A DNA stretch of 64,000 nucleotides. It comes from Leptothrix discophora (GTDB lineage: Bacteria; Pseudomonadota; Gammaproteobacteria; Burkholderiales; Burkholderiaceae_C). Position 1 is the stretch's first letter. Each line of letters starts with the position of its first letter. The position numbers and the translations under genes were made by a program. The DNA is taken from contig NZ_JAUZEE010000001.1 in assembly GCF_030705305.1 (NCBI RefSeq), positions 62,001-126,000 on the forward strand, written 5' to 3'. The notes under the pieces were generated by a model. That model did no database searches. It had not been told where the DNA came from and saw nothing but the letters and a program-made list of their open reading frames with translations. Shown one piece after another: positions 1 to 64,000 of the stretch.

Positions 1-390
1 CAGGGTCTGGACGACCTCGGCGATCTGGTCGATCGAGCCGCCATCGGTGGTCGGCCAGCTGCGCCACTGCACGCCGTAGACGGGGCCCAGGTCGCCATCG
101 TCGGCCGCCCACTCGTCCCAGATCGTGCAGTCGCGGTCCTGCAGCCACTTCACGTTGCGCTCGCCACGCAGGAACCACAGCAGTTCCAGGATGATCGATT
201 TCAGGTGGACCTTCTTGGTCGTCACCAGCGGAAAGCCTTCGGTGAGATCGAAGCGCATCTGGTGCCCGAACACGCTGCGCGTGCCGGTGCCGGTGCGGTC
301 ACCCTTGGCCACGCCGTGGTCGCGCACATGGCGCATGAAGTCTTCGTACTGGCTGCGGACGGGGCGCGTGGCGTGCATGGGGGCGTGCAT
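1..390 (-). CDS. thyA: Thymidylate synthase, N-terminal part (runs off window start)
   Basis: Thymidylate synthase converts dUMP to dTMP using methylene-tetrahydrofolate. The reverse strand reads 130 codons with the family N-terminus: the YEDFMRHV helix, the [19 protein letters not shown] block with the folate/phosphate-binding arginine, the [14 protein letters not shown] segment, the ELLWFL motif and the TIWDEWA...DLGPVYG..WR stretch. The catalytic Cys lies in the missing C-terminal half. Two in-frame ATGs (ending at 390 and 378) encode a short MHAPMHAT repeat; the outer one is used here but 378 is equally possible. The frame is open to base 1. Confidence 0.95.
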
Positions 391-518
391 GGGGCGGACG
401 TCCGGGCGGACGCGTGGCGGCGGGGCTGAAGCGGCCGGATTCTAGGGTTGGGCGTCGGGCGAGGGCAGGGCCCTGCCCGACGCGGCCGGACCCACCGGCC
501 CAGCGCCGCGACACCCCA

Positions 519-956
519 TCAGCGCCAGACGATCACCGGCGTGCGCGAGTGCGTCAGCACCCGCTGCGTCTCGCTGCCCAGCAGCAGCCCGGCCATGCCC
601 TTGCGGCCATGCGAGGCCATGCCGATCAGGTCGCAGCCGCGCTGTTCGGCCACGCCGCAGATCTTCTGATAGGGGTGATCGCTGACTTCCATCAGCGTCT
701 CGCAGGTCACCCCGGCCTCGGCCGCCGTGCGGGCGATGAAGGCCAGGAAGCGATCGCCGTGGGCCCGCCGATCCGCCGCCCAGGTGGCCTCGGTGTCCTC
801 GATCACGTCGACCTGGTAGGTCAGGATGTGGAACTCCGGCGCGACGTACAGGCCGGTCACCCGCGCGCCGCACTGACGCGCCAGCTCGATGCCTCTGAAC
901 ACCGCGCCTTCGGACAGCTTCGAACCGTCGGTCGGCAGCAGGATGTGGGCAAACAT
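519..956 (-). CDS. Universal stress protein, UspA family
   Basis: Single-domain UspA protein of 145 residues, the normal length for the family; a cytoplasmic stress-response protein, often nucleotide binding. The N-terminus (HILLPTDGS) is the first beta strand with the conserved Asp, and the C-terminal part carries the ATP-loop pattern followed by LLLGSETQRVL and PVIVW. In the G-x2-G-x9-G-S ATP motif the first Gly is replaced by Ala (MASHG), so ATP binding is probable but not certain. It is monocistronic: 128 bp separate it from thyA and about 200 bp lie upstream. Confidence 0.9.
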   Translation of the reverse strand: MFAHILLPTDGSKLSEGAVFRGIELARQCGARVTGLYVAPEFHILTYQVDVIEDTEATWAADRRAHGDRFLAFIARTAAEAGVTCETLMEVSDHPYQKICGVAEQRGCDLIGMASHGRKGMAGLLLGSETQRVLTHSRTPVIVWR

Positions 957-1165
957 GACAGCACTCCTCCGTGGAACTGCCGGGTGCGACCGCCCAGGGG
1001 CGGTGACAAGCAGGGACGTCGGCGGCCGGTCCGGACCCGGCGAACGGGTCGGTCGTCACCGCCGACTCTATGCCTGGGTTTCCTTCCCGACAACCGGAGA
1101 TCGAGCCGGTCGTGTCGCAGCGGGATTCAGGTCAGCCGCTCATTTCACCCGCTCACGCCAGCCGC

Positions 1166-2143
1166 TCACTTCGGCCGCCTCACCGCTGGCACCGGCGTTT
1201 CCAGCACCGGCGGCGGCGCGGCACCGGTGGATCGCAGGGCCGACAGCAGCGGCGTGCGCAGCGGCCCGATCGCGCTGGTCTGCCCTTCGTTGGCCGCACG
1301 CGCGACGACCTTCAGCGACTTCACGGCCGCCAGCAGCGAGGACTCGCCCTGCTGGCCAAGGTCGATCAGCAGCACCGGCGCGTGATCCGCCACCACCAGG
1401 CGACCGGCGGCCGAACGCTGCACCAGCTCGCCCAGCGGCTGGCGTGTCGTCGCCAGGAAGGGCCCGAGGCCGCGCAGCCGCTGCGCCATGCGAGGCTGGC
1501 CCGCCAGCACCACCCGCAGCAGATCCAGGTGGGCGCGCGACTTGATCAGGTCGACCTCCGCCAGCGACAGCGGCGCCGGCCGTGCGGCGGCCTCGGCCGT
1601 CGACAGCGTCTGGCGTGCCGTGCGCGGCCAGGCCGGCACCAGGAACTGGTGCACCGCCGCCAGCGCCGCGTCGGCCTCCGGGCCGTCCTCGGCCTGCACC
1701 TCGGCCAGCAGCCGCACCATGGCTTTCTGCGCCCGCGACTTCGGGCCAGCGTGCGTCTTGCCGGCGGCCTGGCCCGCCGACATCCCGATGTCGCCCGCGA
1801 GCACATAGGTGTAGAGCGGCGTGCGGCGCTCGGTCCACGGCGCCATCGGCGCGCTGGACAAGGCCCGCCAGGTGGGCGGCGGCGGCACCGCCACCCGCGC
1901 CGCCGGCCCCGCGTCGGCCACCGCTGCCGATGCCGGCAGGTCACGAGCCGCCACCGCCGCATTCGCCGCATTCGCCAGGGGTTCCGTCCGGGGGCCGTCC
2001 GGCACCGCCGCATCACCCGCCCCGAGCCCGGCACAGGCCGACAGGAGCCCGGCGACGATCAGCACGGACGCGGGCCGCCACGTCGACCCCAACCGCTGCC
2101 CGCTGGCCCGGTCGACACCCGCCCCGGTTTTCAGTTTTTTCAT
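1166..2143 (-). CDS. Putative lipoprotein of unknown function
   Basis: 325 residues. A basic N-terminus and hydrophobic stretch (SVLIVAGLLSAC) end in a good lipobox with Cys at about residue 37, so an outer- or inner-membrane lipoprotein is likely. An Ala/Pro-rich linker (about 38-95) leads to a mostly helical Ala/Leu-rich domain without motifs I recognise. It is divergent from the exosortase gene xrtB across a 328 bp region, so a role connected to the envelope or exopolysaccharide is possible but only positional. The start follows from the signal sequence beginning MKKLK. Confidence 0.6.
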   Translation of the reverse strand: MKKLKTGAGVDRASGQRLGSTWRPASVLIVAGLLSACAGLGAGDAAVPDGPRTEPLANAANAAVAARDLPASAAVADAGPAARVAVPPPPTWRALSSAPMAPWTERRTPLYTYVLAGDIGMSAGQAAGKTHAGPKSRAQKAMVRLLAEVQAEDGPEADAALAAVHQFLVPAWPRTARQTLSTAEAAARPAPLSLAEVDLIKSRAHLDLLRVVLAGQPRMAQRLRGLGPFLATTRQPLGELVQRSAAGRLVVADHAPVLLIDLGQQGESSLLAAVKSLKVVARAANEGQTSAIGPLRTPLLSALRSTGAAPPPVLETPVPAVRRPK

Positions 2144-2471
2144 CTTTTCAGCCTCCGGAACGAGTGTCGCCGCGAGGATCCGGGGTTGGAACTGGCAACT
2201 CCCCCATGAAACCGAAGCGTTGGCGCGAGATCATCCGGTGAGCCACATCCGCCCCCACTCCCTCCCGCATCCCGGCCCGACCCGCCCGCCACGAAGTGGC
2301 GATGAACGTCGATTTGTGCGCGTGCTCATCTGACAGCCCCGCAATGAGGGGGGAGAGGGGCAGGGCCAGATTGGTAGGCTTAAGGATGCTCGGAAACCCT
2401 GGCCTTGCCCTGCCTGCCAGCAGGGCCGGCATGTTTGGCCTGGCCCCCACCGCCGCTCTACCGGACCGCCC
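2144..2471. promoter_or_regulatory. Divergent intergenic region upstream of xrtB
   Basis: 328 bp between the divergent lipoprotein and exosortase genes, so it should hold both promoters. An imperfect inverted repeat lies at 2358-2369 and 2399-2410 (11 of 12 pairs, 29-nt loop), close enough to xrtB to be an operator or a 5'-leader hairpin. No clear sigma-70 or sigma-54 promoter stands out. Confidence 0.4.
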
Positions 2472-3377
2472 ATGAACGACCGAATGCCAGCCCCGACCGG
2501 CGAGGCCACCTCGACCTTCGACGCCATCCCCTGGCTGATCGCCGGCGCCGGCCTGCTGGCCATGTACGTGCCGACCTTCTGGGACCTGTTTCACGGCATC
2601 TGGTCGACCGACCAGCAGGGCCACGGCCCCATCGTGCTGGGCATCAGCCTGTGGCTGCTCTGGAAGAAGTGGCCGGAGTTCCGGGCCGCACCACCTCGGC
2701 CCCGTCCGGTCATCGGTTGGCCGATCTTCGTGTTCGGCCTGCTGCTCTACCTCGTCGGGCGCTCGCAGGACATCCTGATCTTTGAAGTCGGTGCGCTGAT
2801 CTGGCTGATCGCCGCCATCACCTTGCTGCTGCACGGCGCCGCGGCCGTCCGCCTGCTGGGCTTCGCGCTGTTCTTCATGGTCTTCATGGTCCCGCTGCCC
2901 GGCGCACTGGTCGATGCCATGACCCAGCCCATGAAGCTCGCCGTGTCCTACATGGCCGAATCGGTGATGCACCTCTTCAACTACCCGATCAGCCGCACCG
3001 GCGTGATCCTGCAGGTCGGCCAATACCAGCTGCTGGTGGCCGACGCCTGCGCCGGCATGCAGACCCTGTTCACCCTGGAGGCGCTCGGATTGCTCTACCT
3101 GAACCTGGTCCGCCACGAAAGCATCGCGCGCAACGTGACGCTGGCCATCCTGATCGTCCCGATCAGCTTCACCGCCAACGTCATCCGCGTGATCGTGCTG
3201 TCACTCATCACCTATCACTTCGGCGACGAGGCCGGGCAGGGGTTTCTGCACGGGTTTGCGGGGATGGTGCTGTTCATGGCGGCGTTGATGTTGATCATTG
3301 CGGTGGATGGGGTGTTGCGGTGGGTGATCCGGCACATGGATGCGCGACCGCAGAACGTCTCCTCCAACCCTGCTTGA
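2472..3377 (+). CDS. xrtB: Exosortase B
   Basis: Integral inner-membrane cysteine transpeptidase-like enzyme that recognises PEP-CTERM tails on exported proteins and is thought to cleave and attach them. 301 residues with about eight hydrophobic helices. The exosortase triad is visible: Cys193 in DACAGMQ, Arg239 in TANVIRVI and His260 in GFLHGFAG. Length, the WLLWKKWPEF region and linkage to epsI fit the exosortase B group. It is followed 10 bp later by epsI. Six PEP-CTERM proteins encoded between 15.2 and 23.4 kb are the likely substrates. The gene is GC-rich like the chromosome, unlike the polysaccharide genes that follow. Confidence 0.93.
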   Translation: MNDRMPAPTGEATSTFDAIPWLIAGAGLLAMYVPTFWDLFHGIWSTDQQGHGPIVLGISLWLLWKKWPEFRAAPPRPRPVIGWPIFVFGLLLYLVGRSQDILIFEVGALIWLIAAITLLLHGAAAVRLLGFALFFMVFMVPLPGALVDAMTQPMKLAVSYMAESVMHLFNYPISRTGVILQVGQYQLLVADACAGMQTLFTLEALGLLYLNLVRHESIARNVTLAILIVPISFTANVIRVIVLSLITYHFGDEAGQGFLHGFAGMVLFMAALMLIIAVDGVLRWVIRHMDARPQNVSSNPA

Positions 3378-3387
3378 GGACGCCAAC

Positions 3388-4014
3388 ATGACGCCCCCCA
3401 ATCGCCGCAAGTTCTCCACCGCCATCGTCCTCGCCGCCGCGATGGTCGTTACCGCTGGCGCGACCGCTAACTTGAAACCGACCAAGTACCTGGCTGACAC
3501 ACGTGCCGAACTGAAGATCGAACCCTCTTTGCCCAACGAATTTGGTGACTGGAAACTCATTCCGACAAATGGAGGCGTGGTCAATCCGCAGCAGAATCAG
3601 TTATTGAATAGCCTGTACTCAGAGATCATCAATCGCACCTACGTCAATTCGAGCGGGCAGCGGGTGATGCTGTCGATTGCGTATGGGAAGAATCAGAACG
3701 ATTCATTCCAGGTGCACAAGCCGGAGATTTGTTATCCGGCGCAGGGGTTTCAGTTGTTGGACTCAAAGGAGGATATTGTAACGACAAGTCATGGAAGTGT
3801 TCCTGTAAAGCGCCTGCAGACTTCACTTACCGAGCGGAGGATTGAACCAGTCACATATTGGATTCTAGTAGGCGAAAAGGTAGTCAAGTCAGGTTTCGAG
3901 AAGAAATATGAAGAGATGCGTTGGGCAACTCAAGGCTACATAGTGGATGGATTGCTGTTTCGTGTGTCAACCATTGACCGCAAATGCCAACTCTGCATTT
4001 GCGGTCCACGATGA
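3388..4014 (+). CDS. epsI: EpsI family exosortase-associated protein, apparent 3' frameshift
   Basis: EpsI-family proteins accompany exosortases (fused or adjacent) and have one N-terminal membrane anchor; their biochemical role is uncertain. As read the protein is 208 residues: a signal/anchor (about 8-28), then the EpsI domain with FGDWK, a YGKNQNDSFQVHKPE segment and CYPAQGF. The last 11 codons after STIDR are unlike the family. A +1 shift in the AAA run at 3982-3984 restores a plausible tail (SAFAVHDDFVRGIIL...RLAGRLIE) ending at 4087, where TGA overlaps the next gene's ATG (ATGA). The true product is therefore probably about 232 residues or the gene is damaged. ATG 3388 is preferred over the in-frame ATG at 3340, which lies inside xrtB. 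Confidence 0.8.
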   Translation: MTPPNRRKFSTAIVLAAAMVVTAGATANLKPTKYLADTRAELKIEPSLPNEFGDWKLIPTNGGVVNPQQNQLLNSLYSEIINRTYVNSSGQRVMLSIAYGKNQNDSFQVHKPEICYPAQGFQLLDSKEDIVTTSHGSVPVKRLQTSLTERRIEPVTYWILVGEKVVKSGFEKKYEEMRWATQGYIVDGLLFRVSTIDRKCQLCICGPR

Positions 4015-4083
4015 TTTCGTGCGGGGAATAATTTTAGGAAGTAGCGAAACAATGCGCATCAGGCTCGCAGGTAGGCTTATTGA

Positions 4084-4998
4084 ATGATCCCACTAATTCA
4101 AGCGACTACTCCACCTATGACTTGTTCGCAGTTCGAGGATTGTGAAAACACTACTATCCTAAGTATTATTACTGTCGTTTACAACGACTTGCCAGGGTTA
4201 GTGCGGACTATCCAGTCTGTCCATAGTTTGCTCGGCAGTGAGGCGGTAGAGCATATAGTTATCGACGGAAGTTCGACGCCAGATGTCAAGGATTTTTTGG
4301 TAGAGAAATCAATAGGTTTTCCGAAGATGATTTGGAAGAGCGAACCGGATAAGGGACTCTATGATGCGATGAATAAAGGGTTGAAGGCTGCAATAGGAAA
4401 ATTTGTTATATTTATGAATGCAGGGGATAAGTTTTCCTCTAAGTTTTCTTTCGATATGTTTAAGAGATATGCCTTCGCAGATGGAGGCAATCACGTCGTT
4501 ATTGGAAGAAGCTTGGAGGTCTACCTAAACGACGCATACGTTAGGCCAGCGTTGGGCGCAGAGGCAAAGATTTTTTCTATGCCGCCGCATCAAGCTACGT
4601 TCTATCCAGTCAAGTTCTACTCATCTAACGAATACAAGCTAGATAAGCCTGTAGGCGCAGATGGTGATTTCACCGGTCGCGCTCTAGATCAGTGTGGGGG
4701 CGTATTCCTGCCATGTGTGGTATGCGAATTTGAGTTAGGGGGGCGGTCGTCGTCGTATGGAAACTTTAGGCAGTTAATGGTGCGACATCGTGAGGCCACA
4801 AGCGTAAAAGCCCAAATCAAACTTCTTCTTAAAGCATTTCTTTGGCTGATTATTGGGCAAAAAAATCTCTATCGAGTATTGGCTGTAGGAAAATATACCA
4901 GAATATCGAAATCTGAGTACTCGGCTAGTCTGGATATTGCGCCACACAAGAAAATTATTCGGCAGCCCACTGCTAAAATTATTGGATCCTCCTCGTGA
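4084..4998 (+). CDS. GT2-family glycosyltransferase
   Basis: 304 residues. GT-A fold family 2 start: LSIITVVYND, then VIDGSSTP and the KGLYDAMNKGL segment followed by FMNAGD, which stands where the metal-binding DxD is usually found. This resembles WcaA/colanic-acid-type transferases that add a sugar to a lipid-linked repeat unit at the cytoplasmic face of the membrane. The donor cannot be told from sequence. The start overlaps the stop of the frame-corrected epsI (ATGA), and the end overlaps the next GTG start (GTGA), so the genes are translationally coupled. Base composition is distinctly AT-rich compared with xrtB. Confidence 0.85.
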   Translation: MIPLIQATTPPMTCSQFEDCENTTILSIITVVYNDLPGLVRTIQSVHSLLGSEAVEHIVIDGSSTPDVKDFLVEKSIGFPKMIWKSEPDKGLYDAMNKGLKAAIGKFVIFMNAGDKFSSKFSFDMFKRYAFADGGNHVVIGRSLEVYLNDAYVRPALGAEAKIFSMPPHQATFYPVKFYSSNEYKLDKPVGADGDFTGRALDQCGGVFLPCVVCEFELGGRSSSYGNFRQLMVRHREATSVKAQIKLLLKAFLWLIIGQKNLYRVLAVGKYTRISKSEYSASLDIAPHKKIIRQPTAKIIGSSS

Positions 4999-6221
4999 AG
5001 ATTGTGTCCCACAAGAACAGATCAATCTATGCGATTGCAGATCAAATCATTCTGAGTCTACTGGGCCTTGGTGCCTCAATAGTGGTCGCGAGATTTGCTG
5101 GAAAGGAACAGTTTGGATTATATACTTTACTTTTCTCGATAGTTTTGCTAGTGCAGGGCATACAAAATTCGATGTGGTACTCCCCACTGATTGCGTTACT
5201 GGCAAGAACTGCAGATTTGGAGTTAAAAAACAAATATAGAATGACGGCCTTTAAGGGGTCAATTGGTTCGATGGTGATATTGATCCTGCTAATGGCGGCA
5301 GGATTTCTGTTGCTTGGCAATGAGAAGATTATTCACGGCGATCCGCCCTCTGTCATATTCGCAGTTAGCCTTGCTTCAATTGGAGCAACATTGCGGGACG
5401 GACTGCGAGCAGAAAGCTATGCCGACGGGTCTTCATTTTCGGCGCTCAAGTACACTTTGATCGCTGCGTCAATACAGCTAACGCTTATTCTATTCGTCAC
5501 TATGTTTGGTTTGATGTCAGCGAATGCGGTATTAACTATTTCCGGAGCTTCTCTAATCCTGTCTTGGATGATTCTTTCACGGGAAAAAACGCCACTCTTG
5601 CGGGCTTCTGCGGATTATAGAGAGTTTATTGAATTCTCTCGTTGGACATTGCCAAGTGTAGGTGTAAATTGGGCTGGCGGTAATATTCAAAATTACTTTG
5701 CGGCACGCAATTTTGGGTTGTCGGTGGTTGCTGAAGTTAATGCTGCCAGGCTCTTTTTAATGCCAGTTGGGGTCGCTGTCACCGCCTGGGTAAACTACTT
5801 TCGGCCCAGTGTCATAAGGGAGCGTGCCTCGGGAAACACTTTGAAAGCTCGGCTAATCATTAAAAAGAGTATTTTGATTGCTGTGTTTCTTATTCCTGTC
5901 TACGGCGTCGTGATTGGGTCGTTAAGTCCAGTTTTTAGTGTGGTTTTGGGTGACGAATATCCTGAGTTGCGTAGTCTTATCTTTGGCTGGGCGGTTTGTT
6001 TCTCATTAATGGCGATACGTGTAATTATTTTTACTGAGCTTTCTGCAGATAAGCAGGGCGTAAAGTTGCAATTTTACTTTGGATTAATTGGTTTTTGTTG
6101 CGCGGTTCTTTCGATGATGGCTTTCCTTGAGCTGGGTGCGGTCGGCGTGGTGATTTCCATGTGCTGCCTAGAGGTGGTTCAGATTATATTGTTCCTCGCA
6201 TACGGGCGAAACAGGTCATGA
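4995..6221 (+). CDS. Wzx-like polysaccharide flippase (MOP superfamily)
   Basis: 408 residues, strongly hydrophobic with about 12 predicted helices, beginning with an amphipathic segment and a first helix (IILSLLGLGASIVVARFAG) typical of oligosaccharide flippases, followed by EQFGLYTLLFSI. The expected role is to move undecaprenyl-linked repeat units from the cytoplasmic to the periplasmic leaflet. It starts with GTG overlapping the preceding stop (GTGA). Position between two glycosyltransferases and before the polymerase/ligase gene supports a Wzx/Wzy-type pathway. AT-rich like its neighbours. Confidence 0.85.
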   Translation: MKIVSHKNRSIYAIADQIILSLLGLGASIVVARFAGKEQFGLYTLLFSIVLLVQGIQNSMWYSPLIALLARTADLELKNKYRMTAFKGSIGSMVILILLMAAGFLLLGNEKIIHGDPPSVIFAVSLASIGATLRDGLRAESYADGSSFSALKYTLIAASIQLTLILFVTMFGLMSANAVLTISGASLILSWMILSREKTPLLRASADYREFIEFSRWTLPSVGVNWAGGNIQNYFAARNFGLSVVAEVNAARLFLMPVGVAVTAWVNYFRPSVIRERASGNTLKARLIIKKSILIAVFLIPVYGVVIGSLSPVFSVVLGDEYPELRSLIFGWAVCFSLMAIRVIIFTELSADKQGVKLQFYFGLIGFCCAVLSMMAFLELGAVGVVISMCCLEVVQIILFLAYGRNRS

Positions 6222-6237
6222 TTTTTGGAAGCATAAA

Positions 6238-7167
6238 ATGAGCGAGGTCTTGGTCACTATCTGTATTTGTACTTTTCGGCGACCCAGATTGCTGGAAGAG
6301 TTGCTTCGAAGTCTGACTGGGCAGCTTGGAGTTGATTTCTTGTGGAATATTGTTGTCATCGACAATGATGAGGAAGAAACGGCTGCTAAAGTTGTTATAG
6401 ATTTTTGCCAATCCGAGCGAAATATTCATATTGATTATCTGGTTGAGCGTCGCCAAGGGATTTCTTATGCAAGAAACAGTGCGGTAAGAAATTCCAATGG
6501 CGAGTATATTGCATTTATTGATGATGACGAGATCGCATCTCCGGGATGGTTGGCTTCACTGGTGAATGTCGCAAAGGCTACCGGCGCTGATGCAGTATTG
6601 GGGCCTGTGCTGCCGGAGTATCCTCCGAATACTGCGACTTGGATCAAGAGAACTCGGTTTTTCGATCGGCCACGATACAAGACTGGAGAGGTTCTTTCTG
6701 CCAATGATGGAAAGACGTGTAATGCCCTATTGAAACGGTCAATCTTGAATACTGATCAAGTATTTGACGAGAAACTTGCATTTACAGGCAGTGAGGATTT
6801 TGAGTTATTTTATAGGCTTAAAAAGTTTGGACGGATATTTGTATGGAGTGATGAGGCTGTTGTTTATGAAAAGGTCCCCCTTAGTCGTCAAAAACTGAGT
6901 TGGATGCTTGAGCGATCACTCCGACCATCGATAATGTATTGGAGAATAGTTGGCAAGGACGCCTCAGTTATTAAACGTATTGCCCATGCTGCTCTTGGAT
7001 TCTGGCTTGGATTTCCCCTCGTCCTACTTGCACTCATGCTGTTTCCATTCGATAGATGCTTTGGGTTTCTTTTGGCCAGGAGAGGCTTGTTGTTCCTGGG
7101 TAGGTGCTTTGCTTTGACAAAAATCGAAATGTACGGCTACCAAGCAAAGGACGTGACGTCGTGCTAA
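6238..7167 (+). CDS. GT2-family glycosyltransferase with C-terminal hydrophobic segment
   Basis: 309 residues. GT2 hallmarks: VTICICTFRRP at the N-terminus, VVIDND, the RRQGISYARN segment (nucleotide-sugar pocket), then AFIDDDE as the metal-binding acidic motif near residue 97. A further acidic motif GSEDFELFYRL near residue 182 matches the usual ED general-base region. The last 70 residues contain a hydrophobic stretch (GFWLGFPLVLLALMLFPF) that could anchor the enzyme to the inner membrane. It starts 16 bp after the flippase stop and overlaps the next gene by 7 bp. Confidence 0.87.
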   Translation: MSEVLVTICICTFRRPRLLEELLRSLTGQLGVDFLWNIVVIDNDEEETAAKVVIDFCQSERNIHIDYLVERRQGISYARNSAVRNSNGEYIAFIDDDEIASPGWLASLVNVAKATGADAVLGPVLPEYPPNTATWIKRTRFFDRPRYKTGEVLSANDGKTCNALLKRSILNTDQVFDEKLAFTGSEDFELFYRLKKFGRIFVWSDEAVVYEKVPLSRQKLSWMLERSLRPSIMYWRIVGKDASVIKRIAHAALGFWLGFPLVLLALMLFPFDRCFGFLLARRGLLFLGRCFALTKIEMYGYQAKDVTSC

Positions 7168-8483
7168 TCTTTGGATCTCAGATTTTAGTGATTGTGATTG
7201 CTTTAATAGCGGTTGCTTTTGCGCTAGTTGCTTTTATCGCAACTGGGACAGTGCTCTCTAAAATGATGTGGATACTTGTCATTGCATCCGCCTCTCCGCT
7301 ATTTGATTTATTTGGGTCTGAGGATGGATTGTCGAAGCAAATTCTGTGGGCTTCGTTGTTCTCCATATGTGTGGTGTATATATTTTTTGGAGCCAAGAGG
7401 CAGTCAGTTAAACTTGGTTTGGTTGAGTTGCCATTTTGGTTGGGATTGCTTTGTTTGTATGCCGTTCTTACTATTGCCTGGTCGCCGATTCCGGTGACGT
7501 CAATAAAGAGATTTATTCAATTCCTTGGAATTATAATTGTAGGTATTGCAATTATTCGATATGAATCTTCTACTCCCCTTCATGTACGACTCTTGATTCC
7601 GTGTGCATTATTGATGGTTATTGGCCTCATTGTTGGTTACTTGACGCAGAAAATATGGCCGCTTGGAGGAGTTGCTCTTACAGGCCTTGCCTCACATAAA
7701 AATCAGTGGGGTCTGTTTCTGTTGGTGACAAGTACATTGGCAGTCTCGGCAGTGCTTTGCCGGAAGATGGTCAAAGTGAGCGTTCTCGTGCTGGCGGTCT
7801 CTATATATTCGATATTGCTAACCAAGAGTGCAACTGCATTGGTGGGTTTGCTGGTTTTGTTGTCGATTGTATGTGTACTTTATCTGGGTAGGGGTCTGGG
7901 TAGTTCGGCAGATAAAACACTTATTGCGCTGTTTTTATTTTTCTTGCTTGTGGCGCTGCCATTATCGGTCTACGTAGTACGGATGGGTGTGCTTCCGATT
8001 GATGCGGCGATTGAAACCTTTTTCTCTTCGACTGGACGGGATTCTTCGCTTACTGGGCGTGACAATCTCTGGCGGCTCATGCGTATAGAGATCGCGAAGC
8101 ATGCTTTTTTCGGGGTCGGCTATGGAGGTTTTTGGACTGGTATCAGTGAGGGGCCTTCGAATGCTGTCACCAATCAAATTTTTTGGGGTGTTCCTGTGCA
8201 GGCCCACAATGGTTACCTCGATTTCGTCAATGAACTCGGCGTTGTTGGTATGAGCCTGTTTGTTGCGTTGATTGCATGGTATTTGAGAGTAGTTTGGCTG
8301 CTCTCAAGGCGTTGCGATAAGTCAATTTGGTTATTTCCGGCTTTATACCTCGTCATATTTTTGGTAACAAACACCACCGAAACCACCCTTCTACGCCCAA
8401 CTCATTTTCTTTGGATTGTGTTTGTGATTTGTTGTGTTTATTTAAAGGTTGGTTTGCTTCGCTTGCGTGAGGTTGCGTCTTGA
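7161..8483 (+). CDS. O-antigen ligase / Wzy-like polymerase family membrane protein
   Basis: About 440 residues with 10 to 12 hydrophobic helices and a large periplasmic loop carrying the conserved Wzy_C-like segment: SLTGRDNLW, then FGVGYGGFW and AHNGYLDFVNELGVVG. This pattern is shared by O-antigen ligases (WaaL) and polysaccharide polymerases (Wzy), which sequence alone does not separate; within this locus a polymerase is favoured. The frame is open from 7104, but GTG at 7161, overlapping the upstream stop by 7 bp, is the likely start because it leaves only a short N-terminus before the first helix. The 3' end overlaps the next TTG start (TTGA). Confidence 0.85.
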   Translation: MLIFGSQILVIVIALIAVAFALVAFIATGTVLSKMMWILVIASASPLFDLFGSEDGLSKQILWASLFSICVVYIFFGAKRQSVKLGLVELPFWLGLLCLYAVLTIAWSPIPVTSIKRFIQFLGIIIVGIAIIRYESSTPLHVRLLIPCALLMVIGLIVGYLTQKIWPLGGVALTGLASHKNQWGLFLLVTSTLAVSAVLCRKMVKVSVLVLAVSIYSILLTKSATALVGLLVLLSIVCVLYLGRGLGSSADKTLIALFLFFLLVALPLSVYVVRMGVLPIDAAIETFFSSTGRDSSLTGRDNLWRLMRIEIAKHAFFGVGYGGFWTGISEGPSNAVTNQIFWGVPVQAHNGYLDFVNELGVVGMSLFVALIAWYLRVVWLLSRRCDKSIWLFPALYLVIFLVTNTTETTLLRPTHFLWIVFVICCVYLKVGLLRLREVAS

Positions 8484-9847
8484 AGAGGTTGCACTTGTTG
8501 TTGCCAGCTATTCGGTTGAGTTTTTCATTTCTGTTGTTCGTTTATTCGGGACTCGCTTCTGCTAATATAAAAATCGAGTTGATTGGCGGTCCGTTTTTGG
8601 TTTCGCCGGACGGAGATCTTTCTTCGTTTGCCACTTCGTTTGACTTTCTAGACGGGTACGTAGTGGTAGCGAACGTAGTCGAACCTGTGGAGCGTAAGTC
8701 GCCATTCCTTAAAACTATAGTTCGCATGGGTCGGCGTGGTGCGAACGGCGTTTGGGGATGGGCAGAAACGATTGTTGATGCGCGAACTATGCGGAATCCA
8801 TGGCACACGCAGCCATCTATTGCGTTTGACCGAAGTGGCTATATTCACATTGCTTACGGCATGCATAATATGCCTTGGCAATATTCCCGATCAATGCATC
8901 CGTATAGCGTAGATAATTTCATATTTAGGGGTGAAGTGGTGACGGATGAAGACCTAGGGCGGGTTTTTTTTGATAATGTCACAAATTTTTCTGGTTCAGG
9001 TCGCGCTGAGATACCGGGTACTCAGATAACTTATCCCGCCTTTTTCCGATCAGGTAATGGTCGACTGTGGATATCATATCGACATTCTCTTCGGCCTGCC
9101 CGTCCATGGAAAGAACGAATGCTTTCCGCTGGGGTTTCTGTATATTCGGAGGTGTCCCAGACTTGGAGTCCCGTTGGGTGGTCTTTTTTGCGGGAAAAGT
9201 CAGATATAGATAATTGGGGTGCTTCTACGCAATCAATAACTACGTTCACTGCTGATGAGGAATATATTCCATATCTTCCTAGATTGGTTGAGGATGCGGT
9301 TGGGGGGAAACTTCATGTAGTTTGGACTTGGCGTCAAGGAGGCCCTGGTCCAGATTCGTCCGCACCAAGTCATTCGGTGGTTGTGTTCGATCAATCGGAA
9401 TCACCAATCCCAAAGGCTGATGCGAAGCCAATAACAAGGTCGTCGAGTAATAAATTACCCGGCTTTAGTGTTGAACAAAAATTTACGCCTTATAAATTGC
9501 TTGGGAGTCTGCCTGGTGGCGGGTTGTTTGCCGTGTTTGAGTTGATCGGTGGGAGTCGATTGGTTTCCTATTGGTCAGTTGATAAAGAATTGTGGTCATT
9601 GCCGCAGCCGCTTCCAGCAGGCACCAACTCTTTGGCTGCCGACAAACAAGGCCGGCAAATTGCTGTCGGTCGAGGTTTAAGGATCTATAAGCGCGATCAT
9701 CTTGATGCTGAATGGGTTCTCTTGGGTGATCTCAAAGGAGATCGATGCTCGCCACAGGTTAAATATAGTGATGTTGAAGATCTCTTTTATATTTATTCGA
9801 AGTCATGTGACATGAAATCGGTTAGCCTTCACCGGTTTACCTTTTGA
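8480..9847 (+). CDS. Secreted BNR-repeat (BNR_4-like) protein, possible polysaccharide lyase/hydrolase
   Basis: 455 residues with a signal peptide ending near residue 28 (LLFVYSGLASA), so periplasmic or secreted. The body resembles BNR_4-type beta-propellers: HTQPSIAFDRSGYIHIAYG, then TYPAFFRSGNGRLWISYRH, and repeated Ser/Asp plus Trp blades. Members of this superfamily include polysaccharide lyases, so degradation or trimming of the polymer made by the surrounding genes is plausible but not shown; no catalytic residues can be assigned here. TTG start overlaps the preceding stop (TTGA). It is the last gene of the plus-strand run before the insertion sequence. Confidence 0.7.
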   Translation: MKRLHLLLPAIRLSFSFLLFVYSGLASANIKIELIGGPFLVSPDGDLSSFATSFDFLDGYVVVANVVEPVERKSPFLKTIVRMGRRGANGVWGWAETIVDARTMRNPWHTQPSIAFDRSGYIHIAYGMHNMPWQYSRSMHPYSVDNFIFRGEVVTDEDLGRVFFDNVTNFSGSGRAEIPGTQITYPAFFRSGNGRLWISYRHSLRPARPWKERMLSAGVSVYSEVSQTWSPVGWSFLREKSDIDNWGASTQSITTFTADEEYIPYLPRLVEDAVGGKLHVVWTWRQGGPGPDSSAPSHSVVVFDQSESPIPKADAKPITRSSSNKLPGFSVEQKFTPYKLLGSLPGGGLFAVFELIGGSRLVSYWSVDKELWSLPQPLPAGTNSLAADKQGRQIAVGRGLRIYKRDHLDAEWVLLGDLKGDRCSPQVKYSDVEDLFYIYSKSCDMKSVSLHRFTF

Positions 9848-9947
9848 AGCGCTTGAGTAATCTGTTTGCCTTTGCCCATTCGTGTGGTGTAGTACTGCCT
9901 TTTTCGACTCACTTCGGCCATTGCATAATAAATGGTGGCGACGCTAA

Positions 9948-9970
9948 AGATGGTCTACACAACATCCGCC
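9948..9970. repeat. IS left terminal inverted repeat
   Basis: Left end of the IS5-like element. It matches the complement of the right end over GTCT-x-CACAAC and part of the following CCGCC, but the outermost bases (AGATG versus GGGAAC) are diverged. The outer boundary is set by the flanking CTAA. Confidence 0.65.
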
Positions 9971-10019
9971 TCGCCCCGCCATGCTTGCCCGATTGGCAAG
10001 CCCTTGAGACGTTCGCTGC

Positions 10020-10964
10020 ATGAATCAAGCATGCTTCGGCTTGGGGCTGTCGACCAAACGTCCTTACCGCCGTGAGTTCCTCGGCGAGATGGAACAAGTG
10101 GTGCCCTGGTCGAGGCTAGAGTCACCGTATCTGCCGCGAGGCCGACCACCGGTTCCGGCCAAAGGTATTCCGCGCATCCACCTCCTACGGCAGTGGTTCA
10201 ACCTGTCGGATCCGGCGATGGAATGCGCGTTGCATGACGTGCCACTGTTCCGTGAGTTCGTGGGGCTTGGGGCTGGGGACTCCAGTTTGCCCGATGAATC
10301 CACCCTCCTTCGATTTCGCTGTGTGCTGGAGGAGTACAAGCTTGTCGACCAGATCTTCTATGCCATCAATGAACTGCTGACGGCCAAGGGTTTGCTGCAC
10401 AAGTGCGGCACCGTGGTCGACGCAATGTTGATTGCATCGCCTAGTTCGACCAAAAACGCCTCGGGCGAGCGAGAGCTTGAGATGAAGCAGAGCAACAAGG
10501 AAAACCAGTTGTACTTCGGGATGAAGTGCTTCATAGGCGCGGTCCCCGATTCAGGGTTGGTGCATACCGTGCGTGGCACGGCCGGCAGCGTCAACGACGG
10601 CGTTGAGGCCAACAGTCTGTTGCTCGGCGACGAAGTCGAAGCCTTTGGCGACGCCGGCTACCAAGGGGCGCACAAGCGCGTCGATGCCAAACCCGGTGTA
10701 ACCCTGCACGTCGCGATGCGGCGTGGTAAACGCAAGTTGCTGGATCCGACACTGTCGATCGACGCGCTAACTGAACGCATCGAGAAATTGAAGGCGGGCA
10801 TCCGGCCCAAGATTGAACAGCCGTTTCGGGTGATCAAACGGCAGATTGGATACGTCAAAATACGCTATCGCGGGCCGGCCAAGAACACGGCGCTGCTGGT
10901 GACGCCGATGGCGCTGTCCAATCTGCGGATGGTGCGTGGGAAATGGTCAGGAGCGCTGGCATGA
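10020..10964 (+). CDS. IS5-family transposase
   Basis: 314-residue DDE transposase. The N-terminal IS5 domain shows RREFLGEMEQVVPW and LRQWFNLSDPAMECAL. The catalytic triad is present: Asp in TVVDAMLIASPSSTKN, Asp in FGDAGYQG and Glu in PKIEQPFRVIKRQIGYVK. Compared with the usual IS5 form, the segment after VVPW appears several residues short (the common LIEPYYP-type stretch is reduced to LESPYLP), so activity is plausible but not assured. The reading frame is otherwise intact. Confidence 0.92.
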   Translation: MNQACFGLGLSTKRPYRREFLGEMEQVVPWSRLESPYLPRGRPPVPAKGIPRIHLLRQWFNLSDPAMECALHDVPLFREFVGLGAGDSSLPDESTLLRFRCVLEEYKLVDQIFYAINELLTAKGLLHKCGTVVDAMLIASPSSTKNASGERELEMKQSNKENQLYFGMKCFIGAVPDSGLVHTVRGTAGSVNDGVEANSLLLGDEVEAFGDAGYQGAHKRVDAKPGVTLHVAMRRGKRKLLDPTLSIDALTERIEKLKAGIRPKIEQPFRVIKRQIGYVKIRYRGPAKNTALLVTPMALSNLRMVRGKWSGALA

Positions 10965-11087
10965 GTGCGCCCGAAAACTGCATGCAAGTGCCTTGTGCCG
11001 GCAAGTCGGTGCACACAAGCGTCATGGCCGTGCGATTTCGCGGTCGCGTGGATCATTGGACGAAGTCGTCAGACCGAAAGTTGTGGG

Positions 11088-11110
11088 CTGGCGGGTTGTG
11101 CAGACGTTCC
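11088..11110. repeat. IS right terminal inverted repeat
   Basis: Right end of the IS5-like element, reading GGGAACGTCTGCACAACCC inward on the reverse strand and followed outside by CTAG. The opening GGGAACGTCT is a plausible intact IS5-group terminus, so the left end is probably the degenerate one. Confidence 0.65.
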
Positions 11111-11175
11111 CTAGTTGCCTTTGAGTGTGCTGGGTGATTGGTTTTTTCTGGTTCTTCTATGAATTGGGGGATGTT

Positions 11176-12423
11176 GTGAGGATATTGGTCTCGGCATTTG
11201 CTATCCGGCCTAATGTCGGAAGTGAGCACGGTGTTGGTTGGAATTGGGTTGTCGAATTAGCCAAGGATGGGCATTCAGTTGATATTCTCACTGATACATC
11301 ACGTGTTCTTGATGTTGAACGTGGAATATTAAAACTTGGTCTCGAGCGCGTACGTGTTCATGGTTATCGCCCCATTTGTTTGAGGTTCGTGCCGCTTCGC
11401 GCTGGGACTGCGCAGCTTCTATATTCTGCTTGGCAGTATGGATTATTTTTCTATGCGCGTGCGCTTCATTTGAAGTTCTCGTTTGATGTGGCAATTCATG
11501 CGACGTATGGTGTTTTTCGTACACCCTCGTTCTTGGGATTGTTAGGAATCCCGTTTATCTTCGGCCCAGTCGGTGGGGCCGAAGACGCGCCTTGGAAGTT
11601 AAAAAAGCCACTTCCCATATCAAGCAAATTGTTCGAGTGTCTACGTGCAATTGCCAACAGATTGTCTTGGTTCAATCCGTTTCTTCACCTTTCATGGTTG
11701 AGTGCCACCTTAATACTTGCCAAAACCCAGCAGACAAAGTTGTTCTTGCCGCCCTATGCTCGAGCGAAGACCGAGGTGTACCCTGAGATTGGTATTAATT
11801 TTGATGTAGATGCGCGGCTATTCGAGCTGTCTGAACGGATTGCTTCTAATGTTATCGATATATTGTACGTCGGTCGATTGCTGGGTTGGAAAGGTGGGTA
11901 TCTTGTTATTGACGCTTTCGCTCGCATACTGGATATTTATCCAAAAGCTAGGCTCACTATAGTTGGCGACGGCTCTGAGGGGGAGTGGCTAAAAATGCGG
12001 GCTCAATCCCTGGGTATTGATGAATCTATTTCCTGGATTCCACATTTGCCTCAAGCGGATTTGTTTGGAATTTATCGCCGCTGTAATTGTTTTCTGTTTC
12101 CGAGCCTTCATGACTCGAGCGGTAACGTCGTTCTCGAAGCCATGTCTTTTGGCTTGCCGGTTGTGTGTCTAGATTTAGGAGGGCCTGCAACATTGGTCGA
12201 TAGCAGTTGTTCTATTGTCGTTCCTGTAAAGAATCTATCTTCTGAAGACATTGCTAAAAAACTTGCTGAGTCTGTGGTATCAATATACTCAAACGAAGAG
12301 AGTCGATTGGTAATGTCGAAATCAGCAATTCTTCGGGCGCATGCTTTCACTTGGAAGGGCAGAGTTATCGGAGCATTAAACTTGCTTCAGTCTAAAATGC
12401 TTCGTGGCCCTCATGAATTGTGA
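11176..12423 (+). CDS. GT4-family glycosyltransferase
   Basis: About 415 residues, GT-B fold. The N-terminal acceptor domain begins RILVSAFAIRPNVGSEHGVGW, the usual opening of GT4 enzymes with a glycine-rich loop. The C-terminal donor domain has ILYVGRLLGWKGGYLVIDAF, LTIVGDGSE and the EX7E-like region PSLHDSSGNVVLEAMSFGLP with VCLDLGGP. The frame is open from 11125, but GTG 11176 has a strong GGGGG ribosome-binding site at 11166-11170 and fits the domain start. It lies just downstream of the IS element and converges on the next gene with a 13-bp 3' overlap. Confidence 0.88.
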   Translation: MRILVSAFAIRPNVGSEHGVGWNWVVELAKDGHSVDILTDTSRVLDVERGILKLGLERVRVHGYRPICLRFVPLRAGTAQLLYSAWQYGLFFYARALHLKFSFDVAIHATYGVFRTPSFLGLLGIPFIFGPVGGAEDAPWKLKKPLPISSKLFECLRAIANRLSWFNPFLHLSWLSATLILAKTQQTKLFLPPYARAKTEVYPEIGINFDVDARLFELSERIASNVIDILYVGRLLGWKGGYLVIDAFARILDIYPKARLTIVGDGSEGEWLKMRAQSLGIDESISWIPHLPQADLFGIYRRCNCFLFPSLHDSSGNVVLEAMSFGLPVVCLDLGGPATLVDSSCSIVVPVKNLSSEDIAKKLAESVVSIYSNEESRLVMSKSAILRAHAFTWKGRVIGALNLLQSKMLRGPHEL

Positions 12424-13553
12424 TGTTCTCGAAGTGCGTTGATTATTCCTGTGGCGAAATTTTTTACCATCCCTTCTTGTGTATATAAATGGCTCTCAGA
12501 TAGAGAATTCCGTTGGATCGTCCTTAGTTCCTCTTTGTTTTCGATAAGTGAAATGATTCTCGCCGCAATGATCTCATCATTGTCGTCGAGTATTAAGCCA
12601 TTTTTATTATGTACAAGATATGCGACTTCTGGCGAATGTTTTGCATTTGTGGTCGTGACCATAACTATTCCTGCGCAAAACGCATCTACAATATGAAGTC
12701 CAACCAATCCTGGGTTTATCATTATATCTGCCATATTAAAATATAGTGCTTTTCTTTTGTTCTTTTGAACGCCTAGTATGTGAATCCAAGGTCTAGTTTG
12801 TGCGGCAATGCGCATCTCAGGCATAGACGGCCCATCGCCGATCACAATTAAATGAAAACTTGGTATTTTTTTTCGGATTTTGTCAGATATTGACGTTAGT
12901 AAGTCTAGACGTTTGTCTGGATATAGCGACCCACAGAATATTGCTACGGCGGCGTTTGGGTCGATTCCAAGATTGGCGCGTTCTTGGCTTATTTCATCAA
13001 TTGTCCATGAGTCAAGATGTTTTTTGAACTCTGTTGTATCTATGGCATTCTCGAGTTGCGTTATTTTTTTCTCCGGAAAACCTGCTGCCTTTAGAATTTT
13101 GGTGGTGGCGCTAGTATAGGAGAACCACCAGTCGACTCGTGTCAAGAGCATGTCTTTCCAACGTTCTCTCATTCCAGTGGGAGCATCGCTCTGAAAGTTC
13201 TTTCCATGCCCCCAATATGCAACTTTGCGAGCTCCCCATAATCTGCTCAGCAGTAACGGGTAGTTCGAAAGAATTCGGCTTTCCTGCATTAGGATGACAA
13301 GGTCTGCGTTCTTTGCGTCTTCGGGGAATGGTTGCCAAATCAGATCTCTGGAGCCAATCTCCCAAACTTTGTTTTGAACTTTTATCGCCCAGGGTAGGTG
13401 CCCTTCGTCATGCTTAATTAATTCGCGGCGCGTTGCTTGGCCGTGGACCAGCATAAGATCAATATCGTGATTGGCGCATGCGGAACGTAGTTGATCAAAC
13501 ATTCCAGTTCGATAATGAAGTAGGCGATGTTGTAGGATGACTACTTTTTTCAT
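12411..13553 (-). CDS. GT4-family glycosyltransferase
   Basis: 380 residues. N-terminal domain starts KKVVILQHRLLHYRTGMFDQL; the donor domain shows AIFCGSLYPDKRLDLL, FHLIVIGDGP and a region NPGLVGLHIVDAFCAGIVMVTT in place of the more usual glutamate-rich motif, followed by HSPEVAYL and NGLI. The classical EX7E glutamates are partly missing, as in some transferases related to WcaC/PelF-type enzymes. ATG at 13553 is chosen because it opens the Rossmann strand; the open frame extends upstream to 13883 but that part overlaps the acyltransferase. It follows that gene by 5 bp. AT-rich. Confidence 0.82.
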   Translation of the reverse strand: MKKVVILQHRLLHYRTGMFDQLRSACANHDIDLMLVHGQATRRELIKHDEGHLPWAIKVQNKVWEIGSRDLIWQPFPEDAKNADLVILMQESRILSNYPLLLSRLWGARKVAYWGHGKNFQSDAPTGMRERWKDMLLTRVDWWFSYTSATTKILKAAGFPEKKITQLENAIDTTEFKKHLDSWTIDEISQERANLGIDPNAAVAIFCGSLYPDKRLDLLTSISDKIRKKIPSFHLIVIGDGPSMPEMRIAAQTRPWIHILGVQKNKRKALYFNMADIMINPGLVGLHIVDAFCAGIVMVTTTNAKHSPEVAYLVHNKNGLILDDNDEIIAARIISLIENKEELRTIQRNSLSESHLYTQEGMVKNFATGIINALREHHNS

Positions 13554-13558
13554 TGAGA

Positions 13559-14161
13559 TTAAAACTCTTCTGGTCCAGGTACGATGATTGAGTGATCGAG
13601 ACCTCGCTCGGAGAAGGCGAACGTTCCAGTTCGCATCATACGTTCGTGTTTTTCTCGTTCCGCTTGGGTCTTGAATCTCTCGCCTATTGGTTTCGCAGGA
13701 TTTCCTGCGGCTATGCAGTACTGAGGAATGTCTTTTGTAACAATGCTTCCCGCGGCAATGATTGATCCTTTGCCAACGGTGACGCCTGACATTATTATGG
13801 CGCCGTAACCAACCCATACGTCTGATTCGATGATTGCCGGTCTCTCCTGGCGAAAAGATGGGTGATTCTGATTGCCGATCCATGGTGAGAATCTAACTGG
13901 GTGCCCAATCTTCCGGAAATCGTGATCATTTCTTCCTACGATTGCGACTCGATTTGCGATCAGGCAATAATCTCCGATGCTCGCGTCAGCTTCAATGTGA
14001 ACTTGCTTTCCCAAGTAAACGCATTTGCCTATGATTAGTGAGTTTGGTGCCCATAGCCGGGTTCCCTTTCCGACGTGCAAGCCAGTACCGGTACGTAGGT
14101 ACCTGGATTTTCCCGATGTGAGTAAAAAAGTTTGAAGTCTGCGAAGAAGTGCGAGCAGCAT
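13559..14161 (-). CDS. Hexapeptide-repeat (LbH) O-acyltransferase
   Basis: 200 residues. A left-handed beta-helix formed by hexapeptide turns is visible from GTGLHVGKGTRLWAPNSLIIG onward, with IIESDVWVGYGAIIMSGVTVGKG and SIIAAGSIVTKDIPQYCIAAGNPAKPIG, the closing pattern of the WcaF/CatB/maltose-acetyltransferase group. The NDHDF motif supplies the catalytic His. Probable role: acetyl-CoA-dependent O-acetylation of a sugar in the exopolysaccharide. ATG 14161 gives the normal family length; the longer open frame to 14278 runs into the WecG gene. AT-rich. Confidence 0.88.
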   Translation of the reverse strand: MLLALLRRLQTFLLTSGKSRYLRTGTGLHVGKGTRLWAPNSLIIGKCVYLGKQVHIEADASIGDYCLIANRVAIVGRNDHDFRKIGHPVRFSPWIGNQNHPSFRQERPAIIESDVWVGYGAIIMSGVTVGKGSIIAAGSIVTKDIPQYCIAAGNPAKPIGERFKTQAEREKHERMMRTGTFAFSERGLDHSIIVPGPEEF

Positions 14162-14235
14162 GTCTATGGTGAGTTGAGATATCTGTGCCCTGTCAAGATT
14201 TTGCCCTATGTGATAGGTAGGCCTCTGTTTAGTGG

Positions 14236-15015
14236 TTAATTGCTTCGTGTTTTTCCTAGATCTGCTATTGCCCACCACACAAACAAACTATTCGTCACCA
14301 AATACCTCCTCCACAACCTCCCTGGCTCACTCGCCAAACGGTGCAGCCATTCCAGCCCGTTATCCCTCATCCATTCCGGTGCCCGCTGAATTGCGCCGGC
14401 GTGAAAGTCGAATGCTGCTCCGACGCCGACCATGACGGCGTGGACCTTGCCGCGGTGTTCGGCCATCCAGCGTTCTTGTTTCGGGCAGCCCAAGCTGACC
14501 CAGACGGTGCCGGCGCCGCTGTCGTTGATCTGGCGGGTCAGTTCGGCGTCTTCCTCTTCCGTGAGGGCGCGGAAGGGCGGTGAGACGGCGCCGGCGATAT
14601 GCAGGGTGGGCCAGGTGCTGCGCAGGCGGTCCTGCAACTTGTTGAGCGTGTCCGGTGTGCTCCCCAGCAGGAAGATGCTTTCTCCGGTCGCTGCTGCATG
14701 AGCGCAGTAGTCAAGCATCAGGTCCGGGCCGCTGACGCGTGTCTGGTCATGCGCGCCCAGCTTGCGCATCATCCAGGCAACCGGTGCGCCGTCGGGTGTG
14801 CGGAGGTCAGCCGCCAACAACGCGGCTTCATGTCGGCGCTCCTGCCTTGCGGTCACCAGTGAGTGGGCATTGCAGATACCGACGACCTTGCTGAGTCGCC
14901 TGTTGGCCCAGGAGGAGATCAGCTGCACGGCCTCGTCAGGGCGTACGACATGCATCGGCACGCCGAGGACTGGAAGCGTGCCAGGAGAGTGGAGATCAGG
15001 GGCAGACGAGTGCAT
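14236..15015 (-). CDS. WecG/TagA/CpsF family glycosyltransferase
   Basis: 259 residues, typical for GT26. Conserved elements: LGVPMHVVRPDEAV, VGICNAHSLVTAR, LRTPDGAPVAWMMRKLG, RVSGPDLML, FLLGSTPDTL, WVSLGCPKQERWM and MVGVGAAFDFHAG, ending with EWLHRLASEPGRLWRRYLVTN. Family members transfer ManNAcA or ManNAc to lipid-linked GlcNAc; the sugar here is unknown. The body is GC-rich like the chromosome while the last 30 or so codons are AT-rich, so a compositional boundary falls inside the gene near 14330. Probably first gene of the minus-strand trio. Confidence 0.9.
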   Translation of the reverse strand: MHSSAPDLHSPGTLPVLGVPMHVVRPDEAVQLISSWANRRLSKVVGICNAHSLVTARQERRHEAALLAADLRTPDGAPVAWMMRKLGAHDQTRVSGPDLMLDYCAHAAATGESIFLLGSTPDTLNKLQDRLRSTWPTLHIAGAVSPPFRALTEEEDAELTRQINDSGAGTVWVSLGCPKQERWMAEHRGKVHAVMVGVGAAFDFHAGAIQRAPEWMRDNGLEWLHRLASEPGRLWRRYLVTNSLFVWWAIADLGKTRSN

Positions 15016-15136
15016 CGGTCAGGGTCAAGTTGAACCTGCGGATTGTCTGTGCCGCCTCGCTTCTGAGGGGCGTCAGGGCTCCCCCTGTATGAGCGCCAAG
15101 TGACCGCTGCGTGTCTTCTTCCGCATCGAGCTTCGG

Positions 15137-15168
15137 AAAAAAGAAAGCCTCGACATGCTGCGAGGCTT
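15137..15168 (-). terminator. Rho-independent terminator of the LamG PEP-CTERM gene
   Basis: On the reverse strand an 8-bp stem (15161-15168 with 15145-15152, 8-nt loop) is followed by a T-rich tract. It sits about 70 bp past the stop of the gene at 15236. Confidence 0.75.
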
Positions 15169-15235
15169 GGGTGCTTCAAGGGCCACGGCGTCTCCCGACA
15201 CCGTGGCCCAGGGCCGAGGCCCGGATTCCGCTGGA

Positions 15236-16096
15236 TCAGGCCTGACGGCGGCGGCGGGCGATCGAGCCGATCACGCCCAGGCCGGCGAGCATCATCGCGT
15301 AGGTCTCGGGTTCGGGCACCGGGCTCACGCCGGCCACTTGCTGGATGCCGGCGACGCCGCCCTGCTGGATGGTGTTGATCTCGTTCTGGCTCAGCACGCC
15401 GCCAAACACGAAGACGTTGTCCATGCGGCCGGAGAACGGCTCGGTGGTGCTGTTGTTGTCATAGGCGCCAAAACGCAGGTAGGGTGCCGGATTCCCGTCT
15501 TCGCCGAACGGCGTCTGGCCGATGTAGCGGCCATCGAGGTACATGTTGACGTTGTTGCCGACCGAGCCGTCGAAGGTGGCGACGACGAAGTACCACTGGC
15601 CGATGTTCATCGCCGACGACGACGAACTGCCGCTCAGGGCGGTATAGGCCCGGCTTTGCCACGTATTCGTGTCACGGTTGTACCAAACGCCCCGGTCCCA
15701 GCCGCCGTTGTCGTGCGAGAAGAAGGTGTTCGCACCCTGCGCCGTGCGCTCGGATGCGAGGTTGATCCAGCCGCCGATGGTCATGCCATTGGGATTCACG
15801 CCTTGGGTGATGTTGATGTCGACCTCGAAGCCGCCGGTCGGTGCCAAGTAGCTTGCGGGCGAGAAACGTGCGGCTTCACCCTGGTAGCCCTGGCCGCCGG
15901 TCGTGACGCTGACCGCGCCGTAGGACACCGGATTCTTGTTGTTGCCGCTGGCATCGACCACGTTGCCGAAATTGCCGTTGGCGCCTTCAAAGGTGTAGAG
16001 GCCGAGCAGCGGCGTGGCCGCCTGGGCCTGAGCGGCGCAGGCCAGTCCGGCGGCGAGCAGAACCTGTCGCAGGCGGGTCTTGAACGGGTGTTGCAT
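15236..16096 (-). CDS. PEP-CTERM protein with LamG-like (concanavalin A-fold) domain
   Basis: 286 residues. Signal peptide (LLAAGLACAAQAQA), then a LamG-type jelly roll: LLGLYTFEG, ASGNNKNPV, GMTIGGWINL, WYFVVATFDG, VNMYLDGRYIGQ and GRMDNVFVFGGVLSQNEI, the usual laminin-G/pentraxin pattern for glycan or protein binding. The C-terminus is a full PEP-CTERM sorting tail: VPEPETYAMMLAGLGVIG followed by an Arg-rich cap. It should be exported and processed by XrtB. ATG 16096 starts the signal peptide; the open frame extends to 16186. Divergent from the next PEP-CTERM gene. Confidence 0.9.
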   Translation of the reverse strand: MQHPFKTRLRQVLLAAGLACAAQAQAATPLLGLYTFEGANGNFGNVVDASGNNKNPVSYGAVSVTTGGQGYQGEAARFSPASYLAPTGGFEVDINITQGVNPNGMTIGGWINLASERTAQGANTFFSHDNGGWDRGVWYNRDTNTWQSRAYTALSGSSSSSAMNIGQWYFVVATFDGSVGNNVNMYLDGRYIGQTPFGEDGNPAPYLRFGAYDNNSTTEPFSGRMDNVFVFGGVLSQNEINTIQQGGVAGIQQVAGVSPVPEPETYAMMLAGLGVIGSIARRRRQA

Positions 16097-16460
16097 GGTT
16101 GGCTTCCTGTGCGTGTGTGTGTCGGGTTGGACGCCGCCCGAATCTGGCAATTCGCCTTCAGGCTCGGACGTCCAAAGGCATTTCAAAGGTTTGCAAGGCG
16201 ACGGTCATCCCGCATCTGCGGTGGTCTCCCTTGAACCGGTGAGCGTGGGTGGCAGGTCTGAATCATCTTCACCACAAACGCCCTCGGGTATGCGGTGTGG
16301 CAAGGCGCGCCAACCTCTTTCCAGCCCCTCCCATCCCCTGACAGCTGCTGCTGTGCTGCGCTGGCGTGCCCCCGATCTGCGGGATGCCATTCGAGACCTG
16401 AACGTTGAGAATGGCCTGAACGGACCGCATGGGGCGGCTACCCAGTTCCAGGGAAATCAG
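16097..16460. promoter_or_regulatory. Divergent intergenic region between two PEP-CTERM genes
   Basis: 364 bp expected to hold both promoters. A run of alternating GT lies at 16109-16122 just upstream of the minus-strand start. A ribosome-binding site (AGGGAAA) precedes the plus-strand ATG. I looked for a sigma-54 GG-N10-GC element, known for PEP-CTERM genes in other bacteria, and did not find a convincing one. Confidence 0.4.
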
Positions 16461-17135
16461 ATGACGACCAACACCTGCTTCACGCACCGCGCGCTTCGCG
16501 CCGGCGTGGTTTCCATCGGCGCCGCTGTCGTGGCCTTGCTCGCGCCGGTGGCTCAGGCTGCCGATGCCGCGTTCACGGCACCGGCGGCGGGCAGCCTGAC
16601 CCAGGGGCATGACCCGGGTTCGCGCGTGAACCTGGCGAACCTGTTCACCGCCAACGCGAACTTCTTTGTCGACAGCCTCGGCGTCTGGCGCGATCCCGGT
16701 TTCTCGGCGCCCGAAAGCGTCGGGCTCTACGACACGGCGACAGGTCAACTGCTGGCGTCGACCACGGTGAGCCTGGCCGATACCTTGTCGGGTGGCTACC
16801 TGTACCGCGCCATCACGCCGGTGGCCCTGCAGATGGGTCATCAATACCAGGTCACCGCCTACACCAACGGCAATTCCTGGACCTTCGGGCCGGTGCCGAC
16901 GACCGATTCGCGCATCACCTACACGGGTCACCTCTACAACTACACGAACCAGCTGGCGTTCGCGCAGCAGTCGGCCGGTGCGGGCGGTCAGGCGTATTAC
17001 GGCCCGAACTTCACGATCACCAACACCGTCACCGCTGTCCCCGAACCCGAGACCTACGCCATGCTGCTCGCTGGCCTGGGTGTGCTGGGTGCCGTCACGC
17101 GGCGTCGTCAGGCCAAGGCGGCCGTGTCTGCCTGA
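16461..17135 (+). CDS. PEP-CTERM protein, DUF4082-like jelly-roll domain
   Basis: 224 residues. Signal peptide (SIGAAVVALLAPVAQA). The body reads NLFTANANFFVDSLGVWRDPGF, ESVGLYDTATGQLLASTTV and ITPVALQMGHQYQVTAYT, the pattern of DUF4082-like extracellular domains. The C-terminal tail VPEPETYAMLLAGLGVLG with an Arg-rich end is a PEP-CTERM sorting signal. ATG 16461 follows an AGGGAAA ribosome-binding site; the open frame starting at 16080 is mostly upstream of it. Followed by short tandem repeats and a strong hairpin. Function unknown; expected at the cell surface or in the matrix. Confidence 0.88.
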   Translation: MTTNTCFTHRALRAGVVSIGAAVVALLAPVAQAADAAFTAPAAGSLTQGHDPGSRVNLANLFTANANFFVDSLGVWRDPGFSAPESVGLYDTATGQLLASTTVSLADTLSGGYLYRAITPVALQMGHQYQVTAYTNGNSWTFGPVPTTDSRITYTGHLYNYTNQLAFAQQSAGAGGQAYYGPNFTITNTVTAVPEPETYAMLLAGLGVLGAVTRRRQAKAAVSA

Positions 17136-17161
17136 TGTCCTGATGTCCTGATGTCCTGATG
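17133..17161. repeat. 8-bp tandem repeat TGATGTCC, three copies plus partial
   Basis: Three perfect TGATGTCC copies (17133-17156) plus TGATG, beginning at the stop codon of the PEP-CTERM gene, so each unit also supplies a TGA. It looks like slipped-strand expansion in non-coding DNA. Confidence 0.85.
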
Positions 17162-17213
17162 ACTTGATCCACAGGCGCTGGCCGCGCCAGATCGCGACGG
17201 CGTGCAAGTCCCT

Positions 17214-17249
17214 GCGCAGGCCCCGACCCTCACCGGTCGGGGCCTGCGC
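17214..17249. terminator. Strong hairpin between convergent genes
   Basis: Perfect 15-bp stem (17214-17228 with 17235-17249) around a 6-nt loop, GC-rich, between the convergent PEP-CTERM and patatin genes. It has only a weak T tract (CTTT), so it may act in both directions or be a transcript-stabilising hairpin. Confidence 0.6.
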
Positions 17250-17297
17250 GCTTTCAGGCATGGATCAGGCCGTGGTCAGGCCCTGATCAAGCCGTGT

Positions 17298-20105
17298 TCA
17301 GGCATGAGCGGTCTGGGGCGCGGTCGCAGCGGATGTGCCGGACGGGGCCGCAGGCGCATTTGCGAGTGGATCGCCATCGGGCCCCATCACCACCCACTCG
17401 CCCAACCGCCGGTAACTCTCGAACTGCCCCTCGTCAAAGAACTGGTCCGCCGTCGACTGGTGCGGGAAGGCCTTGCCGGGCTTGTCGTGGACGCGGGCGT
17501 AGTGCAGGACGTCGAGCGGCTCCTGGCCGGTCAGCACCGGCTTGATGTAGGTGAGCTGGCCATTGGGTGGTGGCGACTGGCCGGGCGGGCAGGGCACGCG
17601 GCTGTAGTCGATCGTCGCGTGGCGGATCGCGTGGGCCTTGGGGTCCAGGGTCTTGCCGGCTTCGGGACGGGGCAGCGGGTGGTCCGGGTCGAAGACGATC
17701 TCGACGCCGAAGTCGATGCGGACCTTGCGGATCGCGTCGTGCAGGTCGTCGTAGCAGTAGTTCGGGTCGCAGCCGGCGTCGACCACGACGATGCGGGCGC
17801 ACTGGCGGCGCACCATCTCGTAGAGGCCCAGGTTCTCGAAGTGGCCGCCGTCGGACAGGAAGACGAAGTCGCGGTCCTCGCTGGTCGCGCCGGCTGCCTC
17901 GCGCAGCAGGTTGGGCAGGCCGAGGAGGGGTTCCTGGCGCTTCCACAGGCGACGCTTCTCGGTGCGCGGGTTGGGCAGCCAGCAGCCGAGCCTGGCGTTG
18001 AAGAAGGTCATCAGGAAGGCCACCAGCCGGGACGTGTGATAGCCCATGTTGGGCGATGCCGCCGCGCCGGAGATGGTCATCGCACGCCCCAGCGTCAGGC
18101 CCATGCGGCCGCCGTACTGCCAGGTCGGCGCATAGCCGAGCCGGTCGTTGCCGCAGTGCAGCGGCGTCATCGTGAAGGACGCGGCCTTGCGCTGCTGCCA
18201 CTCCAGCCGTCCGCCCGAGGGCTTGACCAGGTTGAGCGCCACGTTGATGACCGGCAGCAGCCGGCGTTCTTCCGGTGGCCGCGGGCCTTCTGGCGGATGG
18301 GCGAGTTCGGCCAGCAGGATGTTGTCGCGCGGGTCGAAGCCGGTGAACGCGTGCGGCCGTCGATGCTCGCGGGTCGCGCCCAGGAAGGCCCGTTGCAGCC
18401 GGTTGCCATACATGTTGTGCAGCGAGAAGGTGTTGACGCCGACCACCGCCGACATCGCCAGCCCGAACAGCGCGAGCACGAGCATCGCGCCGAGCAGCAG
18501 GTCGACGTCGGACTCGTCCAGCACGGTCTCGTAGGTCAGGGCCGCACGCAGCGACATCGGGACCGGCTCGGGGCGAACGTCGGCTGCAGCCGATGCAGCG
18601 GCAGAGGCGGCGGCCGCAGCCTTCGCCTGCTTCAGCGCGGCCTGCAGGGCTGCCTCGTCCTGCCAGGCGCGCGCGCCGGCCACCGTGGCGTCGAGCTGGC
18701 CGGTCCGCACGACCGCGTCGGCCACGCGCAGCGAACACGACAGCGCATAGCTCAGGCCCAGCACCAGGGCCAGCGTCGACACCAGCGCGCCCAGGTCGAG
18801 CAGCCGGGTGCCCGTTAGCTCGGCCAGCGTCTGGGCCTTGCTGCGGACATCCGCGCCGTTCTTGCTCCAGAAGCCCACCAGCGTGGTCACCAGGCCGATC
18901 AGCGCGGCGCCGACGCCGGCCGTCTGCGGGCCCAGGCCGAGCCGCATCGGCGGCGTCGCCAGCAGCCAGCCCGGCAGGTGCAGCACGATGAGGGCGACCA
19001 GCAGCCAGGCCATGCCCGCACCCAGCCACCAGGCGCCGGCGCGGGCCCACCACTCGCGGTCGTCCTCGCTGGAACAGCGTGCCGACAGGCCGACGTGGCA
19101 GGTCATGCCGACCCAGAAGACCATCAGCAGCGCGGGCACCGACAGCGTGGCGTACCAAGCCGGCGTGAGCTTGGCGCCCTGGATCACCGCGCCGTAGAGC
19201 ACCATGCCGCCCGCCACGCCGCTGGCGACCATGAAGCCGAGGTCCAGCAGCAGGATGCCCCAGCCGCGCCGGCGCATGCCCAGGCCGCGCAGGTGGCGCC
19301 AGGCCAGCCCGACGACGACGCCCAGCGCATGCGCGAGCACGCTGTAGAGCATCAGCCGGGCCATGCCGTCATCCGGCGAGACGACCTGCCAGCGCGCCGA
19401 CCAGCTCAGCAGCACGGCCGCCACCAGCAGCGCGCCCAGGCAGTAGACGTTGGCGCGGTTGGGCGGGGCCTTGGGCGGCGTCTCGCCGGGCAGGTCCGCG
19501 ACCATGTAGGCAATGGCCATGACCAGCAGCGCGACGCCCGCCCAGGGCGTGCCGGCCTGCAGCCAGGCGGGCACCGCGTAGCCGTTGACCATGGCCATCA
19601 TCAGCCGGGGCAGCAGCAGCGCGGCGGCCATCAGCGGCAGGACGACCAGCCAGTGCAGGGTGATGTTGCGCAGGAAGATCGCCGCCAGCGAGAGCGAGTC
19701 GGTCGACAGTCCGCGCACCGGACTGAGGTAGTTGGCGTAGGCACGCAGGCGGTGCAGCGGCTCGGGCTCGGCCCGGCTGCCGGGTTCGGCGCCGGCCAGC
19801 GCGGCGTTGACGTCGGCCAGCGAGCGGTGCCGGATCCAGCTGCTCAGCCAGCTGCCGATGTAGCCGCCGCCGGAGACGGTCGAGAGGTAGTGGAAGCGGC
19901 CCAGTTCGCCGCGCCGCGCGAGGCCCTGCAGCACGCCCAGGCTGAAGGTGGCGCTGCGGATGCCGCCACCGGACAGGCACAGGGCCGACAGGGGTTCGGC
20001 CCGGCCGTCCGCGCCGGGCGCCAGGCCCAGCCACTGGCGTTCGGCGGCGAGCACCGTCTCGATGTCACAGGCGTCGCCCGCCGGGGTCCTGGGATCGCTG
20101 CGCAT
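17298..20105 (-). CDS. Large membrane-associated patatin-like phospholipase
   Basis: 935 residues. The patatin oxyanion loop is at CLSGGGIRSATFSLGVLQGL (about 43-62), the nucleophile Ser78 sits in STVSGGGYIGSW (first Gly of GxSxG replaced by Thr), and the catalytic Asp is in LSDGGHFENLGLYE near the C-terminus. Between them lie around ten hydrophobic helices (about 150-450), so the catalytic halves are split by an integral membrane region. An Ala-rich stretch lies near 510. Predicted activity is hydrolysis of acyl lipids at the membrane. It sits alone between PEP-CTERM genes. ATG 20105 is the only start that keeps the patatin N-terminus. Confidence 0.85.
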   Translation of the reverse strand: MRSDPRTPAGDACDIETVLAAERQWLGLAPGADGRAEPLSALCLSGGGIRSATFSLGVLQGLARRGELGRFHYLSTVSGGGYIGSWLSSWIRHRSLADVNAALAGAEPGSRAEPEPLHRLRAYANYLSPVRGLSTDSLSLAAIFLRNITLHWLVVLPLMAAALLLPRLMMAMVNGYAVPAWLQAGTPWAGVALLVMAIAYMVADLPGETPPKAPPNRANVYCLGALLVAAVLLSWSARWQVVSPDDGMARLMLYSVLAHALGVVVGLAWRHLRGLGMRRRGWGILLLDLGFMVASGVAGGMVLYGAVIQGAKLTPAWYATLSVPALLMVFWVGMTCHVGLSARCSSEDDREWWARAGAWWLGAGMAWLLVALIVLHLPGWLLATPPMRLGLGPQTAGVGAALIGLVTTLVGFWSKNGADVRSKAQTLAELTGTRLLDLGALVSTLALVLGLSYALSCSLRVADAVVRTGQLDATVAGARAWQDEAALQAALKQAKAAAAASAAASAAADVRPEPVPMSLRAALTYETVLDESDVDLLLGAMLVLALFGLAMSAVVGVNTFSLHNMYGNRLQRAFLGATREHRRPHAFTGFDPRDNILLAELAHPPEGPRPPEERRLLPVINVALNLVKPSGGRLEWQQRKAASFTMTPLHCGNDRLGYAPTWQYGGRMGLTLGRAMTISGAAASPNMGYHTSRLVAFLMTFFNARLGCWLPNPRTEKRRLWKRQEPLLGLPNLLREAAGATSEDRDFVFLSDGGHFENLGLYEMVRRQCARIVVVDAGCDPNYCYDDLHDAIRKVRIDFGVEIVFDPDHPLPRPEAGKTLDPKAHAIRHATIDYSRVPCPPGQSPPPNGQLTYIKPVLTGQEPLDVLHYARVHDKPGKAFPHQSTADQFFDEGQFESYRRLGEWVVMGPDGDPLANAPAAPSGTSAATAPQTAHA

Positions 20106-20265
20106 GTCCGTGTCTCCGGCACGTCGGCGGCCGATCTGCAGGAACTGCGGAATCTGCGCGAAACGTGCAAGCCAGGATCATGCGGCGCGACCCGGTCGGG
20201 CGCATGCGCGTGGGCCCGAAAGGCCACAGGAAGGATCGACGTGGAAGCGGCTTGCGTGCGGCCTG

Positions 20266-20925
20266 TCACGCGCCATCGATGCCGGCATGGGCCGGGCGGC
20301 GGCGCTGGCTCAGGAAGCCGATGGCGCCGAGGCCGGCCAGCAGCATCGAGACCGGGGCAGGCTCTGGCACCGGGCTGACGCTGCGCAGGCTGACGTGGTC
20401 GATGGCGGACTCGCGGTTGTTGCGGCCGGTGAAGGTCAGCGTCGTGATGCCGTTGCGCTGCGCGACGAAGTCGTGGACGTAGGTGCGGGTCTGGCCGGAC
20501 GTGGCCGCGAGGTTGAGGTTGGGGGTCTGCGCGTAGCCGCGGCCGGCAAAGTCCAGCTGCAGGCCGCTGCCGTTGCGGCCGCTGGCGCGGTAGTCGAAGC
20601 TCAGCTGGTAGGCCTGGTTGGCGATGACCGCGAAGGTCTGCGCCAGCACGTCCTGCCGGCTGTCGAACACGGCCTGGCCGCCGCTCAGCACGACGCCGAA
20701 CTGGGCCCAGCCGGCGAGACCGTCCGCGAAGCTGCCGTTGCTGACCAGCTCGGGGCCCCAGGCGGTCGGACCCGTCGTACTGGACTGGGCGGTGGCGCCG
20801 GTGCTGACCAGGGTCAGGGCGATCAGCAGCATGCCGGTGATCCGGCAGGTGGCATTCGCTCTCGTGTTCGCTGTCGTGTTCGCGTTCCTGTGGGCTTTCG
20901 ACTTCGCGTTCGTGATGCGGTCCAT
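20266..20925 (-). CDS. PEP-CTERM protein
   Basis: 219 residues. A long basic N-region (MDRITNAKSKAHRNANTTAN) precedes the hydrophobic signal core LLIALTLVSTGATAQ. The body has a carbohydrate-binding-like beta-sandwich pattern (ELVSNGSFADGLAGWAQFG, YQLSFDYRASG, TTLTFTGRNNRESAIDHVSL). The tail VPEPAPVSMLLAGLGAIGF then Arg-rich residues is a more divergent PEP-CTERM signal than in its neighbours. ATG 20925 has a GGAGGA ribosome-binding site; the open frame to 21192 would overlap the next gene. Paralogous in domain plan to the next gene. Confidence 0.88.
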   Translation of the reverse strand: MDRITNAKSKAHRNANTTANTRANATCRITGMLLIALTLVSTGATAQSSTTGPTAWGPELVSNGSFADGLAGWAQFGVVLSGGQAVFDSRQDVLAQTFAVIANQAYQLSFDYRASGRNGSGLQLDFAGRGYAQTPNLNLAATSGQTRTYVHDFVAQRNGITTLTFTGRNNRESAIDHVSLRSVSPVPEPAPVSMLLAGLGAIGFLSQRRRPAHAGIDGA

Positions 20926-21100
20926 GCGGTGTCCTCCGTGACGGTTGGCAGGGCAGCTGCCGGGACCGTCTCCGGTCGCATCGCGCAACTGCTGGCTGCC
21001 TGTCAGCTTAGAGGTCGACCGGAACCGGCAAACCGCGAAAAGGGCCGATGGGCACGGGCTTCTCCCGCCTGGATGTCGCGTGAGGCACCGTTCGGCAGGC

Positions 21101-21125
21101 AAAAAAAAGCGCCCCGAAGGGCGCT
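21101..21125 (-). terminator. Rho-independent terminator
   Basis: On the reverse strand AGCGCCC, loop TTCG, GGGCGCT, then eight T. A textbook terminator about 20 bp after the stop of the PEP-CTERM gene at 21146. Confidence 0.92.
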
Positions 21126-21145
21126 GGTCCTGCAGGTCGAGAACG

Positions 21146-21694
21146 TCAGGCTTGTGCGGCCTTGCGACGGCGCGACAGGTAGCCGATGGCACCGAGGCCG
21201 GCCAGCATCATGGCGTAGGTCTCGGGTTCCGGGACCGGCGCGGCGGCCGTGATCGTCACGTTGTCGAGGTAGGTGTTCTTCTGCGTGCCGAGGAAGCGGA
21301 TCACCGTGTTGGCGTCGTTCGCGGCCACGAAGCTGTAGCTGCCGGAAGTGGGCGCACCGTTCGACGGGACGAAGGTCAGGGCCGTCGGCGTGCTGAAGCC
21401 GAGTCCGTTGAAGTCCAGGCGCAGGCCGTTGCCCGTGCTGCCGCTGGCGGCGTAGTCGAAGGCCAGCGTGTACGTGTAGCCGGCCAGCACCGCGAAGGAG
21501 CGGGTCAGGCGGTCGGCGCTGCTGTTGAAGTGCGCGCCGAAGGTGGTCCAGTCGACGCCGACCGAGGTCCAGCCGGACAGGTCGGTGTCGAAGGTGCCGA
21601 GCACGGTGGTGGTGCCAGCGGCCTGGGCGTGGCCGGCGAGGGCCAGCGTCGCGGCGAGGGCTGCGGTGCGCAGCGTGTGGTGCAGGGTGTTCAT
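21146..21694 (-). CDS. PEP-CTERM protein, small beta-sandwich
   Basis: 182 residues. Signal peptide (ALAATLALAGHAQA), then a domain with the same order of motifs as the gene at 20266: TDLSGWTSVGVDW, FAVLAGYTYTLAFDYAASG, GLRLDFNG, TVIRFLGTQKNTYLDNVTI. It ends VPEPETYAMMLAGLGAIGYL plus an Arg/Lys cap, a full PEP-CTERM tail. ATG 21694 starts the signal peptide. Monocistronic with its own terminator. The tail-coding DNA is nearly identical to those of the next two genes. Confidence 0.9.
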   Translation of the reverse strand: MNTLHHTLRTAALAATLALAGHAQAAGTTTVLGTFDTDLSGWTSVGVDWTTFGAHFNSSADRLTRSFAVLAGYTYTLAFDYAASGSTGNGLRLDFNGLGFSTPTALTFVPSNGAPTSGSYSFVAANDANTVIRFLGTQKNTYLDNVTITAAAPVPEPETYAMMLAGLGAIGYLSRRRKAAQA

Positions 21695-21838
21695 ACGGAT
21701 CCTTTGCGTGTGTCGATCGGTGTCCGTCCGATCCCGGTGGCCAGTTCCCTCATCGGCGGTCGCGACGACGTCTGGCAGGTTGGGGGCGAGGCTTCAGGTT
21801 GGGCCGGTCCGCGCGTGGCGGACCGGCGATCCGCCCTG

Positions 21839-22379
21839 TCAGACCGCGCCAGCCTTGCGACGGCGCGACATGAAGCCGATGGCACCGAGGCCGGCCAGCA
21901 ACATGGCGTAGGTCTCGGGTTCCGGCACCGCGGTGACGTTGGCCGAGAAGTTGGTGGCCGCCACGAGGTTGTTGGCCGGGTTGGCCGAGTCGACCAGGCG
22001 GACCGCGTAGTTGCCGCCGGCCACGCCGCTGAACGTGGAGCTGAAGTTGGTCAGGTTGCCGTTGATCAGGCCGAGCATCGCGTAGGCGCCGCCGGGTGTG
22101 CCGGTGCCCAGCGCCTGGCTGCCGCCGGTCGGGGACAGCGAGACCTGGAGCGTCGGGCTGATCGTGTTGCCGGTGATGAAGCCGAACGACGGCATCGTGA
22201 ACAGCGAGAAGTTGATGACGACGTCGTTCAGGGCCGCGAGGGCGCTGAAGCTGCCGATCAGCAGGTTGACGTTGGCGTTGCCGTCGACTTCCGCGTTCAC
22301 GGTGGTGTCGACGGGTGCCGCGTGGGCACCGAGGCTGCCCACCGCGATGGCGGCGGCAACGATGAGTTTCTTGAACATG
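21839..22379 (-). CDS. PEP-CTERM protein, compact
   Basis: 179 residues. Signal peptide (KKLIVAAAIAVGSLGAHA), a body of about 130 residues of beta-rich sequence (NLLIGSFSALAALNDVVINF, SFGFITGN, VSLSPTGG, NYAVRLVDSANP) of the FxDxA/transport-type PEP-CTERM group, then VPEPETYAMLLAGLGAIGFM and Arg/Lys residues. ATG 22379 has a GGAAG ribosome-binding site; the open frame extends to 22591 without a signal sequence. Function unknown; likely surface or matrix associated via XrtB. Confidence 0.88.
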
Positions 22380-22636
22380 AGGTCTTCCTTTCCCTGGCCG
22401 AGGTGATGGCCGGAGACCTGGGGTCCCGACCGGTGGGGTGCGTGAAGAACTGCGCTCGCAGTCTTAACGTTCCTGTGGTCATCGTAGGGGCAGGGCCTGG
22501 CGGTCCGATCGCCGGGAAGGCCCATGAACACGGGGGTTCCGTGGGTCTGAGCCGACGAAACCCGTGAATCGGGGGTGTGTCGAGGGCTCAAGTTCCGGCT
22601 TTGCCGATTTGGCGTGGGACCGCGACGCCACCAACG
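22380..22636. promoter_or_regulatory. Intergenic region upstream of the compact PEP-CTERM gene
   Basis: About 257 bp before the terminator of the next gene. It should contain the promoter for the gene ending at 21839. I see no coding potential or recognisable operator. Confidence 0.35.
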
Positions 22637-22661
22637 AAAAGAGCGTCCCGAAGGACGCTCT
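22637..22661 (-). terminator. Rho-independent terminator
   Basis: On the reverse strand a 9-bp stem AGAGCGTCC/GGACGCTCT with TTCG loop followed by TTT, about 25 bp after the stop of the PEP-CTERM gene at 22687. Confidence 0.85.
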
Positions 22662-22686
22662 GTGGTGTGGCGGGATCGAGGGTCGA

Positions 22687-23388
22687 TCAGACCTGCGCGG
22701 CCTTGCGACGGCGCGACAGGAAGCCGATGGCACCGAGGCCGGCGAGCATCATGGCGTAGGTCTCGGGCTCGGGCACGGCGGTGACCGTGGCGCTGAAGTC
22801 GTCAATGCGCAGGGTGCCGCTGTTGGCCAGGCCCGAGCGGTTCCAGGTGAAGGTGTGGTTGCCGCTGGCCAGGCCGTTGAAGTTCAGCGTGGCGAAAAAG
22901 GGGCCGCTGGCCGAGCTGGGGTTGCCAAGACCGCTGCCGGAGACGGCGGCGTTGTCCAGCGAGCCGCTCAGCGTGTCCATGGTCCAGGTGTTGAAGCCGG
23001 TATTGATGACGCCGTTGTTGGCAGTGGAGTTGCCAAGGGTGTTGTTGTAGGCGAACTGGAACAGCACGTTCGACAGCGGCGCGGTCAGGCTGAAGTTCAG
23101 CGTGAACGAGTCGTTGCGGCCCAGCACGAGGAAGTTGTCGGCCTCGGGGCCTCCCACCGTGACGGCGGTGTCCTCGAACCAGGATCCGCTGATCAGGCTG
23201 GTCGAGAACGAGGACAGGACGTTCGTGCCGCCATAGGCGTTCGTGGTCGGATTCAGACCTCCGGGCGTCGGCACCGCTGCGGACAGGCCGTTGAAGTTCT
23301 CGCTGGCCTGCGCCTGCGCGCCAAAGCCGATGAACAGGGTCGCTGCAGCCAGCGCTGCGGCGCGAACGGTGTGATGAATGGACGTCAT
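22687..23388 (-). CDS. PEP-CTERM protein
   Basis: 233 residues. Signal peptide (AAALAAATLFIGFGAQAQA), then a jelly-roll-like domain: ENFNGLSAAVPTPGG, GSWFEDTAVTVGG, SFTLNFSLTAPLSNVLFQF and DDFSATVTA. The tail VPEPETYAMMLAGLGAIGFL with Arg/Lys cap is a canonical PEP-CTERM sorting signal. ATG 23388 starts the signal peptide. It is the first of a run of similarly oriented PEP-CTERM genes, each apparently transcribed separately given the intervening terminators. Confidence 0.9.
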   Translation of the reverse strand: MTSIHHTVRAAALAAATLFIGFGAQAQASENFNGLSAAVPTPGGLNPTTNAYGGTNVLSSFSTSLISGSWFEDTAVTVGGPEADNFLVLGRNDSFTLNFSLTAPLSNVLFQFAYNNTLGNSTANNGVINTGFNTWTMDTLSGSLDNAAVSGSGLGNPSSASGPFFATLNFNGLASGNHTFTWNRSGLANSGTLRIDDFSATVTAVPEPETYAMMLAGLGAIGFLSRRRKAAQV

Positions 23389-23537
23389 GCTTCCCTTTCG
23401 GTGTGTGGTGTGTCGCTGCCGTCCTGCGGTCGGATGACCATCGACGGACTTCTTAACAACAGATTAAGGAAAGCCTGGCGCCCCGCCCATCCCCGAACAG
23501 GTGGGGTCCCCCGCGAATCGGGGATGGCCTGTCGTCC

Positions 23538-25136
23538 TCAGCCCTCGTTCCACCCGCTCACGATCAGCCTGACCTTGCCCTTGATGCCGGGAGACTTGGC
23601 GTTCTCGAACGGCACCAGCACCTGCACCTTGCCTTGCTTGAGCTGCTTGAAGCTGAGGTCGGCGCGGGCGCTGGCCACGGGCTGGCCTTGCCAGGTGGCG
23701 GTGAACTGCCAGGCCTCGCCGGCCACCTTGGGCGGCACCAGCTCGATCACGGCGGTGTCGCGGAACAGGAAGTTGCCCTCGTAGTGCTGGTCGGGCCAGA
23801 AGGACTTGACCTGCTGGTAGTCGGGCGTGCGCACGTTGAGCGTCATCGCGTAGGCCAGCGACGGCCGCTCGCGGTTGACGCGGGCGCTGTTGGACAGGAA
23901 GACGGTCGACAGGTAGATGCTGCGGCGGTCCTTGGCGGCCGGGTCGGTCAGCTCCTGGTGGGTGCGGCAGGCTGGCGAGTCCTCCTCGGCCAGGCGGCGC
24001 GTGAGGTACCAGCGCTTGCCGCGCGGACTGGCCAGGAACTCGATCTGGTAGAGCGCCCGGATGTCGGACTTGCCCTGCAGCGGCTCGGGCAGGGTGACGC
24101 CGTCGATGTCCAGCCAGATGTCCACGCGCACGTCGCCGAACAGGAAGCGCGTGAGGTTCTGGTAGCCCTCCTCGCTGTTGACGATGCCGTAGGTGCCCGA
24201 GTGCGAGCGGTAGGCATAGGCGCAGGCGGCCGGCTCGACCGCGTCGCCCTTGGCGTTGGCGCCCCAGACGGTGGCGTTCTCGATGCGCACCAGGCCGTCG
24301 CTGCCGTGGCCGGAGAAGGTGCGGGACAGGCCCATCGCGACCTCGTAGTCGCCCCGGTTGGTGCCCACCATGCAGAAGAAGCGGCTGGCCGGGAAGGTCG
24401 ACGGCGGCAGCAGGTCGACGCGCTGGCTGCGCGTGTACACGGGGCTGCCCGCGATGCCGAGGTAGCCGGCCATGCGTTCGCGGTTGAAGTTGTTGATGTC
24501 GTTGGCGCCCATCCACTTCGGCACGTTCAGGCCGAGCATGTCGATGCCGTTGTGCGGCGTGCCGTAGGTGAAGACCTTGTCGACCGACTTGCGCAGGGGC
24601 TTGTCGCCGAGGTCGGGGTTCTGCAGGAAGGCCCGCACCACCAGGCCGCCCATCGAGTGCGCGACCAGGTAGCAGCGGAAGTCCGCCGGGGCGACCGCGT
24701 TGGCCGGCCGGGCGCAGACCAGGTCGCGGACCCGGCCGATCAGGTCGGACAGGCCACGCGCGTACTGCTCGATGGTGTCGGCCTGGCCGTCGCCGAACAG
24801 CCGCGAGCCTTCGTCGTAGTAGCGGTAGACCACGATCGAGCGTGCGCCGATGCCGGGCTCCTGCGTGCCGTCATGCGCGACCGGCGGGGCCCAGTCGGGG
24901 TCGAGGATGTCCAGGCCGTTCTCGTAGATGTCGCGGTAGCCGTGGTCCGAGCCCAGCCGCAGCACCGGCGACTCGAAGATGAACTTCTTCGGCGGCGTGT
25001 GCCGGTCCGGCGTGGCGCGGTAGGTGGTCGAGCCGAGGTTGAAGCCGCAGAAGGGGTCGGCGGCGGTCTCGTCGCGCTCGCCGGCGTTCATGGCGTAGCC
25101 GCGCACGTAGATGATCGGGAAATAGGGGGCGTCCAT
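23538..25136 (-). CDS. PGAP1-like/lipase-type alpha/beta hydrolase
   Basis: 532 residues. The N-terminus reads YFPIIYVRGYAMN, the beta strand and oxyanion region of PGAP1-like and triacylglycerol-lipase folds; the nucleophile Ser161 lies in YLVAHSMGGLVVRAFL, followed by FTYGTPHNGIDML. A histidine in the GHGSDGLV segment is the likely third triad member. The C-terminal about 180 residues look like a separate beta-rich domain (RVDIWLDIDGV, IELVPPK). No obvious signal peptide from ATG 25136, which has a GGAGA ribosome-binding site. Predicted to act on lipid esters. It closes the PEP-CTERM array. Confidence 0.8.
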   Translation of the reverse strand: MDAPYFPIIYVRGYAMNAGERDETAADPFCGFNLGSTTYRATPDRHTPPKKFIFESPVLRLGSDHGYRDIYENGLDILDPDWAPPVAHDGTQEPGIGARSIVVYRYYDEGSRLFGDGQADTIEQYARGLSDLIGRVRDLVCARPANAVAPADFRCYLVAHSMGGLVVRAFLQNPDLGDKPLRKSVDKVFTYGTPHNGIDMLGLNVPKWMGANDINNFNRERMAGYLGIAGSPVYTRSQRVDLLPPSTFPASRFFCMVGTNRGDYEVAMGLSRTFSGHGSDGLVRIENATVWGANAKGDAVEPAACAYAYRSHSGTYGIVNSEEGYQNLTRFLFGDVRVDIWLDIDGVTLPEPLQGKSDIRALYQIEFLASPRGKRWYLTRRLAEEDSPACRTHQELTDPAAKDRRSIYLSTVFLSNSARVNRERPSLAYAMTLNVRTPDYQQVKSFWPDQHYEGNFLFRDTAVIELVPPKVAGEAWQFTATWQGQPVASARADLSFKQLKQGKVQVLVPFENAKSPGIKGKVRLIVSGWNEG

Positions 25137-25410
25137 CGGTGTCTCCGGTGCTGCGGCCCGGGCCTGGGCCAGCGTCGCATTGCAGCGCGGCTTTGCGGGT
25201 TTGGGAACCGGGTCGGACGTCGCGGCCGTGCACGGCTTCATCGATTTGCCACGGATGCCACGGCATGATTGCTCACCAGCCGCTCTTCGCATCGGCATGC
25301 AGCCGGAATCAGGGCTCACGCGGGGGCTGTTCTGATAGAACCTCGCCTGTTCGCGCCGGACTGCCTCGGGCAGGCTGGCGCCACTTGAACTTGATGAGGG
25401 AATCCCGCGC

Positions 25411-26733
25411 ATGAAAGTCACTGTCGTCGGCACCGGTTATGTGGGCCTGGTCACGGGCGCCTGCCTGTCTGAAATGGGCAACCACGTGCTGTGCCTGGAC
25501 CTGGACGCCAGCAAGATCCAGACGCTGCTCGATGGCGGCATTCCCATCCACGAGCCGGGACTGGAAGAGGTGGTGCGACGCAACGTCGCCGCCGGCCGGC
25601 TGGAGTTCACGACCGACGTGGAGCGCGCCGTCTCGCACGGCACCATCCAGTTCATCGCCGTGGGCACGCCGCCCGACGAGGACGGCTCGGCCGACCTGAA
25701 GTACGTGCTGGCCGCGGCCCGCAGCATCGGCCGCACGATGACCGACTTCAAGGTCATCGTCGACAAGAGCACCGTGCCGGTGGGCACCGGTGACAAGGTC
25801 AAGGCGGCGGTCGAGGATGAGCTGGCCAAGCGCGGCGTCAAGCTCGACTTCGCGGTCTGCTCCAACCCCGAGTTCCTCAAGGAAGGCGCGGCGGTCAAGG
25901 ACTTCATGAGCCCCGACCGCGTCGTCGTCGGTGCCGAGGACGAGCGCGCGATCCTGCTGATGCGCGCGCTCTACGCGCCCTTCATCCGCAACCGCGAGCG
26001 GATGATGGTGATGGACGTCAAGAGCGCCGAGTTCACCAAGTACGCCGCCAACGCGATGCTGGCCACCCGCATCAGCTTCATGAACGAGCTGTCGCGCCTG
26101 GCCGAGAAGGTCGGCGCCGACATCGAGCTGGTGCGCCAGGGCATCGGTTCGGACCCGCGCATCGGCACGCACTTCCTGTACGCCGGTGCCGGCTACGGCG
26201 GCAGCTGCTTCCCGAAGGACGTCAAGGCGCTGGCCCGTACCGCTGCCGACGCCGGCATGCCCAGCAAGATGCTGACCGCCGTCGAGGCCGTCAACGACGA
26301 GCAGAAGCAGGTGCTGGTGCGCAAGGTCGTCGACCGCTACGGCGACGACCTGAGCGGGCGCACCTTCGCGCTGTGGGGCCTGGCCTTCAAGCCCAACACC
26401 GACGACATGCGCGAGGCCCCGAGCCGCGTGATCATCGAGGAGCTGGCCATGCGCGGTGCGCGCATCCAGGCCTATGACCCGGTGGCCATCCCCGAGGCCA
26501 GCCGCGTGATGCCGGCCAGCGAGGCGCTGAACTACGCCACCGGCGCCATGGCCGCGCTGGAAGGCGCCGACGCGCTGGTGATCGTCACCGAGTGGCGCGA
26601 GTTCCGCACGCCGGACTTCGACGCCATCCGCGACGCGCTCAAGGACAAGCTGGTGATCGACGGCCGCAACATGTACGACCCGGCGCTGATCCGCACCTTC
26701 GGGCTGGACTACCGCTGCATCGGCCGGCCCTGA
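25411..26733 (+). CDS. ugd: UDP-glucose 6-dehydrogenase
   Basis: 440 residues. Oxidises UDP-glucose to UDP-glucuronate with two NAD+. The Rossmann start is [19 protein letters not shown]; catalytic Cys266 is in [11 protein letters not shown]; the central helix [17 protein letters not shown] and the C-terminal domain ([20 protein letters not shown]) are intact. UDP-glucuronate would feed acidic exopolysaccharide synthesis, so the gene fits the nearby EPS locus although it lies 10 kb away. A GAGGGA ribosome-binding site precedes ATG 25411. Transcribed alone, with a terminator after it. Confidence 0.96.
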
Positions 26734-26752
26734 ACTGCTTGCGCCCATGAAG

Positions 26753-26780
26753 AACGCCGGCCCTGGGCCGGCGTTTCCTT
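26753..26780 (+). terminator. Rho-independent terminator of ugd
   Basis: 10-bp stem AACGCCGGCC/GGCCGGCGTT with a CTG loop (26753-26775) followed by TCCTTT, about 20 bp after the ugd stop. Confidence 0.9.
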
Positions 26781-26870
26781 TGGTGACCTTGCTTGCGTCC
26801 GGTGGGGTACGGTGGCCCCGTTCGTGCCAGCCCGGTCCAGCCGGCGGTCCAGTCGGCGGTGTGGGCCGCC

Positions 26871-27461
26871 TCAGGCCATCAGGTGCGCGCCCGGATACCG
26901 CGGCGCGTGCAGGGCCGGATGGGCCGCATCGAGCTCATCCAGGCAGCCGAAGCTGCTGACGCTGACGCGCCCGCCGCGGTCCAGGAAGAACTGCGACAGC
27001 TGGGCGCGGACCTGCTCGGCGTAGCGGGCATAGAGGCCCACGTGCAGCATCGCGCGGGCCTGGCGCAGCTGGCCTTCACGCTGCAGTTCCAGCACGTCGC
27101 CGGCGGCGAGGTGGAGGTTGCGGTGGCTGACGATCAGGCGGCGGTAGGTCGGCAGCCTGCCGTAGAGCATGTAGCCGTCGCCGTGCAGCCAGCGGCCGAG
27201 CCGGCCGGTGTCGCAGCGGCGGATGCGCTCGATGTCCAGCCTGGGGTCGTCCTGGCCGGTGAGGGCGGCTTCCAGGCGGCGTGTCAGCGCGGTGTGGGCC
27301 CGCATCGCGGTGCCGAAGTCCATGCCGTCGGCGCAGCGCATCTCGCTCGGGCGACCGGCTCGCCGGTACGCCGGCTCGTCATCGTCGCTTGCTTGAACGT
27401 CCAGGGGGTCCAGCAGGTACAGGCGCGCCGCGATGTGGGCCAGACCATCCAGAAAGTTCAT
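26871..27461 (-). CDS. Stand-alone CZB (chemoreceptor zinc-binding)-like domain protein
   Basis: 196 residues, soluble. Candidate zinc ligands in CZB order: His56 in AHTAL, Cys83 in RRCDTGRLGRW, and His113/His117 in SHRNLH (HxxxH). The C-x-L/F-G-x-W core is altered, with extra residues between Cys83 and the Gly-x-Trp. CZB domains sense zinc in chemoreceptors and diguanylate cyclases; here no output domain is attached, so it would have to act through a partner. A hairpin and an ATACA-N5-TGTAT inverted repeat (27515-27529) lie upstream. Confidence in the family is moderate. Confidence 0.65.
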   Translation of the reverse strand: MNFLDGLAHIAARLYLLDPLDVQASDDDEPAYRRAGRPSEMRCADGMDFGTAMRAHTALTRRLEAALTGQDDPRLDIERIRRCDTGRLGRWLHGDGYMLYGRLPTYRRLIVSHRNLHLAAGDVLELQREGQLRQARAMLHVGLYARYAEQVRAQLSQFFLDRGGRVSVSSFGCLDELDAAHPALHAPRYPGAHLMA

Positions 27462-27621
27462 CGGGAATCCCTCGAATCTGTAGACGCGCCCCTGAAACAG
27501 GGGATGGCGAACAGATACAAATTGTGTATTCGAGGCTGACGTGAAACTTTCAGATTGCCATCGATTCTTGAACCATCCTTACCCAACCGTGTATGGCTGA
27601 CGCTTGACGGGTGTCAATCGT

Positions 27622-28812
27622 TCAGCCCTTGTCCAGGGTCAGGCGCTGGGACCCGATGCGGGCCAGCCAGACGATGGCCGCGCCCAGCAACAGCAGGGGC
27701 ACCAGCGTGGCCGCGTTCATCGCCTGCCAGCCGCCCTGGACGACCAGCGCGCCCGAGCCGAAGGCGGTCAGCGTCATCACGACGTAGACGCAGAAGTCCA
27801 GCCCGGCCTGCGCGGTGGTGCGCTCCTCGGGCCGGTAGCACTCGGTGGCCAGCGCGGTGCCGCCGATGTAGAGGAAGTTCCAGCCCAGGCCCAGCACGAA
27901 CAGCGCGACCAGGAAGTGCATCAGGTCGACGCCCGACAGCGCCACCGCCACGCAGGCGATGTTGAGCACCAGCCCGGCGCTGAGGATCCTGACGGTGCCG
28001 AAGCGCTTGATCAGGTTGCCGGTGAAGAAGCTCGGCACGAACATGCCCAGCACATGCCACTCCAGCACCAGCGCGGCCGACGCGAAGGGGTGGCCGCACT
28101 GTGACATCGCGATCGGTGTGGCCGACATCAGCAGGTTCATGACGCCGTAGCCCATCGAGCAGGCCGCGATGGCCACGATGAACTTCGGCTGGCGGATGAT
28201 CTCGCGCAGCGGACGGCCGCGCGCGGCGCTGCCGTCGGCGGCCAGCGGCGCGGCCATCACCGGGAAGCGGATGAACTGCATCACCACGATGCCGGCGGCG
28301 GCCAGCACCATCAGCGCCAGGTAGGGGCCGACGAAGGGCACGACCAGCGCCTCGCGGGTGGCGCTGGCCAGGTTCGGGCCGACCACCGCGCCGATGATGC
28401 CGGCGGCCAGCACCCAGGAAATCGCCTTTTCCTTGTAGGACGGCTCGACCAGCTCGGCCGCCGCGAAGCGGTAGAGCGAGGCATTGGCGTTGAAGTAGCC
28501 GTTGATCAGCGTGGCGGTGGAGAGCAGCCAGAAGCTGCCGATCCAGGCCGCCCAGGCCGCCAGGGCGGCCGCGCCCATGCCCACCAGCAGGCCGAGCTGG
28601 AAGGTGCGCTGGCGGCCCCAGGCGCGCTGGTGCCGCGCGACCAGCGGCGTGGCCAGCGCGCCGCCGGCAACGTAGGCGGCGATCGGCAGCGTGGCCAGGA
28701 AGGCGGACGGGGCCAGGTGCAGGCCGAGCAGGCCATTGACCGCGACCAGCGTGACGTTGGTCGACAGGAACAGCCCCTGGCAGATCGCCAGCAGCAGCAG
28801 TTGAGCGTTCAT
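27622..28812 (-). CDS. MFS transporter
   Basis: 396 residues with 12 predicted helices, a typical major facilitator length. The helix 2-3 loop reads RHQRAWGRQRTFQLG, the variant of the GxxxDRxGRR signature, and duplicated helices follow after a central loop near residue 200 (AAPLAADGSAARGRPLRE). The substrate is unknown; the sequence is of the general drug/sugar-type group. A single gene between the CZB protein and the GGDEF-EAL gene, on the same strand as both but separated by 160 and 85 bp. Confidence 0.85.
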   Translation of the reverse strand: MNAQLLLLAICQGLFLSTNVTLVAVNGLLGLHLAPSAFLATLPIAAYVAGGALATPLVARHQRAWGRQRTFQLGLLVGMGAAALAAWAAWIGSFWLLSTATLINGYFNANASLYRFAAAELVEPSYKEKAISWVLAAGIIGAVVGPNLASATREALVVPFVGPYLALMVLAAAGIVVMQFIRFPVMAAPLAADGSAARGRPLREIIRQPKFIVAIAACSMGYGVMNLLMSATPIAMSQCGHPFASAALVLEWHVLGMFVPSFFTGNLIKRFGTVRILSAGLVLNIACVAVALSGVDLMHFLVALFVLGLGWNFLYIGGTALATECYRPEERTTAQAGLDFCVYVVMTLTAFGSGALVVQGGWQAMNAATLVPLLLLGAAIVWLARIGSQRLTLDKG

Positions 28813-28897
28813 CGGTGCCCCTCGTTGGAGCGCGGCAGTGTAGGGGGCGGTCTGTCCCTGCCGAGACGCCCGCCCAGACCCCCGCCCGGACCGGCGC

Positions 28898-31087
28898 TCA
28901 GGCCGGCAGCAGGCCCAGCGGCGCCGGTTCGGTCGGGGCGGGCAGGCTGCGGGCGCGCGACATCGGCAGGCCGCCGGCGACGCGCTCGCGCAGCAGCGCC
29001 GCGATGGTCGTGCTGTCCTGCGCCTGTGCGTACAGGTAGCCCTGGGCGATGTCGCAGTCGTGCTCGGCCAGGAACTGGCGCTGCTCCTCGGACTCGACGC
29101 CCTCGGCCACCACCGGCAGGCCCAGCCCGTGAGCCAGCGCGATCGTGGCGCGCACGATGGCCGCGCCGTTCGGGTCGCGGCTGATGTCGCGCACGAAGCT
29201 CGGGTCGATCTTGATCTGGTCGACGCGGAAGTTCTTCAGGTGCGACAGCGACGAGAAGCCGGTGCCGAAATCGTCCATCGAGACCTGCACGCCCATCTCG
29301 CGCAGCTCGGCCAGGAGGCTGCGCAGCTGGCCCAGGTCGGCCATCGCGGTCGACTCGGTGACCTCGATCTTGAGCAGGCCCGGCGCGACGTGGTGTTCGG
29401 CCAGCGCCTGCCCCACCACGCTGACCAGGCGGCGGTCCAGGCATTGCCGGGTCGACACGTTGACCGACACCGGCACCAGCGGCAGGCCCTGCGAGCGCCA
29501 GCGGGCGAGCTGGCCGATGGCCTCGCGCACGACCCATTCGCCGATGTGCAGGATCAGCGAGGTCTCCTCGGTGACGGGCAGGAAGCGCGCCGGACGCCAG
29601 AGCGTGCCGTCCGGCTGGCGCCAGCGCAGCAGCGCCTCCAGGCCGACCACCTGGCCGCTGCGCAGGTCGACCTGCGGCTGGTAGTGCAGCACGAAGCTGT
29701 TCTGGTCCAGGGCGTGGCGCAGGCGGGTTTCCAGGGCCAGCCATTCGCGCGTCCAGGCCGGCATCTCGCTGGCATAGAACTCGAAGCGCCGGCCGCCACG
29801 GGCCTTGCCGCGGTACATGGCGGTGTCGGCCATGGCCAGCAGGGCGTCGGCGGCGCAGCCATCGTGCGGGGCCATCGCGATGCCGACGCTGCAGCCGCAG
29901 GCGACCTCGATCGCGGCGGCGTCCTCCGCCTCGATGCGGATCTCGCGGATCACCGCGTCGATCATCTGCGCGGCCCGCGCGGCCACCACCTCGCGGTCGT
30001 GGGCGTCCTCCAGCAGCACGACGAACTCGTCGCCACCCCAGCGCGCCAGCGTGTCGTGGGCACGCAGGCAGCGCTGCAGGCGCTGCGCCACGGTGCGCAG
30101 CACCGCGTCGCCCTGGCGGTGGCCCAGGCTGTCGTTGATGCGCTTGAAGCGGTCGAGGTCGATGAAGAGCACGGCGACGTGGCGATGCCCGGCCTGCGCG
30201 GCCAGCACCGCCTGCTGCAGCCGGTCGCTCAGCAGCGCGCGGTTGGGCAGGCCGGTCAGGGCGTCGTGGGTCGCGTCGCGCTGCAGGCGCTCGGCGTTGG
30301 CGATCTGTTCGGTCATGTCCGACAAGGCCAGCACCACGGCGATGACCCGCCCGCCCTGGTCGGTCGGCAGGCGGCTGTCGACCGGGCGACCGTGCTGTCG
30401 CTCGGCCGGCAACAGGCTGGCCGGGCGGGTGACCGCATCCTTGGCCGGCGTCTGCTCGAAGACCGGACTGGCAACCACCTGCACGCGACGCTCGCCAGCG
30501 TCGGTTGAGAGCTGCAGCGTATGGCCGACCTCGACCACCCGGCGCGAGCGGCGGCAGCGCGCCAGTGCCTCGGCCAGCGCTTGCGCGTCGGCCGCCGGCC
30601 AGGGCAGGGCCTGCACCACGGACAGGCCCAGCAGCTGCGGCGCGGCCAGGTTGCACAGCCGTTCGGCACTTGGGTTGAGGTAGCGCAGCCGGTCGGCCGC
30701 ATCGACCGTCATCACGCCGTCGGTGATGGCCTGCAGCGTCGCCGCGGCACGGTTGCGTTCCTGCCGCAGGGCCCGACGGGCCAGCCGCAATTCACGGTTG
30801 CGGGTCAGCAGCACCGCCAGCGCGATGCCCAGCGTCAGCATGATGGCCGGGACCCAGGCCCGGGCCGGCGTGGGTGACAGGGACAGGCCCCAGTCGTCGA
30901 AGACGAACAGCAGCGGCTCGATCGCCAGCTCGGTCAGCACCATCGTCGTGATGGCGATTACCCAGGGCCGCCGGGCGATCCGCCACAGCCGTGCCGGCCA
31001 GGCTTGCCGGAGGCTGGTGGCGGCGGGTGCGGCAGTGGCTGCGGCGGTGGGTTCGGCGGAAGGGGGAGAGGGTCGGCGGGCGGTCAT
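28898..31087 (-). CDS. PAS-GGDEF-EAL cyclic-di-GMP turnover protein
   Basis: 729 residues. Order: two N-terminal membrane helices (about 41-62 and 78-96) with a short periplasmic loop, a PAS domain (about 112-260), a GGDEF domain with intact WGGDEF at 350-355, and an EAL domain with Glu484-Ala-Leu, VNVSTRQ, the DDFGTG motif, KIDPSFVRDI and VAEGVE. Both cyclase and phosphodiesterase sites look complete, so it could make or degrade c-di-GMP. A regulator of exopolysaccharide and surface protein output is a reasonable inference given the neighbourhood, but nothing in the sequence names its targets. Confidence 0.93.
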   Translation of the reverse strand: MTARRPSPPSAEPTAAATAAPAATSLRQAWPARLWRIARRPWVIAITTMVLTELAIEPLLFVFDDWGLSLSPTPARAWVPAIMLTLGIALAVLLTRNRELRLARRALRQERNRAAATLQAITDGVMTVDAADRLRYLNPSAERLCNLAAPQLLGLSVVQALPWPAADAQALAEALARCRRSRRVVEVGHTLQLSTDAGERRVQVVASPVFEQTPAKDAVTRPASLLPAERQHGRPVDSRLPTDQGGRVIAVVLALSDMTEQIANAERLQRDATHDALTGLPNRALLSDRLQQAVLAAQAGHRHVAVLFIDLDRFKRINDSLGHRQGDAVLRTVAQRLQRCLRAHDTLARWGGDEFVVLLEDAHDREVVAARAAQMIDAVIREIRIEAEDAAAIEVACGCSVGIAMAPHDGCAADALLAMADTAMYRGKARGGRRFEFYASEMPAWTREWLALETRLRHALDQNSFVLHYQPQVDLRSGQVVGLEALLRWRQPDGTLWRPARFLPVTEETSLILHIGEWVVREAIGQLARWRSQGLPLVPVSVNVSTRQCLDRRLVSVVGQALAEHHVAPGLLKIEVTESTAMADLGQLRSLLAELREMGVQVSMDDFGTGFSSLSHLKNFRVDQIKIDPSFVRDISRDPNGAAIVRATIALAHGLGLPVVAEGVESEEQRQFLAEHDCDIAQGYLYAQAQDSTTIAALLRERVAGGLPMSRARSLPAPTEPAPLGLLPA

Positions 31088-31268
31088 CGGTGGGCTTCAA
31101 GCCTGAAGCACAGATTAACTGCCCGGCAATAACCGGCACGTCTCAACCTTCGGAGGGATTGCCGGTTTTTTCACAAAAAGACACGGCACTTGATCGGCCG
31201 CGGTTGACCTTGCCTCAAGCTCGTTGGATGGGAAAAAGGTCCATTCCATCGGGCCTTTGGGGTGAGGC

Positions 31269-32165
31269 TCAATCGATGATCCTGAGGGCGCGCAGGTCGA
31301 TGCGGCCGTCGTGCATCGGCGGACACCACAGTGTGGCGCCGGACAGCGGGCGGCTGAATCCGAACAGCGCGTCGACCTGACCGTCCTCGGCGCCGGCCAT
31401 GCGCGCAAGCTGGGCCTCGAAGGCATCGAGGCGCTGGGCGAAGGCGCTGAAGTAGAGGCCGCCGCGCCCTTCGGACAGCCACGGCATCGAGCGGCGCAGC
31501 ACGAAGGCCTCGGGCGCGAAGTCTTCCTGGGCGGTGCGCTTGACGTGGGCGGTCTCGGGCGCGTCCTCGATCTCCTCGTTGTCGGCCAGGCGGCGGCCGA
31601 TGGCGAGGTCACGCTGCGCCGGCGCCAGGGCCCGGAAGGCCGCCAGGTCGTGCTGCCAGCGCTGCACGGCCAGCAGGCTGCCGCCGTCCAGGCCGGCGCC
31701 CTGGCCGTCGATGAAGGCCGTGGCCAGGGCGGCGTCGCCGACCGGGTTCTCGGTGCCGTCCTCGTAGCCGGTCAGGTCACGGCCTTCGGCATGGCGGAAG
31801 GCGGGCAGGTTCTCGGTGATCGAGAAGGCCGGCGTCAGGCGCTCGACCAGCGCCTCGGCCTGCCACAGCAGCGCAGCCGGGTCGTCGCCGCGCAGCCACA
31901 GCCACAGGTCGAAGGGCGTGGCCGGCAGGTCGACGCGGGCATCGACCGGGGCGCGGAAATCGCGCAGGCCGGGCACCGCATCGGCGCTGGCCAGCCGCGT
32001 CACCAGCCCGGCGCCCAGGCCCAGCACGGCGCTGCGGCCGTCGACCTCGGCGGCCAGCGCGCGCAGCAGGTGGCGCAGGCGGCCCAGGTCGGCGTCGGGC
32101 CGCAGCGCACATCCGAGGTAGCGGCCGTGGGCCGGGACGGGTTCGAGGATGCCGGGCTGGAACAT
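31269..32165 (-). CDS. Dyp-type heme peroxidase (YfeX-like)
   Basis: 298 residues, the length of YfeX-type dye-decolourising peroxidases. The catalytic GxxDG motif is GYEDG at 133-137 (Asp136), the proximal heme ligand is His207 in ETAHVKRT, and the distal Arg is around 225. No signal peptide or Tat motif, so a cytoplasmic enzyme. Substrate unknown; such proteins oxidise porphyrinogens and dyes with peroxide. Monocistronic, with a 100-bp gap to scpA on the same strand. Confidence 0.9.
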   Translation of the reverse strand: MFQPGILEPVPAHGRYLGCALRPDADLGRLRHLLRALAAEVDGRSAVLGLGAGLVTRLASADAVPGLRDFRAPVDARVDLPATPFDLWLWLRGDDPAALLWQAEALVERLTPAFSITENLPAFRHAEGRDLTGYEDGTENPVGDAALATAFIDGQGAGLDGGSLLAVQRWQHDLAAFRALAPAQRDLAIGRRLADNEEIEDAPETAHVKRTAQEDFAPEAFVLRRSMPWLSEGRGGLYFSAFAQRLDAFEAQLARMAGAEDGQVDALFGFSRPLSGATLWCPPMHDGRIDLRALRIID

Positions 32166-32238
32166 GGCGGTTCGGGGGGGGACGTGGGGTGACGGGACGT
32201 GCAGGCGACAGCGGCGACGCGGCAGGCCGGGGCGGGAC

Positions 32239-33171
32239 TCAGCCGACCAGCAGCGCGTCGTCCTCGTCGTCGAGCACGGGCTCTTCGAGGGCGCTGGCCT
32301 GGTAGGCCAGCCGGACGTAGACCGGCGCGAAGGCTTCGGCCTGGGTGATCTCGAGCAGGCGCTCGCGGGCGAGTTCGAGCATCGCGATGAAGGTCACGAC
32401 CACGACCTGGGTGCCGTGGCCGGTCTCGAACAGGTCCTGGAACTCGACGAAGCGCTGTCCCTGCAGCTTGCGCAGCAGGATGCTCATGTGTTCGCGCACC
32501 GACAGCTGCTCGCGGCTGATGCGGTGGTGCTCCGTCAGGCGGGCGCGCTTGAGGACGTCGGCCCAGGCGTCGCGCAGCTCGGCCAGGCCGACCTCGGGCC
32601 AGCGCGGCTCGTCGGACTGCTCGATCGTGACCTGCGCGCGCAGGAAGTCGCGGCCCAGCACCGGCAGGCCGTCGAGGCGGGCGGCGCCGAGCTTGATGCG
32701 CTCGTACTCCAGCAGCCGGCGGACCAGCTCGGCGCGCGGGTCCTGGACCTCGTCGGCGCCTTCGACCTTCCGGGGCGGCAGCAGCATGCGCGACTTGATC
32801 TCGATGAGCATCGCCGCCATCAGCAGGTACTCGGCGGCGAGTTCGAGGTTGTGCTCGCGGATCTGGTCGACGTAGTCGAGGTACTGGCGCGTGACATCCG
32901 CCATCGGGATGTCGAGGATGTTGAAGTTCTGCTTGCGGATCAGGTAGAGCAGCAGGTCCAGCGGTCCCTGGAAGGTCTCCAGGAAGACCTCCAGCGCATC
33001 CGGCGGGATGTAGAGGTCCTGCGGCATCGAGAACAGTGGCTCGCCGTAGAGCCGCGCGACCGCGACGTGGTCGACCACGTCGGTGGCGACCTCGTCCGGC
33101 TGGGGCGCGTCACCGAGCGCCTGCGCCTCGGCGGCCAGGGCCGCCGCGCCGTTCTCGTCGACCGGGCTCAA
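32239..33171 (-). CDS. scpA: Segregation and condensation protein A
   Basis: ScpA is the kleisin subunit of the SMC-ScpA-ScpB complex for chromosome compaction. The kleisin core begins LEVFLETFQGPLDLLLYLI, then NFNILDIPMADVTRQYLDYV and LAAEYLLMAAMLIEIKSRML; a winged-helix region near the end (VVVVTFIAMLELARER) binds SMC. A TTG at 33171, overlapping the DUF3460 stop (TTGA), gives 310 residues with an acidic 40-residue N-terminal leader; an internal ATG at about 33027 (MPQDLYIPP) would also work. DUF3460 immediately upstream is the usual betaproteobacterial arrangement. Confidence 0.88.
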   Translation of the reverse strand: MSPVDENGAAALAAEAQALGDAPQPDEVATDVVDHVAVARLYGEPLFSMPQDLYIPPDALEVFLETFQGPLDLLLYLIRKQNFNILDIPMADVTRQYLDYVDQIREHNLELAAEYLLMAAMLIEIKSRMLLPPRKVEGADEVQDPRAELVRRLLEYERIKLGAARLDGLPVLGRDFLRAQVTIEQSDEPRWPEVGLAELRDAWADVLKRARLTEHHRISREQLSVREHMSILLRKLQGQRFVEFQDLFETGHGTQVVVVTFIAMLELARERLLEITQAEAFAPVYVRLAYQASALEEPVLDDEDDALLVG

Positions 33172-33368
33172 GCCTTGGTCTGGTAGACGTAGGGCTGCTG
33201 GGGCACGCGGGCGTCCTTGAAGTCGGTCTCGGCCACGTGGTCGATCGGGCGGTCCCACAGCAGGCCGCGGCCTTCGCGCTGGCGCGATTCGAGCTTCGGG
33301 TCCTGCTGCTTGAGCGACTCGATGAACTGGGTCGTCTCGGACTTGTAGTGTTTCCAGAAGAGCGGCAT
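33168..33368 (-). CDS. DUF3460 family protein
   Basis: 66 residues, small and soluble, with the family pattern FxxHYxSExTQFIxxLKxxxP at the N-terminus and GRxLLWDRP plus a VPQQPYVYQ tail. DUF3460 proteins are found in Betaproteobacteria just before scpA; function unknown. Its TGA overlaps the proposed TTG start of scpA. Confidence 0.88.
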   Translation of the reverse strand: MPLFWKHYKSETTQFIESLKQQDPKLESRQREGRGLLWDRPIDHVAETDFKDARVPQQPYVYQTKA

Positions 33369-33437
33369 GTCGGTCCCGGCGCTGAGGCCGTCGGTCGTTG
33401 GTGGAATCCCGCGATTTTAGGGCGCGGGACCGGGTCG

Positions 33438-34217
33438 TCAGGGGGTCGGATGGGCGCGGCCGCGCAGATCGTCCAGCACCGGCAGGGCCGCCAGCAGCAC
33501 CAGCGCCAGGGCCAGCGGCACGGTGGCGATGAAGCCGGAGTGCTTGAAGGCCAGCGCGCCGACCAGGCCGCCGGCGAAGAACAGGCCGGCGATCAGCACC
33601 AGCACGGCCAGGCGCTCGCGGTTGGCCTGCACCGGCGGCAGCGTCGGTTCGCCCGGTCCGGCCGGGGCGTTCCAGTAGACCGCCCGGCCCAGCTCGATGC
33701 CGATGTCGGTGATCACGCCCGTCAGGTGGGTGGTGCGGATCTCGGCGTTCGAGATCTTGGTCACCACCGCGTTCTGCAGGCCCATGATGAAGCACAGCAG
33801 CAGCACGGTGGCCGGCAGCAGCGCCTGCGCGCCGAGGCTGGCCGACCAGTGCTCCAGCGTGCCGCCGAGCAGGCCGAAGACCAGCAGCAGCAGCGCTTCC
33901 AGCAGCAGCGCGAGCGCGTACTCGCTGTGCATGGCGCGACGGCGGGCCCAGTTCGTCAGCACCGCCGTGGTCATCGCCCCGGCGACGAAGGCCAGCAAGG
34001 CCAGCAGGCCCGCGCCGGCCGCGACCCAGGCGCCCAGCACCAGGTCGTCGGCCAGGGCCGAGACCACGCCGGTCATGTGCGAGGTGTAGCGCTGCACGGC
34101 CAGGAAGCCACCGGCGTTGATCGCACCGGCGTTGAAGGCCAGCAGCGCGCCGAGCCGGCGGTTGGCGGCGCGTGTGCGGTGGCGGCCGGTCAGGCCGCGC
34201 AGGTAGGCACCGGGCAT
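33438..34217 (-). CDS. YoaK/DUF1275 family membrane protein
   Basis: 259 residues with about six hydrophobic helices. Family marks: AFNAGAINAGGFLAVQRYTSHMTG near the N-terminus and GLQNAVVTKISNAEIRTTHLTGVITDIG in the middle. Role unknown; a transport function has been proposed for the family. Follows metG on the same strand with 12 bp between, suggesting co-transcription. Confidence 0.88.
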   Translation of the reverse strand: MPGAYLRGLTGRHRTRAANRRLGALLAFNAGAINAGGFLAVQRYTSHMTGVVSALADDLVLGAWVAAGAGLLALLAFVAGAMTTAVLTNWARRRAMHSEYALALLLEALLLLVFGLLGGTLEHWSASLGAQALLPATVLLLCFIMGLQNAVVTKISNAEIRTTHLTGVITDIGIELGRAVYWNAPAGPGEPTLPPVQANRERLAVLVLIAGLFFAGGLVGALAFKHSGFIATVPLALALVLLAALPVLDDLRGRAHPTP

Positions 34218-34229
34218 CGGCCTCGCGCG

Positions 34230-36299
34230 TCAGCGCACGCGCATGCCGGGCACCGCGCCGCCGTGGGGTTCGAGCACGAACAGGCCGGGGGCGGCCTTCT
34301 CGTCGGCATGGCTGGCGGCCAGCACCATGCCCTCGCTGATGCCGAACTTCATCTTGCGCGGCGCGAGGTTGGCGACCATCACGGTCAGCTTGCCTTCCAG
34401 GTCCTCGGGCTTGTAGGCGCTGCGGATGCCGCTGAAGACGTTGCGGGTGCGACCCTCGCCGACGTCCAGCGTCAGGCGCAGCAGCTTGTCGGAGCCGTCG
34501 ACCGTCTCGGCCTTGACGATGCGCGCGATGCGCAGGTCGACCTTGGAGAAGTCGTCGATCTTGATCTCGTCGGCGATGTCCTCGCCGCCGGGCACGACCT
34601 TCTCGGGCGCCGGGGCCTCGAACAGCGCGTCCAGCAGCTTCGGGTCGACCCGCTGCAGCAGGTGCTGGTAGGCGCCGATGACCTGCGCGCCCAGGCGCCG
34701 GTCGGCGTCGGCGAAGGTCAGCGGCTCGACCTGCAGGAAGGCCTCGACCTGCGCGGCCACGCCCGGCAGCACCGGCTTGAGGTAGACGGTCAGCAGCCGG
34801 AAGGCCTCGATGCAGACGCTGCAGACGTCGTGCAGCACGGCATCCTGGCCGGCCTGCTTGGCCAGCTCCCAGGGCTTGTTGCGGTCGACGTATTCGTTGA
34901 CGCGGTCGGCCAGCGCCATGACCTCGCGCAGCGCCTTGCCGAACTCGCGCGTCTCGTACAGCGTGGTGATGGTGTCCTTGTGGGCCTGCAGGCCGTCGAG
35001 CAGCACGTTGCCCTCGACGCCCAGTTCGCCCGACAGCCGGCCGCCGAAGCGCTTGGCCAGGAAGCCGGCGGCGCGCGAGGCGATGTTCACGTACTTGCCG
35101 ACCAGGTCCGAGTTGACGCGGCTGGCGAAGTCCTCGGGGTTGAAGTCGATGTCCTCGACCCGGGCGTTGAGCTTGGCGGCGATGTAGTAGCGCAGCCAGT
35201 GCGGGTCCATGCCCAGGCTCAGGTACTTCAGCGGGTCCAGGCCGGTGCCGCGGCTCTTGCTCATCTTCTCGCCGTTGTTGACGGTCATGAAGCCGTGCAC
35301 GAAGACGTTGTTGGGCACCTTGCGGCCGCTGAAATGCAGCATCGCCGGCCAGAACAGCGTGTGGAAGTAGGTGATGTCCTTGCCGATGAAGTGGTACTGC
35401 TCGACCGCCGGATCGGCGATGAACGCGTCGTAGCCGCGGGTCTCGCCGTACCTTGCCTTCGGGCCGCCCTTGTCGAAGTAGTTCTTGAGCGAGGCGAGGT
35501 AGCCGATCGGCGCGTCCAGCCAGACGTAGAAGTACTTGCCCGGCGCGTCCGGGATCTCGATGCCGAAGTAGGGCGCATCGCGGCTGATGTCCCAGTCGCC
35601 CAGGCCGCCCTTGCCGTCCTCGTCCTGGGTGAACCACTCGCGGATCTTGTTGATCACCTCGGACTGGAGCTTGTCCGGCTCCTGCGTCCACTGCTGCAGG
35701 AACTCGACGCAGCGCGGATCGCTGAGCTTGAAGAAGTAGTGGTCGCTGGTGCGCAGCACCGGCGTCGCGCCCGACAGCGCCGAGTACGGGTTCTTCAGCT
35801 CGGTCGGGCTGTAGACCGCGCCGCAGGACTCGCAGGAGTCGCCGTACTGGTCCTTGGCGCCGCACTTCGGGCACTCGCCCTTGATGAAGCGGTCGGGCAG
35901 GAACATGCCCTTCTCGGGGTCGTAGAACTGCTCGATCGGGCGGACCTCGATCAGCTCGTTCTTGCGCAGGCCGAGGTAGACCGACTGCGCCAGCTCGTGG
36001 TTCTCGATGCCGTCGGTCGAATGCCAGTTGTCGAAGGCGATGCGGAAGCCGTCGAGGTATTCCTTGCGGCCGGCGGCGATGTCGGCGACGAACTGCTGCG
36101 GCGTCTTGCCGGCCTTCTCGGCGGCGATCATGATCGGCGCGCCGTGCGCGTCGTCGGCACCGACGAAGTGGACCTGGTGGCCCATCAGCCGCTGGAACCG
36201 CACCCAGATGTCGGCCTGGATGTACTCCATGATGTGGCCGATGTGGAACTTGCCGTTGGCATAGGGCAGGGCGGTCGTGACGAAAAGCTGGCGGGGCAT
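34230..36299 (-). CDS. metG: Methionine-tRNA ligase
   Basis: 689 residues, the long bacterial form. Class I signatures HIGH (in [10 protein letters not shown]) and KMSKS (345-349), a zinc-knuckle CPKC...CESC for the connective domain, the anticodon-binding helical domain, and a C-terminal tRNA-binding/dimerisation OB fold ([13 protein letters not shown]...[19 protein letters not shown]). Charges initiator and elongator tRNA-Met. ATG 36299 begins [16 protein letters not shown], the family start. DUF1275 follows closely. Confidence 0.97.
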
Positions 36300-36438
36300 G
36301 GCGGACGGTTCTCGGTGACTGCGCGGACCGCAGGAAGGGGGCGGATTTTAGGGGCCGCACCGTGGGCTGCCGACGGGATGGACGTCCCGCCGGGCGCGCC
36401 CGTAAGCTGCGGGTCCTCACTCAGCCGGAGCACCGACG

Positions 36439-37551
36439 ATGGACGTCATGACCGCACCACGACGCAAGACCACGACACGGCTGGCGAACTGGCGGATGCT
36501 GCGCAGCGGCCTGCGGGTGACGGGTCTGCTGATGACGGGCCTGCTGGTGTCGGGCCTGCTGCTGACGGGCCTGCCGGCGCGCGCCGAGACGATGCCCGTC
36601 AGCGACTTTTCCGCCGGACCGCCCAACGGCGTCTACGCCTTCCCCAGCCGCACGCCGCGGACGCTGCCGGAACTGCTGCGCGGGCAGGGCGAGGCGGCGC
36701 AGCCGGTCGGACACCTGTTCCTGCCGGCCGACACCGGTCAGGGCAAGGTCGGCGCGGTCGTCTTCGTGCATGGCTCCGGCGGTATCTACGACGCCATGCT
36801 GGGCCACTGGCCGCAGGCCTTCAACCGGGCCGGCATCGCCTATCTGGCGCTGGACATGTTCGGGCCCCGGGGCGTGCGCAGCACGGCGGAGGATCAGTCC
36901 CAGGTCCCGTTCTCGGCCGACCTGGCCGATGCCTACGCGGCCTTGCGCCTGCTGGCCACGCACCCACGCATCGACCCGGCCCGCATCGCGGTGATCGGCA
37001 CCTCGCGTGGCGGCATCGCGGCCTGGCGGGTGGCCGGCACGCGCCTGACCGCCAGCCAGAAGCTGCCCGGTGGCCTGCGCTTCGCGGCCCACGTGATGCT
37101 CTATGCCGGCGGATGCAGCGGGGGCTTCCGCCACGTCGTGCGCGCCGGCGTGTTCGGACCGGCGCCGATGCTGTGGGTCCACGGCGAGGCCGACGACTAC
37201 ACGCCGATCGGCGCGTGCCGCGAGTACGCCGGCCTGATCGGGCAGGCCGGCACGCCGGTCGAGTTCGTCGCACTGCCGGGTGCCCACCACAAGTTCGACA
37301 GCGACGACAGCCGTTTCATCCTCGTGCGCGGCGCCCAGCGCACCCGCGAGGACTGCCCGCTGCAGTTCGACGTCGACAGCCTGGGCTGGAGCGACCGCAC
37401 CACCGGCGAACGCCTGAGCCCCGAGGCCATGGCCGAGGTCAACCGCAGCCGCTGCGCCGCGCTCGGTGCGCACGTGCAGGGCGATCGCGCCGCGCGGGAC
37501 GAGGCCACCCGCGCCGTGCTGGACTTTCTGGCCAAGGTGTACGCCAGGTGA
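36439..37551 (+). CDS. Secreted dienelactone-hydrolase-like alpha/beta hydrolase
   Basis: 370 residues. A basic N-terminus and a hydrophobic segment (about 27-48) built from a repeated LLxxG unit form the signal sequence ending ARAE. The hydrolase has VVFVHGSGGIYDAM, nucleophile Ser189 in GTSRGG, Asp252/253 in HGEADDYTP and His283 in PGAHHKF, a complete Ser-His-Asp triad (dienelactone hydrolases more often use Cys). Substrate unknown. The stop overlaps the GTG of the ferredoxin gene (GTGA). Confidence 0.83.
   Translation: MDVMTAPRRKTTTRLANWRMLRSGLRVTGLLMTGLLVSGLLLTGLPARAETMPVSDFSAGPPNGVYAFPSRTPRTLPELLRGQGEAAQPVGHLFLPADTGQGKVGAVVFVHGSGGIYDAMLGHWPQAFNRAGIAYLALDMFGPRGVRSTAEDQSQVPFSADLADAYAALRLLATHPRIDPARIAVIGTSRGGIAAWRVAGTRLTASQKLPGGLRFAAHVMLYAGGCSGGFRHVVRAGVFGPAPMLWVHGEADDYTPIGACREYAGLIGQAGTPVEFVALPGAHHKFDSDDSRFILVRGAQRTREDCPLQFDVDSLGWSDRTTGERLSPEAMAEVNRSRCAALGAHVQGDRAARDEATRAVLDFLAKVYAR
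36511..36570. repeat. 15-bp tandem repeat inside a signal-peptide coding region
   Basis: Four 15-bp units (36511-36525, 36526-36540, 36541-36555, 36556-36570) of the form CTGCTGxTGxCGGGC, each coding L-L/R-x-x-G, make up the hydrophobic core of the signal sequence of the hydrolase at 36439. Unit number would set the length of the signal helix. Confidence 0.8.
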
Positions 37552-37865
37552 GTGACCTGCCCGCTGTGCGCTGGACCCTGGCGCTGCCGGACGGCACGCG
37601 CATCGAGGTGCCATCGGGCACCGACCTCGTCAGCGCGGCGCAGGCGGCCGGCTGGCGCTGGCCACGTTCCTGTCGCAACGGCACCTGCCGGACCTGCCGG
37701 GTCCGCGTCATCGCGGGTGAGGCGGTGCACCGCATCGACTGGCCGGGCCTGAGCCGCGAGGAGCTGGCCGAGGGCTGGGTCCTGCCGTGCGTCTGCGAAG
37801 CCCGGTCGGACCTGGTGGTTGACGCCGAGGCCCGCCACGACACGATGACGCTCAAGCCCCGCTGA
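37548..37865 (+). CDS. Plant-type [2Fe-2S] ferredoxin
   Basis: 105 residues, single domain. Cluster ligands are visible as C-x4-C-x2-C (SCRNGTCRTC) and a final Cys in VLPCVCEA, with the beta-grasp opening WTLALPDGTRIEVPSG. It starts with GTG that overlaps the hydrolase stop (GTGA), so no ATG is used. Likely a small electron carrier; its partner is not evident. It is followed 127 bp later by apbC, an Fe-S carrier gene, but no operon link is clear. Confidence 0.88.
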   Translation: MSDLPAVRWTLALPDGTRIEVPSGTDLVSAAQAAGWRWPRSCRNGTCRTCRVRVIAGEAVHRIDWPGLSREELAEGWVLPCVCEARSDLVVDAEARHDTMTLKPR

Positions 37866-37992
37866 GCGCTGGGGTCTGTCCCCCTGCGCCGGGCTGTGGG
37901 TGTGCCGGTAGACTGTTCGGTTGTCGTTTTCATATCGACCCCTCCGGACGTTCCGACGACCTCTCGACCACCTTCCGACGACCGCAGCCACC

Positions 37993-39084
37993 ATGTCCCT
38001 GACCGATAGCGCGATCCGCGCCGCGATCCAGACCGTCATCGATCCCAACACCGGCCGCGACTTCATCAGCGCGAAGCAGGTCCGCAACCTCAGCCTCGAC
38101 GGCGAGGACGTCGCCTTCGACATCGAGCTGGGCTACCCGGCCCGCAGCCAGCACGCGATGCTGCGCAAGGCGCTGATCGACGCGGTGCGCACGGTGCCCG
38201 GCGTGGGCAACGTCAGCGTCAACGTGTCCAGCAAGATCACCGCCCATGCGGTGCAGCGCGGCGTGCAGCTGCTGCCGGGCGTCAAGAACATCGTGGCCAT
38301 CGCCTCCGGCAAGGGCGGCGTGGGCAAGAGCACCACCGCCGTCAACCTGGCGCTGGCGCTGGCCGCCGAAGGCGCGCGCGTGGGCATCCTCGATGCGGAC
38401 ATCTATGGCCCCAGCCAGCCGATGATGCTGGGCGTCTCGGGCAAGCCCGACAGCCACGACGGCAAGACGATGGAGCCGCTGGTCGGCCACGGCATCGAGG
38501 TCATGTCCATCGGCTTCATGGTCGATCCGGACCAGGCCATGATCTGGCGCGGCCCGATGGCCACGCAGGCGCTCGAACAGCTGCTGCGCCAGACCAACTG
38601 GCACGACCTCGACTACCTCATCGTCGACATGCCCCCGGGCACCGGCGACATCCAGCTGACGCTGTCGCAGCGCGTGCCGGTGACCGGCGCGGTGATCGTC
38701 ACCACGCCGCAGGACATCGCGCTGCTGGACGCCAAGAAGGGCGTGTCGATGTTCCAGAAGGTCAGCGTGCCCATCCTCGGCGTGGTCGAGAACATGGCCG
38801 TCTACTGCTGCCCGAACTGCGGCCACACCGCCCACATCTTCGGTGCCGACGGCGGCAAGAAGATGGCCGCCGAGCAGGGCCTGGCCTACCTCGGTGCGCT
38901 GCCGCTGACGCTGAGCATCCGCGAGCAGGCCGACAACGGCCGGCCGACCGTGGTGGCCGAGCCCGACGGGGAGATCGCCGCCCTGTACAAGTCGCTGGCC
39001 CGGCAGGTCGCCATCAAGATTGCCGACGCGGCCAAGGACTATTCGTCCAAGTTCCCCACCATCACCGTCAGCAAGTCGACCTGA
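37993..39084 (+). CDS. apbC: Iron-sulfur cluster carrier protein ApbC (Mrp/NBP35 family)
   Basis: 363 residues. An N-terminal MIP18-like domain (SAKQVRNLSLDGEDVAFDI) is followed by the P-loop ATPase: IVAIASGKGGVGKSTT, DADIYGPSQPMMLG, VDMPPGTGD and the metal-binding CPNC in VYCCPNCGH. Loads [4Fe-4S] clusters onto apo-proteins. ATG 37993 is the family start; the open frame reaches 37921. A strong ribosome-binding site is not apparent. Divergent arrangement relative to metG, as in many Betaproteobacteria. Confidence 0.94.
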   Translation: MSLTDSAIRAAIQTVIDPNTGRDFISAKQVRNLSLDGEDVAFDIELGYPARSQHAMLRKALIDAVRTVPGVGNVSVNVSSKITAHAVQRGVQLLPGVKNIVAIASGKGGVGKSTTAVNLALALAAEGARVGILDADIYGPSQPMMLGVSGKPDSHDGKTMEPLVGHGIEVMSIGFMVDPDQAMIWRGPMATQALEQLLRQTNWHDLDYLIVDMPPGTGDIQLTLSQRVPVTGAVIVTTPQDIALLDAKKGVSMFQKVSVPILGVVENMAVYCCPNCGHTAHIFGADGGKKMAAEQGLAYLGALPLTLSIREQADNGRPTVVAEPDGEIAALYKSLARQVAIKIADAAKDYSSKFPTITVSKST

Positions 39085-39129
39085 GGCCGCACCGGCGCGT
39101 GGGCCCGCGCCGACGCGGGCCCGGCGGCC

Positions 39130-39840
39130 TCACTGGCCGTCGCCGTTCGCGCCGGGCTTGAAGACCCGCACACGGTGCCACTGCGCGCGGCTCACCGCCG
39201 CGATCACGCAGGGCCGGTTCTTCGGCTGGATGCCCGCATGCAGGAAGTTGCCGGCCACATCGCGCACCGGCCACCAGAGCACGCCCGACTTCAGCCGCAG
39301 CAGGTCGGTGGCCGATTCCAGCTGCCGGCCCGAGGCGGGCTGGAGTTCCTCGGCGTAGACGACCACCTTCTCGCGCGACCACAGCACCCGCCGGCCCAGG
39401 CCGCCGGGCTCGTCGGTCGACAGCGTGTCGGACCATTCGTTGCGTGAATCGATGGTGCGCACCGTGCGCGCGGTGCCGCTCATCGGGCAGAAGGCGTGCG
39501 AGCGGCTGACCAGGACCTTGATCGGCCGGTTCAGCGCCGCCTGGCGCGCGCGGCCGTCGGGCGCGGCACGCGGGCCGGAGGGCGTGACCGTGTCGGCCCG
39601 GGCCGGCATGGCCGACGTCCAGCCGCCCAGCGCGACCATCAACGCCAGCCACAGGGCCCGCCAGCGACGGCCTGCCGGACGTCCGCTGCGCCGCTCGACC
39701 GGCACGCCCGGCACGACCGGCACGACTGGCATGACCCACGAGGGGACGTCGCGGCGCAGGGCCATCCGGCGGCGTCGGCCGCTGGCGTCTGGCGCAGACC
39801 GTGCCCAGGGCACGGCGATCGACATGGCGATTCGAGTCAT
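39130..39840 (-). CDS. Secreted protein of unknown function
   Basis: 236 residues. Basic N-terminus (RRRRMALRRD) and hydrophobic core WLALMVALGGWTSAMPARA form a signal sequence, so periplasmic or exported. The mature part reads RPIKVLVSRSHAFCPMSGTARTV, VVVYAEELQPASGR and SGVLWWPVRDVAGN; I do not recognise the family. ATG 39840 is assumed; another in-frame ATG lies at about 39884. Convergent with apbC, divergent from the LysR regulator. Confidence 0.6.
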   Translation of the reverse strand: MTRIAMSIAVPWARSAPDASGRRRRMALRRDVPSWVMPVVPVVPGVPVERRSGRPAGRRWRALWLALMVALGGWTSAMPARADTVTPSGPRAAPDGRARQAALNRPIKVLVSRSHAFCPMSGTARTVRTIDSRNEWSDTLSTDEPGGLGRRVLWSREKVVVYAEELQPASGRQLESATDLLRLKSGVLWWPVRDVAGNFLHAGIQPKNRPCVIAAVSRAQWHRVRVFKPGANGDGQ

Positions 39841-39954
39841 GGCGGTTGCCGGCCGGGGCCGGTGGAGTGTGAGGAAAATCATAAACGCTGGACCCTGAAC
39901 CCCTGCGCCGGGGTCCGTCGGGCTGGCGCGACAGACCGGCCGACAATCCCGACC

Positions 39955-41004
39955 ATGAACCTTCTGGACGCGATGCGCTACCTCGCGGCGCTGGAGCAGC
40001 ATCGCCACTTCGGCCGTGCCGCGCAGGCCTGCCACATCACCCAGCCGGCGCTGTCGAACGCGCTGCGCTCGCTGGAGACCAGCCTGGGCGTGCCGATCGT
40101 GCGGCGTGGTCGCCAGTTCGAGGGCCTGACGCCCGAGGGCGAGCGCGTGCTGGCCAGCGCGCGGCGCATGCTGCACGAGCAGGAGCGGCTGACGCAGGAC
40201 CTCGCCAGCTTCATCGGCCAGCCACGCGGGCGGCTGCAGATCGGCGTGGTGCCGACGGCCTTGCCGGTGGCGATGCGGCTGGCCGCCCGGCTGCGCGAGC
40301 GTTGCGCGGGCATCCAGCCGGTGGTGCGCTCGCTCAGCTCGCAGGCCATCGAGGCCGGGCTGGAGAACCTGACGCTGGACCTCGCGCTCGGCTACAGCGA
40401 GCGCCAGGAGGTCGCGCAGCGCCGCCTGGCCGTGCTGCCGCAGTACACCGAGCGGTACTACCTGGTCGAACGTGACCGGGTCGAACGTGACCGGGTCGAG
40501 CGTGACCCGGTCGAGCGTGCCGCCGAGGCTGCCAGCGTCCATCCAGCCGATGCAGCCGATGCAGCCGATGCAGCCGATGCAGCCGATGCCGCGCCCTGCC
40601 GCTGGTCCGACGCGGCGCAGCGGGCGATGGTCCTGCTGACGCCGGAGATGCACAACCGCGCCATCGTCGACCGCGCGCTCCGCGATGCCGGTGTGCAGGC
40701 CGAGGCCGCGATCGAGACCGACACCGTGCTCGCGCTGCTGCAACCGCTGCTGGACGACGGCCCCGGTGCGCTCGCGGCCATCCTGCCCGGCGCGCTGGTC
40801 GCCACGCTGCGCAGCGTGCCCGGCCTGCGCGCGCGGGCGCTGGTCGAGCCGCTGGTCGAGACCCCCATCGGCCTGCTGACCGCCTCGCACGTCCAGCCCA
40901 CGCCCGCATTGGCGGCGGCGCTGGCGCTGGCCGGAGAAGCCCACTGGCTGGCGGATGTGGCGGCGCGGACCGGCGTGGGTGTGGCCTGGCCCGCCGGTTC
41001 CTGA
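39955..41004 (+). CDS. fdsR: LysR-type regulator of the formate dehydrogenase operon
   Basis: 349 residues. N-terminal winged helix-turn-helix AALEQHRHFGRAAQACHITQPALSNALRSLE, then a LysR effector domain with LQIGVVPTALPVAM. Adjacent to fdsG in the same orientation, as FdsR in Cupriavidus, so it probably controls the operon in response to formate. A region near residues 171-212 carries an expanded VERDR and ADA repeat (see the tandem repeat entry) that is absent from typical LysR proteins, although the ends of the domain (MHNRAIVDRAL, PIGLLTASHV) are normal. ATG 39955 is the only sensible start. Confidence 0.88.
   Translation: MNLLDAMRYLAALEQHRHFGRAAQACHITQPALSNALRSLETSLGVPIVRRGRQFEGLTPEGERVLASARRMLHEQERLTQDLASFIGQPRGRLQIGVVPTALPVAMRLAARLRERCAGIQPVVRSLSSQAIEAGLENLTLDLALGYSERQEVAQRRLAVLPQYTERYYLVERDRVERDRVERDPVERAAEAASVHPADAADAADAADAADAAPCRWSDAAQRAMVLLTPEMHNRAIVDRALRDAGVQAEAAIETDTVLALLQPLLDDGPGALAAILPGALVATLRSVPGLRARALVEPLVETPIGLLTASHVQPTPALAAALALAGEAHWLADVAARTGVGVAWPAGS
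40465..40588. repeat. Two tandem repeats inside fdsR
   Basis: Three 15-bp units GTCGAxCGTGACC[C/G]G (40465-40509) plus a degenerate fourth coding VERDR, then five perfect 9-bp CAGCCGATG units (40544-40588) coding repeated ADA. Both are in frame and lie in the LysR effector domain. Confidence 0.9.
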
Positions 41005-41192
41005 GCCATCCCGGGTTCCGCACGGTGGCCTGCGGAAAGGTGGCCATCGATTCGCCCCGTGAATGGCACCCTGTCGTTTTCCCATTGGACACGGCCGCTG
41101 GCACGGCGGGATAGTTGTCCATGGTCCGTCGAGGCGGGCCGGCCGGTCCGAGGCCGGCTGCCGGCCCGGTCGGACGTGTGGAGACCACCGAC

Positions 41193-41720
41193 ATGACAAC
41201 AACCCCGATCACCCCCGTGCTCAGCGCGGACGAGGCGCAGGCGCTGGCCGGCATCCTGGCCGCCCATGCCGGCCGACCCGGCGCGCTGCTGCCCATCCTT
41301 CATGACGTGCAGCACGCCTTCGGCCACATCCCGCGGGCCAGCCTGGCGGTGATCGGCCGGGCGCTGAACCTGTCGCGCGCCGAGGTCCACGGCGTCGTGA
41401 CCTACTACGACCATTTCCGCACCGAGCCGGCCGGCCGGCACGTCATCCAGGTCTGCCGCGCGGAGGCCTGCCAGGCCCGTGGCAGCGAGGCCCTGTGGAC
41501 CCACGCCTGCCGCCGCACCGGCTGCGACGAGGACCGTCCGACCTCGGCCGATGGCCAGTGGACGCTGGAGCCGGTCTACTGCCTCGGGTTGTGTGCCTCG
41601 GGGCCGTCGGTCCAGATCGGCGAACGCCTGCATGCCCGCATGAACCCGGCCAGCCTGGACGCGAAGCTGGCGGCGCTGGACGTGGCCGCGACGGCGCAGG
41701 GCACGGAGGTGTCGGCATGA
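41193..41720 (+). CDS. fdsG: NAD-dependent formate dehydrogenase, gamma subunit
   Basis: 175 residues. NuoE-like [2Fe-2S] thioredoxin-fold subunit: LLPILHDVQHAFGHIPRASL and the cluster ligands CRAEAC and YCLGLCASGPSV. It pairs with FdsB to pass electrons to NAD+. ATG 41193 has a TGGAGA ribosome-binding site; the open frame starting at 41115 lies in the leader. Stop overlaps fdsB (ATGA). Confidence 0.95.
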   Translation: MTTTPITPVLSADEAQALAGILAAHAGRPGALLPILHDVQHAFGHIPRASLAVIGRALNLSRAEVHGVVTYYDHFRTEPAGRHVIQVCRAEACQARGSEALWTHACRRTGCDEDRPTSADGQWTLEPVYCLGLCASGPSVQIGERLHARMNPASLDAKLAALDVAATAQGTEVSA

Positions 41721-43366
41721 AGGCGATCCAGGTCTACGTGCCGCGCGACAGCGCCGCGCTGGCCGTCGGTGCCGACGAGGTCGCCGACGCCATCGTCGCC
41801 CAGGCTGCCGCACGCGGTGCCTCGGTCGAGCTGGTCCGCAACGGCTCGCGCGGCCTGCTGTGGCTGGAGACGCTGGTCGAGGTCGCGACGCCCGCCGGCC
41901 GCGTCGCCTACGGCCCGGTTGGCGTCGACGACGTGGCCGGCCTGTTCGAGGCCGGCTTCCTGAGCGGTGCCGACCATGCGCTGGGCCATGGCCTGACCGA
42001 GCAGATCCCCTGGCTGGCCCGCCAGCAGCGCCTGCTGTGCGCGCGCATGGGCGTGACCGATCCGCTGTCGCTGGCCGACTACGCCCGCCACGGCGGCTGG
42101 GCCGGCCTGCAGGCCGCCCTGCAGATGCCGGCCGACACGATCTGGCAGACCGTGCTCGATTCGGGCCTGCGCGGACGCGGCGGCGCCGCGTTCCCGGCCG
42201 GCATCAAGTGGCGCACGGTGGCGCAGGCGCAGGCTGCGCAGAAGTACGTCGTCTGCAACGCCGACGAGGGCGACTCCGGCACCTTCGCCGACCGCATGGT
42301 GCTGGAGGGCGATCCCTACATGCTGATCGAGGGCATGACGCTGGCCGCGCTGGGCAGCGGCGCGACCCAGGGCTACGTCTACATCCGCAGCGAGTACCCG
42401 GTCGCCTTCGAGGTGTTCTGCGAGGCGATCCGCCGCGCGACCGAGGCCGGCTTCCTCGGCGACAGCGTGCTGGGCAGCGGCCGTGCCTTCCGCCTGGAAG
42501 CCCGGCTGGCCGCCGGCAGCTACGTCTGCGGCGAGGAAACCGCGATGCTGGAGAGCCTGGAAGGCCGCCGCGGCATCGTGCGCGCCAAGCCGCCGATCCC
42601 GGCGCTCAAGGGCCTGTTCGACCAGCCCACCATCATCAACAACGTGCTGACCTTCGCGTCGGCGCCGTGGATCCTGGCCCACGGCGCACCGGCCTACAAG
42701 GCCTACGGACGCGGCCGCTCGACCGGCACCTTGCCCTTCCAGCTGGCCGGCAACATCGCCCGCGGCGGTCTGGTCGAGCTGGCCTTCGGCACCACGCTGC
42801 GCCAGCTGCTGGAGGACTTCGGCGGCGGCACCGCCAGCGGTCGTCCGGCCAAGGCGGTGCAGGTCGGCGGCCCGCTGGGCACCTACCTGCCCGAGTCGCA
42901 GTGGGACATCCCGCTGGACTACGAGGCCTATGCCGCGGTCGGCGCGGTGGTCGGCCACGGTGGCCTGGTCGTGCACGACGACACCGCCGACCTCGCCAAG
43001 CTGGCCCGCTACGCCATGGCCTTCTGTGCCCACGAGAGCTGCGGCAAGTGCACGCCCTGCCGGATCGGCAGCACGCGCGGCGTCGAGGTCATCGACCGCA
43101 TCCTTGGTCTCGATCCGCAGCGTGCCGCCAGCGCCGGGCCGCCCCAAGCTGGCGGGCTCCCCTCGGGGGGCGACGCCGCAGGCGTCTTGGGGCAGAAGTT
43201 GCAGCAGGTGCATCTGCTGCGTGATCTCTGCGACACCATGGTCCACGGCAGCCTGTGCGCGATGGGCGGCATGACGCCCTATCCGGTGCTGTCGGCGCTG
43301 AACCATTTCCCGGCGGACTTCGGCCTCGCCGCCAGTCCGCTGCAAGACGACCGCACGGCCGCCTGA
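41717..43366 (+). CDS. fdsB: NAD-dependent formate dehydrogenase, beta subunit
   Basis: 549 residues. An N-terminal thioredoxin-like domain (MKAIQVYVPRDS, about 1-140) precedes the NuoF-like diaphorase: FMN/NAD binding in GLRGRGGAAFPAGIKWR, NADEGDSGTFADRMVLEGDP and YVCGEETAMLESLEGRRG; the [4Fe-4S] ligands are in ESCGKCTPCR and in LCDTMVHGSLCAMGG. About 25 extra residues (DPQRAASAGPPQAGG...) separate the two parts of the cluster motif; they are encoded by a palindromic repeat. ATG 41717 overlaps the fdsG stop. The function is NADH formation from formate electrons. Confidence 0.94.
   Translation: MKAIQVYVPRDSAALAVGADEVADAIVAQAAARGASVELVRNGSRGLLWLETLVEVATPAGRVAYGPVGVDDVAGLFEAGFLSGADHALGHGLTEQIPWLARQQRLLCARMGVTDPLSLADYARHGGWAGLQAALQMPADTIWQTVLDSGLRGRGGAAFPAGIKWRTVAQAQAAQKYVVCNADEGDSGTFADRMVLEGDPYMLIEGMTLAALGSGATQGYVYIRSEYPVAFEVFCEAIRRATEAGFLGDSVLGSGRAFRLEARLAAGSYVCGEETAMLESLEGRRGIVRAKPPIPALKGLFDQPTIINNVLTFASAPWILAHGAPAYKAYGRGRSTGTLPFQLAGNIARGGLVELAFGTTLRQLLEDFGGGTASGRPAKAVQVGGPLGTYLPESQWDIPLDYEAYAAVGAVVGHGGLVVHDDTADLAKLARYAMAFCAHESCGKCTPCRIGSTRGVEVIDRILGLDPQRAASAGPPQAGGLPSGGDAAGVLGQKLQQVHLLRDLCDTMVHGSLCAMGGMTPYPVLSALNHFPADFGLAASPLQDDRTAA
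43141..43193. repeat. Palindromic repeat embedded in fdsB
   Basis: Inverted termini GCCCCAAG (43141-43148) and CTTGGGGC (43186-43193) enclose a GC-rich core with CCCCTCGGGG. This looks like the short palindromic repeat often seen between genes in Burkholderiales, here translated in frame as about 20 residues of FdsB. Confidence 0.75.
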
Positions 43367-43376
43367 GGAGACCGCG

Positions 43377-46280
43377 ATGAACCATCCCTACCCCGTCTTC
43401 AAGATCCACGAGATCGACCACGGCACGCCCGAGCGCATCTCCGACAAGCTCGTCACCCTGCAGATCGACGGCAAGTCCGTCACCGTGCCCGAAGGCACCT
43501 CGCTGATGCGCGCGGCCGTCGATGCCGGCGTGCAGGTGCCCAAGCTCTGTGCCACCGACAGCCTGGAGCCCTTCGGCTCCTGCCGCCTCTGCCTGGTCGA
43601 GATCGACGGCCGCCGGGGCTATCCGGCGTCCTGCACCACGCCGGCCGAGGCCGGCATGAACGTGCGCACGCAGAGCCCGAAGCTGCAGGAGCTGCGCAAG
43701 GGCGTGATGGAGCTCTACATCTCCGACCACCCGCTGGACTGCCTGACCTGCGCGGCCAACGGTGACTGCGAGCTACAGGACATGGCCGGTGTCGTGGGCC
43801 TGCGCAACGTCCGCTATGGCGTGGGCGACCAGGCAGTGGCCGGCGTCGCCGGCTGCCACCACACGAAGAGCGAGAAGGACGAATCCAACCCCTACTTCAC
43901 CTACGACCCGAGCAAGTGCATCGTCTGCAACCGCTGCGTGCGGGCCTGCGAGGAGGTGCAGGGCACCTTCGCGCTGACGATCTCCGGCCGGGGCTTCGAC
44001 TCGCGCGTGTCGCCCGGCATGGACGAGCCCTTCATGCAGAGCGAGTGCGTCAGCTGCGGTGCCTGCGTGCAGGCCTGCCCGACCGCGACGCTGCAGGAGA
44101 ACAGCGTCATCGAGCTGGGCCAGCCCGAGCACAGCGTCATCACGACCTGCGCCTACTGCGGCGTCGGTTGCAGCTTCAAGGCCGAGATGAAGGGCAACCA
44201 GGTCGTGCGCATGACGCCCTGGAAGGACGGCAAGGCCAACGAGGGCCACAGCTGCATCAAGGGCCGTTTCGCCTGGGGCTACGCGACCCACAAGGACCGC
44301 ATCACCCAGCCGATGATCCGCGAGAAGATCACCGACCCGTGGCGCGAGGTGTCCTGGGACGAGGCCTTCCAGCACGCGGCCCGCGAGTTCCGGCGCATCC
44401 AGGCAACGCACGGCAAGGACTCGATCGGCGGCATCACCTCCAGCCGCTGCACCAACGAGGAGACCTACCTGGTCCAGAAGCTGATCCGGGCGGCCTTCGG
44501 CAACAACAACGTCGACACCTGCGCCCGCGTCTGCCACAGCCCGACCGGCTACGGCCTGGGCCAGACCTACGGCACCTCGGCCGGCACGCAGACCTTCAAG
44601 TCGGTCGAGCAGGCCGACGTGATCATGGTCATCGGCGCCAACCCCAGCGAGGCCCACCCGGTGTTCGGCTCGCGCCTGAAGAAGCGGCTGCGCCAGGGCG
44701 CCCGGCTGATCGTGGTCGACCCGCGCGTGATCGACCTGGTCGGCTCGCCGCATGTCCGGGCCGATGTCCACCTGCAACTCAAGCCCGGCACCAACGTCGC
44801 GGTCATCACCGCGCTGGCGCACGTGGTCGTCACCGAGGGCCTGATCGACGAGGCCTACGTGGCCGAGCGCTGCGATGCCCACAGCACCGAGATCTGGCGC
44901 GAGTTCGTCGCCCGGCCGGAGAACTCGCCCGAGTCGCTCAGCGCCGCCTGCGGCGTGCCGGCCGAGCTGCTGCGGCAGGCCGCGCGGCTCTATGCCACCG
45001 GCGGCAACAGCGCCATCTACTACGGCCTGGGCGTGACCGAGCATGCGCAGGGCTCGACCATGGTCATGGGCATCGCCAACCTGGCCATGGCCTGCGGCAT
45101 GGTCGGCCGCGAGGGCGTGGGCGTGAACCCGCTGCGCGGCCAGAACAACGTGCAGGGCAGCTGCGACATGGGCAGCTTCCCGCATGAGCTGCCGGGCTAC
45201 CGCCACATCTCGGACACGACGGTGCGCAGCCAGTTCGAGGCGGCCTGGGGCGTGACGCTGGCCTCCGAACCGGGCCTGCGCATCCCGAACATGTTCGACG
45301 CGGCGCTGGAAGGCAGCTTCAAGGGCCTGTACTGCGAGGGCGAGGACATCGTGCAGTCCGACCCGAACACGCAGCATGTCGCGGCGGCGCTGTCGGCGAT
45401 GGAATGCATCGTCGTGCAGGACATCTTCCTCAACGAGACCGCCAAGTACGCCCATGTCTTCCTGCCCGGCGCCTCCTTCCTGGAAAAGGACGGCACCTTC
45501 ACCAACGCCGAGCGCCGCATCAGCCGGGTGCGCCAGGTCATGCCGCCGCTGGCCGGCCTGGCCGACTGGGAGGTCACGCAGCGCCTGGCCGTCGCGCTGG
45601 GCTACCCGATGGCCTATGCCCATCCCGAGGAGATCATGGCCGAGATCGCCGCGCTGACGCCGAGCTTCGCCGGCGTCAGCTACGACAAGATCGACCGCCT
45701 GGGCAGCGTGCAATGGCCCTGCAACGACCGCACCGACGAGGCCGGCACGGCCACCATGCACATCGGCGGCTTCGTGCGTGGCAAGGGCCGCTTCGTGCCG
45801 ACCCAGTACGTGCCGACCGACGAGAAGGTCACCCGCAAGTTCCCGCTGCTGCTGACCACCGGCCGGGTCCTGAGCCAGTACAACGTCGGCGCCCAGACCC
45901 GCCGCACCGAGAACAGCCAGTGGTATGACGAGGACCGGCTGGAGATCCACCCGGTTGATGCGCAGGACCGCGGCATCGTCGCCGGCGACTGGGTCGGCAT
46001 CGGCAGCCGTGCCGGCCAGACCGTGCTGCGCGCGGACGTGACCGAGCGGGTCCAGCCGGGCGTGGTCTACGCGACCTTCCACTTCCCCGAGTCGGGCGCC
46101 AACGTCATCACGACAGACAGCTCCGACTGGGCCACCAACTGCCCGGAGTACAAGGTGACGGCGGTGCAGGTCAGCAAGGTCAGCCAGCTGAGCGCCTGGC
46201 AGCAGCAGTACGCGAGCTTCGACCGCACCCAGCAGCAATTGCTGGCGCAGGCCGGCCAGACCGTCGTGGAGGGCAAGTGA
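43377..46280 (+). CDS. fdsA: NAD-dependent formate dehydrogenase, alpha (molybdenum) subunit
   Basis: 967 residues. Cluster ligands in order: [2Fe-2S] Cys58, 69, 72, 86; His-coordinated [4Fe-4S] His118, Cys122, 125, 131; two ferredoxin-type [4Fe-4S] (181-191 and 224-234); the Mo-proximal [4Fe-4S] at 258, 261, 265, 293. The catalytic ligand is Cys386 (ARVCHSP), where E. coli FdhF has selenocysteine. The bis-MGD domains and MopB C-terminus (PLLLTTGRVLSQYN, HFPESGANV) are complete. Cytoplasmic, oxygen-tolerant type; oxidises formate to CO2. GAGGAGA ribosome-binding site before ATG 43377. Confidence 0.96.
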   Translation: MNHPYPVFKIHEIDHGTPERISDKLVTLQIDGKSVTVPEGTSLMRAAVDAGVQVPKLCATDSLEPFGSCRLCLVEIDGRRGYPASCTTPAEAGMNVRTQSPKLQELRKGVMELYISDHPLDCLTCAANGDCELQDMAGVVGLRNVRYGVGDQAVAGVAGCHHTKSEKDESNPYFTYDPSKCIVCNRCVRACEEVQGTFALTISGRGFDSRVSPGMDEPFMQSECVSCGACVQACPTATLQENSVIELGQPEHSVITTCAYCGVGCSFKAEMKGNQVVRMTPWKDGKANEGHSCIKGRFAWGYATHKDRITQPMIREKITDPWREVSWDEAFQHAAREFRRIQATHGKDSIGGITSSRCTNEETYLVQKLIRAAFGNNNVDTCARVCHSPTGYGLGQTYGTSAGTQTFKSVEQADVIMVIGANPSEAHPVFGSRLKKRLRQGARLIVVDPRVIDLVGSPHVRADVHLQLKPGTNVAVITALAHVVVTEGLIDEAYVAERCDAHSTEIWREFVARPENSPESLSAACGVPAELLRQAARLYATGGNSAIYYGLGVTEHAQGSTMVMGIANLAMACGMVGREGVGVNPLRGQNNVQGSCDMGSFPHELPGYRHISDTTVRSQFEAAWGVTLASEPGLRIPNMFDAALEGSFKGLYCEGEDIVQSDPNTQHVAAALSAMECIVVQDIFLNETAKYAHVFLPGASFLEKDGTFTNAERRISRVRQVMPPLAGLADWEVTQRLAVALGYPMAYAHPEEIMAEIAALTPSFAGVSYDKIDRLGSVQWPCNDRTDEAGTATMHIGGFVRGKGRFVPTQYVPTDEKVTRKFPLLLTTGRVLSQYNVGAQTRRTENSQWYDEDRLEIHPVDAQDRGIVAGDWVGIGSRAGQTVLRADVTERVQPGVVYATFHFPESGANVITTDSSDWATNCPEYKVTAVQVSKVSQLSAWQQQYASFDRTQQQLLAQAGQTVVEGK

Positions 46281-46576
46281 TGCGCGCCGACCTCGCCCCC
46301 AACGACCAGGGCCACGGGGCCGGCCATGACTTCCAGGCCGGCGTGCTCGACAACCTGATCCGCATGGCCAACCGCATCGGCCAGTTCTTCGAGATCTACC
46401 CCGACCGCGAGGAAGCGATCGACGGCGTGGCCCAGCACATCCGCAAGTTCTGGGAGCCGCGCATGCGCCGCCAGCTCTACGCCCACCTCGACGGTGCGGC
46501 GCAGGGCGCCGGGCTCAGTGCCCTGCTGATCGAGACGGTGCGGGCACGCCGCGACGATCTCCAGCCGAAGGCCTGA
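46280..46576 (+). CDS. fdsD: Formate dehydrogenase delta subunit
   Basis: 98 residues. FdsD-type sequence LIRMANRIGQFFEIYPDREEAIDGVAQHIRKFWEPRMR is diagnostic for the small subunit involved in cofactor binding or maturation of FdsA. ATG 46280 overlaps the fdsA stop (TGATG); a GTG at 46277 is possible. In the usual order fdsGBACD, fdsC would precede this gene; it does not here. Confidence 0.92.
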   Translation: MRADLAPNDQGHGAGHDFQAGVLDNLIRMANRIGQFFEIYPDREEAIDGVAQHIRKFWEPRMRRQLYAHLDGAAQGAGLSALLIETVRARRDDLQPKA

Positions 46577-46588
46577 GCCGGGACAGGG

Positions 46589-46951
46589 TCACAGCACCTT
46601 GTGGACGATCTCGAGCAGCTGGCGCGGGCTGAAGGGCTTGGCCAGGTAGTCGGTGGCGCCGGCGCGCAGGCCGGTGGCCCGGTCGGCCGCGCTGTCGCGG
46701 GCCGTCAGCATGACGATCTTGGTGCGCTTGAAGCGGGCATCGGCGCGCACGCGGCGGCAGACCTCGTAGCCGTCGATGCCGCCGGGCATCATCACGTCGA
46801 GCAGCATCAGGTCGGGCTGGACCCGGCCGATCAGGTCCATCGCGGCATCGCCCCGCGCGGCCTCGTGCACGTCGTAGTCCTCGATCTCGAGGGTCATGCG
46901 GATCAGTTCGCGGATGTCGGGCTGGTCCTCGACGATCAGGATCTTCTTCAT
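46589..46951 (-). CDS. CheY-like single-domain response regulator
   Basis: 120 residues, receiver domain only. Start KKILIVEDQPDIREL gives the acidic pocket, Asp52 in LMLLDVMMPGGIDGYEV is the phosphoacceptor, and the Thr/Lys switch residues are in IVMLTARD and YLAKPFSP. No output domain. It converges with fdsD and is divergent from the chemoreceptor-kinase pair, whose kinase is a candidate phosphodonor. ATG 46951. Confidence 0.93.
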   Translation of the reverse strand: MKKILIVEDQPDIRELIRMTLEIEDYDVHEAARGDAAMDLIGRVQPDLMLLDVMMPGGIDGYEVCRRVRADARFKRTKIVMLTARDSAADRATGLRAGATDYLAKPFSPRQLLEIVHKVL

Positions 46952-47125
46952 GGCGGCGAGCCTGCAAGGGCTGGATGTGGGACGTCGACGATGACGTGCC
47001 CTGCACTTTAGGCGTGGGGCGCGCCGTCCCAAGGCCGAAAACAGGCCGTCGTCCGGCCGTACTTCCGGGCTTGGGCGATGCCTTCCCGTGCGTATGGTTC
47101 GGTGTGCCCCATGTGCAGGAATCCG

Positions 47126-48610
47126 ATGTCCTCCAGCTCGAACCCCTTCTTCCACAGCCGCAGCCATGTCGACGTGCTGATCACCGGCGTGCTGGTGGCC
47201 CATGTCGCGGTCGCGCTCTACCTCTGCCGGCTGTCGGGTCTGATGAACATCTGGTGGATGTGGACTGCGCTGGTCGGCTCGCTCGCGGCGCTGGCGCTGT
47301 GGCGATGGCGCGGCACCGTGATGTCGCGCGCGCTGCTGGGCGTCGGACTGGTGAGCGCCGTCGTGCTGCAGCACGCGACCGGCGTGTCGCTGACCGCCGG
47401 CGATCACGAGATCTACATGGCCACGCTGGTGACGGCGAGCCTGCTGTCCTTCTACCGCAGCTGGCGCTACACCTTGGTGATGACCGCCTCCATGGTGGGC
47501 GTGACGGCCGCCATGCAGGCTGGCCTGGTGCCGATCGTCAATCCAGGCGTCAGCTACTCGGTGCTGATCCTGCTTGCGACCCAAGGCGGCTTCCATGCCT
47601 GGATCGCGCGCCGTGACGAGCAGCGCGAGCGCGAGCGCTTCGACATCGAGTTCCTGATCCGCGCGATGGGCCGTGAAGGCCCGATCCGCCTGAGCCTGGA
47701 GGTCGTCAAGGCCGAGTCCGCGCTGGGTGCGCGCCTCAAGCACGTGCAGGAACGCATGGCGGCGGCGATGCGCCAGGTCAGCCTGGCCGCCGGTGGTGTC
47801 AGCCAGGCCTCGGCCGTGCTGGGCGACAGCAGCCGCGAGCTGATGGGCCGCACCGAGACCAGCGCGGCCGGCCTGCGTGACGCGGCCATGTGCCTGGACC
47901 AGATCACGGTGATCGTGCAGAGCAGCGCCGATGCCGCCAAGGAAGCCCGCCAGATGGCCCAGCGCGCGTCCGACCTGGCCACCGAAGGCGGCGACATCTT
48001 CGAGCAGGTGGTGGCCAAGATGCATGCGATCGACACCGCCTCGCGCCAGATCACCGACATCGTGTCGGTGATCGACGGCATCGCCTTCCAGACCAACATC
48101 CTCGCCCTCAACGCCGCTGTCGAGGCGGCCCGGGCCGGCGAGCACGGCCGCGGCTTCAGCGTCGTCGCCGCCGAGGTCCGCAACCTCGCGCTGCGGGCCT
48201 CCGAATCGGCCCGCGAGGTCAAGCAGCTGATCGGTCACACCGTCGACACCGTCGAGAGCGGCACCACGCTGGTCAATGCGGCCGGCCAGACCATGAAGGA
48301 CGTGGTCGGCGCGGTGCGCCAGGTCGGTACCGTCTTCGAGAGCCTGTCGGCCGACACCAGCGAACACGCCGCCGGCATCGACGCGGTCACGCAGTCGGTC
48401 AAGGAACTCGACGAGGTGACGCGCCAGAACGTCTCGGTGGCCGAGCGTGCCAATGACATCGCCGAACAGCTGCATGAACATGCCGAGCGCCTGACCCGCG
48501 TGCTCAGCTCCTTCCAGCTCGGTTCCAGCGCGATGGCCGGTCGCGGCCTGGACGACGTGATGATCGGCGCGCCCGCTGCACCGGTCGGCGCCATCCGCCA
48601 GGTGGCCTGA
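47126..48610 (+). CDS. Membrane-embedded methyl-accepting chemotaxis protein
   Basis: About 494 residues. Instead of a periplasmic sensor domain the N-terminus has five to six membrane helices (about 15-150), so the signal may be sensed in the membrane. The cytoplasmic part is a standard MCP hairpin with DGIAFQTNILALNAAVEAARAGEHG and FSVVAAEVRNLA, and heptad repeats on both sides. No HAMP domain is obvious. ATG 47126 has an AGGA ribosome-binding site; ATGs at 47078 and 47111 are in frame. One base separates its stop from the kinase gene, so the two are probably co-transcribed. Confidence 0.88.
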   Translation: MSSSSNPFFHSRSHVDVLITGVLVAHVAVALYLCRLSGLMNIWWMWTALVGSLAALALWRWRGTVMSRALLGVGLVSAVVLQHATGVSLTAGDHEIYMATLVTASLLSFYRSWRYTLVMTASMVGVTAAMQAGLVPIVNPGVSYSVLILLATQGGFHAWIARRDEQRERERFDIEFLIRAMGREGPIRLSLEVVKAESALGARLKHVQERMAAAMRQVSLAAGGVSQASAVLGDSSRELMGRTETSAAGLRDAAMCLDQITVIVQSSADAAKEARQMAQRASDLATEGGDIFEQVVAKMHAIDTASRQITDIVSVIDGIAFQTNILALNAAVEAARAGEHGRGFSVVAAEVRNLALRASESAREVKQLIGHTVDTVESGTTLVNAAGQTMKDVVGAVRQVGTVFESLSADTSEHAAGIDAVTQSVKELDEVTRQNVSVAERANDIAEQLHEHAERLTRVLSSFQLGSSAMAGRGLDDVMIGAPAAPVGAIRQVA

Positions 48611-48611
48611 G

Positions 48612-49820
48612 ATGGACGAGGCGGCCGCCCTGCGCGACGCGGTCGAGGCCATCGTCGCGCCCTTGCTGACGGGTGCGCCGACGACGCGCTTGCCCGATCC
48701 CACCGGCGACCTGCTGCACCGCGTCGAGCAGCTGGCGCTGCAGGCCAGCGTCAACCTGGACCAGTTCGAGGCCGTCTTCGCCCTGAGTCCGGACGGCCTC
48801 GTGCTGTTCGACGAGGACGGCCGCGTGCGTCGCGTCAACGCGGCCTTCACGGCCTTCACCGGCCTGAGCGCCGAGATGCTGCAGGGGCTGGAGGAGGTCG
48901 TCTTCCTGTTCCGCCTGAACGCGCGCTGTGCGCCGCCGACGATGCTGCATGGCCTGGAGGAACTGCGCGAGATCAGCACCGCCGGCCCGGCCGATCGCAG
49001 CGGCCGCGACATCCTGCACCTGCTGCGTCCGCAGGAGCGCACGCTCAGGCTGCGCCTGTACCGTGGCTTCGATGCGGCCTGGTCGCAGGTCCTGCAGCTG
49101 CGCGACATCACCGCCGAGGCCCAGGTCGACCGCCTCAAGTCCGAGTTCCTGGCCATGGCCGCGCACGAGCTGCGCACGCCCATGGCCAGCATCTACGGCT
49201 TCGTCGAGCTGATGCTCACGCGCGAGCTGTCGCCGAACAAGCAGCGCGACATGCTCGAGCGCATCCACCGCCAGTCCGGCGTGATGGTGCGCATCCTCAA
49301 CGAGCTGCTGGACCTGGCGCGCATCGAGTCCGGCCGCGGCCTGGACTTCGCCTTCGAACCGCTCGAGATCGGCCGCTGGCTGGAGCACCTGCGACACCAG
49401 CATGCCCCGCCGCCGGGCCGCGAGCCCTTCCTGCTGGAGCGTCCGCTGCGCGAGACGCTCCCGGTGCGTGCCGACCCGAGCAAGCTCGAACAGGCGCTGG
49501 GCAACCTGCTGTCGAACGCCTACAAGTACTCTCCGCAAGGCGGCCCGGTGCGCGTGACCGCCTGGATCGACCGCGACGCCAGCGGCGGCCCCTGGGTCGC
49601 CCTCGCGGTCAGCGACTGCGGCATCGGCCTGTCCGACGAGGAAAAGGCCCGCGTCGGCGAACGCTTCTTCCGCGCCGACAAGTCCGGCCAGACCCCCGGC
49701 ACCGGCCTGGGCATCAGCATCGTCCAGCAGATCGTCGAACTGCACGGCGGCCGCATCGGCATCCACAGCGTGCTTGGACAGGGCAGCACGTTCACGCTGA
49801 GGTTGCCGGTGCATGGCTGA
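48612..49820 (+). CDS. PAS-domain sensor histidine kinase
   Basis: 402 residues, no signal or membrane helix. A PAS domain (about 50-165) with LSPDGLVLFDEDGRVRRVN precedes the dimerisation helix with His185 in FLAMAAHELRTPM, and an HATPase domain with N box (LGNLLSNAYKYSP), G1 (VSDCGIGL) and G2 (GTGLGISIVQQI). Directly after the chemoreceptor gene. It may phosphorylate the CheY-like protein at 46589. Confidence 0.93.
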   Translation: MDEAAALRDAVEAIVAPLLTGAPTTRLPDPTGDLLHRVEQLALQASVNLDQFEAVFALSPDGLVLFDEDGRVRRVNAAFTAFTGLSAEMLQGLEEVVFLFRLNARCAPPTMLHGLEELREISTAGPADRSGRDILHLLRPQERTLRLRLYRGFDAAWSQVLQLRDITAEAQVDRLKSEFLAMAAHELRTPMASIYGFVELMLTRELSPNKQRDMLERIHRQSGVMVRILNELLDLARIESGRGLDFAFEPLEIGRWLEHLRHQHAPPPGREPFLLERPLRETLPVRADPSKLEQALGNLLSNAYKYSPQGGPVRVTAWIDRDASGGPWVALAVSDCGIGLSDEEKARVGERFFRADKSGQTPGTGLGISIVQQIVELHGGRIGIHSVLGQGSTFTLRLPVHG

Positions 49821-49841
49821 CCTGGCGCCATCGGGCGACAC

Positions 49842-50885
49842 CTACCGTGCAGGATTCAACCGCCTGCCCAGGTACGCCACAACCGCTTCCACCTGCGCCC
49901 GCGTGAAGACCTCGCGCCAGGCCGGCATGGAGGTGCCGACCAGGCCGTCGCGGATGACCTGACGCAGGTGGCGCGGGGCCTTGGCGGCGGCGCTCAGGGC
50001 GGTCAGGTCGCGGGCCGGGGGTTCCATGAACTGGCCGATCCAGTTGCGGCCGGTCGCGTCGGCGCCGTGACAGAAGGCGCAGTTGGCCTGGAACAGCGCC
50101 TCGCCCTCGCGTTCGCGGCGGGTCAGTCCGGGGATGACCGGGGCGCGGTCGTGGCGGGCGTAGATGCTCGGCGTGGACACCGCGTCCAGCGGCTGGCCGC
50201 TGGCCGTGACCGCGTGCTGGCCGGGCTCGAAGCCTGGGCGCGGGTAGGACAGCGGGCGCGGTTGCCAGGCCGGGCCGGGGTCGTCCTGGCGGCTGCGGTC
50301 GTGGCAGCTGATGCAGGCCGACAGGAACAGCGCCCGGCCCGCACGCTGGCCGGCGTCGAGCGCCTCGACCGGCGCGTCCAGCCCGATGCGGCCGTCGGCA
50401 AAGGGGTAGGCCGCCGCGTGGCGGTCGTGGTCGGGCCAGCCGTTCTCGACGCTGTGATACCGGGATCGGCGGGCGCGCCGCTGCACGAACTCGCGCACCA
50501 CGTAGTCGGCCAGCACGGCCATGGCCTCGTCGTCCAGGCGCGCGCCGAACGAGGTCATCGCGCTGCCCGGCCGGCCGTCGCGCAGCGCGGCGATGACCCG
50601 CGCGGCGTCCAGCTCCGGCGGGGCGGTGAAGTCGCGTGGCGGCGGGTTCAGCAGCGTTGCGGCCAGCGTGCGGGCATCGCCGGCATAGCCGTGACAGAAG
50701 TAGCACAGGCCGTCGTAGAGCCGCCGGCCGCGCTCGTGGCGGGCCTCGGCGGCACGGGCCTCCGGTGCGCCGGCCTGATCGTGATCGCCCGGATCGACCG
50801 CCGTCCCCGCTTCGAGCGCCCCGGCCGGCGCGGCCATGGACCCGACCAGCAGGGCGGCACACAGGACCCGCGCGAGTCGCCACAT
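49842..50885 (-). CDS. Triheme c-type cytochrome
   Basis: 347 residues. Signal peptide (LCAALLVGSMAAPAGA). Three CxxCH sites: CYFCH near residue 62, CISCH near 196 and CAFCH near 274; each heme has a downstream Met (e.g. SMPAWREV) suggesting mono-heme cytochrome c modules with His/Met ligation. Two of the modules (LNPPPRDFTA... and FMEPPARDLTA...) are alike and may be duplicates. ATG 50885 overlaps the stop of the upstream cytochrome gene (ATGA); GTG 50888 is an alternative. Periplasmic electron carrier of the 49.8-64 kb locus. Confidence 0.88.
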   Translation of the reverse strand: MWRLARVLCAALLVGSMAAPAGALEAGTAVDPGDHDQAGAPEARAAEARHERGRRLYDGLCYFCHGYAGDARTLAATLLNPPPRDFTAPPELDAARVIAALRDGRPGSAMTSFGARLDDEAMAVLADYVVREFVQRRARRSRYHSVENGWPDHDRHAAAYPFADGRIGLDAPVEALDAGQRAGRALFLSACISCHDRSRQDDPGPAWQPRPLSYPRPGFEPGQHAVTASGQPLDAVSTPSIYARHDRAPVIPGLTRREREGEALFQANCAFCHGADATGRNWIGQFMEPPARDLTALSAAAKAPRHLRQVIRDGLVGTSMPAWREVFTRAQVEAVVAYLGRRLNPAR

Positions 50886-51730
50886 CACGGCGTGGCGGGG
50901 CGACGCGGGGCCTGGATGTAGCGCGTCAGCACGTGTTCGGCCAGGTCGGCGATCTGCTGCGCGTCCAGCACCTGCCGCCAGGCCGGCATCTCGGTGCCGA
51001 GACGGCCGTCGGCGATGGCCTGCCAGACCCGCGCGCGGTCCCAGCCGGACGGGTCGGGCAGGGCGAGGAAATCGCGCGGCACCGGGCGGATGAAGTAGGC
51101 CCGCGGCCCCTGGCCATCGCCGCGTTCGCCGTGGCAGGCCACGCAGTTGACGCGGTAGTAGGCCGCCCCGCGTGCCGCGTCGCCCTGCAGGCCATCCGGA
51201 TAGGGCCGGGGCGCGGCGCCGGCCGGCAGCGGGCCGGGCAGGGCATGGCCGCCGTGGGCGCGGGTGCCGGAGATCGCGTCGGCCGTGGCCGCAGCCGGTG
51301 ACGTGGCTGCTGCGGGTGCCTTGGCTGTTGCGGGTGCCGTGGCGGTCGGGCCGGGCTGGATGAAGGTGCGGTGCAGGTGGTCCGCCAGGGCCTCGATGTC
51401 GGCGCTCGACAGCTGGGTGCGCCAGCCGACCATCGCGGTGCCGGGCACGCCGAAGGTGACCGACCGGATGATGCGTTCGCGGTGGAGGTCGCGCCGCGCG
51501 GCGGCCGAGGTGAAGTCGCGCGGCGGCGTCGACAGCGCGGCGGTCGCGCGGCTGCGGCCGTTGCCCTGGTCACCGTGGCAGACCGAGCAGTAGTGGTGGT
51601 AGAGCACCGCGCCGTCGGCGCCGCTGTGCTGGCGCTCGCCGCGTTCGTTGCCCTGGGCGAGCGCCGCACCGCAGGCCAGGGCCAGCAGGGCGGCGGCGGT
51701 CGGTCGGGCAAGGCAGTTCGGCAAGCTCAT
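50885..51730 (-). CDS. Diheme c-type cytochrome
   Basis: 281 residues. Signal peptide (AAALLALACGAALAQ), a first cytochrome module with CSVCH (YHHYCSVCHGDQGNGRS) and a second with CVACH, joined by an Ala/Thr/Pro-rich linker near 135-160. Each module has PPRDF/VPRDFLA and a Met ligand region (GTAMVGW, GTEMPAW) as in the following triheme gene, so the pair are probably homologous. ATG 51730 is assigned from the signal peptide. Divergent from the NHL lipoprotein at 51836 across 105 bp. Confidence 0.87.
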   Translation of the reverse strand: MSLPNCLARPTAAALLALACGAALAQGNERGERQHSGADGAVLYHHYCSVCHGDQGNGRSRATAALSTPPRDFTSAAARRDLHRERIIRSVTFGVPGTAMVGWRTQLSSADIEALADHLHRTFIQPGPTATAPATAKAPAAATSPAAATADAISGTRAHGGHALPGPLPAGAAPRPYPDGLQGDAARGAAYYRVNCVACHGERGDGQGPRAYFIRPVPRDFLALPDPSGWDRARVWQAIADGRLGTEMPAWRQVLDAQQIADLAEHVLTRYIQAPRRPATP

Positions 51731-51835
51731 CGGCGCAACGGTGTCGGTCGGGATCCTCCCGGCAGCGCGAGCAAGTTGCCTGCCACGCCGGGACGGCGGC
51801 CCGGATTGGCACATGGCGTGCATGTCGGATGGCCG

Positions 51836-52990
51836 ATGACGCAGACCAAGACTCCGGACGAAGGGCCGTCGACCCCGACGCGGCGCACGCTGCTGGCGGG
51901 CCTGGTGACGGGTGGACTGGCGGCCGGGCTCGGCCCGCTGGCCGGCTGCATGCTGCCGCCCAAGGCCGCACCGGGCGCCGCGCTGGCGTCGCTGCCGGTG
52001 TTCCCGCCGCCACCGGACGAGCCGCGCTTCTACTTCGAGCGCAGCATCCGATCCAGCGCCGACATCCTGCCCGGCAGCCAGGCCAGCGAGCTGCGCCGCT
52101 TCGTGACCGGCGAGCAGGTGGTCGGCGAGCCGCTGGCCAAGCCCTATGCGGTGGCGGTCTGGCGTGGCCGCATCTACGTGTCCGACACGGTGGCGCGCCA
52201 CGTCCGCGTGTTCGACGTGGCCGCCGGCCAGCACCACCGCATCGGCGAGGACGACGGCGAGGGCCAGCTGATCAAGCCGATCGGGCTGGACGTCGATGCC
52301 GCCGGCCGGCTCTACGTGGCCGACATCGGCGCGCGCGCCGTCCTGGTCTACGGCCCGGACCGGCGCTTCCTGCGCCGCATCGGCGGCGCGGCCTGGTTCT
52401 CGCGCCTGACCAGCGTGACGGTCGACGCGGCCGGCGAGCGGGTCTACGCGGTCGACATCGGCGGCGTCGGCAGCGACCTGCACCGCGTGCGCGTGTTCGA
52501 CGCCCGCAGCGGCGCGCACCTGCAGGACATCGGACGGCGCGGCAGCGGCGAGGGCGAGTTCAACCTGCCGCGCGACATCGCGATCGGCCGCGACGGCCGG
52601 CTCTACGTCGTCGACGGCGGCAACTTCCGCATCGTCGTCTTCGATGCGCAGGGCCGGTTCCTGCGCCACTTCGGCAGCGTCGGCAAGCAGTACGGCCAGT
52701 TCGCCCGGCCCAAGGAAATCGCCACCGACCGCGACGGCAACGTCTACGTGGTCGACACCGCCTTCGGCAACTTCCAGATCTTCGACCCGGACGGCGCGCT
52801 GCTGCTGTTCGTCGGCGAGCGCTCCGAGCGCGACAGCCCGGCGCGCTACATGCTGCCCTCGGGCATCGCGGTCGACGAGGACGGCCGGGTCGTGCTGGTC
52901 GACCAGTGGTATCGCAAGGTCGATGTCTACCGGCCGGCCGCCCTGGCCGCCGGCACGGGCTTGCTGGCCGGTCCCGCCACCGCGCGCTGA
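51836..52990 (+). CDS. NHL-repeat beta-propeller lipoprotein
   Basis: 384 residues. N-terminus with twin arginines (PTRRTLLAGLVTGG) and lipobox LAGC near residue 38, so a lipoprotein, possibly Tat-exported. Six NHL blades are visible: KPYAVAVWRGRIYVSD, KPIGLDVDAAGRLYVAD, RLTSVTVDAAGERVYAVD, LPRDIAIGRDGRLYVVD, RPKEIATDRDGNVYVVD, LPSGIAVDEDGRVVLVD. A protein- or cytochrome-docking scaffold is one possibility. ATG 51836 is preferred over upstream in-frame codons because it opens the signal. First gene of the plus-strand cytochrome run. Confidence 0.87.
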   Translation: MTQTKTPDEGPSTPTRRTLLAGLVTGGLAAGLGPLAGCMLPPKAAPGAALASLPVFPPPPDEPRFYFERSIRSSADILPGSQASELRRFVTGEQVVGEPLAKPYAVAVWRGRIYVSDTVARHVRVFDVAAGQHHRIGEDDGEGQLIKPIGLDVDAAGRLYVADIGARAVLVYGPDRRFLRRIGGAAWFSRLTSVTVDAAGERVYAVDIGGVGSDLHRVRVFDARSGAHLQDIGRRGSGEGEFNLPRDIAIGRDGRLYVVDGGNFRIVVFDAQGRFLRHFGSVGKQYGQFARPKEIATDRDGNVYVVDTAFGNFQIFDPDGALLLFVGERSERDSPARYMLPSGIAVDEDGRVVLVDQWYRKVDVYRPAALAAGTGLLAGPATAR

Positions 52991-53338
52991 GCGTGCGCCG
53001 AGGCGGCCCCGAGGGCGGTCGACATTCCCGAACTCGGGAAGCGCGCTTCCTGATTGCGGGAGCCAGGGGCCGGGCTTTCCCGCCCTTGCACACGCCGCGC
53101 ACGAGCCCCGTTCGGGTCACCGTTCGGGGCCTGCGGCGGGTCATCCAGCCCTTGTCACGACCGGTCCCTGCGCAGGCTCGCCGCGCTGCAACACAAGTCA
53201 CCGTGCGTCACCGGCGGCACGCCAGGTTGGCTCGGTGGCGTGACGAATGGCACAGAAGCTGCTGACCGGAACCCCATGTCGCGCACTGGGATCGCCCCGA
53301 CCGGGCGAGGTCCGCGACAGGCCGTGCGGAGGCATGGA
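52991..53338. promoter_or_regulatory. Intergenic region before the tetraheme cytochrome gene
   Basis: 348 bp. It contains a 16-bp inverted repeat TTCCCGA-AC-TCGGGAA (53025-53040), two direct CCGTTCGGG copies (53108-53116, 53120-53128) and a possible sigma-54 -24/-12 element at 53248-53263 (TGGCAC, with GG-N10-GC spacing but a weak -12 box). A ribosome-binding site GGAGG lies at 53328-53332. Operator and promoter functions are inferred. Confidence 0.45.
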
Positions 53339-54268
53339 ATGCAGAACAACGCAGTCACGAACAGGAACCCGGCTCCAGCGCGCCTGGCCGCGCCGGTCTG
53401 GCGCCGCCTGCTGGCGGGCATCGGCGCGGTGCTGGTGCTGGCCACCGGCGTGATGCAGGCCGACAGCGTGTCGGCCGGCATCGCCGACACCCGCCACAAC
53501 CTGGGCTCCGGTCCGGGGCTGGCCGGTCGCAACAGCACGTCCGACACGGCCGAGGTCTGCGTGTTCTGCCACACGCCGCACGGTGCCGACGTCAACGCGC
53601 CCGCGCCGCTGTGGAACAAGCGCCTGGGCGCGGCGGGTGCGCCGGCCGGCGGAGGCACCTACACGACCTACGACACGCTGCAGACGCCGTCGCTGGACGG
53701 CACGGTCGCGCCGGTCGGATCGATCTCGATGGCCTGCCTGTCCTGCCACGACGGCACGCAGGCGATGGACAACGTCATCAACGCGCCCGGCTCGGGCGGC
53801 GTGGTGGCCGACGGCGGCGGCGTCGACGGCCGGGCCTACACCTGGAGCGGCAGCAGCGTCAGCGCGACCGGCCGCATCAGCGGCGGGCCGGGCCTGCTGG
53901 GCACCGACCTGTCCAACGACCACCCGATCGGCATCCAGTACTGCGGCGGCGGCCTGACGGGCAGCGGCACGACGGTCTCGGGCACCTGCAGCGACGGTGA
54001 CTTCCGCCAGCCGCAGACCCAGACCATCAACGGCAACCAGGTCTTCTGGGTCGATACCGGTGGTGCCGGCAAGCAGCGTACCGACCTGCCGCTGTACCAG
54101 CGCGCCACCGGCGGCCTGGGTCCGCTGGTCGAGTGCGCGAGCTGCCACGACCCGCACGTCTCGTCCGGCCAGGCCGGTCCGGCCGGCACCGGCCAGGTGG
54201 CGGGCGAGACCTTCCTGCGCATCTCCAACGCCTCCAGCGCGGTCTGCACGACCTGCCACGTCAAGTAA
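53339..54268 (+). CDS. Tetraheme c-type cytochrome
   Basis: 309 residues. Signal peptide (GIGAVLVLATGVMQADSVSA), then four CxxCH sites: CVFCHTPHG, CLSCHDG, CASCHDPH and CTTCH at the C-terminus. The arrangement HNLG..., CHTPHG, CHDPH resembles the doubled-CXXCH cytochromes of dissimilatory electron-transfer loci. A Cys pair (YCGGG...SGTCSDG) may form a disulfide. ATG 53339 follows the GGAGG ribosome-binding site. Eleven bp separate it from the parvulin gene. Confidence 0.88.
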   Translation: MQNNAVTNRNPAPARLAAPVWRRLLAGIGAVLVLATGVMQADSVSAGIADTRHNLGSGPGLAGRNSTSDTAEVCVFCHTPHGADVNAPAPLWNKRLGAAGAPAGGGTYTTYDTLQTPSLDGTVAPVGSISMACLSCHDGTQAMDNVINAPGSGGVVADGGGVDGRAYTWSGSSVSATGRISGGPGLLGTDLSNDHPIGIQYCGGGLTGSGTTVSGTCSDGDFRQPQTQTINGNQVFWVDTGGAGKQRTDLPLYQRATGGLGPLVECASCHDPHVSSGQAGPAGTGQVAGETFLRISNASSAVCTTCHVK

Positions 54269-54279
54269 GGACGGGCTGG

Positions 54280-55404
54280 ATGACGCGAGGCGTGGTGGGG
54301 ACAACGATGGGGTGCGTTCCGGGCAGGGGCTGGGGCTGGCGAGTGGCCGTGTCCGTGGTCAAGGCCGTGGCCATGGCCATGGCCATGCTCCTGCAGACCG
54401 CCGTCATGGCACCGGCCATGGCCGCAGAACCAGCGTCGCCTGCGGTGCCCGCCATGCCTTCGGCCGCGGCCATCGCCGCCGACGCCATCCCCTTCGCCCG
54501 CATCGGCGAGCAGGTCGTCACGCGTGGCGACTACCGCCGCGCGCTGGCCGTGGCGATGCGCCAGAAGTACTACCACGCCCAGCCGCCCGAGGCCGAGGTG
54601 GCCGCCTTCCAGCGCGAGATCGGCCAGGCCCTGGTCGACCGCCAGCTGCTGCTGGCCGAGGCGCGCCGGCGCGGCCTGCAGCCCGATGCGGCCAAGGTCG
54701 AGGCCCAGCTCGCGCCGCAGGCTCGTCGACTGAGCCAGTCGCCCGGCCTGGACGCCACCCACCGCGACCGCATGCTGGCGGCCTGGCGCTCGCAGTTCGA
54801 GGGCGATGACCTCATCAACCGCCTGCAGGCCGGCGTGCGTGCCTTCGCGCCGCCGGACGACGCCACGCTGCTGGCCTGGCATGCCCGCCACCGCGACCGC
54901 TTCATCGAGCCCGAACAGGTGCGCCTGAGCGTGATCCTGCTGAAGGTCGAGCCCAGCTCGAAGCAGGCCGTCTGGGACGCCGCCCATGCCGAGGCCGGCG
55001 AGCTGCACCGCCGCCTCGTGGCCGGTGCCGACTTCGCCGAGACGGCGCGGCTGCGGTCGGCCGATGCGAGCGCGGCCGACGGCGGCAGGCTCGACTACAT
55101 CCACCGCGGCATGCTGCCCGAGGCGCTGCACGGCGTCGTCGACGGCCTGCAGCCGGGTCAGCTCTCGGCCCCGGTGCAGGTGCTCGAAGGCGTGGCGCTG
55201 ATGCGCCTGGAAGACCGCCGGGCGGCGCGCGAGCGGCCGCTGGCGGAGGTTCGTGGTCGCGCGGTCGAGCTGTGGACCCGCGACGAGGGCGAGGCCCGCT
55301 GGCGCGCGCTGATCGAGCGGCTGCGCTCGGCCACGCCGGTCCAGATCGACGAGAGCGTCTATGCGCCGCTGCCGGCCCAGGAACCGAAGGCCCGGGCCGG
55401 CTGA
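54280..55404 (+). CDS. Parvulin-type peptidyl-prolyl isomerase, periplasmic
   Basis: 374 residues. N-terminal signal (AMAMAMLLQTAVMAPAMA) and a SurA/PrsA-like chaperone part: ARIGEQVVTRGDYRRAL, ALVDRQLLLAEARRRGL, then a rotamase domain EQVRLSVILLK, FAETARLRSADASAADGGRL, GMLPEALHGVVDGLQPGQLS and VLEGVALMRLEDR. It likely helps fold the barrel encoded next or its exported partners, as in porin-cytochrome loci. ATG 54280 has a GGACGGG ribosome-binding site 7 bp upstream. Confidence 0.85.
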   Translation: MTRGVVGTTMGCVPGRGWGWRVAVSVVKAVAMAMAMLLQTAVMAPAMAAEPASPAVPAMPSAAAIAADAIPFARIGEQVVTRGDYRRALAVAMRQKYYHAQPPEAEVAAFQREIGQALVDRQLLLAEARRRGLQPDAAKVEAQLAPQARRLSQSPGLDATHRDRMLAAWRSQFEGDDLINRLQAGVRAFAPPDDATLLAWHARHRDRFIEPEQVRLSVILLKVEPSSKQAVWDAAHAEAGELHRRLVAGADFAETARLRSADASAADGGRLDYIHRGMLPEALHGVVDGLQPGQLSAPVQVLEGVALMRLEDRRAARERPLAEVRGRAVELWTRDEGEARWRALIERLRSATPVQIDESVYAPLPAQEPKARAG

Positions 55405-55438
55405 GCGCCGGCCATCGGGGCGGACCAGGGTGTCACGG

Positions 55439-57631
55439 ATGTCCGCGTTGCACCGGGGCCCATCCAGAAGCGCGCCGGTGCGAGGGCGTGGTCGCGCGGT
55501 CGTGCGCCTGCTGCCGACCGCCGCCGCGGTCGCGCTGCTCATGCTGCGCGCCGGCCCCGTGCAGGCCGCAGCCTTCTCGCCCGGCCCGGTGATCGGTGCG
55601 GTCGACGATTCGACCGCCAGCGCGCTGGAAGCCGGCGTCGTGCGGACCGGCAGCGAGGCGCCGGCCGCGGGCGGCATCGTCTGGGGCTTCGCGCCGGTGC
55701 GCCTGGGCGGCAGCGTCTCGCTGGACCTGCGCCGCCAGCGCCTGGAGGACGGCCGCCGCAACACCCAGGGCCTGAGCTACGCCGAGCTGCAATGGGCCAC
55801 GCATGTCTGGGAGCCATGGTTCATCCAGTTGCGCGGGGGCTTTGGCGCACTGGTGGCGCGCGACGTCTCGCGCCAGTCCGACGGCTCGACCACCGCGACC
55901 AGCCATGCCGGCACCGGCAACGTCGCGGTGTCGGTGTTCCCGCAGAGCCGCTTCCCCTTCGAGCTGCGCGCCGACGTCAGCGACAGCCGGGTGCGTGGCG
56001 ACCACGTCGGCAGCGATTACCGCCTGCGCCGGCTCATCATCGACCAGAGCTGGCGGCCGCTCAACGGCACCGACAGCTACGCCGTCAACGTCGAGCACAG
56101 CACGCTGGAAACGCTCGACGGCACCTTCAGCGGCAGCACCGACCGGGTCGACAGCCTGCGCGCCCAGGCCCTGCTGCAGCGCGACGTCCACCGCTTCGAG
56201 TGGAGCGGCCAGCTCAGCCGCAACCTGCGCAGCGACAGCGAGGACCGCAGCCGCTACGCCAACCTCAGCGCCCGCCACGCCTGGCAGCCGCTGGGTGAGG
56301 TGCAGGTTGACACGCTGGCGACCTGGAACGAGGTGCGCCTGCATGCCGGCCTGCTGGCCAACCGGCAGGATACCGAGACCGACATCCGCCAGATCGCCAG
56401 CTTCGCGAGCTGGCGGCCGCTGCTGGCGCGCGGCGAGGACGGCACCGGCCTGTCGCCACTCCAGGTCACCGGCAGCCTGCGCCTGGTCGAGGCCGACACC
56501 GGCATCCGCAGCCTCAACGCCGGCCTGGGCAGCAGCAGCCGCTCGGGCCTGCGGGCGGCCAACGTCGCACTGGGCCTGACGCGCGAGCTGACGCCGTCGT
56601 GGCGGCTCTCGGGCGGCGTGTCCGGCACCCGCATCGAGACGGCGGTCAGCAGTGCCAGCGGCGCGGCCGCCACGCTCGCCACGCCGGACACGTCCAGCAC
56701 CGTGCAGACCGGCAACGTCACGCTGGGCTGGGCGCCGGTGGGCGTGCTGCTGGGGGGCTCGACGGGGGACGGCGCGGGTGCGGGTGTGGGTGTGGGTGCA
56801 GGTGCGGGAGCCTGGCGCTACACGCCCGGCGCATCGGCCAGCCTGGGTGCCAGCCGCAGCAGCGGCGTGGTGGCGACCCCTTCGGGCAACGCGCCGTCCA
56901 GCCGTCGCCTGACCCAGGGCGCGCAGTTCAACCACGGCCTGGGGCGCGACTGGCTGGGCGAGGACGGCGGCAGCCTGTCGGTGCAGCTCGGCCAGAGCCT
57001 GGGTGCCCTGCACGACAGCCAGAGCCGCAGCACCGTGCGGGCCCTGGCTCACACGCTGGGCCTGTACTGGCAGGGCGGCCTGAGCGGCGAGGGCAGCACG
57101 GCGTCCTACGGCTATGCCAGCGCGTCCTACAGCGACTCGCGCACGCTGGCGGGTGCGGGCGCGGGCGCGGGCACGGCCGGTGTCAGCAACGGTGCGGGCG
57201 GGCGCTTCCAGCTGGTCAACGTGCAGCTCAGCCGCCGCACCGGGCTGTCGCGCCACAGCAGCTGGAGCGGCAACCTGACCGCCCAGGGCAGCCGCAGCGA
57301 CACCACCCAGATCGACGTCTTCACCGGCCAGGTCCGCCTGGGCGGTCCGGGCTGGCTGCCCTTCTACAGCGGCTCGCTGAGCTACGAGCACCTGCGCGTG
57401 GCCGACGTGCCGCGGCTGCGCTACACGGCCACGCTGACGGTCAACAGCCAGTCCTTCGAGAGCCGCGCCGCCGGCGACATCGACGCGCTGCGCGAGCGCG
57501 TCACCGAGTCGATCGAGAACCGGCTGGACTACACCGTCGGCCAGCTTGAACTGCGCCTGCTCGCACGCGCGGCACGGGTCGACGGCCGGCCCGTCAGCCT
57601 GATCGGCGCACGCGCGCTGAGGCGCTTCTGA
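55439..57631 (+). CDS. Outer-membrane beta-barrel protein (MtrB-like porin candidate)
   Basis: 730 residues. Signal peptide (LLPTAAAVALLMLRAGPVQA). The rest is alternating amphipathic beta strands (GGSVSLDLRRQR, WFIQLRGGFGALVARDV, RLRRLIIDQSW, VNVEHSTLETL) and a C-terminal Phe (LRRF), as expected for BamA-inserted barrels. Size and position match the porins that sheathe multiheme conduits, but no MtrB N-terminal CxxC is seen. Two Gly/Ala-rich low-complexity stretches lie near 444-458 and 567-584. Start ATG 55439; the open frame begins at 55361, inside the parvulin gene. Confidence 0.8.
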   Translation: MSALHRGPSRSAPVRGRGRAVVRLLPTAAAVALLMLRAGPVQAAAFSPGPVIGAVDDSTASALEAGVVRTGSEAPAAGGIVWGFAPVRLGGSVSLDLRRQRLEDGRRNTQGLSYAELQWATHVWEPWFIQLRGGFGALVARDVSRQSDGSTTATSHAGTGNVAVSVFPQSRFPFELRADVSDSRVRGDHVGSDYRLRRLIIDQSWRPLNGTDSYAVNVEHSTLETLDGTFSGSTDRVDSLRAQALLQRDVHRFEWSGQLSRNLRSDSEDRSRYANLSARHAWQPLGEVQVDTLATWNEVRLHAGLLANRQDTETDIRQIASFASWRPLLARGEDGTGLSPLQVTGSLRLVEADTGIRSLNAGLGSSSRSGLRAANVALGLTRELTPSWRLSGGVSGTRIETAVSSASGAAATLATPDTSSTVQTGNVTLGWAPVGVLLGGSTGDGAGAGVGVGAGAGAWRYTPGASASLGASRSSGVVATPSGNAPSSRRLTQGAQFNHGLGRDWLGEDGGSLSVQLGQSLGALHDSQSRSTVRALAHTLGLYWQGGLSGEGSTASYGYASASYSDSRTLAGAGAGAGTAGVSNGAGGRFQLVNVQLSRRTGLSRHSSWSGNLTAQGSRSDTTQIDVFTGQVRLGGPGWLPFYSGSLSYEHLRVADVPRLRYTATLTVNSQSFESRAAGDIDALRERVTESIENRLDYTVGQLELRLLARAARVDGRPVSLIGARALRRF

Positions 57632-57681
57632 CCGCCGCCCATGACCCAGCCATCGTTCACCCACCCCCGCAGGAGCCCGTC

Positions 57682-58146
57682 TTGAAACCACCCCGCCACA
57701 GCCCGTCGCGCTGGCTGTCCCTGCTCGCACTGGCCCTGCTGTCGTTCTGGCTGGGCCTGGCCGGACCGGCCCGTGCCGAATACGGCGACATCGTCATCAA
57801 CAACTACTCGGACGCGGCCGGCATGCGGCCGGTGGTGTTCCCGCACTGGTTCCACCGCGTGCGCTTCCGCTGCAAGGTCTGCCATGCCGACCTCGGTTTC
57901 CAGTTCAAGGCCGGTGGCAACCAGATCAACATGCTCAAGATCATCGACGGCCAGTACTGCGGCGCCTGCCACAACGGCGAGGTCGCCTGGTCGGCCGAGA
58001 ACTGCAACCTGTGCCACGCCGGCAAGCCCGGCACGCCGACCCAGGTACACGAGAGCACGCTGCAGCGCTTTGGCGTCAACGTGCCGTCGTCGCCCGCTGC
58101 GGCGGCCTCAGGGGCCACGCCGGCCGCTCCCGCCAACAAACGCTAG
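57682..58146 (+). CDS. c7-type triheme cytochrome (copy A)
   Basis: 154 residues. Signal peptide (LLALALLSFWLGLAGPARA), then YGDIVINNYSD and the c7 core: FPHWFHRVRFRCKVCH, CGACH, CNLCH, three hemes with FPHxxH histidines as likely distal ligands. TTG start at 57682 with AGGAG ribosome-binding site. Nearly the same protein as copy A' at 61822. Periplasmic electron carrier; it follows the barrel gene by 50 bp. Confidence 0.88.
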   Translation: MKPPRHSPSRWLSLLALALLSFWLGLAGPARAEYGDIVINNYSDAAGMRPVVFPHWFHRVRFRCKVCHADLGFQFKAGGNQINMLKIIDGQYCGACHNGEVAWSAENCNLCHAGKPGTPTQVHESTLQRFGVNVPSSPAAAASGATPAAPANKR

Positions 58147-58156
58147 GTCGACCGCG

Positions 58157-59299
58157 ATGCAAGCCCACCTTCCACGCACCCTGACCCGCCTGGCCGGACT
58201 GGCCGCTTTCGCCTTGGCAGCGCTGTCCGTCCTGTTCACCGGCCCCGCCCAGGCCCAGGCGCCGGACCGCGCCTACGCCAAGCAGGTCTACGACGGCATC
58301 TGCGCCGGCTGCCATGCCAGCGGCGTGCTCAGCGCGCCCAAGTTCGGCCACGCGGCCGACTGGACCCCGCGCGCCAAGGCGGCCGGCGGTCTCGACGGGC
58401 TGGTCAGGAGCGCCACCGCCGGCACCGCCAAGGGCATGCCGCCCAAGGGCGGTCGGCCGGACCTGTCGCCCGAGCAGCTCAAGGCCGTCATCGCCTACAT
58501 GATGAGCGGCGGCAGCCAGCCGGCCGATGCGGCGGCGGCCAAGCCGGCGGCCGCACCGGCTGCGGCAGCGCCGGCCAAGCCGACGGCTGCGGCCAAGGCC
58601 GACGTGAAGGCTGACGTGAAGGCCGACGTGAAGGCGCCAACGGTCGCCGTTGCGGCGGCACCGGCCGCAGCCCCGGCACCGGCAGCAGCCGCCGCACCCG
58701 TCGCGGTCGCCGCAGCGGAACCGCCCGCCGCACCGCCGGCCAGCCGCGCGGTCGTGCCCACGCCGGCGCCGTCGCGCGAGGTCAATGCCTTCAACCGCCT
58801 GCTCAAGCCGGCCGCCAGGCACAACCGGCCGGCGGTGGAGTCGGGCATCCACGACCCGACCAACGACATGACGCTGCAGCTGCAGCCGCCGGCCACCGCC
58901 TTCGCCGACCTGCCCAAGAGCCCGGCGGGCAACCACGTCGACTGGGTCAAGGCGCTCGACGGCAAGGCCATCGCGCCGCGCTGGGACCGGCTCGATCCGG
59001 CCGCCAACGCGGTCGTGATGGACCTGAACATCGTGCGCGAGGTCAAGGGCTCCATGCCCGACGTGGTCTACCCGCACAAGCAGCACACCGAGTGGCTGGA
59101 CTGCTCGAACTGCCACCCGGCGATCTTCATGCCGCAGAAGGGCGCCAACCAGATCAGCATGGCGGCCATCCTGCTGGGCCAGAAGTGCGGCGTCTGCCAC
59201 GGCAAGGTCGCCTTCCCGGTGTCCGAATGCCGGCTCTGCCACTCGAAGAAGAAGGCCGAGCCGGCGCCCGCCAGCGCGGCGGTGGAGCGCAAGCCTTGA
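58157..59299 (+). CDS. Fused cytochrome c + c7-type triheme cytochrome (copy B)
   Basis: 380 residues. Signal peptide (ALAALSVLFTGPAQA), then a monoheme class I domain with CAGCH (DGICAGCHASGV) and AYMMSGG, an Ala/Pro/Lys-rich linker of about 100 residues including a repeated KADV (three 12-bp units at 58598-58633), and a C-terminal triheme module YPHKQHTEWLDCSNCH, CGVCH, CRLCH. The last 150 residues match copy B' at 61202. A flexible-linked wire between a cytochrome c domain and a c7 module is implied. ATG 58157. Confidence 0.88.
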   Translation: MQAHLPRTLTRLAGLAAFALAALSVLFTGPAQAQAPDRAYAKQVYDGICAGCHASGVLSAPKFGHAADWTPRAKAAGGLDGLVRSATAGTAKGMPPKGGRPDLSPEQLKAVIAYMMSGGSQPADAAAAKPAAAPAAAAPAKPTAAAKADVKADVKADVKAPTVAVAAAPAAAPAPAAAAAPVAVAAAEPPAAPPASRAVVPTPAPSREVNAFNRLLKPAARHNRPAVESGIHDPTNDMTLQLQPPATAFADLPKSPAGNHVDWVKALDGKAIAPRWDRLDPAANAVVMDLNIVREVKGSMPDVVYPHKQHTEWLDCSNCHPAIFMPQKGANQISMAAILLGQKCGVCHGKVAFPVSECRLCHSKKKAEPAPASAAVERKP

Positions 59300-60216
59300 A
59301 CCTGCCGACACGGCCACGCAGGCCCCGCGCCGGCTGGGGCTGGCAGCGCATGGCCGCAGCCTGCCTGCTGGCCGCCTCCGGCGTGCTGCCGGTGCGGGCC
59401 GAGGAAGACGCCGCGCTGCGCGCCCAGGTCGAGCAGAAGCTGCGCCTGGCCGGCATGCTGATCGCCGATTCGCCGGCGGCCCAGCGCATCGTCGCCAGCG
59501 GCCATGCCGAGGCCCGCGCGCACCTGGAGGAAGGCCGCGCCCACCAGGCCCAGGCCGCCGAGCTGCTGGCACGCGGCGAACTGGCGCAGGCCCGCAAGGC
59601 CATCGACGAGGCCTTGCGCCACCTCGGCAGCGCCCGCCGGCTGGTGCCCGACCCGGCCGCACGGCAGGCCCAGCTGCAGCGCCGCCACGGCGAGATGCTG
59701 GCCAGCACCGAGCGGCTGATCGAGGCCTGGCGCGGTCGCCAGTCCGAGTTGAGCGCGCAGGACAGCGCCGACCTCGCCAGTGCCACCGGCCTGCTCGACG
59801 GCTCGCGCCAGCAGGCCGCCCAGGGCCGGCATGAAGAGGCCATCGCCACGCTGGCGCGGGCCGAGAAGCTGCTGCTGGCCGGCTATTACCGCGGCGTCCA
59901 GAACGCCACGCTCGACTACACCCAGCGCGCCGACACGCCCGCCGAGGCCTACACGCTGGCGCTGACCCAGTACCGCGCGCTGGCCGACCTGCTGCCGCTG
60001 GCGGTGCGCGACCTCAAGCCCGCACCGGCCACGCTGGCGCTGGTCGAACGTTATGCGGCCGCCGCGTCGGCGCTCGAAGGCCAGGCGGTGCAGCGCCACC
60101 ATGCCGGCGACCTCGAGCAGGCCACCGCCGACCTGCGCAACGCCGTGCTGCAGGTCCAGCGCGCCCTGTCCACCGCCGGGCTCGCCACGCCTGCGCCCAC
60201 CGGAAGTTCGCCATGA
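59296..60216 (+). CDS. Exported helical protein of unknown function (copy C)
   Basis: About 306 residues. Signal-like stretch (AAACLLAASGVLPVRA), then only long amphipathic Ala/Leu/Arg/Glu helices (AQVEQKLRLAGMLIADSPAAQRI, EALRHLGSARRLVPD, LVERYAAAASALEGQAV), coiled-coil or TPR-like. No heme motif. TTG start overlaps the previous stop (TTGA); ATG 59350 is an alternative. It is paralogous to the next gene (shared xxIGILIxxSxAAQxI and LLDEAxR patterns). A scaffold for the cytochromes is a possible role, purely from context. Confidence 0.62.
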   Translation: MNLPTRPRRPRAGWGWQRMAAACLLAASGVLPVRAEEDAALRAQVEQKLRLAGMLIADSPAAQRIVASGHAEARAHLEEGRAHQAQAAELLARGELAQARKAIDEALRHLGSARRLVPDPAARQAQLQRRHGEMLASTERLIEAWRGRQSELSAQDSADLASATGLLDGSRQQAAQGRHEEAIATLARAEKLLLAGYYRGVQNATLDYTQRADTPAEAYTLALTQYRALADLLPLAVRDLKPAPATLALVERYAAAASALEGQAVQRHHAGDLEQATADLRNAVLQVQRALSTAGLATPAPTGSSP

Positions 60217-61193
60217 CGGCCCCGAAGTCCATTGCCTTGTCGACCCTCGCGCGGGTCCTGGCGTCGATCCTGGCGTCGATCCTTGCGTTTGCCTGGCCGG
60301 CACAGGCTCAGACCGTGAGCCCGCCGCCGCCGGCCTCCGCGCCACCGCCGCCCCGCTCGGCCCAGCCGCTCGATCCGGCCATGCTGGCGCGCCGGCTGCA
60401 GTCCATCGGCATCCTGATCGAGCGCTCGTCGGCGGCCCAGCAGATCGAGCGCAGCGGCGAGGCGACCGCGCGCGAGCGGCGCGACAACGCCCGGCTGATC
60501 CACCGCGAGGCCGGGCAGGCGCTGGACGCCGGCGAGGCCGAGCGCGCCGCCCGGCTGCTCGACGAGGCGGCCCGCGAGATGATGGCCGGCGTGCGCCTGG
60601 CCAAGCCCGAGCAGGTGGCCGGCGAGAAGGCCCGGCGCGACTTCGAGGCCCGGCTCGACAGCACCCGCGCCTTGCTCGCCGCGCAGCAGCGCATCACCGA
60701 CGAGAAGGCCGCCAGCGCGCCGTCCGCATCGAGCCGGCCGGTCACCCGCGAAGCCCGCGACGCGACCCGCGAGATCGAGCGCCGGCTGGCCGAGGCGCAG
60801 GCGCTGGCCCGCCAGGGCCGCATCGACGAGGCCCGCCCGCTGCTGGACCGCGCCTACCTGACCGCGCGGGTCTCGATCGAGTCGCTGCGGCGCGGTGACA
60901 CGCTGGTGCGCTCGCTGAACTTCGCCACGCCACGCGAGGAATACGACTACGAGATCGACCGCAACGACACCCACCGGATGCTGATCACCGTGCTGCTGGC
61001 CGACCGCAAGGATGCCCAGGGCGCGATGCCGGCGGGCATGCAGCCCTTCGTCGACAGGGCCGCCGCGCTGCGCACCGAGGCCGAGGCCCAGGCCAGGGCC
61101 GGCGATCACCTGGCGGCGATCCGCACGCTGGAGAACGCCACCCGCGAACTGGTGCGCGCCATCCGCGCCGGCGGCGTCTATATCCCTGGATAA
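60213..61193 (+). CDS. Exported helical protein of unknown function (copy C')
   Basis: 326 residues. Signal peptide (LASILASILAFAWPAQAQ), a Pro-rich stretch, then helical repeats (LARRLQSIGILIERSSAAQQIERSG, LLDEAAREMMAGVRLA, DATREIERRLAEAQALARQG) and a C-terminal DTHRMLITVLLAD...AIRTLENATRELVRAI. Same architecture as copy C. Start ATG overlaps its stop (ATGA), so translation is coupled. I do not recognise the family. Confidence 0.62.
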   Translation: MTAPKSIALSTLARVLASILASILAFAWPAQAQTVSPPPPASAPPPPRSAQPLDPAMLARRLQSIGILIERSSAAQQIERSGEATARERRDNARLIHREAGQALDAGEAERAARLLDEAAREMMAGVRLAKPEQVAGEKARRDFEARLDSTRALLAAQQRITDEKAASAPSASSRPVTREARDATREIERRLAEAQALARQGRIDEARPLLDRAYLTARVSIESLRRGDTLVRSLNFATPREEYDYEIDRNDTHRMLITVLLADRKDAQGAMPAGMQPFVDRAAALRTEAEAQARAGDHLAAIRTLENATRELVRAIRAGGVYIPG

Positions 61194-61201
61194 GCCCCCG
61201 C

Positions 61202-61825
61202 ATGGCACCAATGTGGCTTTCCTGCGCTGTGGCCTTGGCCCTGTGCCTCGGGCTGTTGCCGACACACGCCCAGACCCCCGCCGTGCGGGCGGCGGCGGTG
61301 GCGGCGTCGGCGCCCCGGGCGGCGTCGCCGTGGACGGCGCTGGCCGATGACGGGCTGCACGATCCGCGCAACCCGGCCATCGGCCTGCTGCAGCAGCCGG
61401 GCGAGGCACTCGCCGGCCTGCCGCGCGACACCGCCGGCAACCAGGTGCGCTGGGTCCAGGCGCTGGACCAGGGCGTGATCCAGCCGCGTGCCAACCTGAG
61501 CGCGGCCACGCCGGTGCGGGTGCGCGACCAGGACATCATCATTTCCAAGTACGGCTCGATGCCGGCGGTGCTGTTCCCGCATCGCCAGCACACGCTGTGG
61601 CTGGACTGCGCCAACTGCCACAACGGCCTGTTCAAGGACCAGGCCGGTGCCAACCGCTTCAGCATGCAGCGCATCCTCGACGGCGAGCAGTGCGGCGTCT
61701 GCCACGGTGCCGTGTCCTTCCCGCTGACCGAGTGCAACCGCTGCCACAGCGTGCCCAACGCGAGCCTGCGCGGCCGGCCCGATGTCGGCCCGGTGCGGCC
61801 GGTGGCGGAGGGCGGCCAGCGATGA
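61202..61825 (+). CDS. c7-type triheme cytochrome (copy B')
   Basis: 207 residues. Signal peptide (ALALCLGLLPTHAQ), an N-terminal region DGLHDPRNPAIGLLQQPGE matching the linker-proximal part of copy B, and the triheme core FPHRQHTLWLDCANCH, CGVCH, CNRCH. It lacks the monoheme domain and long linker of copy B. Stop overlaps the next ATG (ATGA). Confidence 0.88.
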   Translation: MAPMWLSCAVALALCLGLLPTHAQTPAVRAAAVAASAPRAASPWTALADDGLHDPRNPAIGLLQQPGEALAGLPRDTAGNQVRWVQALDQGVIQPRANLSAATPVRVRDQDIIISKYGSMPAVLFPHRQHTLWLDCANCHNGLFKDQAGANRFSMQRILDGEQCGVCHGAVSFPLTECNRCHSVPNASLRGRPDVGPVRPVAEGGQR

Positions 61826-62196
61826 GGCGCGCTGCCGTCCTCCTGCTCGCGCTGCTGCTGGCCGGCCTGGCGCCGCTCGCGCAGGCCGAGTACGGCGACG
61901 TCGTCATCAACCAGCGATCGGATGCCGAGGGCGTGCGTCCTGTCGTCTTCCCGCACTGGTTCCACCGCATCCGCTTCCGCTGCAAGGTCTGCCACCAGGA
62001 ACTCGGCTTCGAGATGCGGGCCGGTGCCAACCGCGTGCGCATGAACGACATCGTCGACGGCCAGTTCTGCGGTGCTTGCCACAACAACGTGGTGGCCTGG
62101 GGCCCCGACCGCTGCGACCTCTGCCACTCGGGCCTGAAGGGCCTTTCCAGCGGCATCCAGGGCGGCGCGCAGACTTCGGGGCCCGGGAGATGGTGA
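61822..62196 (+). CDS. c7-type triheme cytochrome (copy A')
   Basis: 124 residues. Signal peptide (VLLLALLLAGLAPLAQA), YGDVVINQRSD and core FPHWFHRIRFRCKVCH, CGACH, CDLCH. Close paralogue of copy A at 57682 but without its C-terminal extension. ATG 61822 overlaps the previous stop; its stop overlaps the next ATG (TGATG). Confidence 0.9.
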   Translation: MRRAAVLLLALLLAGLAPLAQAEYGDVVINQRSDAEGVRPVVFPHWFHRIRFRCKVCHQELGFEMRAGANRVRMNDIVDGQFCGACHNNVVAWGPDRCDLCHSGLKGLSSGIQGGAQTSGPGRW

Positions 62197-63329
62197 TGAC
62201 GACGCTGCAAGGCCCCGCACGACCCGCGCCGATCGGCCGCCGCGCCCTGCTGGCCGCACTGGCCGCACTGGCCGATCTGACCGCACTGGCCGATCTGGCC
62301 GCACTCACCGCCGGCCTCGCGGCGGCGGGCTGTTCCGGCCCGCCGACCCGTCCCGACGACGCGCTGCCGCCGGCCGCGCCGGGACCGGCCGTGGTGCGGC
62401 ACTGGCGCACGGTCAGCAGCGGGCAGGTCGGCGTGCCGGGCGGTCCGGCCGGGCTGCCGACCTTGCCGGGCGGGGCGGGCCTGCCCGGCCTGCCCGCACT
62501 GCCCGCACTGCCCGCACCGCCCGCACCGCCCGCACCGCCCGCACCGTTGGGCGGCGCGCCGGTCCGGCTGGTCGGCCCGGTCGCGCTGGCGCTGCGCGCG
62601 GGCGAGCTGCTGGTGGCCGATGCCGGGCTGGGGCGGCTGGTGCGCATCCCGCCCGACCTGCCGACCTGGACCGTGCTGCCGCCCATCGCCGGGCTGGCGA
62701 TCTCGCCGCGCACCGTGCTGGCGCTGGGGCCGGACCGCACGCTGTGGGCGCTCGACGGCCCGGGCCGGCAGCTGCTCAACCTGGGCCTGGGCGGCCAGCT
62801 GTTGCGGCGCGTGTCGCTGTCGGCCTGGGCTTCGCCATCCGGCTTCGCGCTGGCGGGCCTCGGCCTGCGCATCGTCGTGGCCGACGACAGCACCGGCCGC
62901 TGGGCCGAGCTGCGTGGCGCGAGCCTGGCCGAGCCGATGAACGATGCCTCGACAGGGGACGCCGCCGATGCCATCGCGGCCAGCGCTGACCGTGTCTACC
63001 TGCTGGAGCGTCGCCGTGCCCGCATCCGCGTCGTCGACCTGGTCGACGGCCGTGCGCACGGCACGCTGGGCGAGGGCGAGCTGATGCAGCCGGTGGCGAT
63101 CGCCGCCGATGCGCGTGGCCGCGTCGCGGTGATCGACGCGCAGGACCGCAGCGTGCGGCTCTACGTGCCGGGCCAGCCGGCGCTGCACCTGCTGCCGGCC
63201 GAGCTGCGGGTGCAGCAGCCCGCCGCGCTGGCGATGGACGATGGCTGGCTGGCGGTGGCCGACCGGGTCGGCGGCGTGGTGCAGCTGTTCCGCATCGGCG
63301 AAGGCCGTGCCGCCGGGGGCGCGCGGTGA
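62196..63329 (+). CDS. NHL-type propeller lipoprotein with Pro/Ala repeat
   Basis: About 377 residues. N-terminus with GRRALLAAL and lipobox AAGC near residue 46; the signal region itself has a repeated L-A/T-A-L-A-D pattern. A Gly/Pro/Ala-rich segment coded by 9-bp units (62481-62543) precedes propeller blades: GPVALALRAGELLVADAGL, PVAIAADARGRVAVIDAQ, QPAALAMDDGWLAVADR. More diverged from the NHL consensus than the protein at 51836. ATG 62196 with TGATG coupling is chosen; ATG 62190 is possible. Confidence 0.78.
   Translation: MTTLQGPARPAPIGRRALLAALAALADLTALADLAALTAGLAAAGCSGPPTRPDDALPPAAPGPAVVRHWRTVSSGQVGVPGGPAGLPTLPGGAGLPGLPALPALPAPPAPPAPPAPLGGAPVRLVGPVALALRAGELLVADAGLGRLVRIPPDLPTWTVLPPIAGLAISPRTVLALGPDRTLWALDGPGRQLLNLGLGGQLLRRVSLSAWASPSGFALAGLGLRIVVADDSTGRWAELRGASLAEPMNDASTGDAADAIAASADRVYLLERRRARIRVVDLVDGRAHGTLGEGELMQPVAIAADARGRVAVIDAQDRSVRLYVPGQPALHLLPAELRVQQPAALAMDDGWLAVADRVGGVVQLFRIGEGRAAGGAR
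62481..62543 (+). repeat. 9-bp tandem repeat in the propeller lipoprotein gene
   Basis: Seven units of C[T/C]GCCCG[G/C][C/A] coding repeated Leu/Pro-Pro-Ala/Gly, in frame, forming a Pro-rich spacer between the lipid anchor and the propeller. Confidence 0.85.
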
Positions 63330-64000
63330 ATCGCTCACGGCATGCGGTGAGCGCCGCCTGGATCAGCCTGCTGGCCTGCTGGCTGGCGCTCCAGCTGACC
63401 GGCTGCGCCAGCGAGCCCGTGCGCGGCACCTGGCGTCCGGACATGGACGGCCTGCCCGGTCCGGACGAGGCCGCCGCGCTGGTCTGGCCGGCCCGGCCGG
63501 AGCCGGCACGTTATGCCTGGGCCGGGCGCCTGACCGGCGAGCCCGAGCTGCACCGGCCCGAGCCGGCCGGCGGTGCCAGCCTGTGGCGGCGGGTCGGCCG
63601 CTGGATCGCCGGGCTGGACGGCGCCGACGAGGCGCCGCTGCAGTTGCAGCGGCCGAGCGCTGTCAGCGGCGATGCACACGGCCGCATCTACGTCAGCGAC
63701 GCGGCGCGGCGTGCCGTCTTCGTCTTCGACCTGGCCGGCGGCACGCTGGCGCTGTGGGAGCGGGCCGGGCCGGGCCTGAACTGGGTCTCGCCGGTGGGGC
63801 TGGCGCCTGGACCGGACGGCACGCTGGACGTGGCCGATGCCGAGCTGGGCTGGGTCGTCCGCCTGGATGCGCGGGGCGAGCCGCGCGGCCAGATCGGCCG
63901 CGGCTTGCTTCAGCGCCCGACCGGGCTGGCGCGTGACCCCGCCAGCGGCCGGCTCTACGTCGCCGACACGCGGGCCCACGACATCAAGGTCTTCGATGCG
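63326..64000 (+). CDS. NHL-repeat lipoprotein, partial (runs off window end)
   Basis: 225 codons visible. GTG start overlaps the previous stop (GTGA). Signal peptide with lipobox LTGC near residue 26, then the propeller: LQRPSAVSGDAHGRIYVSDAA, SPVGLAPGPDGTLDVADAEL, RPTGLARDPASGRLYVADTR, still open at 64000. Third NHL lipoprotein of the locus, closest in plan to the one at 51836. Confidence 0.85.
   Translation, partial: MNRSRHAVSAAWISLLACWLALQLTGCASEPVRGTWRPDMDGLPGPDEAAALVWPARPEPARYAWAGRLTGEPELHRPEPAGGASLWRRVGRWIAGLDGADEAPLQLQRPSAVSGDAHGRIYVSDAARRAVFVFDLAGGTLALWERAGPGLNWVSPVGLAPGPDGTLDVADAELGWVVRLDARGEPRGQIGRGLLQRPTGLARDPASGRLYVADTRAHDIKVFDA

Follow-up and report, generated by a model that had tools for sequence, protein, structure and literature searches.

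Introduction

The undecaheme electron transfer (Uet) cluster uetABCDEFGHIJ is known from Ca. Tenderia/Tenderiales and Gallionella, according to the accessible text of PMC10734462, and Group 2 (mobilis-type) Leptothrix was reported in 2026 to possess UetJ and its porin (PMC13386937, accessible part). Ca. Tenderia obtains electrons from a cathode, on which its triheme genes rank among those with the highest expression (PMC5371394). Among cytochrome filaments, those of OmcE ligate heme across subunits (PMC12954529, accessible part), while the respiratory role of such filaments is disputed (PMC11077965, accessible part). Here we compare these systems with a gene cluster in a window of 64,000 nucleotides and its continuation on the same contig (C11). 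In our judgement the region comprises most of the Uet operon, and it appears reasonably likely that its function is to build and charge a cytochrome nanowire of the OmcE type.

Results and discussion

Gene content and identity of the cluster

The following features were assigned (window coordinates, extended beyond position 64000 for the last three genes):

49842..50888, minus strand: c-type cytochrome with 3 CxxCH and cbb3-subunit-III-like domains (PF13442, 1e-30), divergent from the main operon
50885..51730, minus strand: c-type cytochrome with 2 CxxCH (PF13442, 4.6e-25), divergent
51836..52990, plus strand: NHL1, NHL beta-propeller with lipobox LAGC (NHL match; homologues at loci L015, L016, L017 and L019)
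53248..53262, plus strand: sigma-54 -24/-12 type site TGGCACAGAAGCTGC (motif score), 91 bp upstream of uetA
53339..54268, plus strand: UetA, tetraheme cytochrome of the OmcE family, candidate filament subunit (profile match to 7tfs OmcE, E 2e-41)
54280..55404, plus strand: UetB, parvulin-type peptidyl-prolyl isomerase, start codon uncertain (PF00639, 3.5e-15)
55439..57631, plus strand: UetC, outer-membrane beta-barrel of 730 aa with 28 long predicted strands and no plug domain (structure prediction)
57682..58146, plus strand: UetD-type triheme c7 cytochrome (TIGR04257, 6.3e-18)
58157..59299, plus strand: UetE-type protein, N-terminal monoheme c domain plus c7, 4 CxxCH (heme count, domain matches)
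59350..60216, plus strand: UetF-like secreted protein A, no heme motif
60213..61193, plus strand: UetF-like secreted protein B, no heme motif (weak TPR_4 match)
61202..61825, plus strand: triheme c7 cytochrome, UetG-type (domain match)
61822..62196, plus strand: further triheme c7 cytochrome, beyond the three named UetDEG (domain match)
62193..63329, plus strand: NHL-type propeller, UetH-like (NHL, 8.4e-5)
63326..64000, plus strand, continuing to 64480: NHL propeller lipoprotein, UetI-like
64477-67083 (C11:126477-129083): uetJ, 11 hemes, after the UetI-like gene
67080-68147: resB, after uetJ
68144-69019: ccsA, after resB

All component types named for UetA–E and UetG–J in the accessible text of PMC10734462 were found here in letter order, as matched by description: the tetraheme UetA, the parvulin UetB, the barrel UetC, the trihemes UetDEG and the NHL proteins UetHI, with the undecaheme UetJ (11 CxxCH at C11:126477-129083) in the same operon. 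UetF was assigned by reference to the TPR gene that lies among the Ca. Tenderia triheme genes (PMC5371394). Because of the component types, the gene order and the report of UetJ and its porin in Group 2 Leptothrix, we identify the cluster as Uet. The host is a betaproteobacterium of the Sphaerotilus/Leptothrix group carrying a nearly complete Uet copy, and the locus is an already described system, not one new to science.

An earlier, sequence-only reading of this DNA had described seven cytochromes with 22 CxxCH sites. The ORF counts (3 + 2 + 4 + 3 + 4 + 3 + 3 at window positions 49842–64000) agreed with a DNA-level pattern scan of C11:111842-126000, which returned 22 sites compared to about 0.55 predicted by a reversed-pattern control (94 + 88 matches in 4.65 Mb); four c7 domains in the cluster exceeded the TIGR04257 cut-off. 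Its parvulin chaperone (PF00639, E 3.5e-15) and its 730-residue barrel, now backed by a confident all-beta model, were likewise borne out, as was the resemblance to porin-cytochrome electron transfer, at the level of a predicted outer-membrane locus. Of its three propeller lipoproteins, all matched the NHL family (E values of 8.8e-22, 8.4e-5 and 2.2e-20), but the lipobox was clear in only two, NHL2 having just AAGC. Its statement that no deca- or larger heme protein occurs in the window was literally true but reflected an edge effect, since the 11-heme gene starts 477 bases beyond. The genes past position 64000 encode an 868-aa 11-heme cytochrome, then ResB and CcsA; hence the large multiheme protein is not missing from the system, since the undecaheme gene, lying shortly past the edge, is the cluster's final cytochrome gene. 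The suggestion that such an assembly was undescribed for this group had to be abandoned as well, given the match to Uet of Tenderiales, Gallionella and Group 2 Leptothrix (accessible parts of PMC10734462 and PMC13386937).

The predicted structure of UetC was an all-beta barrel of 28 strands without a plug (pLDDT 85.7, pTM 0.71), and searches of UetC against Pfam and NCBIfam at E 0.01 gave no match. Among the best 50 of 797 Foldseek matches, TonB-dependent transporters predominated with TM values of 0.15–0.37 and 8–12% identity, which we took as generic barrel likeness, and there was no MtrB entry among these 50.

Conservation and promoter

Synteny was assessed in the 56 loci whose sequence reaches at least 8.5 kb upstream of UetJ. 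In 39 of them, parvulin, barrel, at least three c7, a UetF-like protein and a propeller all preceded UetJ. The full upstream set was absent in 17 of the 56, and seven of these 17 were without any recognised cluster gene upstream of UetJ. A UetE-type frame with 4 CxxCH occurred in 19 of the 56 loci, and homologues of both divergent cytochromes, with 3 CxxCH (49842..50888) and 2 CxxCH (50885..51730), were found at L015, L016 and L017, those of the former adjoining the cluster. A separate short OmcE-like frame was present in at least 47 of 50 UetJ genomes and lay on the contig and strand of UetJ, 1.9–11.8 kb upstream, in at least 36; among the 14 genomes without a close upstream short frame are cases with split contigs, cases with a copy elsewhere, and three that have no separate short frame of at least 250 aa.

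Sigma-54-type sites were strongly enriched upstream of uetA-like genes: sites scoring 9–10 of 10 were found in 21 of 52 regions (0.32 expected) and sites scoring at least 8 in 32 of 52 (2.55 expected), a good site being absent from 20 of the 52. The regulator next to the cluster carries the motif GAFTSA; the canonical motif of sigma-54 activators is GAFTGA. Near uetA, a sigma-70/terminator scan yielded a single weak minus-strand hairpin but no promoter. The repeats inside uetA include its heme motifs together with a small number of short families of two copies each.

Relationship of UetA and UetJ to OmcE

UetA matched OmcE (PDB 7tfs) with an E value of 9.6e-19 and, in a profile comparison, of 2e-41, with most of the length of UetA covered, and residues 28–254 of UetJ (868 aa, 11 hemes) matched OmcE with an E value of 6.8e-26. 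Four CxxCH motifs and four further histidines were present in 33 of 35 UetA and 89 of 89 UetJ-N sequences in a lenient pattern test; of the two UetA misses, one begins at a locus edge and the other is divergent. A tree separated UetA and UetJ-N cleanly (local support 0.999). Judged by sequence, UetA is a homologue of OmcE, the Geobacter filament cytochrome, and has an old paralogue in the first four-heme domain of UetJ; neither relationship is mentioned in the accessible parts of the Uet literature. The AlphaFold model of UetA, made without hemes, reached a pLDDT of 46, and a Foldseek search of the PDB with this low-confidence model gave three matches (best E 5.8). Because the model was poor and the fold search yielded no significant match, the OmcE likeness is a statement about sequence. 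By extension, UetA may polymerise into filaments, and UetJ may serve in their docking or capping.

As a homologue of OmcE, the tetraheme UetA is also a better wire candidate than the c7 proteins, to which the sequence-only reading had assigned this role. A trans-envelope wire made solely of c7 modules is highly improbable: the cluster does contain four c7 domains, but an 11-heme UetJ shares the operon, 88 of 89 UetJ-like frames with at least nine CxxCH in related loci have 11, and the c7 proteins resemble periplasmic carriers.

Proposed mechanism and direction of electron flow

In the mechanism that we propose, UetA would be exported and polymerise outside the cell, assisted by UetB and the propellers. 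The N-terminal domain of UetJ, in which the heme motifs and further histidines of a UetA subunit are retained, would dock at the filament base (or end). UetJ would connect the filament with the c7 proteins of the periplasm, either through UetC or alongside it. The predicted 28-strand barrel of UetC would span the outer membrane, the c7 proteins would act as charge carriers in the periplasm, and ResB/CcsA might provide additional heme attachment. In its most far-reaching form, which we put forward tentatively, Uet would be a machine for OmcE-type nanowires that is under sigma-54 control and widespread in Pseudomonadota, with UetJ as a purpose-built anchor whose N-terminal domain imitates the filament subunit and is plugged into the UetA polymer, the wire being joined via the 28-strand barrel to periplasmic c7 carriers. 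Alternatively, Uet could be a compact porin-cytochrome conduit without filaments, in which UetJ threads UetC like MtrA in MtrB, with UetA acting outside the cell as a monomeric terminal cytochrome. Such an arrangement would suit the large plugless barrel predicted for UetC, and PMC10734462, in its accessible text, describes UetA as an extracellular tetraheme and Uet as a porin-multiheme cytochrome complex and leaves filaments unmentioned. Nevertheless, we regard it as unlikely, as the match of UetA to a subunit that forms filaments extends along most of the UetA sequence and preserves the heme ligands, and the N-terminus of UetJ repeats a UetA-type subunit, as a docking part would.

With regard to direction, electrons would probably move into the cell, with Fe(II) or some other donor outside it as their source and periplasmic c cytochromes and the cbb3 oxidase as their destination. 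The genome encodes the cbb3 oxidase subunit CcoN, a search for NapC/CymA-type proteins in it gave no match, and no DmsE/MtoA-type decaheme (TIGR03508) exceeded the 192.2-bit cut-off (three weaker matches, best 44.6 bits). On these grounds, together with the cathode expression in Ca. Tenderia, the direction in this aerobe is probably electron uptake, a conclusion we hold with moderate confidence. Mn-reducing Ca. Dechloromonas occultata reportedly has an undecaheme as well (cited in the accessible part of PMC13264449), suggesting that the direction may be outward or reversible. An outward system, passing electrons from respiration on to Mn(III)/Fe(III) or to electrodes, would further accord with the origin of OmcE from a metal reducer and with the UetJ-like proteins found in Aromatoleum and Azoarcus. 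We consider this rather doubtful, however: Aromatoleum and Azoarcus loci hold little of the cluster beside UetJ, Ca. Tenderia draws its electrons from a cathode, and the present genome combines a cbb3 oxidase with the lack of a match to NapC/CymA, the only exit type searched.

Should Uet produce filaments of the OmcE type, the system would bear on the secretion, anchoring and charging of cytochrome filaments: a single conserved operon would unite subunit, candidate anchor, pore, chaperone and carriers, in culturable metal-depositing bacteria and with clear knock-out targets. Biocathode and Fe(II)-oxidation genetics would then be linked to nanowire biology, and UetJ, if it is the anchor, would offer a genetically defined explanation of how a filament is attached to the cell.

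Comparison with known systems

The cluster shares a barrel and multiheme cytochromes with MtrAB/MtoAB/PioAB, from which it differs in that UetC has no Pfam match and UetJ has 11 hemes and an OmcE-like start. Pfam includes an MtrB/PioB model. We rejected identity with these systems, there being no DmsE/MtrA-type decaheme over the cut-off and no MtrB/PioB-family barrel match. PCC3 of iron oxidisers is likewise a predicted porin-cytochrome cluster from the same bacterial group (accessible parts of PMC5566968 and PMC13386937), and its defining features include a conserved five-helix inner-membrane protein. Its periplasmic cytochrome has 21–27 hemes in Gallionellaceae (PMC10734462, accessible text); as PCC3 identity needs a cytochrome with at least 20 hemes beside the barrel and the maximum here is 11 CxxCH, this candidate was set aside. 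The SEEP-SRB1/Desulfuromonadales operon also brings propeller, parvulin and multiheme cytochromes together, but its four genes encode a propeller, a 16-heme and a 26-heme cytochrome and a parvulin; it was dismissed for its other heme numbers and since, as far as the accessible text of PMC5539420 describes it, it is without an OmcE-like protein or a dedicated porin.

OmcE of Geobacter sulfurreducens (7tfs) shares its heme motifs and further histidines with UetA and the UetJ N-terminal domain, while UetA is longer (309-aa precursor versus the 232-residue 7tfs entry sequence). The closest correspondence is with Uet of Tenderia/Gallionella, where tetraheme, parvulin, barrel, triheme c7, NHL propellers and undecaheme are all shared, as is, with Ca. 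Tenderia, a TPR-like gene among the triheme genes. Compared to the described Uet set, the present locus additionally carries a fourth c7 protein, a monoheme c domain on the UetE-type protein, a second UetF-like protein (two in all), a further upstream propeller, the divergent 2- and 3-heme cytochromes, and a kinase and sigma-54-type regulator downstream.

The heme cluster and its continuation beyond the window

ORF calling and motif counts bore out the inventory of the sequence-only reading, i.e. seven cytochromes with 22 CxxCH motifs, a 730-residue barrel candidate, a parvulin and three propeller proteins. A DNA pattern scan of the whole source genome (4.65 Mb, 31 contigs) returned the same 22 CxxCH sites in the region, compared with about 0.55 predicted there by a reversed-pattern control, and we thus regard the heme cluster as real. 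The operon is cut by the window end, with the third propeller gene spanning the edge. The observation that the window contains no deca- or larger heme protein is correct but an edge effect; inspection of the genes beyond position 64000 revealed an 11-heme gene just past the edge (extended coordinates continue the window numbering):

64477-67083 (contig C11:126477-129083), UetJ, 868 residues, 11 CxxCH motifs, next gene after the third propeller
67080-68147, ResB, after the 11-heme gene
68144-69019, CcsA, after ResB

The order is divergent 3-heme and 2-heme cytochromes, propeller (NHL1), tetraheme (UetA), parvulin, barrel (UetC), c7, c+c7 fusion, two proteins without heme motif, c7, c7, propeller, propeller, 11-heme protein, ResB and CcsA. 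A HipA_C-domain protein (PF07804, 2e-19; L002:6644-8032) and an ApbE flavin transferase (PF02424, 4.5e-55; L002:17025-18143) are encoded 3′ of ccsA.

Spread and conservation of the gene order

A contig scan that used aligned 11-heme sequences as query gave 566 confirmed stretches, the best 80 of which were mapped with profiles built from the window proteins and iterated on the same 80 loci. The records of these best 80 name Beta-, Gamma- and Alphaproteobacteria and Magnetococcales. The pairing of barrel and c7 cytochromes recurred elsewhere: of the best 80 loci, 56 include 8.5 kb or more ahead of the 11-heme ORF, and 39 of these encoded parvulin, barrel, at least three c7 proteins, a UetF-like protein and a propeller. 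The other 17 were partial or built differently, including seven without a recognised upstream cluster gene (L040, L047, L061, L063, L066, L083, L084). ResB was found in 53, and ResB together with CcsA in 46, of the 69 loci from the best 80 of 566 that extend at least 2.5 kb downstream. Within the genus, gene order is conserved in genomes G007 and G009; G039 and G070 also keep the order, with some components absent or past contig ends.

Nine loci carry two UetJ-like 11-heme frames (L030, L040, L052, L060, L069, L072, L074, L084, L087), in some cases with propellers between them. A UetE-type frame with four CxxCH motifs occurs in 20 of the 80 loci (L021-L100), 17 of them betaproteobacterial according to record names; the UetE-type protein of the window (58157-59299) bears an added monoheme c domain. 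A complete-looking cluster was also seen at L055 (VEPL01000029.1), from the MAG 'MnB_19 Mn-Betaproteobacteria-3_2', a name that presumably reflects an Mn-oxidising enrichment.

UetA and the N-terminus of UetJ resemble OmcE

Searched against all PDB chain sequences, the window tetraheme matched 9yuq ('putative multiheme cytochrome c', E 1.6e-24) and the filament cytochrome OmcE of Geobacter sulfurreducens (7tfs, E 9.6e-19), while the third match (E 0.29) was not meaningful. With a profile of 35 UetA sequences, the E-values were 2e-41 (7tfs) and 1e-40 (9yuq), and OmcS reached only 0.0096. Likewise, UetJ residues 28-254 matched 7tfs (E 6.8e-26) and the 11-heme protein matched 9yuq (E 8.6e-16). 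A lenient pattern (CxxCHxxH, CxxCH, H-P type motif, CxxCHxxH, CxxCH, plus a histidine at most 40 residues before the first heme) was present in 33 of 35 UetA proteins, the exceptions being one that starts at a locus edge and one divergent sequence, and in all 89 UetJ N-termini. In a FastTree phylogeny of 35 UetA and 90 UetJ N-termini the two groups separated without exception (local support 0.999). We take this clean split, together with the common pattern, to reflect a gene duplication that predates the cluster's spread.

When 50 genomes of the 80 loci were searched whole, the UetA alignment found matches in 50/50, a trivial outcome because UetJ matches this alignment too. A separate short OmcE-like frame (250-660 residues) was present in at least 47 of these 50 UetJ genomes; in at least 36, such a frame (up to 660 residues) preceded UetJ by 1.9-11.8 kb on one contig and on the same strand. 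The distribution of the OmcE-like protein in the kin sample is patchy (3/13 congeneric genomes, counting that of the window; 1/47 from other genera of the family; 1/40 from the order's other families). At L017:4378-5304 and L019:9321-10235, each adjoining an NHL propeller gene, the encoded OmcE-like protein carries an additional CxxCH (CLACH), its fifth, inserted after the second heme and ahead of the NDHP motif; both are possible pentaheme filament subunits.

Upstream sites and regulators

In the window and in Sphaerotilus mobilis (L015), a sigma-54-type TGGCAC-N5-nTGC site lies 91 bp before uetA; in G009 (L016) the distance is 98 bp. At other loci, 52 regions upstream of OmcE-like genes were scored, which are not independent since the sequences are related and L101 is S. 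mobilis again. Of these, 21 reached 9-10 of 10 (shuffles predict 0.32) and 32 reached at least 8 (2.55 predicted). Such sites stood 64-133 bp before the presumed start in 29 of the 32; the other 20 regions scored 7 or less or had no site. A second copy at 51807-51821, 29 bp before NHL1, is probably too near the start codon to serve that gene.

Two genes 3′ of the cluster encode a histidine kinase and a response regulator of the sigma-54 type. Of 46 loci that extend at least 8 kb past UetJ, 5 have both genes within the first 6 kb, and in 11 of the 80 loci (best 80 of 566) both are found somewhere after UetJ within the available stretch. The regulator motif reads GAFTSA; the canonical form is GAFTGA.

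The UetC barrel

The AlphaFold2 model of UetC (47 sequences; pLDDT 85.7, pTM 0.71) showed 28 strands of at least 10 residues and no plug domain. The 50 Foldseek matches listed, of 797, were mainly TonB-dependent transporters and offered no good likeness (TM ≤0.37). A large open barrel of this kind would suit the passage or holding of some cytochrome.

Proposed electron path

In the favoured reading, UetA would be exported and polymerised into an OmcE-like filament. The first domain of UetJ may mimic a filament subunit, so that UetJ would join the filament to the cell, and UetC would provide the route of the chain across the outer membrane. The c7 proteins and the c+c7 fusion would relay electrons in the periplasm, and the divergent c cytochromes may pass them to a cbb3 oxidase, whose CcoN is encoded at C11:27213-28574. 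The source genome, the one genome searched for them, gave no NapC/NirT/CymA-type match and no MtoA-type decaheme above the cut-off (three matches were weaker). We infer from this, for the inner-membrane exit types covered, that the direction leans towards electron uptake. Further multiheme-like frames (801 and 1001 residues; G000:C31:124104-126817) with weak DmsE and c7 likeness are possibly the PCC3 locus reported for the group.

Comparison with known systems

The cluster corresponds to the Tenderiales undecaheme electron transfer (Uet) complex, described in PMC10734462 as tetraheme UetA, parvulin UetB, barrel UetC, trihemes UetDEG, NHL proteins UetHI and undecaheme UetJ; the same paper places Uet in six Gallionella, with the barrel in 4/6. 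For Group 2 (mobilis-type) Leptothrix, UetJ and its porin are reported in PMC13386937. The cluster is named uetABCDEFGHIJ in PMC12575090. According to PMC5371394, three Ca. Tenderia triheme genes, apparently cotranscribed with a TPR gene, were among the most highly expressed on a cathode, and the undecaheme gene lacked differential expression between two potentials. PMC13264449 mentions that the Mn reducer Ca. Dechloromonas occultata has an undecaheme, and names OmcE once, as a nanowire type outside that investigation. The word is absent from PMC10734462 and PMC13386937 (count 0) and appears once in PMC12575090, inside a reference title. Among the literature matches listed, no statement on a UetA-OmcE relation was found; it may have been published before.

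Judging by its likeness to S. mobilis, the window genome appears to fall within the mobilis-type group for which Uet has been reported. The idea that the assembly was undescribed for this group is thus not supported, and as a previously reported system the cluster is ordinary here. It is more interesting than its annotation, since the sequences argue that Uet is a nanowire system of the OmcE type carrying its own candidate anchor.
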